Shown here piece by piece: positions 1 to 18,584 of a stretch of DNA of 18,584 nt. The stretch is from positions 1 to 18,584 of the forward strand of contig JAJRWM010000048.1 of assembly GCA_024276815.1 (NCBI GenBank), in the 5' to 3' direction. Numbering within the stretch: the stretch's first letter is position 1; each line of letters starts with the position of its first letter. This DNA is from a bacterium (GTDB lineage: Bacteria; JACRDZ01; JAJRWM01). Below the pieces are notes generated by a model. The model worked only from the letters and a program-made list of their open reading frames with translations, had not been told where the DNA came from and did no database searches. A program made the position numbers and the translations under genes.

Positions 1-2
1 AA

Positions 3-539
3 GAGGCTCTGGGCACTCCCAGCGCGACCCCGGAAATGCTCAGGGAAAAGATGGCCGGCAAGGGAGGGAAAAGGGAAAAGGATTCCGGGTTGATTAACAA
101 CCTGGACAGCCTTCTAACCTCGGTGATAGAAAACAAGGCCCGGGAAAAAGGCGTGACCTATCCTGAGCTGAGCGATACCAAAAGGCATGGTGTGCGAAAA
201 ACAATCCTGGCCAAAGTATTGGTGAAAAACCGGATGCGGGAAATCTGGATTGAGACCTTTGAGCCGGACATCGCCTATCAGTTCAAGCGGCTTGGGGAAA
301 AACGGGCGACTGTCTGGCTGGGGGGGCAGGTCATTCCTGATAAATCCAGGGTCAATGGTTTCTATTTTCATCCGGCGACCATTCTGATCTATAATAACAG
401 GAACGAGCCGGCCGGCCTGGTCCAGGTCACCGTTGAGAAGATTTCACGGGATGTGGAGTATTATAATAAGTATGGGCTGATGACTCCTAACCGCTGGTTT
501 ATCAGGGGGAAAATAATTGATTATCGCAGCGGTACGTAA
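3..539 (+). CDS. Unrecognised protein, probably 5'-truncated by the window edge
   Basis: The frame is open from base 3 to a TAA at 537-539. It has ATG codons at 36 and 51, but the frame continues upstream of both to the window edge, so the true start may lie outside. The ATG at 51 has an AGGGA about 4 nt upstream, making it the best internal start if the gene begins here. The N-terminal ~35 residues are rich in Lys, Arg and Gly and look disordered. The second half (from about WIETFEPD to the end) alternates hydrophobic and polar residues with many aromatics, as in a beta-rich domain. There is no signal peptide, membrane segment or Cys cluster. I do not recognise the family and assign no function. 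It is the only gene left of the minus-strand block. Confidence 0.55.
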   Translation, partial: EALGTPSATPEMLREKMAGKGGKREKDSGLINNLDSLLTSVIENKAREKGVTYPELSDTKRHGVRKTILAKVLVKNRMREIWIETFEPDIAYQFKRLGEKRATVWLGGQVIPDKSRVNGFYFHPATILIYNNRNEPAGLVQVTVEKISRDVEYYNKYGLMTPNRWFIRGKIIDYRSGT

Positions 540-607
540 AATTAAAAAAAAAGAATCGAAAACCTTGAATTTTGCGTCAAAATATTAAAAACGGGAGGTG
601 AAGCGAA

Positions 608-670
608 ATGAAAAGATTTATGGTCCCTCGTATCAGCCATTGTTCTGAAGGCTGCATAATATGGTCCTGA
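608..670 (+). CDS. Possible 20-residue peptide with a strong ribosome site
   Basis: An ATG at 608 follows GGGAGGTG (593-600) by 7 nt, an excellent Shine-Dalgarno arrangement, and opens a 20-codon frame ending in TGA at 668-670. The peptide is basic at the N-terminus (MKRF), has two cysteines (C12 and C16, in HCSEGC) and ends in IIWS. No known leader or precursor peptide is recognised. It could be a small protein, the remnant of a decayed gene or a chance ORF; the frame after the stop is not coding. It lies between the 3' end of the first gene and the convergent STAS gene. Confidence 0.3.
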   Translation: MKRFMVPRISHCSEGCIIWS

Positions 671-709
671 GCATGACTCGAAAAGGCTCGCTTCGAACAC
701 TAATTCAGA

Positions 710-1081
710 TTAAGAGAAGGGGGCTTTGTCTGTCCCCTTCTTTGATCGCAGATAGTCTTCCGCTTCCTTGATAGTGTCTTTGGTCGTGATAAACTGGTCG
801 ATGCCCATGATGCGTAATGTTCTTTTGATGTTTCGGGGGGGATTTACCAAAACCAGGTCGCCTTCATGATATGGTTCATGGCAGGTTTTCAGAGCGCCGA
901 CAATTACCCCGACGCCCGAACTGTTGATGAGGTTGCCTTTACTGACATCCAGGATTACCTTATAGGTCTTTTTGCGCCAGGCCTCCTGAAAGGCGTTTTT
1001 CAGTTCGGAAGTCGTGACAGCGAAGATATCGCCCTCGACATATATGTAAAACACATGATGTTTTATTTCGAATGAAACCAC
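710..1081 (-). CDS. STAS-domain protein, anti-sigma-factor antagonist type
   Basis: This is a single-domain STAS protein of the SpoIIAA/RsbV type. These bind a cognate anti-sigma or switch kinase and are controlled by phosphorylation of a conserved Ser. The sequence shows the expected beta-alpha core: VSFEIKHHVFYIYVEGDI at the N-terminus, then VILDVSKGNLINSSGVGVIVGAL, where the Ser pair in NSSGVG is at the usual phosphorylation position. The frame extends upstream to a TTG at 1147, but that has no ribosome site and the extra 22 codons overlap a good promoter. I chose GTG at 1081, preceded by GAAGAGG 11 nt upstream; it gives 123 residues, the usual STAS length, starting right at the first strand. 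It lies downstream of DUF89 on the same strand. No kinase partner is visible here. Confidence 0.82.
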   Translation of the reverse strand: MVSFEIKHHVFYIYVEGDIFAVTTSELKNAFQEAWRKKTYKVILDVSKGNLINSSGVGVIVGALKTCHEPYHEGDLVLVNPPRNIKRTLRIMGIDQFITTKDTIKEAEDYLRSKKGTDKAPFS

Positions 1082-1103
1082 TCGCGACTTTACCTCTTCT
1101 CTA

Positions 1104-1132
1104 ATTTTATATCGGTCTGGGGAATTCGTCAA
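1104..1132 (-). promoter_or_regulatory. Predicted sigma-70-type promoter of the STAS gene
   Basis: On the minus strand TTGACG (1132-1127), a 17-nt spacer and TAAAAT (1109-1104) match the consensus at 5/6 and 5/6. A transcript starting about 7 nt downstream would have a leader of roughly 15 nt containing GAAGAGG before the GTG at 1081. This arrangement argues for the shorter STAS start. Confidence 0.5.
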
Positions 1133-1171
1133 TAAAAAATATGTCAATATCTATGGTTATAATTCAGGTAA

Positions 1172-2029
1172 TCAAGATTTACAGCTTTGTGAAAGCAAGA
1201 GCAGGTCGGCGTTTAGCTCAACATTAACGCTCGAAGCGACCGCCTGACATTTAGCTTTAAACAAAAAGGCGATTTTTTCAGGGCGACCCCACAAAGCTTC
1301 AAAATTACCCATTCCCTTGGATATGATTATGTCAACAGAGCGCCAGACAGCTAAAAACCGCTCATCACATTCAGCCAGATTCAAGCCCATCGCCGGCGAA
1401 ACCGCGATAACCTCGGCAACGAATTGATCCAGGCCATGGTTAATGATATCAGCTCTCGTGGCGTCATTGCAAATAGCTTCACTTTTAGGGCTGAGATAAA
1501 TATCTTTGCCCTGTCCGCGCAACCATTCGAGCAGCAATCGGTCAAAAATTATCTCGCCGCAATTATCAGTAAGATAAAGGATTTTTTTCGAGCTGTCAAT
1601 TAATGTCCTGAAATCGTCCAGGTCAGCCAAAACCAGGTTGGCTTTTGATAGAACACTCTCAATATCCAGTAGTTCTTCGGCGGAACGGTAAAGCGCTGAA
1701 TCGATAACATTACCAATTATAGCTAATTTGACCAAATCAGAAAAAGATAGTTCTGACCTGGGCAGCGAAGCGACGATCTTTTCCGCCACCCGATTGTCTT
1801 TTTCCTTGACCGCGGCGAAAAGATCAAGCTTGATCTCCTTTTGGATCAGCCGCTGAATCTCCGTGCCCAAATGAGACGGCACAGTGTTCCTGGAAAAGTT
1901 TTCGGAAATCAGGCGGCTGATGTCCTTAATTAACCGGTAGCGCTGTTCATCTCCCAAATCAGTTCGATTCAGCGTTGAATAGGCGAGCCCGGCAAGACAA
2001 GAGAAACAGTGATGAGTTAATCCCAGCAT
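1172..2029 (-). CDS. DUF89 (ARMT1-like) family protein, putative metal-dependent phosphatase
   Basis: The 285-residue protein has the DUF89 hallmarks: CFSC near the N-terminus (C8, C11), GNVID (106-110), DNCGE (155-159) and KGMGNFE (238-244). Characterised DUF89 proteins are metal-dependent phosphatases acting on phosphometabolites, proposed to repair or remove damaged metabolites; the Asp and Asn of DNxGE and GNxxD bind the metal. The N-terminal Cys pair is typical of the prokaryotic subfamily. The real substrate cannot be read from sequence. The ATG at 2029 has GAGGT 6 nt upstream. It lies between the polysaccharide deacetylase and the STAS gene, all on the minus strand, with a 152-nt gap on the deacetylase side that holds a palindromic repeat. 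Confidence 0.85.
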   Translation of the reverse strand: MLGLTHHCFSCLAGLAYSTLNRTDLGDEQRYRLIKDISRLISENFSRNTVPSHLGTEIQRLIQKEIKLDLFAAVKEKDNRVAEKIVASLPRSELSFSDLVKLAIIGNVIDSALYRSAEELLDIESVLSKANLVLADLDDFRTLIDSSKKILYLTDNCGEIIFDRLLLEWLRGQGKDIYLSPKSEAICNDATRADIINHGLDQFVAEVIAVSPAMGLNLAECDERFLAVWRSVDIIISKGMGNFEALWGRPEKIAFLFKAKCQAVASSVNVELNADLLLLSQSCKS

Positions 2030-2050
2030 AATTTACCTCGCTTGTTTATT

Positions 2051-2075
2051 GGATTCCTGTTTTCACGGGAATGAC
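2051..2075. repeat. dRS3-like palindromic repeat, degenerate single unit
   Basis: The 25-nt unit has the form GGATTCC(N)nGGGAATGAC. It matches the right-hand unit of the paired repeat at 17414-17440, with differences mainly in the loop and inner stem. This palindrome (ATTCCC-N8-GGGAAT core) is widespread in bacterial intergenic DNA. Here it sits between the deacetylase and DUF89 genes. Confidence 0.7.
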
Positions 2076-2181
2076 ATTTTATTATGCTTCGGGGTCAGGC
2101 TTGTTTGTCCCGAGCTTTTATCAGCCAGGATACAGCTTTCGCGGAGTGGAATTTTTTATATGTTTTGAGGTGTGATCCGCG

Positions 2182-2949
2182 TTATTTTCGGTGACGTGAC
2201 TCAATTAACCACTGAGGCAGAAATGACTTCAGGGTGTTTTTAAGCCGGTATTTGGTGTTTTCATACTTAACCCAGCTTTCATTACCATGAATCATCTCGC
2301 TAAATTCTTTTAAAGTTTGCCTGTTCTTAACCGCTAAACGAGGAACGTCAAAGACCGAGGTCGCGTTGTCAACTACCGCCGGGATAGAGGTCGCGACCAG
2401 GCGATAACCGGTCTTTCGCGCGTACGATTCCAGGTTGAAGGGTATGCCGCCGCCCGGAAGAGACAGAGCGTCAACCGTGGTCCCCAGGTTGTCCTCAAGA
2501 AGCTGCTTGCTGTTAATCAGCTCCCGGTCAACTTCTTCTGCACTCAAGCCTTCCAGGCGACGGTGGCTGTGACCGTGCGACTGGATTGACATGCCGTTTT
2601 GAGACATTTCCTTCAAGCCGGCCCAGCTTATTCCCCGGTCAGTTCCAACGATGCCGGTTGAGACAAAAAACACCCCGGGCCACCCTCTCTCCCGTAAAAG
2701 AGGATAGGCGTGTTGGTAATTACCATAACAACCATCATCAAAACTCAGGACCACGCCGCTGGCCGGTAAAGATTGGTTGTTGATTCCGTCTAATAATTCC
2801 AATATGTTCAAGACCGGTAATTTTGACCTTGCTATTTCCGCTAAATGATCCTGGAAGGTTGTGGTGGTAATCGTATAGATGTTTTGAGTTGAAGCGGAAA
2901 AAACTTCCGGCGCGAGCACATCATGGTACATCAGGATCGATATCGGCAT
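2182..2949 (-). CDS. Polysaccharide deacetylase (NodB homology, CE4)
   Basis: A 255-residue NodB-fold protein expected to remove N- or O-acetyl groups from a glycan with a divalent metal. Motif 1 is SFDDG (69-73), with catalytic base D71 and metal ligand D72. Motif 2 is HGHSH (125-129), with H125 and H129 as metal ligands. The LPGGG segment near 164-168 is at the motif 3 position but lacks the usual Arg. It starts MPISILMYHDV, typical of the short cytoplasmic or membrane-associated group, and has no signal peptide. There is no clear ribosome site before the ATG at 2949. After the TAA stop the frame stays open 28 more codons to a TGA at 2095-2097, giving a Lys-rich amphipathic tail; this may be chance. 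The substrate is unknown. Confidence 0.88.
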   Translation of the reverse strand: MPISILMYHDVLAPEVFSASTQNIYTITTTTFQDHLAEIARSKLPVLNILELLDGINNQSLPASGVVLSFDDGCYGNYQHAYPLLRERGWPGVFFVSTGIVGTDRGISWAGLKEMSQNGMSIQSHGHSHRRLEGLSAEEVDRELINSKQLLEDNLGTTVDALSLPGGGIPFNLESYARKTGYRLVATSIPAVVDNATSVFDVPRLAVKNRQTLKEFSEMIHGNESWVKYENTKYRLKNTLKSFLPQWLIESRHRK

Positions 2950-3141
2950 GTGGCTATTGTAATTTTTTGCCGGGTTTTTTGCAACAGCTCAATAGCTTGG
3001 CCTGGAGATCTCCCTGTTCCCTTGCCTTAAAGTTGTTAGTTTGAAAGATGCGAGGCGTCTGGTGTCTGCGGCAATCGCTTTTAACCCCAAGCACTTACTT
3101 AACATAACAAAACAACTAATAAATAAAAAATAAAAAAGTTG

Positions 3142-3171
3142 TTGACAAAGTATAAATATATAATATATACT
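3142..3171 (+). promoter_or_regulatory. Predicted promoter upstream of the sulfur-assimilation block
   Basis: TTGACA (3142-3147), an 18-nt AT-rich spacer and TATACT (3166-3171). A TATAAT also occurs at 3159-3164 but only 11 nt from the -35, too close to pair with it. This would start transcription near 3178, about 200 nt before the DUF2061 ATG. The rest of the gap (2950-3141) is AT-rich and shows nothing else I can support. Confidence 0.55.
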
Positions 3172-3375
3172 TCATAAGATTGGTGGAAAATACGGCATTG
3201 TTAAGCTTGGAGAAAAGGGAATAATTGCTGGTTGTTAATTTTATTGAAAAAATCTTAAATAAAGATTTTAAAATGACGAATATAACATTAAAAGAGTGTG
3301 AAGTAAAGCCGGTAAGCTGATAAGATTAGTCAATAACGCGGAAAGGGACGCTGAGCTAGTAAGGGGAGGTGGATA
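3172..3375 (+). other. Long 5' leader of the DUF2061 gene, possible cis-regulatory RNA
   Basis: About 200 nt separate the predicted promoter from the ATG at 3376. The leader contains a perfect 8-bp inverted repeat, AAAATCTT (3249-3256) and AAGATTTT (3262-3269), and a short ORF at 3273-3320 (15 residues, one Cys, no clear ribosome site). It ends in the strong ribosome site AGGGGAGGT (3362-3370). I looked for SAM-I and cobalamin riboswitch signatures and did not find them. The length suggests possible regulation, but no known class is recognised. Confidence 0.3.
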
Positions 3376-3609
3376 ATGTTTGTTGAAAGACCAGTACGAA
3401 CACTGGTGAAAACCATCAGCTGGAGAATAATCGCGTTAGTCCTGACAGTTGTGGCTTTTTATCTGTACTGCGGCAACTTGAAAGGGTCTCTGTCCGTTGG
3501 CATCCTGGGTAATATTGTGAAAATGGGTTTTTATTATTTTCACGAAAGAATGTGGAACAAAATTGACTTCGGGCGGGAAGAGAAGGCTATGCCTGAATAC
3601 AATATTTAG
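3376..3609 (+). CDS. DUF2061 small membrane protein
   Basis: A 77-residue protein starting MFVERPVRTLVKTISWRII, the usual DUF2061 opening (basic, then K(T/A)xSWR). It has two predicted membrane helices, about residues 17-33 and 38-54, the second with GNIVKMGFYYFHERMW, followed by a charged tail. DUF2061 proteins are uncharacterised and often lie beside sulfate-assimilation or transport genes, which fits the APS reductase 138 nt downstream. A role in sulfur uptake or membrane support of this pathway is inference only. The ATG is preceded by AGGGGAGGT at ideal spacing. It ends in TAG. The gap to the next gene has a hairpin (GCGTTC 3644-3649 with GAACGC 3664-3669) and a separate promoter, so the gene may be its own transcription unit. 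Confidence 0.85.
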   Translation: MFVERPVRTLVKTISWRIIALVLTVVAFYLYCGNLKGSLSVGILGNIVKMGFYYFHERMWNKIDFGREEKAMPEYNI

Positions 3610-3679
3610 GTGAAGCGCGGTTGTCTTGAAAGATTAATAACAGGCGTTCCGGGTACGAACATAGAACGCTTGTTAATGA

Positions 3680-3688
3680 TGCTATAAT
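3680..3688 (+). promoter_or_regulatory. Extended -10 promoter upstream of cysH
   Basis: TGC immediately before TATAAT (3683-3688) gives a perfect extended -10 element, which can work without a good -35; no clear -35 is visible. Transcription would start near 3695, leaving a ~53-nt leader with a small hairpin (CACCTG ... CAGGTT, about 3699-3716) and the AAGGAG ribosome site of cysH. Confidence 0.5.
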
Positions 3689-3747
3689 GTAAGCCAGCAC
3701 CTGAAAATAACAGGTTGAAAGGCTGAAAACAAAAAGGAGAAACGAAA

Positions 3748-4482
3748 ATGAAAGACTTTTTGAATGATGGTGACAACATCAAACAACTAGTGGAGAGCCT
3801 GAACTTTAAAGAAAAAGTTGAACGTTCTCTGGCGTTAATTGAAAAGGCGTATCAGGAATACGGCGACGGGCTGGTCGTGGCTAACAGTCTAGGTAAGGAT
3901 TCCATGGTTGTTTGGGACCTGGCCAAGAGAGTAAGCCCGAAGATTCGTGGTTTTATCGTAACTACCAGGTTCAAGCCGGCTGAGACAGTTAAGTTTATGA
4001 ATGATTTGGTTGTCGAGTATCCGGAGTTGGAAGTTTTTAAATGTGATGACGAAATACCTGATGAACTTTATAAAACCGCTCCTGATAAATGCTGTGATAT
4101 ACTGAAGGTCATTCCAACCAGGGACGCTATTGAAACCATGGGCGTTGGCTGCTGGGTAACGGGGTTGCGTTGTACCGAAGGACGTACCCGGGTTGACTTC
4201 AGGGAAATCGAATCCCGGGACGAAGGCTTGCTGAAACTAAATCCTATCCTGATCTGGAATGAAAGAGAAGTCTGGCAATACCTGGCTTTATACAAAGTCA
4301 AGGTAAATCCGCTCTATGCGGAAGGTTATCGTTCGCTGGGCTGCGCGCCCTGTACCAGTATCTCAACAGACCCCAACGAACGGGACGGACGCTGGATCGG
4401 TTCCAGTAAATGCGGTGGCGAATGCGGTATCCATACCCGTCCGCTGAAAGTTAAGCTACAGGAAAACACAACCTCCGCTTAA
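3748..4482 (+). CDS. cysH: Adenylylsulfate (APS) reductase, iron-sulfur type
   Basis: A 244-residue PAPS/APS reductase. Enzymes of this type reduce activated sulfate to sulfite and AMP (or PAP) using thioredoxin. The PP-loop SLGKDS is at 47-52. Two cysteine pairs, C115-C116 (DKCCD) and C199/C202 (GCAPC), are the CC...CxxC set that binds a [4Fe-4S] cluster and marks the APS-specific form. The C-terminal catalytic Cys is in ECGIH (C226). WVTGLRCTEGRTR (136-148) is the conserved substrate-binding segment. The ribosome site AAGGAG is correctly placed before the ATG. It is followed after 12 nt by siroheme-synthesis genes and then a siroheme sulfite reductase, giving sulfate-to-sulfide steps from APS onward. 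No sulfurylase is visible in this window. Confidence 0.93.
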   Translation: MKDFLNDGDNIKQLVESLNFKEKVERSLALIEKAYQEYGDGLVVANSLGKDSMVVWDLAKRVSPKIRGFIVTTRFKPAETVKFMNDLVVEYPELEVFKCDDEIPDELYKTAPDKCCDILKVIPTRDAIETMGVGCWVTGLRCTEGRTRVDFREIESRDEGLLKLNPILIWNEREVWQYLALYKVKVNPLYAEGYRSLGCAPCTSISTDPNERDGRWIGSSKCGGECGIHTRPLKVKLQENTTSA

Positions 4483-4494
4483 CAGGGGGAAAAG

Positions 4495-4953
4495 TTGGAT
4501 TATTATCCAATCAACCTGAAAATAAAGGGCAGAAAGGTTTTAATTGTTGGCGGCGGCCAGGTCGCACGGCGAAAAATGGTGAGTTTGCTCGATGCCGGCG
4601 CCAAAGTTACTGTCATAAGTAAAACTTTTCTGCCCGATTTTACCCGTCTGGCGGATGAAGGTCGAATATCTATCGAGAGGGGGGGATTCTCACCTTCATC
4701 GTTATCGGGAGTTTTTTTGGTTATTGCGGCCACCAGTGACCGGGCGCTAAACAGGTTAATCGCTGAGCGGGCTAAAGAGAAAAATATACTGGTTAACGAT
4801 TGCGGCGATCCGGAAAATTCCAGTTTTATCAATGTCGCGGCCTGGGTTAAGGGTAATATTTTGTTGACTTGTTCGACCCAGGGGCGTGATCCGGCCCGGG
4901 CGAAGGAAATAAAAGAAATATGTCGCGATAATTGCCGTCTTCCTGATGATTAA
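4495..4953 (+). CDS. sirC: Precorrin-2 dehydrogenase (SirC/Met8/CysG N-domain), short form
   Basis: A 152-residue Rossmann protein that should oxidise precorrin-2 to sirohydrochlorin with NAD+ in siroheme synthesis. The NAD-binding motif VLIVGGGQVARRK (about 14-26) and the Met8-family end LLTCSTQGRDPARAKEIKE are clear. Family members are usually about 200 residues or longer; this one stops right after that motif and lacks the C-terminal helical/dimerisation and chelatase region, so iron insertion may need another protein. The start is TTG at 4495: AGGGGGA lies 4 nt upstream and the homologous N-terminus (YYPINLKIKGRKVLIVGGG) begins there. It overlaps the frame of the next gene at ATGATTAA, indicating translational coupling. 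Confidence 0.85.
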   Translation: MDYYPINLKIKGRKVLIVGGGQVARRKMVSLLDAGAKVTVISKTFLPDFTRLADEGRISIERGGFSPSSLSGVFLVIAATSDRALNRLIAERAKEKNILVNDCGDPENSSFINVAAWVKGNILLTCSTQGRDPARAKEIKEICRDNCRLPDD

Positions 4954-4963
4954 GGTGAAAAAG

Positions 4964-5740
4964 ATGAAAAAAGGTATTATCTATCTTGTCGGAGCCGGGC
5001 CGGGCGATCCTGAACTGATTACCGTTAAAGCTTTTAATATTATTAAAAAAGCCGAAGTTATCGTTTATGACAGCCTGATACCTTTTCAGCTTCTCAAGAA
5101 TGCTCCGGTTAACGCTGAGTTAATCCCCGCCGGGAAAAGAGCCGGTAATCATATCCTGGTTCAGGAAAAAATAAATTCTATTTTACTGAACAAAGCTAAA
5201 TCGGGTAAAATAGTCGTCAGGCTCAAAGGCGGCGATCCCTTCGTTTTTGGCCGGGGAGGGGAAGAAGCTTCATTTCTTATTGCCAACGGAGTGGAAGTCA
5301 GGGTCGTTCCCGGGGTCAGCTCAAGTATGGCCGTCGCTCTGGCGGCCGGTATACCCCTGACCCAGAGAAATCTGGCAACCTCGATCGCCATCATTAGCGG
5401 TAGCGACAGTGTGGGGGAAGCGCCAAAGAACATTCCTCGGGCCGACACCGTGGTTTTTTTAATGCCCAAAAGAAACCTGAGGAAAATTGTCGATAATCTG
5501 CTCGAACAGGGCTTCAAGAGTGATATCGATTGCGCTCTGGTGGAGAACGGCACCAAACCTAACCAGAGGGTTGTTCGTAAAAAGCTAGGGGAGTTTATTG
5601 ACTTTGCTGATGTGGGTAAAATCGCCGGACCGGCTATTTTTATCGTCGGGGAAACGGTCGCTCTGGCAGATACGCTAAGCCAGATATATCAACAGTATAC
5701 TGAAAACATTGAATATAATTATGCCAGGAAAAAAATATGA
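4964..5740 (+). CDS. cobA: Uroporphyrinogen-III C-methyltransferase (SUMT)
   Basis: A 258-residue SAM-dependent methyltransferase that converts uroporphyrinogen III to precorrin-2, the first step toward siroheme and cobalamin. Diagnostic motifs are GAGPGDPELITVKA near the N-terminus, GGDPFVFGRGGEEA, VVPGVSS and GIPLTQR. The frame can start at an ATG at 4946, but I prefer ATG 4964: AAGGTG lies 6 nt upstream and MKKGIIYLVGAGPG is the normal family start. There is no fused uroporphyrinogen-III synthase domain. It overlaps the next gene by ATGA (5737-5740), so the two are coupled. The sulfite reductase next door makes siroheme the likely end product. Confidence 0.93.
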   Translation: MKKGIIYLVGAGPGDPELITVKAFNIIKKAEVIVYDSLIPFQLLKNAPVNAELIPAGKRAGNHILVQEKINSILLNKAKSGKIVVRLKGGDPFVFGRGGEEASFLIANGVEVRVVPGVSSSMAVALAAGIPLTQRNLATSIAIISGSDSVGEAPKNIPRADTVVFLMPKRNLRKIVDNLLEQGFKSDIDCALVENGTKPNQRVVRKKLGEFIDFADVGKIAGPAIFIVGETVALADTLSQIYQQYTENIEYNYARKKI

Positions 5741-6582
5741 CTAAAAATACCAGCAAAGCAAGCTTGCGGGGGAAAGTAAGACAGTCTGATAAAAAATATT
5801 TTACCTTGCGTTTCCATATTACCGCCGGCCAATAAACACTCGATGAACTGGAGGCCATTAAAGAACTGGCCGCCAGGTTCGGCCGCGATGAAGTACATCT
5901 GACTACCAGGCAGGGCCTGGAAATTTCCTGGCTGAAGGTGGCGGATCAGCAGGCGATAAGCGATTACCTTAAGGAAAAGGAACTCAGAACCGGTTCCACC
6001 GGCCCCAGGCTAAGAAACGTGAATGCCTGTCCGGGAAATACTCTTTGTCGCTTCGGTTTGATAGACTCGCCAGAGTTGGCAAGACGCATAGATAAAACCT
6101 TTGGTGAACGGGAGTTGCCGTCAAAAATGAAAGTCGGGGTTAGCGGCTGTCCTAACTCCTGCGCCAAACCCCAGATTAATGATCTGGGGATACTGGGCGC
6201 GGTTTATCCGGGATTTATCCGAAAAAATTGTACCGCTTGCGGCGCTTGTGTCAGGATTTGCAAGGTGAAAGCTCTTGAATTGGTTAACTCAAAGATAAAA
6301 TTTATCCGGCGTAATTGTGTTTATTGCGGGAATTGTGTCCGAACCTGCAATCATGACGCGGTCATCGCTAAAAAGCAAGGTCTTAATCTCTACGTTGGCG
6401 GAAAAGTTGGTCGTAAACCATTAATCGGGCATAAATTGCTCTCTTTTTATGACCAGGAGCGGATAATCGATCTTCTTGATAGATTATTGCTTTTCTATCG
6501 CGAACATGGTGAAAAAGGTGAACGACTGGGGCAGTTTATTAAAAGAATTGGCTACTCTGATTTTAAACTGAAGATACTCTAG
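5737..6582 (+). pseudogene. Siroheme sulfite reductase with two ferredoxin clusters, interrupted by in-frame TAA
   Basis: A small sulfite/nitrite reductase expected to reduce sulfite to sulfide. From ATG 5737, coupled to cobA by ATGA, the reading gives 32 residues ending RFHITAGQ, then TAA at 5833-5835, then continues in frame with TLDELEAIKELAARFGRDEVHLTTRQGLEI. That segment is the conserved ferredoxin-like half-domain of the family, so the two parts belong together. Later come the siroheme-[4Fe-4S] ligands CPGNTLC (98, 104) and CPNSC (138, 142), then two ferredoxin motifs, CTACGACVRIC (165-175) and CVYCGNCVRTC (194-204). The whole is ~280 residues, close to AsrC-like enzymes. Only one base pair of damage is needed (for example TTA or CAA to TAA). 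A restart at GTG 5938 would lose much of the first domain. The final TAG lies at the edge of a palindrome. Confidence 0.85.
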
Positions 6583-6619
6583 AGCAAGTGTAATAAGTAT
6601 AAAGTTTTAACTTGCTCTA
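6580..6619. repeat. 10-bp palindrome at convergent gene ends, related to the repeat family
   Basis: TAGAGCAAGT (6580-6589) and ACTTGCTCTA (6610-6619) form a perfect 10-bp inverted repeat with a 20-nt loop. The first three bases are the sulfite reductase stop codon. The arms resemble the terminal repeat of the larger element (TAGAGCAAAGTGCAATC at its right end, 8207 downward), so this may be a minimal copy. It lies between convergent genes and could also act as a weak terminator, though no long T-run follows. Confidence 0.5.
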
Positions 6620-6623
6620 AAAC

Positions 6624-8198
6624 TCAGTTTTTACGGCCGATGACAATCGTTTTGACCTTCTGGTCGGCGCCCCCGTCATTGGTGGTTTTGAGATATAAAA
6701 TATAGATACCGACCGGCACCGAATTGTCAAACTCGTCGCGGCCCCGCCAAAACAACTGGTTATCGCCGCCGGGCATACTTTCGCCTCTCTTTATTTTACG
6801 GATCAAGCGGCCGGCCGTGTCATAAATCACAGCCGTGACTTTAGCTTCGTTCGCCAAATAAAAACTGATCGCCGCTTTTCTTTTTCCAGGGTTATTATCA
6901 TCCAGCCAGACGGGATTGGGTTTTATTTTTAAGGTTGAAATTTTGGCGCTTTGGGACGGCTCGATGTCCACAGCGTCATTATTCGTCCCGGGGTTGTATG
7001 TCCCGGAATCGGCGATTATCCAGTCAGCAGCGCTATTGCTGTCTTCGTTGCCCTTTCTCTCAAGAAGCTTGTCGGCTACAACCAGCCGACTGTCGATACA
7101 ACTGTCAGCCTTGTTTGAATCCCACTCGCCGGCTAAAAACAGTTCGTTCAAATCAGCCGCCTCTTCATTGGCGAGAACTCCGTCACTCCAGCAGACCGCG
7201 TCCAGAAATTGGTCATTATCATCGACAAAAACTATTTGCTCATCCGTGCTAACCAGTCCGTTGACTGTGGTATAGAGGTCCAGAATCCCGTTCCGGTTAC
7301 CGTCAGCGCTGGATGTTTCATCGGGTTCACTGCTGTTATAGGTTATCTTCAATGTTTCCCCGCTACGGATGGTCACGTTATCGATTACCTTGTCAGGATT
7401 GGCTAAATCTGTTATATAATAATTAGCTATGTCTAGGCCGCCGCCGTTGTTCCCATCACTGAGACAGAGTATTTCCACCCAGTCCGGCGGATTCCTGAAA
7501 TTTACCCGCTTGATTAAAAAACTCGACTGACTAGTCACAAGCAGACTGTTTTTTTCACCCGGCGTACCGTTCCGCCCGCCCAGATTCCCGGTCGAATTGC
7601 CCCAGTTGCTTGAGAGGTCACCGGGTAAATCAGGGTTTTCCCTTTCCATCGAAACGCCGGAGGGAGAGTCCATTCCGGCAAACCAGTTCATACCCGGTCT
7701 GTTGGCAACGTCAACCGTTAATCCAGCGGCGTCTTTGAGGCTCAGGTGGTCTCCGGTCAAACGGCCTAAATTCAGAACCGCCAGATGATCTGACGGGATG
7801 AAGGTCGCGGCTTCGTCTTCCTCAATTAAAAAGTAGCCGCCGGCCGGGAAGTTAACGTTGGGCAGGGTGGTGAGCAAGCCGTTTTTATTACTAATAGTCC
7901 AGTTGGACAAATTGACCGGCTGACCAGAATTATTGTAAAGCTCAAGGTACTGAAGTTCATCCCACATTATTTCGTTGATGACAACTTGAGCCTGAAGAAA
8001 ATTACTGAGTAAAAACAGGATTATTACCAGGAGAGGTTTTGAGCTTTTCGCAATCAGATGTAATGCCTTTGCCGTAGACAGATTAAGGTTTTTGTGTGGG
8101 GGTCTTAGGGGGAGCGGTTTTTTTCTATATCTATCGACGAGCTGATTTTTAGCGAAGTCTAAAACAGTTCCCCCTAAAAACTGTATACTTGATTGCAC
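6624..8198 (-). CDS. Exported lamin-tail-domain protein with FlgD-like C-terminal module
   Basis: A secreted protein of unknown role. Counting from the GTG at 8198, residues 56-70 (PLLVIILFLLSNFLQA) are a signal peptide with cleavage near A70. VVINEIMWDELQYLELYNNSG (72-92) opens a lamin tail domain; a second similar unit begins near VNFRNPPDWVEILCLSD. The C-terminus (from about 425, KIKPNPVWL) is a FlgD-like Ig fold ending in a D-x-x-G-R-x-I...GIYILYLKT pattern seen in Bacteroidetes-type and candidate-phylum cell-surface proteins. The N-terminal ~52 residues are encoded by the repeat at 8041-8207 and are unlike any signal peptide. The native start is therefore uncertain: it may have been replaced by the repeat, or may be a non-ATG codon near 8056-8045 (CTG or ATT). 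Confidence 0.75.
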   Translation of the reverse strand: MQSSIQFLGGTVLDFAKNQLVDRYRKKPLPLRPPHKNLNLSTAKALHLIAKSSKPLLVIILFLLSNFLQAQVVINEIMWDELQYLELYNNSGQPVNLSNWTISNKNGLLTTLPNVNFPAGGYFLIEEDEAATFIPSDHLAVLNLGRLTGDHLSLKDAAGLTVDVANRPGMNWFAGMDSPSGVSMERENPDLPGDLSSNWGNSTGNLGGRNGTPGEKNSLLVTSQSSFLIKRVNFRNPPDWVEILCLSDGNNGGGLDIANYYITDLANPDKVIDNVTIRSGETLKITYNSSEPDETSSADGNRNGILDLYTTVNGLVSTDEQIVFVDDNDQFLDAVCWSDGVLANEEAADLNELFLAGEWDSNKADSCIDSRLVVADKLLERKGNEDSNSAADWIIADSGTYNPGTNNDAVDIEPSQSAKISTLKIKPNPVWLDDNNPGKRKAAISFYLANEAKVTAVIYDTAGRLIRKIKRGESMPGGDNQLFWRGRDEFDNSVPVGIYILYLKTTNDGGADQKVKTIVIGRKN

Positions 8199-8207
8199 TT
8201 TGCTCTA
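8041..8207 (+). mobile_element. MITE-like palindromic repeat, copy 1 (most complete)
   Basis: The ends are imperfect terminal inverted repeats: GAGCTTTTCGCAATCA (8041-8056) against GAGCAAAGTGCAATCA on the minus strand (8205-8190), 11 of 16 matching. Inside is a perfect 9-bp inverted repeat, TTAGGGGGA (8105-8113) and TCCCCCTAA (8169-8177). Bases 8132-8162 match 17290-17260 on the other strand at 30 of 31 positions. The left part (8046-8100) matches 12961-13020. There is no ORF for a transposase, so any mobility would need a protein encoded elsewhere. It carries the YchF stop codon at its right end and the N-terminal codons of the next gene. Confidence 0.65.
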
Positions 8208-9248
8208 AACATTGAAGCGGAAATTAATGATGTCGCCATCCTGAACTTCATATTCTTTACCTTCAGAACGGGCTTTGCCGGCTTTTTTGGCGCCCGCTTC
8301 GCCACCGTATTCCACAAAATCCCGGTAGGCGATGACCTCGGCCCTGATAAATCCACGCTGAATATCAGAATGGATCACGCCGCCGGCCAACGGAGCTTTA
8401 CTGCCGCTTTTAACAGTCCAGGCCCGCACTTCATCCTTCCCGACAGTGAGAAAAGAAACTTGGTTCAATAACCGGTAGGCGGTCTGAATAAAACGATCAC
8501 GGGCGACTTCGGTAATCCCCATCTCTTCCATGAACATAGGCCGGTCATCCTCGTCAAGGCGGGAAATTTCCAGTTCCATCTGACCGTTAATCACAATTTG
8601 AGGTACTGAATCTTCAGACAATACAGCGGTTAAGTCCTGATAATCAGGCTGACTGTCGTCAACATTAATCAGGCTCAATAATGGTTTCAGGGAAAGAAAC
8701 TGGTAACCGCTGATAAGTTTCAGCTCAGCGTCACTTAGTTCCAGTGTTCGCAAAGAGTTTTCCTTCTCGATCCAGGCCAGACATTTTTCCAGGACGGCCA
8801 GTTCCAGGGGATTAGTCGTCTTGCCCTTTTCTTTCCTGATCCGGCTTACCCTGTTTTCAAGAATTATCTGATCGCTGATGATAAGTTCCGCGCTGACCTC
8901 GTTATACTCATCCAGAGGCTTGGCCGCGCCGCCCAGATTGCTGTTAAAGCCGCGGATTACCAGAACCAGGGCCTGGCAATTCCTGATGTGTTGATAGATA
9001 GCGGTTTGCGTATTACGATCCGGATTGGGAGGCGCCGGTATATCAACGAAGTTGATTTCGGCGGGAACCGTTTTTTTAGGCTCATATATTGAGGTCAAAT
9101 AATCCAGCCGGTCATCAGGCACCTTGATATTACCCAGATTTGGCTCAATCTTACCGCTGAAGTCAGCGGTTACAGCATCCAAACCGGTTAATAAATTAAA
9201 AATCGTTGTTTTACCTGACTGGGGTTTGCCAATTATTCCTAAACGCAT
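8205..9248 (-). CDS. ychF: YchF/Ola1 P-loop ATPase
   Basis: A 347-residue Obg-family protein; YchF proteins hydrolyse ATP rather than GTP and associate with ribosomes and stress responses. Seen here: Walker A GKPQSGKT (7-14), the switch region DFSGKIEPNLG with conserved VPDDRLDYL following, the Walker B-like FVDIPA, and a C-terminal TGS domain (RAWTVKSGSKAPLAGGVIHSDIQRGFIRAEVI ending YEVQDGDIINFRFNV). The usual NxxE specificity motif appears as NVDD near 195. The length is normal for the family. The final TAG lies in the terminal repeat of the adjacent mobile element. It is transcribed away from the cysteine-rich repeat protein, with 140 nt between the two starts. Confidence 0.95.
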   Translation of the reverse strand: MRLGIIGKPQSGKTTIFNLLTGLDAVTADFSGKIEPNLGNIKVPDDRLDYLTSIYEPKKTVPAEINFVDIPAPPNPDRNTQTAIYQHIRNCQALVLVIRGFNSNLGGAAKPLDEYNEVSAELIISDQIILENRVSRIRKEKGKTTNPLELAVLEKCLAWIEKENSLRTLELSDAELKLISGYQFLSLKPLLSLINVDDSQPDYQDLTAVLSEDSVPQIVINGQMELEISRLDEDDRPMFMEEMGITEVARDRFIQTAYRLLNQVSFLTVGKDEVRAWTVKSGSKAPLAGGVIHSDIQRGFIRAEVIAYRDFVEYGGEAGAKKAGKARSEGKEYEVQDGDIINFRFNV

Positions 9249-9375
9249 TTCCAGGACATCATATCAACAAGCAAAGCCCAGGTCAAGCAAAGTCTCTGTT
9301 AAAACAGGGTTATTCGCTTCTTTGGAAGAATTCCTGAAATATGGAAAAATAGTGCTTTCCTCGGTTTACATAAGG

Positions 9376-9381
9376 TATAAT
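9376..9381 (+). promoter_or_regulatory. Candidate -10 element just upstream of the four-repeat protein
   Basis: A perfect TATAAT ends 7 nt before the ATG at 9389. If used, the transcript would start at or within a base of the ATG, giving a leaderless mRNA. No good ribosome site lies in the usual place (AAGG at 9372-9375 is about 13 nt from the ATG) and no convincing -35 is seen. Confidence 0.35.
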
Positions 9382-9388
9382 AATCAGC

Positions 9389-10495
9389 ATGACGGAACAA
9401 AAGTGTTGCCTGGAATATTCCCGGAGAAAAATTAAAATAAGCGGTAGTTGCGCTTCCTGCCTGGGTGTTTTTAGGGATGGCGATATCTTAAACGCAAGCG
9501 ATCTGATTCCGGACGGCATGTGCGCTTTTCTTTATCAATCCTGCCTGCCATACCTGTTGACTCTGGTCGGGAATGGTTGGTTAAAGTGGTCTTTGGACAA
9601 GAATTCAGTTGATACTCAGTGTTGTTGTTCTGGTGGCGTCCAGGTGGCAGTGAGAAAGGTTAACTCCGCCGGCCAACTGACGGTGCGAGCGCAAGTAGTT
9701 TCAGCCGGTCCGGCTTGCTTGAAGCATAAGGTCGGCGCCCAGTTTATTCTTTACCCCTGGGGCAAAAACTCCTGTCCGCATCTTTTTCACAGCTTGTTCC
9801 CGCGAATTCTCAGCGCGTCGGAAAACATCGGCGACAAGGAGACTCTTTGCGTAAGTCCTTTAGCCGGGTTAAGAGCCGGCGTCATCACGGAGTCTGATTC
9901 AGCCAAAGCCCGGGATGTTAAGGTGAAAACGTACGATTCGGTCACGGTTAAGAGTTTTAGCAATAGCTGTATTTACTTCAGAAAAACAGGTAAGATTTTT
10001 ACTCTGGGGCAATTGACGCCGGACGGCATCTCCCCTGAATCCTTTTACCGGGTATATCCCTATTTTTTAGCAGCTCTTTATGACGGCGTTAATTCAGACG
10101 AAGTATATTTTCCCTCAATACGTTGCGTTGGTAACAACGGAGATTTTTTTTGGCGGCTCACTCCTGAAAACTATCTTTTGAAGTTGTTTTTGAACCTGGT
10201 GGAGTTTGGGTTACGCAAGGTAAAGCGACCCCAGGATGTTGTTGACAAAAAGATAACCCTGACTCCGGTGACTGGTTCAGGCGACAGCTCGGTTTTGCCG
10301 GGCGCAGCGAAGAGTTTTACTCATAGTCATTATAGTAATTATCTGCTTGACAGAAACTTTTGCCCGGCTGTTTTTTACCAGATATACCCGGTTCTTTTCG
10401 CCAACCTGGGAAATGCTGGTGAATTGATCTGCCCGTCAGTCGTATCGGGGATATGCCTGAAACTGGGAAAAACAACCGGTCCGGAAACGTGTTAG
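9389..10495 (+). CDS. Cysteine-rich protein with four degenerate TIGR04076-like repeats
   Basis: A 368-residue protein with no signal peptide and 18 cysteines. It appears to be four divergent copies of a ~75-residue unit like the small TIGR04076 family: a Cys-containing strand, a G-x-x-F/I-x-L turn, a C-x-x-(L/F)-(F/Y)-x-x-(L/Y)-P helix, then a C-terminal strand. Approximate repeats are 10-91 (GMCAFLYQSCLPYLLTL), 97-168 (NSCPHLFHSLFPRIL), 184-258 (GISPESFYRVYPYFLAAL) and 290-361 (NFCPAVFYQIYPVLFANL). Repeat 2 is closest to the family (CLKHKVGAQFIL). TIGR04076 proteins are uncharacterised and normally single-domain. Cysteine use differs between repeats, so uniform metal binding is doubtful. 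The start at ATG 9389 lacks a good ribosome site; no better Met lies before residue 44. Confidence 0.7.
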   Translation: MTEQKCCLEYSRRKIKISGSCASCLGVFRDGDILNASDLIPDGMCAFLYQSCLPYLLTLVGNGWLKWSLDKNSVDTQCCCSGGVQVAVRKVNSAGQLTVRAQVVSAGPACLKHKVGAQFILYPWGKNSCPHLFHSLFPRILSASENIGDKETLCVSPLAGLRAGVITESDSAKARDVKVKTYDSVTVKSFSNSCIYFRKTGKIFTLGQLTPDGISPESFYRVYPYFLAALYDGVNSDEVYFPSIRCVGNNGDFFWRLTPENYLLKLFLNLVEFGLRKVKRPQDVVDKKITLTPVTGSGDSSVLPGAAKSFTHSHYSNYLLDRNFCPAVFYQIYPVLFANLGNAGELICPSVVSGICLKLGKTTGPETC

Positions 10496-10581
10496 CGGCA
10501 AGCTGAGAGAGTGTTTTGAGAGCTGATGGGCATAAGAAAATAGACCTTTTAATAGAAATATAAAAAAATGTAAAATATTAT

Positions 10582-10610
10582 TTGACAGGTCAATATAAAG
10601 GTGCTAGTAT
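10582..10610 (+). promoter_or_regulatory. Promoter with operator-like palindrome before the small RHH-like gene
   Basis: TTGACA (10582-10587), a 17-nt spacer and an extended -10, TGC-TAGTAT (10602-10610). A perfect inverted repeat TTGAC-AG-GTCAA (10582-10593) overlaps the -35 box, a classic place for repressor binding. The next gene encodes a likely ribbon-helix-helix protein, so autorepression is a reasonable inference. Confidence 0.55.
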
Positions 10611-10673
10611 TCAGGTATTATTTGCTGTAACGTTAGTAAAGATCATAATTACGAGGGGAGTGAGAGCATTAAA

Positions 10674-10907
10674 ATGTCAAGGGCGGATTACAAAAAAGTA
10701 ATTATTACCATGCCAGCCAGGATGATTGAGTTCCTCGATTCAATTGGCCAGAAGTCGCGTCGCACCCACGGCTATAAAGTAGCGAATACTGAAATCGTTC
10801 GGGCACTGATTACCGCTTCCAAAAAGCTCAAGATTAATTTCGAAGGCTTGAAGAGCGAAGAAGAATTAGTGGCGAGAATCCTTGAGGCTGCCAAAGCCTT
10901 TAAATAA
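10674..10907 (+). CDS. Small ribbon-helix-helix-like protein
   Basis: A 77-residue basic protein with the layout of a ribbon-helix-helix DNA-binding domain. An N-terminal strand KKVIITMP (7-14) is followed by helix A (ARMIEFLDSIGQKSRR) and helix B starting ANTEIVRALITASKKL, where the N-T/S-E-I-V-R-A-L pattern is typical. The THGYKVA stretch between the helices is longer than in minimal CopG proteins. A C-terminal helix (EELVARILEAAKAF) follows. It is most likely a transcriptional regulator or antitoxin-like protein, though no toxin gene is adjacent. The ATG lies 13 nt after GAGGGGAG, longer than ideal. It ends just before a strong hairpin. Confidence 0.6.
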   Translation: MSRADYKKVIITMPARMIEFLDSIGQKSRRTHGYKVANTEIVRALITASKKLKINFEGLKSEEELVARILEAAKAFK

Positions 10908-10915
10908 AAAAGTTA

Positions 10916-10945
10916 CCCCCATTGCCGTTGACGCGGCAGTGGGGG
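10916..10945 (-). terminator. Strong hairpin terminator, with U-tract on the minus strand
   Basis: CCCCCATTGCCG (10916-10927) pairs with CGGCAGTGGGGG (10934-10945) over 12 bp with one G-T wobble and a 6-nt loop. On the minus strand the stem is followed by TAACTTTTTTATTT, a good intrinsic terminator for the DUF362 gene at 10951-11865. On the plus strand no T-run follows, so termination of the RHH-like gene would be weaker. Confidence 0.8.
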
Positions 10946-10950
10946 GGACG

Positions 10951-11865
10951 CTAAAGCAACATATTTTCTTCCCACCCCAGCTTTATCAAATCTATTTTAG
11001 CCATGTCGCTGTTGCCTAGGTGATAGGTTTTATCCGCAATCTCAATGTGTTTCGGCGGCGGATTGATTAACCAGAACTCGTTCTTGTACTCATTGCGTTT
11101 CGCCTGCAATATCTGCAAACAAACAATATCAACAGCCACCGGGTCGTCGCCAACGATAATTCCCCGATAATCCCAGATATAACGAGGATCTACCTGGGGA
11201 CCGCCATTGAAAAGAGCTTTTACCGCGTCAACAACAATCAGACGCGTCTTGTCTTTAACCAGGGGCTTGGTCCACACTTTTCCCAAGTTTGCGCAGGAAT
11301 CAGCGTGATACATACTGGGCACCATGGTGGTATTAATATAATTTTTCAAAGAAGCGGCGATTCCGCTCAACCAATGTGTTTTCAATCCCGGGACATTTAT
11401 CAGGGCATTACAGTCGGCGAACTGGCTGAACGCCTTCTTGTCCGCTACTTTAATATGGTTAAATCCGATACCTGATTTTTCCAGGCTCGCCCGCATGGCT
11501 TTGAGAAGAGGTGGGCTGGTTGGCATCATGTTGGAACTGCTTTTAATACCTATTTGGTCGCTTGGACTGAACAAACTTTTCCAGGCGGACGATGGTTTTA
11601 TCTCACCGGTAAACGCCATAACAGCACTATTCAGCATTTTCTTGATGATCTCGGGCTTAACCTGGCTGTTCTCGTCCAGAACATTCTCATTACGAACAAT
11701 GATCACCCGCGAAGTTTTCCGGGGGAGACCCCAGCTTTTGGCTGTTGTGAGCCGGCCAAGTAATATCTGTTCGGCTGTTAGCAGGCCAACCGCGGCGCTG
11801 ACAGCCTGATACGCGGTTCCCCTGATAAAATCACGCCTGGTAACGGTCTTTGATTCCTTCATCAC
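10951..11865 (-). CDS. DUF362 protein with a Tat signal peptide
   Basis: A 304-residue protein that begins with a twin-arginine signal (TRRDFIRG, RR at 10-11, then AVSAAVGLL), so it should be exported folded. The mature part is DUF362, shown by NALINVPGLKTHWLSGIAASLKNYI, the conserved pattern in which a Lys-Thr-His motif precedes a K-N segment, and by GGPQVDPRYIWDYRGIIVGDDPVAVD. DUF362 proteins are uncharacterised; some are fused to ferredoxin domains, but this one has none. The start is GTG 11865 or ATG 11862, both after AGGGG at workable spacing. It has its own predicted promoter and lies after the DUF6599 gene and before a strong terminator, ending the minus-strand block. Confidence 0.85.
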   Translation of the reverse strand: MMKESKTVTRRDFIRGTAYQAVSAAVGLLTAEQILLGRLTTAKSWGLPRKTSRVIIVRNENVLDENSQVKPEIIKKMLNSAVMAFTGEIKPSSAWKSLFSPSDQIGIKSSSNMMPTSPPLLKAMRASLEKSGIGFNHIKVADKKAFSQFADCNALINVPGLKTHWLSGIAASLKNYINTTMVPSMYHADSCANLGKVWTKPLVKDKTRLIVVDAVKALFNGGPQVDPRYIWDYRGIIVGDDPVAVDIVCLQILQAKRNEYKNEFWLINPPPKHIEIADKTYHLGNSDMAKIDLIKLGWEENMLL

Positions 11866-11915
11866 GAATCACACCCCTCTATGAGTTGCGAACCACCAGC
11901 GCCATGTATCTATTG

Positions 11916-11945
11916 ATATTACCACAAAATAAATTTAATTTCCAA
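11916..11945 (-). promoter_or_regulatory. Predicted promoter of the Tat-DUF362 gene
   Basis: On the minus strand TTGGAA (11945-11940), an 18-nt spacer ending TGG, and TAATAT (11921-11916) form an extended -10 promoter. It lies in the 114-nt gap after the restored end of the DUF6599 frame and about 50 nt before the Tat-DUF362 start. Confidence 0.4.
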
Positions 11946-11979
11946 TAAAAATCAAATTTTCAATAAATCAGTTATCCTT

Positions 11980-12888
11980 TTACTCGGCTGAATTAAAAAT
12001 ATTCTTAATGTATTTGTCATCTTTCGCTTCAAATATTAGATAGATGTATCGCCCTGAAAGCTTCGCTCCAAGGTGTTCTTTGTTCTCAATCAAACGTATT
12101 GTTTCAGTCTCTGTCGGAGACGGCAGTTCCGGAAAAAAGGCTTTGTTGAATGAATGATATGATTTTTAAGCTTCTTCATCATCCGGGTATTCGATGATAA
12201 TCAACCTGGCTTTTTCAGAATCATTTACTTTATATCGCGCTGAGACTGCAAAGGTTTTCTCTGATAAATTGAGGATATTAGCGGTAGCGAGAAAGTAAAT
12301 ATTGTTAAGAGATGTATTTTTATGAAAATAGCTGACTGAATCAGGAATCAGGTCGGCGGACGGCAGTTTCTTCAGTAAACCGGGCTTTTCGCCGGCTTCA
12401 TTCAATCGCTCGAATAACTGTCGGGCGAAGGAGAGGATAAACTGTTTGTTATCGGAAGTTTCCCGCATAGCGACCAGGCGGATAAAAATATTACTTTTCC
12501 AGCCCTTCAAAAAGCCCTGGGCATAGATGGCATCGTGCCCCATCTCAACCTTCTTGCCATCAAGATCGTGCGAGTACACTCCGAAAGCGTCTTTGGAAGT
12601 CGCCATCCGGTAGATTTCGACATTAACCGGCTCGCTGTTCCCCTTCTTATATTCACCAACGTACAAGTCAGTGAAATCATAGGCCAGGTAAAATTCTCCT
12701 GCTCCGTCCATATAATCGAAAATATTCTCCCGGTCATACCTGCGAGCTTTTACAGTTAACTTCCAGCCCGCGAACTGTTCAGGTAAAAATGATTCCACCT
12801 CCGACCTCGCAACCATAGCGGCCCCGACTTTGGCCGCGTTCAAATAAATCATCAGTATCGAAAGAAAGAAAAACAAAATTAATTTCAT
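11980..12888 (-). pseudogene. Exported DUF6599 family protein, split by one in-frame TAA
   Basis: A secreted protein of unknown role. The start is ATG 12888, after AGGTGGAAG; the frame is open upstream to a start codon at 12933 but that adds only 15 non-signal residues. MKLILFFFLSILMIYLNAAKVGAA is a signal peptide. FDYMDGAGEFYLAYDF and VEIYRMATSKDAFGVYSHD are typical DUF6599 motifs. After 240 residues ending IIEYPDDEEA a TAA occurs at 12166-12168. The same frame then continues 61 residues (KSYHSFNKAFFPELPS ... HLGAKLSGRYIYLIFEAKDDKYI) to TAA at 11980-11982, and this stretch matches the expected C-terminal part of the domain. The protein is therefore either truncated by ~20 percent or read through. 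It follows the ATP-grasp/FMN gene across a repeat. Confidence 0.75.
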
Positions 12889-12956
12889 ACTTCCACCTGT
12901 CTGAATAATAAAACAGAGTGTGACATAAAGCAACTAAATAGAAATGAAAATGCTAT

Positions 12957-13055
12957 TAAAGCTTGTTCGCTAGCCAGATGTAAGAGCCTTTGTCATGGAC
13001 TGACTAAAGTTTTTGTGGGGGATTGGGGGCGGTGTTTTTCAAAAAGAGCCCCCAA
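12957..13055 (+). mobile_element. MITE-like palindromic repeat, copy 2
   Basis: TAAAGCTTGTTCGCTAGCC and the following CAGATGTAA, GCCTTTG and TTTTTGTGGGGG segments align in order with copy 1 (8041-8100). The internal arms are TTGGGGGC (13023-13030) and GCCCCCAA (13048-13055), a perfect 8-bp stem enclosing a second TTTTT-C-AAAAA stem. Relative to copy 1 the arm changes are matched on both sides. It lies 17 nt after the ATP-grasp/FMN stop and upstream of DUF6599. The central 31-nt core of copies 1 and 3 is missing. Confidence 0.6.
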
Positions 13056-13071
13056 GGTACTTCTTATAAAT

Positions 13072-15288
13072 TCAGGGAAAGATTATCCGGCTGTCAATAT
13101 CCTCAATCTTGCCACAACCGGTCAGAATCATGGAGTGCTTTAACTCCTTGATGATCTGGTTCAGGATTAAACTTACTCCCTGTTCCGCGCCTCCCACGGC
13201 TCCGATGCAAACCGGCCGGCCGACCAGTACCGCTCTGGCTCCCAGCGCCAGGTATTTCAAGACATCAAGCCCGGTCCGCACGCCGCCGTCCACCATGATG
13301 AATACCCGGTCGCCAACGGCCTCGACAATTCCCGGCACAACGGTCGCGCTTCCCGGCATGTAATCCATAACCCGACCGCCGTGGTTGGAAACGATGATCG
13401 CTTTGGCCCCGGCTTGAGCAGCCAGGACAGCTTCATCCTTGGTCATAATACCTTTCAGGATGAATGGCAAGGAGGTGCTGTTAACAATGGCCCGCAGTTC
13501 TTCCAGGTTTTTGGGGCCAACCGCTTGTCCCTTCAGGGCCATGGTGATAAAACAGGCGGCGTCAATATCCAGTCCGACCGCCAGCGCCCCGGCGTCTTCA
13601 GCGGCCCGTATCCGTTCAATAACTTCCGCCGGAGATTTTCTGGGCTTGAATATTGGTATGCCCCAACCATTGTTTTCCTTGATTGCCCGGGTGCCGATCA
13701 GGTATTTGTCCGGCGTGGCGCCGTCGCCAAGCATGGCGATAGTGCCGGAATTTTTGCTCCCGCTGATTACCGCCTTAACGTAGCTTTCCTCATCGATCGC
13801 TCCGCCCAGATTGGTGTTCGCTCCGGTAATCGGGGCGATTAATACGGGAGAGTTTAACTTGTAGCCAAAGAAATCAAGATTGGTGTCAGGTTTGCTGTAG
13901 TCGTGGATAGTCCTTAAATTTACCTTAATCGCCGCCAGGGCGGAAATATTATTTTTGAAGGAAGCGCCGGTGCCGACACTGCCGATTCCCGGCATTCGTC
14001 CGGCGCATTCGACACCGTTACAAACCAAACAGACCCGGCAAATCTTTTTAAACTTTTCCCTGGCCCTTCGTTTAACTTCTTCCAGGTCCAGGGTAGGCAC
14101 GCCGATTTCAATATTGATTTTACTTTTAGCCTCGGCCATGCGGTTCAAAGCTTCCTTGCGGTTTTTGCCTACGGCGATTAGATTGCCGGCTTTTCCCATA
14201 TTGCTTTTCACCTGCTGGATTGTTTCGCCGGCCTTGGTATTAATGATCACTTCGGCGATTCCCTCAACCGCGAGCGCGGCCTCAACCCCGGTGATTGACA
14301 CGACTTTGCCCGGCGGCGGGATGATCGCTTCCTCAACGGCCACCAGTTTAAGGGTTTCCTCGATTTCCGGCGGCTGTCCCAGGGCGATCTTGATCGCACC
14401 CCGAATAGAGTTGCCCCCGGTAGCCAGAGGGTAGGTATAGGTTGACATAAAGCCGCCGCTTAACCGGGCGGCGATTTCACCGACCTTGGGGCCGTCGGGA
14501 GTAATCTTGATGTCTCCCTTGGCGGCGCCGTGATCTATCCCCAAGGCTTTGATCGCTTTATCCATGAGTTTGCAGGCCGCTTTAATGGCGCTGGCCGGTA
14601 AATTAGAAGGGAGAATGTGTCCGGTTTCAACAAAATAGGGAGGAAATTCAATAACGCGGTCGGCGATTCCGGTATAGGTGATAGCGCCATCATAGATCAA
14701 AGCGTCGATACTCAGCTCCGGTCCGCTCATAAACTCCTCAATAATTATCTCGCCGCAGGGCGACAGGTTTTTAGCTTCATCAAACGCCCCTCTGAGGTTC
14801 ACCAGTTCCTCGATCTTCTTGACGCCTCTCGCTCCCATGTTGTCGGCGGGTTTGATGACCACCGGCTTGGCCAGGCTCTTGAAAGCGTGCACGGCTTCAT
14901 CATAGGTCCAGACCCCGAAGAAGTCGGGTATTGAGACTTTCATGTCCCGCAAACGCTGTCTCATCTTGATCTTGTTGGTCGCCATTTCCGCCACTTCATA
15001 GCGGATTCCCGGCAGTTGCAGAGCGTTGGCTACAGCGGCGACAGTCATGGAGGCGTCGGTGCCGATAGTCAAAACGCCGTTAATCGCTACCGAACGATTA
15101 ATCTCTTTGGCCAGCCGGACAGTGCCCTCAATGTCTTTGGTGCTGATGATGACCGGATAATCAGCGATCTTCAAGCCAATGGCGTTAGCGTCATAATCCG
15201 TGACAATTGTCCGGTAGCCCAGTTTCTGGGCTTCCTTGATAGCGGGCAACTGCATGAGGCCGCCGCCGATAATCATAACGTTGGGCAA
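13072..15288 (-). CDS. ATP-grasp ligase fused to FMN-dependent alpha-hydroxy-acid dehydrogenase
   Basis: A two-enzyme fusion of about 738 residues. The N-terminal half is an ATP-grasp protein of the carbamoyl-phosphate-synthase/amino-acid-ligase type: VMIIGGGLMQLPAIKEAQKLGY preATP-grasp fold, KPVVIKPADNMGARGV nucleotide loop, EIIIEEFMSGPELSID, and GPKVGEIAARLSGGFMS with the metal-binding E and R. A carboxy-terminal ligase subdomain follows. From about residue 400 (TLDLEEVKRRAREKFKKICRVCLVC) begins an FMN-dependent dehydrogenase of the lactate/glycolate oxidase fold, with KGIMTKDEAV, catalytic His in SNHGGR and DGGVRTGLDVLKYLALGA. I chose TTG 15288: GGAG lies 8 nt upstream and it is 2 nt past the aldolase stop; a longer frame to 15372 overlaps that gene. 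The two normally separate enzymes probably act on linked substrates; which ones is unknown. Confidence 0.88.
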   Translation of the reverse strand: MPNVMIIGGGLMQLPAIKEAQKLGYRTIVTDYDANAIGLKIADYPVIISTKDIEGTVRLAKEINRSVAINGVLTIGTDASMTVAAVANALQLPGIRYEVAEMATNKIKMRQRLRDMKVSIPDFFGVWTYDEAVHAFKSLAKPVVIKPADNMGARGVKKIEELVNLRGAFDEAKNLSPCGEIIIEEFMSGPELSIDALIYDGAITYTGIADRVIEFPPYFVETGHILPSNLPASAIKAACKLMDKAIKALGIDHGAAKGDIKITPDGPKVGEIAARLSGGFMSTYTYPLATGGNSIRGAIKIALGQPPEIEETLKLVAVEEAIIPPPGKVVSITGVEAALAVEGIAEVIINTKAGETIQQVKSNMGKAGNLIAVGKNRKEALNRMAEAKSKINIEIGVPTLDLEEVKRRAREKFKKICRVCLVCNGVECAGRMPGIGSVGTGASFKNNISALAAIKVNLRTIHDYSKPDTNLDFFGYKLNSPVLIAPITGANTNLGGAIDEESYVKAVISGSKNSGTIAMLGDGATPDKYLIGTRAIKENNGWGIPIFKPRKSPAEVIERIRAAEDAGALAVGLDIDAACFITMALKGQAVGPKNLEELRAIVNSTSLPFILKGIMTKDEAVLAAQAGAKAIIVSNHGGRVMDYMPGSATVVPGIVEAVGDRVFIMVDGGVRTGLDVLKYLALGARAVLVGRPVCIGAVGGAEQGVSLILNQIIKELKHSMILTGCGKIEDIDSRIIFP

Positions 15289-15290
15289 AC

Positions 15291-16043
15291 TTAAATCTCC
15301 AGCCTTGATTTTAATACCGCTACACGTTTTTCCATCATCCTGACAAAATCGGCATAAATCTTCTTCTTCCATTCCAGGATGGCGATCTCAAGCTCAAGAG
15401 CTTTTTTAATCGCCAGGGGGTAATCGACGCCGGCATTGACTTTGAAGACCAGGTTGCGGGTATTCACCTTGTCCGGCCTGATTCGCTCGATGATGCTATT
15501 GACGTTGGCCGGATTAACGTTGCCGCCAACCGAGATCAGCAAACCGGCTTCTTTTCCCCGACTAGCGATATCCGCTGCGATCTCATACATCCGGGGACTG
15601 TCAACATTCTCCCCCAGAGAGGAAGACAAGTCGCTGCGTCCGATACTGAACTGGTCAAGTTTTTTCAAATGCGGTGAATTTATGATATCCGGCAGGTTGG
15701 CGTAAGCGGTTTTGGTTTCAATATTGACGCCTTTTTGCAGTTCCTTCAATTGTTTAGGCGACGCGATAGCTTCCAGAGCGTCGATGAAGTTACGCAAGCC
15801 GTACTCGGATTCGACCATGGGAGCGGTCAGACCGTCCACCCCAAGGCCGATACAGGTTCGGATATCGCCGCGGGCTTCCGGTCCGCCGATTTTGATAGTG
15901 ATTGGCAAAACGCCGCCCAGCAGGTTGATTCTTTCTGATATTTCGGCGAAAACCAGTCCCTCGGCCTCGGTTTCCATCTTGTAGGAGACGCAGTTAAACC
16001 TGTCCTTAAGTTCCTGCGCCGCCTGACGTATTTTGCTCTCCAT
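15291..16043 (-). CDS. HpcH/HpaI-type aldolase (citrate lyase beta-like TIM barrel)
   Basis: A 250-residue protein of the PEP-utilising TIM-barrel superfamily whose members cleave or form C-C bonds with pyruvate- or acyl-CoA-type substrates. Evidence is IKIGGPEARGDIRTCIGLGVDGLTAPMVES at the second strand region, IETKTAYANL with the metal-ligand Glu, and FSIGRSDLSSSLG, the equivalent of the HpaI G-x-N-D-L-S motif. HpaI lacks the long C-terminal helix, which may be present here (IKKALELEIAILEWKKKIYADFVRMMEKR). The ATG at 16043 has AAGGAAAG just upstream. It starts 27 nt after the DUF362 stop and ends 2 nt before the ATP-grasp/FMN start, so the three are very likely co-transcribed. The substrate is not predictable. 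Confidence 0.8.
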   Translation of the reverse strand: MESKIRQAAQELKDRFNCVSYKMETEAEGLVFAEISERINLLGGVLPITIKIGGPEARGDIRTCIGLGVDGLTAPMVESEYGLRNFIDALEAIASPKQLKELQKGVNIETKTAYANLPDIINSPHLKKLDQFSIGRSDLSSSLGENVDSPRMYEIAADIASRGKEAGLLISVGGNVNPANVNSIIERIRPDKVNTRNLVFKVNAGVDYPLAIKKALELEIAILEWKKKIYADFVRMMEKRVAVLKSRLEI

Positions 16044-16070
16044 AGCTTTCCTTCCGCGACTATCAGCGCA

Positions 16071-17156
16071 TCATTTATATTTTTTAAAAAGTTTACCCCA
16101 GCCGCTGTTCAGGGCTTTTTTCACCCGTCCTTTGCCATGAAAAGGGAACCAGTAATAATCATGGTACAGGATCGAGGCGACATACGACCAGGGAGCCAGA
16201 ACCGTTCTCAACAAGAGTTTTTCCAGGAACTTCAAAGGCCCCCAGTAGATTAATTTCTGTCCCTTGGAAGCGAAGGTGTTCTGGTTGCCGGTAAAGTGGA
16301 AATTAACCTTTGAAATATCTTCTCCGACCACCTCTATCTCGCTCACCTCACCGCAGCCTAAACCGGCTTCATGGGCCAGTCGGATAAATTTCAGGCTCAT
16401 GGGGTCAAAGCCCATCATCTTGGCCGAGACAGCGTCAATCGCGACCTGGTCGTTGCTGGCCAGGATATAGTCTTTAACGTAGGGCACCATGCAGCGTGGG
16501 CCGGGGCCGTCACCGGCGAAGGTTCCGTCCATCACGGCGAAAATTCCGGTATGTATTTCTTTTTGTATCGTCAAAAGGTCGACCAAAGTTTCGTGAATAA
16601 CTGAATGGGTACAGTGACGCTTCTCATGCAGCAGGCCGCCAAAGGCGTTTTTCATAGCCCCGGTCATGGTTGTAAACACGTGTGTTTTCATGGTTGGCAG
16701 ATGAATAATATTCTCACCGATGAATCGTTTGGGTATCTGGATTCCCTTCGGGAAAATATCGTGGAGTACCCTGATTTTCCCCTTTGGTTCATACTGGACC
16801 CATTCCTGACCTTCATAGAGGTGGATATTCCTCAGCCCGTATTTTTCCACTACCGGTTTTTGTTTGTTGAGAACTTCGCCTTTGTGGGAATTGACGACGA
16901 CCGTACGGTTATGACAGGCGTGGATCAAGTCTTTGCTGTAGCCATCTTCGAGCATAGTCTTGATAACGCCTTACAACTGCCAGGGAGTGGTCGAGCAGGC
17001 GGGATAAAAATGATGCCAGGAAATATTAATTTTCAAGGCGGTATCTTTGTCCTTGGGCAGATATTTTTCATATTCGGCGAGCCGCATCAACCTGGCGTAA
17101 TCCTCGAACACGGTTTCCGGCTTGGTCTTTAGAACAACAACCTTGGATTTACTCAT
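16071..17156 (-). pseudogene. DUF362 family protein, interrupted by one in-frame TAA at codon 62
   Basis: The start is ATG 17156, with AGGAG 6 nt upstream; a GTG at 17174 is less likely. Residues 1-61 (MSKSKVVVLKTKPETVFEDY ... ACSTTPWQL) run into TAA at 16971-16973. The same frame continues GVIKTMLEDGYSKDLIHACHNRTVVV and on to TGA at 16071. Related proteins as I know them read PWQLEGVI at this place, so the TAA looks like a single GAA-to-TAA change. The rest is typical DUF362: IIHLPTMKTHVFTTMTGAMKNAFGG, GDGPGPRCMVPYVKDYILASNDQVAIDAV and AHEAGLGCG. There is no ferredoxin domain or signal. It is the first gene of the aldolase/ATP-grasp-FMN operon. A restart at ATG 16955 would yield a 294-residue product lacking the first ~67 residues. 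Confidence 0.85.
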
Positions 17157-17187
17157 TAAAAGCTCCTGTTTCACGATAAGTTGAGCT

Positions 17188-17196
17188 ATTTTACCA
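17188..17196 (-). promoter_or_regulatory. Extended -10 promoter of the DUF362/aldolase/ATP-grasp-FMN operon
   Basis: On the minus strand TGG followed by TAAAAT (17193-17188) makes an extended -10 about 32 nt upstream of the ATG at 17156. No strong -35 is visible. The AT-rich DNA before it leads into repeat copy 3. Confidence 0.4.
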
Positions 17197-17220
17197 TAAC
17201 TTATCCGACAAAAATCGAAG

Positions 17221-17490
17221 AATTTAAAAGATGTGCGAAGAGTCTTAGGGGTAACTCTCTTAGACTTCGCTAAAAATTAGCTCGTCGATAAACAGGCAAA
17301 AACCGCCTCCTCGGCACCCCCTCACAAAAACTTCAAACAGCCTGATCGCACAACTAAAGCGTTTTACTACCAATCATGCTGTCTGTCATACCCGCGAAAG
17401 CAGGTATCCAGTCCTGGATTCCCGCGTTCGCGGGAATGACCAAGGCTGAAAAGCACTGTACATTTGATCGTAATTTGCTTTAGAAAACAC
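17221..17490 (-). mobile_element. MITE-like palindromic repeat, copy 3, containing a dRS3-like pair
   Basis: Bases 17260-17290 are the reverse complement of copy 1's core (30 of 31 matching). Internal arms are AGGGGT (17247-17252) and CACCCCCT (17315-17322), less perfect than in the other copies. The CTCACAAAAACTT segment near 17321-17333 is the reverse complement of the TTTTTGTG(A/T)GGGGG stretch. A further end-like sequence (CTGTACATTTGATCGTAATTTGC, about 17456-17478) resembles the right end of copy 1 but lies beyond the paired repeat at 17385-17440, suggesting a nested insertion or a second partial copy. The gap between 17157 and 17618 holds this repeat plus promoters for the two divergent genes; no gene is seen in it. 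Confidence 0.6.
17385..17440. repeat. Paired dRS3-like inverted repeats
   Basis: Two 27-nt units lie head to head with a 2-nt spacer: GTCATACCCGCGAAAG... (17385-17411) and CTGGATTCCCGCG... (17414-17440). The right unit contains the exact ATTCCC-N8-GGGAAT core. The left unit is its imperfect inverse. Each is itself a hairpin, and together they make a long palindrome. A degenerate single unit occurs at 2051-2075. Confidence 0.8.
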
Positions 17491-17552
17491 TATTAGTTTT
17501 GATATTTCAATGGATTAATCAAAGAAGCGAATAACTCTGTTCCAGGCGGTAA

Positions 17553-17581
17553 TTGTCTGGCAATGTTTATTAATTTATATT
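17553..17581 (+). promoter_or_regulatory. Predicted promoter of the radical SAM gene
   Basis: TTGTCT (17553-17558), a 17-nt spacer and TATATT (17576-17581) resemble a sigma-70 promoter (4/6 and 5/6). The start codon at 17619 is 37 nt further, with GGAGAG just upstream of it. An AT-rich near-palindrome spans the -10. Confidence 0.4.
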
Positions 17582-17618
17582 AACATATTGATGCTTTTTA
17601 CCTTCTTCGGAGAGATTG

Positions 17619-18584
17619 ATGAGCCGCATAATCCATAAAATCAAAATGGCCGCCAGCGTGTATCCCAAACTTCTTAAGTATAAGTGGTTTAACAAGCCAA
17701 CCCCCTTGCTGGTGGGCTTTGGCATTACCAATCGTTGCAACCTTGGCTGCCGGTATTGTTTCGCCACTTTGAAAAACAGGAAACAGAAGGATGTGCCGAC
17801 CAGTAAATTGCTTGATTACATCGATCAATTCATTGAACTGGGGGCCGAGGAAATCGATCTTCAGGGCGGGGAACCAACCCTGCATCCTGACCTGGGTATT
17901 ATCATCGAGCATATTGTCTCAAGAGGCGTTGAGTGTTCCATGGCCACCAACGGTTTTAAAGTGGCCGATCACATTGAGGCCCTGAAAAAGTGTTACGTGG
18001 TCTGCGTGAGTCTTGACGGCGCTCCAGAGACAACCAGTTTTCACCGGGGGAAAAACGCTTATGAAATAGCCGTCAAGGCCTTGGAACTCATGAATGATAA
18101 TAGTATAAACACCCGGCTCCATGGCGTGCTGACCTGCAAAACATCTCAGAAAGATATCGATCATTTAATCGAACTGGCCCAAAAATATAAAACCAGCGTC
18201 AACTTTGTCTATGCTCTCGAAAGCGGTGACAGCTCAACCGGCTGCGGTGACGAAGCCGGTTTTCCCGAACACGTGAGAAATTTAGCTCGTTATCTCAGTG
18301 AATGTAAGAAAAAAGGTTACCCGATAACTTCCAAGGAGGGCGCCATCCGGCAAGTTATCAACTGGCCTTTTGGCGCGCAGGATATTTTACTGGAAGATGA
18401 AATGACTGACGAGCAGCTTGAACAACTTAAAAAGACGAATATTAGCAAGTGTTACTGGGGACGCCTGGCTTGTTTTTACAATCCGGACGGCAATCTGTAT
18501 CGCTGTCCCCGGGGCTACGACCGGGATGGGTATTTCACTGTGATTGGCGACCGATCGATTAAAGACGCCTACCATGAACTGGCC
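17619..18584 (+). CDS. Radical SAM/SPASM-like protein, cut by the window edge
   Basis: An open frame of 322 codons from ATG 17619 (GGAGAG 4 nt upstream) runs off the end of the window. The radical SAM motif C-N-L-G-C-R-Y-C gives cysteines at 40, 44 and 47 for the [4Fe-4S] cluster that cleaves SAM. LQGGEPTLHPDL is the SAM-binding GGEP motif and VVCVSLDGAPETTSFHRG the next conserved strand. Near the end, KCYWGRLACFYNPDGNLYRCPRG has the Cys spacing of the start of a SPASM-type auxiliary cluster domain. SPASM proteins modify peptides or other substrates or act as sulfatase maturases; no precursor peptide is visible beside it and the function is unknown. It diverges from the DUF362/aldolase operon across repeats. 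Confidence 0.88.
   Translation, partial: MSRIIHKIKMAASVYPKLLKYKWFNKPTPLLVGFGITNRCNLGCRYCFATLKNRKQKDVPTSKLLDYIDQFIELGAEEIDLQGGEPTLHPDLGIIIEHIVSRGVECSMATNGFKVADHIEALKKCYVVCVSLDGAPETTSFHRGKNAYEIAVKALELMNDNSINTRLHGVLTCKTSQKDIDHLIELAQKYKTSVNFVYALESGDSSTGCGDEAGFPEHVRNLARYLSECKKKGYPITSKEGAIRQVINWPFGAQDILLEDEMTDEQLEQLKKTNISKCYWGRLACFYNPDGNLYRCPRGYDRDGYFTVIGDRSIKDAYHELA

Follow-up and report, generated by a model that had tools for sequence, protein, structure and literature searches.

In bacteria, stop codons are reassigned in genetic codes 4 and 25, and the pseudogenes of decaying genomes carry nonsense codons in otherwise recognisable genes. G>T changes also occur among raw short-read errors generally. 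In reassignment systems, one codon is given to one residue, a matching tRNA is present and terminal use of the codon is depleted. Among phages, TAG is read as Gln in crAss-like phages (PMC9523058). Two papers (PMC12390751; PMC5994075) describe artefactual G>T substitutions in short reads, including those caused by oxidised guanine (8-oxoG); their data are deep human reads, from which consensus removes the artefacts. No paper on artefactual stop codons in metagenome-assembled genomes was returned by our literature search.

The window analysed here is a stretch of 18,584 nucleotides that forms contig C212 of a metagenome-derived draft genome, denoted as G000 (2,389,529 bases in 246 contigs, 91.4% complete and 3% contaminated). 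An earlier note had reported one in-frame TAA in each of three genes of the window, and all three were borne out at their positions (Table 1). Each gene has exactly one in-frame stop, located inside the gene and not at its end, and uninterrupted relatives align across each site; the three genes are truly interrupted in the deposited sequence. With high confidence, we attribute the three TAA codons to erroneous single-base substitutions in a metagenome-assembled genome whose consensus rests on thin coverage. Like the reassignment systems of phages and bacteria, G000 contains in-frame stops in conserved genes genome-wide. In contrast with them, the interruptions in G000 involve three different stops, which together amount to only about one per 22 kb of coding sequence and stand in for many residues; all three codons still terminate, and no such tRNA was found among the 32 tRNA genes read. 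G000 also resembles decaying genomes in having nonsense codons in recognisable genes, but it differs from them in the lack of frameshifts and in having stops in essential genes that are present only once. With the 8-oxoG artefacts, G000 shares single-base substitutions without indels, G>T-biased where the change can be deduced, although in G000 the errors would have survived into the consensus, which would need low coverage.

Table 1. Interrupted genes, their in-frame stops and other loci; positions are those of the window unless a sequence handle precedes them.
Feature	Position	Strand	Remark
Siroheme-type sulfite reductase gene (Fsr/AsrC-like, ~281 codons), one interruption	5737..6582	+	Pfam NIR_SIR + NIR_SIR_ferr, TIGR02912-like
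In-frame TAA, sulfite reductase	5833..5835	+	codon 33
DUF6599 gene, one interruption	11980..12888	-	PF20244; homologues
In-frame TAA, DUF6599 gene	12168-12166	-	~6 codons past Pfam domain end
DUF362 gene, one interruption	16071..17174	-	PF04015 spans stop
In-frame TAA, DUF362 gene	16973-16971	-	Glu/Asp in nearly all homologues
prmC (release-factor methyltransferase), beside prfA, cut by TAG at 10362	L105:9850-10602	-	
CRISPR cas1, cut by TAA	L076:9440-10312	-	
cysH to sulfite reductase cluster	3748-6582	+	
Cys-rich protein gene	9389-10492	+	368 aa
Second DUF362-like gene	10954-11865	-	uninterrupted
Fusion gene	13075-15372	-	766 aa

The ATG of the sulfite reductase gene and the stop codon of cobA, the gene upstream, overlap, and the Pfam NIR_SIR_ferr match covers residues 15-80 of the sulfite reductase, spanning the in-frame stop. 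Fsr homologues in the PDB align through the site, which is occupied in homologues by an aromatic or hydrophobic residue (Y in Fsr, V in nitrite reductases). In the case of the DUF6599 gene, the domain evidence alone is weak, as PF20244 ends about six residues before the TAA. Full-length homologues from five other genomes are aligned on both sides of the stop, over residues 16-299 of 302, and are stop-free. The DUF362 protein has uninterrupted homologues that are 73-77% identical to it, and in a further 80 homologues the site is occupied without exception by Glu, Asp or His. At 102 near-invariant positions of this protein there were 0 other deviations; these positions comprise few bases, and the result is allowed by an error rate of 0.1% without lending it support.

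The survey of stops covered 971 kb of the 2.39 Mb genome (100 further contigs and the window). A genome-wide count had been proposed in the earlier note and turned out to be the right test, with all three stop codons found. A scan by coding potential for a coding-stop-coding pattern in one frame yielded 112 candidates, among which all three stop codons were represented. The candidates were then scanned as read-through proteins against NCBIfam and Pfam, and most of them showed a single domain or a full-length family spanning the stop, while adjacent same-frame gene pairs (e.g., pilB-pilM on L112) were dropped by domain layout or by eye. The confirmed list, which is partly a matter of judgement, contains at least 39 stops interrupting conserved genes, with 23 TAA, 13 TAG and 3 TGA. 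The 39 stops are spread evenly over the contigs (p 0.64). Two contigs of the genome, C34 and C44 (L062 and L072), are N throughout.

As a control, 800 kb of a genome of the same phylum, G003, was scanned, and most of the hits were normal genes in tandem, the second starting immediately after the stop of the first. When non-overlapping coding-scored genes of G003 were aligned to G000, 19 stop sites were obtained in 228 kb of aligned sequence, about 13-15 of which were convincing, whereas no frameshift was found in the same 228 kb against about 14 convincing stops. The reverse alignment, with G003 as the target, gave five weak stop sites and no convincing one. The nearest relatives of G000 in the comparison set are three genomes that share only its phylum. 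No internal stops were found in strong matches to the corresponding gene stretches of G001, G002, G003, G012, G015, G027 and G045. An apparent TAA in the adenosylhomocysteinase of G001 and an apparent TGA in the pyrH of G012 were rejected, as each match passes the C-terminus of the fragment in query coordinates and the codon is probably the gene's own end. The excess of stops over the healthy genome G003 is real, in line with what the earlier note had supposed for the window; about 0.7 stops would be expected there at the genome rate versus the three found (Poisson ~3%), in a window that was chosen for standing out. The additional statement that the stops are always TAA and never TAG or TGA holds within the window but not genome-wide, and the window pattern is a matter of chance, with a probability of about 0.2 for three TAA in a row at the genome-wide stop proportions.

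Glu was the commonest homologue residue at the stop sites, being found in about a dozen genes, including DUF362, prmC, ptsI, fabH, cas1, ygiQ, rplA, nuoG, plsX, adenosylhomocysteinase and a CNNM protein. The other residues were Gln in phoH, Lys in rarA, Ser/Thr/Ala at the second site of pyrH, a Leu-type residue in rpsA, Gly in a TonB receptor and a Tyr-type residue in the sulfite reductase, while no clear ancestral residue was found in homologues for the murF sites and the first pyrH site. Since the homologue residues point to G>T, the changes that can be deduced seem to be mostly G>T. On the codon usage of G000, G>T/C>A predicts TAA, TAG and TGA at 0.54, 0.31 and 0.14, and the observed values were 59, 33 and 8%; uniform substitution also fits acceptably and only slightly worse than G>T, and A>T fits acceptably as well, so that the counts alone cannot separate it from G>T. 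Transitions predict 0.19, 0.57 and 0.24 and fit far worse. The specificity for TAA that had been implied is not upheld, given that 23 of the 39 stops are TAA against the predicted 0.54 and that TAG and TGA interrupt genes too. The excess of Glu at the stops can be attributed to the same substitution spectrum, G>T/C>A acting on the codon usage of G000. Comparison of G>T missense asymmetry with G003 had low power owing to too few sites, and the tRNA stems, in which few bases are involved, showed at most one unexplained mispair.

From these data, we infer that the stops originated in sequencing or assembly, through low coverage and possibly oxidised template DNA, and not in the cell. At a low depth of one to three reads per position, the consensus would inherit read errors, and substitution errors at roughly 0.1% per G, mostly G>T on the coding strand, would fall on codons that a single change turns into a stop. 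Assuming that Glu codons gave rise to about two thirds of the 39 stops, the rate would be about 0.14% per first-position G in GAA/GAG. The visible stops would be the tip of wider substitution errors across G000, and in the living cell the genes would most likely be intact and end at their normal stops. Consistent with consensus errors, all three stops occur, many residues are replaced, the stop proportions match the codons one base away from a stop, and essential and dispensable genes are hit evenly over the contigs. Among the options that the earlier note had left side by side (decay, strain mixture or consensus error, and readthrough), consensus error fits best, whereas decay and suppression fit poorly.

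Genuine nonsense mutations of recent date, which genome decay or a G:C>T:A mutator would have fixed in the lineage, would also place stops in the deposited sequence, where they are indeed present, and stops occur close together in pairs slightly more often than expected (p 0.02), as in dead genes. We consider this origin improbable. Decay is a poor fit, since essential genes present as one copy are interrupted and no frameshift occurs in the 228 kb aligned, even though decay produces frameshifts as readily as nonsense codons. The only copy of murF over the family cut-off, at C211:3757-5040, contains two TAA, and the only copy of pyrH, at C8:6248-6940, contains a TAG and a TAA; stops also interrupt rpsA, fabH, plsX, nuoG, ptsI, clpX, prmC, rarA and trigger factor. 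No free-living cell could do without murF, pyrH, rpsA, fabH, plsX and nuoG. In pseudogene formation, dispensable genes should be hit and essential ones spared, but single-copy essential and dispensable genes are hit alike in G000, and the DUF362 protein is otherwise fully conserved at the 102 near-invariant positions. In terms of a mutator, no clear mutY was found in G000, which is 91% complete, only a weak and probably Nth-like match, and its absence could raise G:C>T:A changes. However, mutM is present and intact, and a mutator would not rescue cells that lack murF or pyrH. Moreover, natural mutation commonly gives transition-type stops, which are not favoured here.

Tolerated readthrough, in which a suppressor tRNA or slack termination translates through the stops, seems very improbable. 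Poor termination is imaginable, since a TAG interrupts prmC, the neighbour of prfA, and the predominance of Glu at the sites could be taken in the same sense. Nevertheless, suppression is a poor fit: none of the tRNA genes read would decode a stop, and the residue replaced varies from gene to gene. The tRNA with anticodon UUA, which the earlier note had suggested looking for, was absent from the tRNA genes read, as were those with CUA or UCA; 32 of 33 were read, the remaining one being a class II tRNA on C167, in a genome that is 91% complete. Instead of one stop encoding one amino acid, TAA, TAG and TGA all interrupt genes and replace at least six kinds of residue. RF1 is intact, and the other release-factor match, a weaker one, has no interruption. 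Long open frames end in TAA (184), TGA (150) and TAG (88), so none of the three is rare as a terminator, and the previous exclusion of a wholesale code change stands. The base after the stop was A in 14 cases, G in 14, C in 7 and T in 4, which is the ordinary composition of codon starts and contains no leaky-stop signature.

It is also very unlikely that the assembler joined alleles from a mixture of strains, only some of whose cells have the stops. The genome is metagenome-derived with 3% contamination, which speaks for a mixture, but no living strain would bring nonsense alleles of essential genes into the consensus, and all three stops occur in many genes, evenly over the contigs. That the stops are real and read through by a cell in which the cut prmC makes termination slack and near-cognate tRNAs insert amino acids at TAA, TAG and TGA is extremely improbable; such a free-living bacterium would tolerate about 100 nonsense codons, including those in the only murF and pyrH. 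Current knowledge of termination would be challenged by a free-living cell of this kind, were the stops real.

With consensus errors as the preferred explanation, the interrupted genes are most likely not a biological feature. Draft genomes from metagenomes can hold enough single-base errors to interrupt roughly one gene in every 20 kb, and the result can look like recoding, readthrough or genome decay. Such cases can quickly be told from biology by counting all three stops, looking at essential single copies and frameshifts, and checking the residue in relatives. The best named relative of the DUF362 protein (L169) is 82% identical and is located on a Margulisbacteria contig with a coverage of only 2.2; other genomes from thin assemblies of this kind may contain the same type of error.

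Several other loci were also observed in the window. The second, diverged DUF362-like gene lies directly downstream of the DUF6599 gene and encodes a twin-arginine-like signal (RRDFIRG). The fusion gene encodes an unusual pairing of an ATP-grasp ligase-like half with an FMN-dependent alpha-hydroxyacid dehydrogenase-like half, and it overlaps the end of the adjoining citrate-lyase/aldolase-like gene. The Cys-rich protein has three similar modules (C..GD..., P.GMC/P...Y..YP) and no NCBIfam match; by eye, it looks like a tandem TIGR04076-type repeat. The sulfite reductase gene belongs to a compact cluster with cysH, the N-terminal part of siroheme synthase and cobA, and because the cluster is compact and its genes overlap, it likely represents an assimilatory sulfite pathway.
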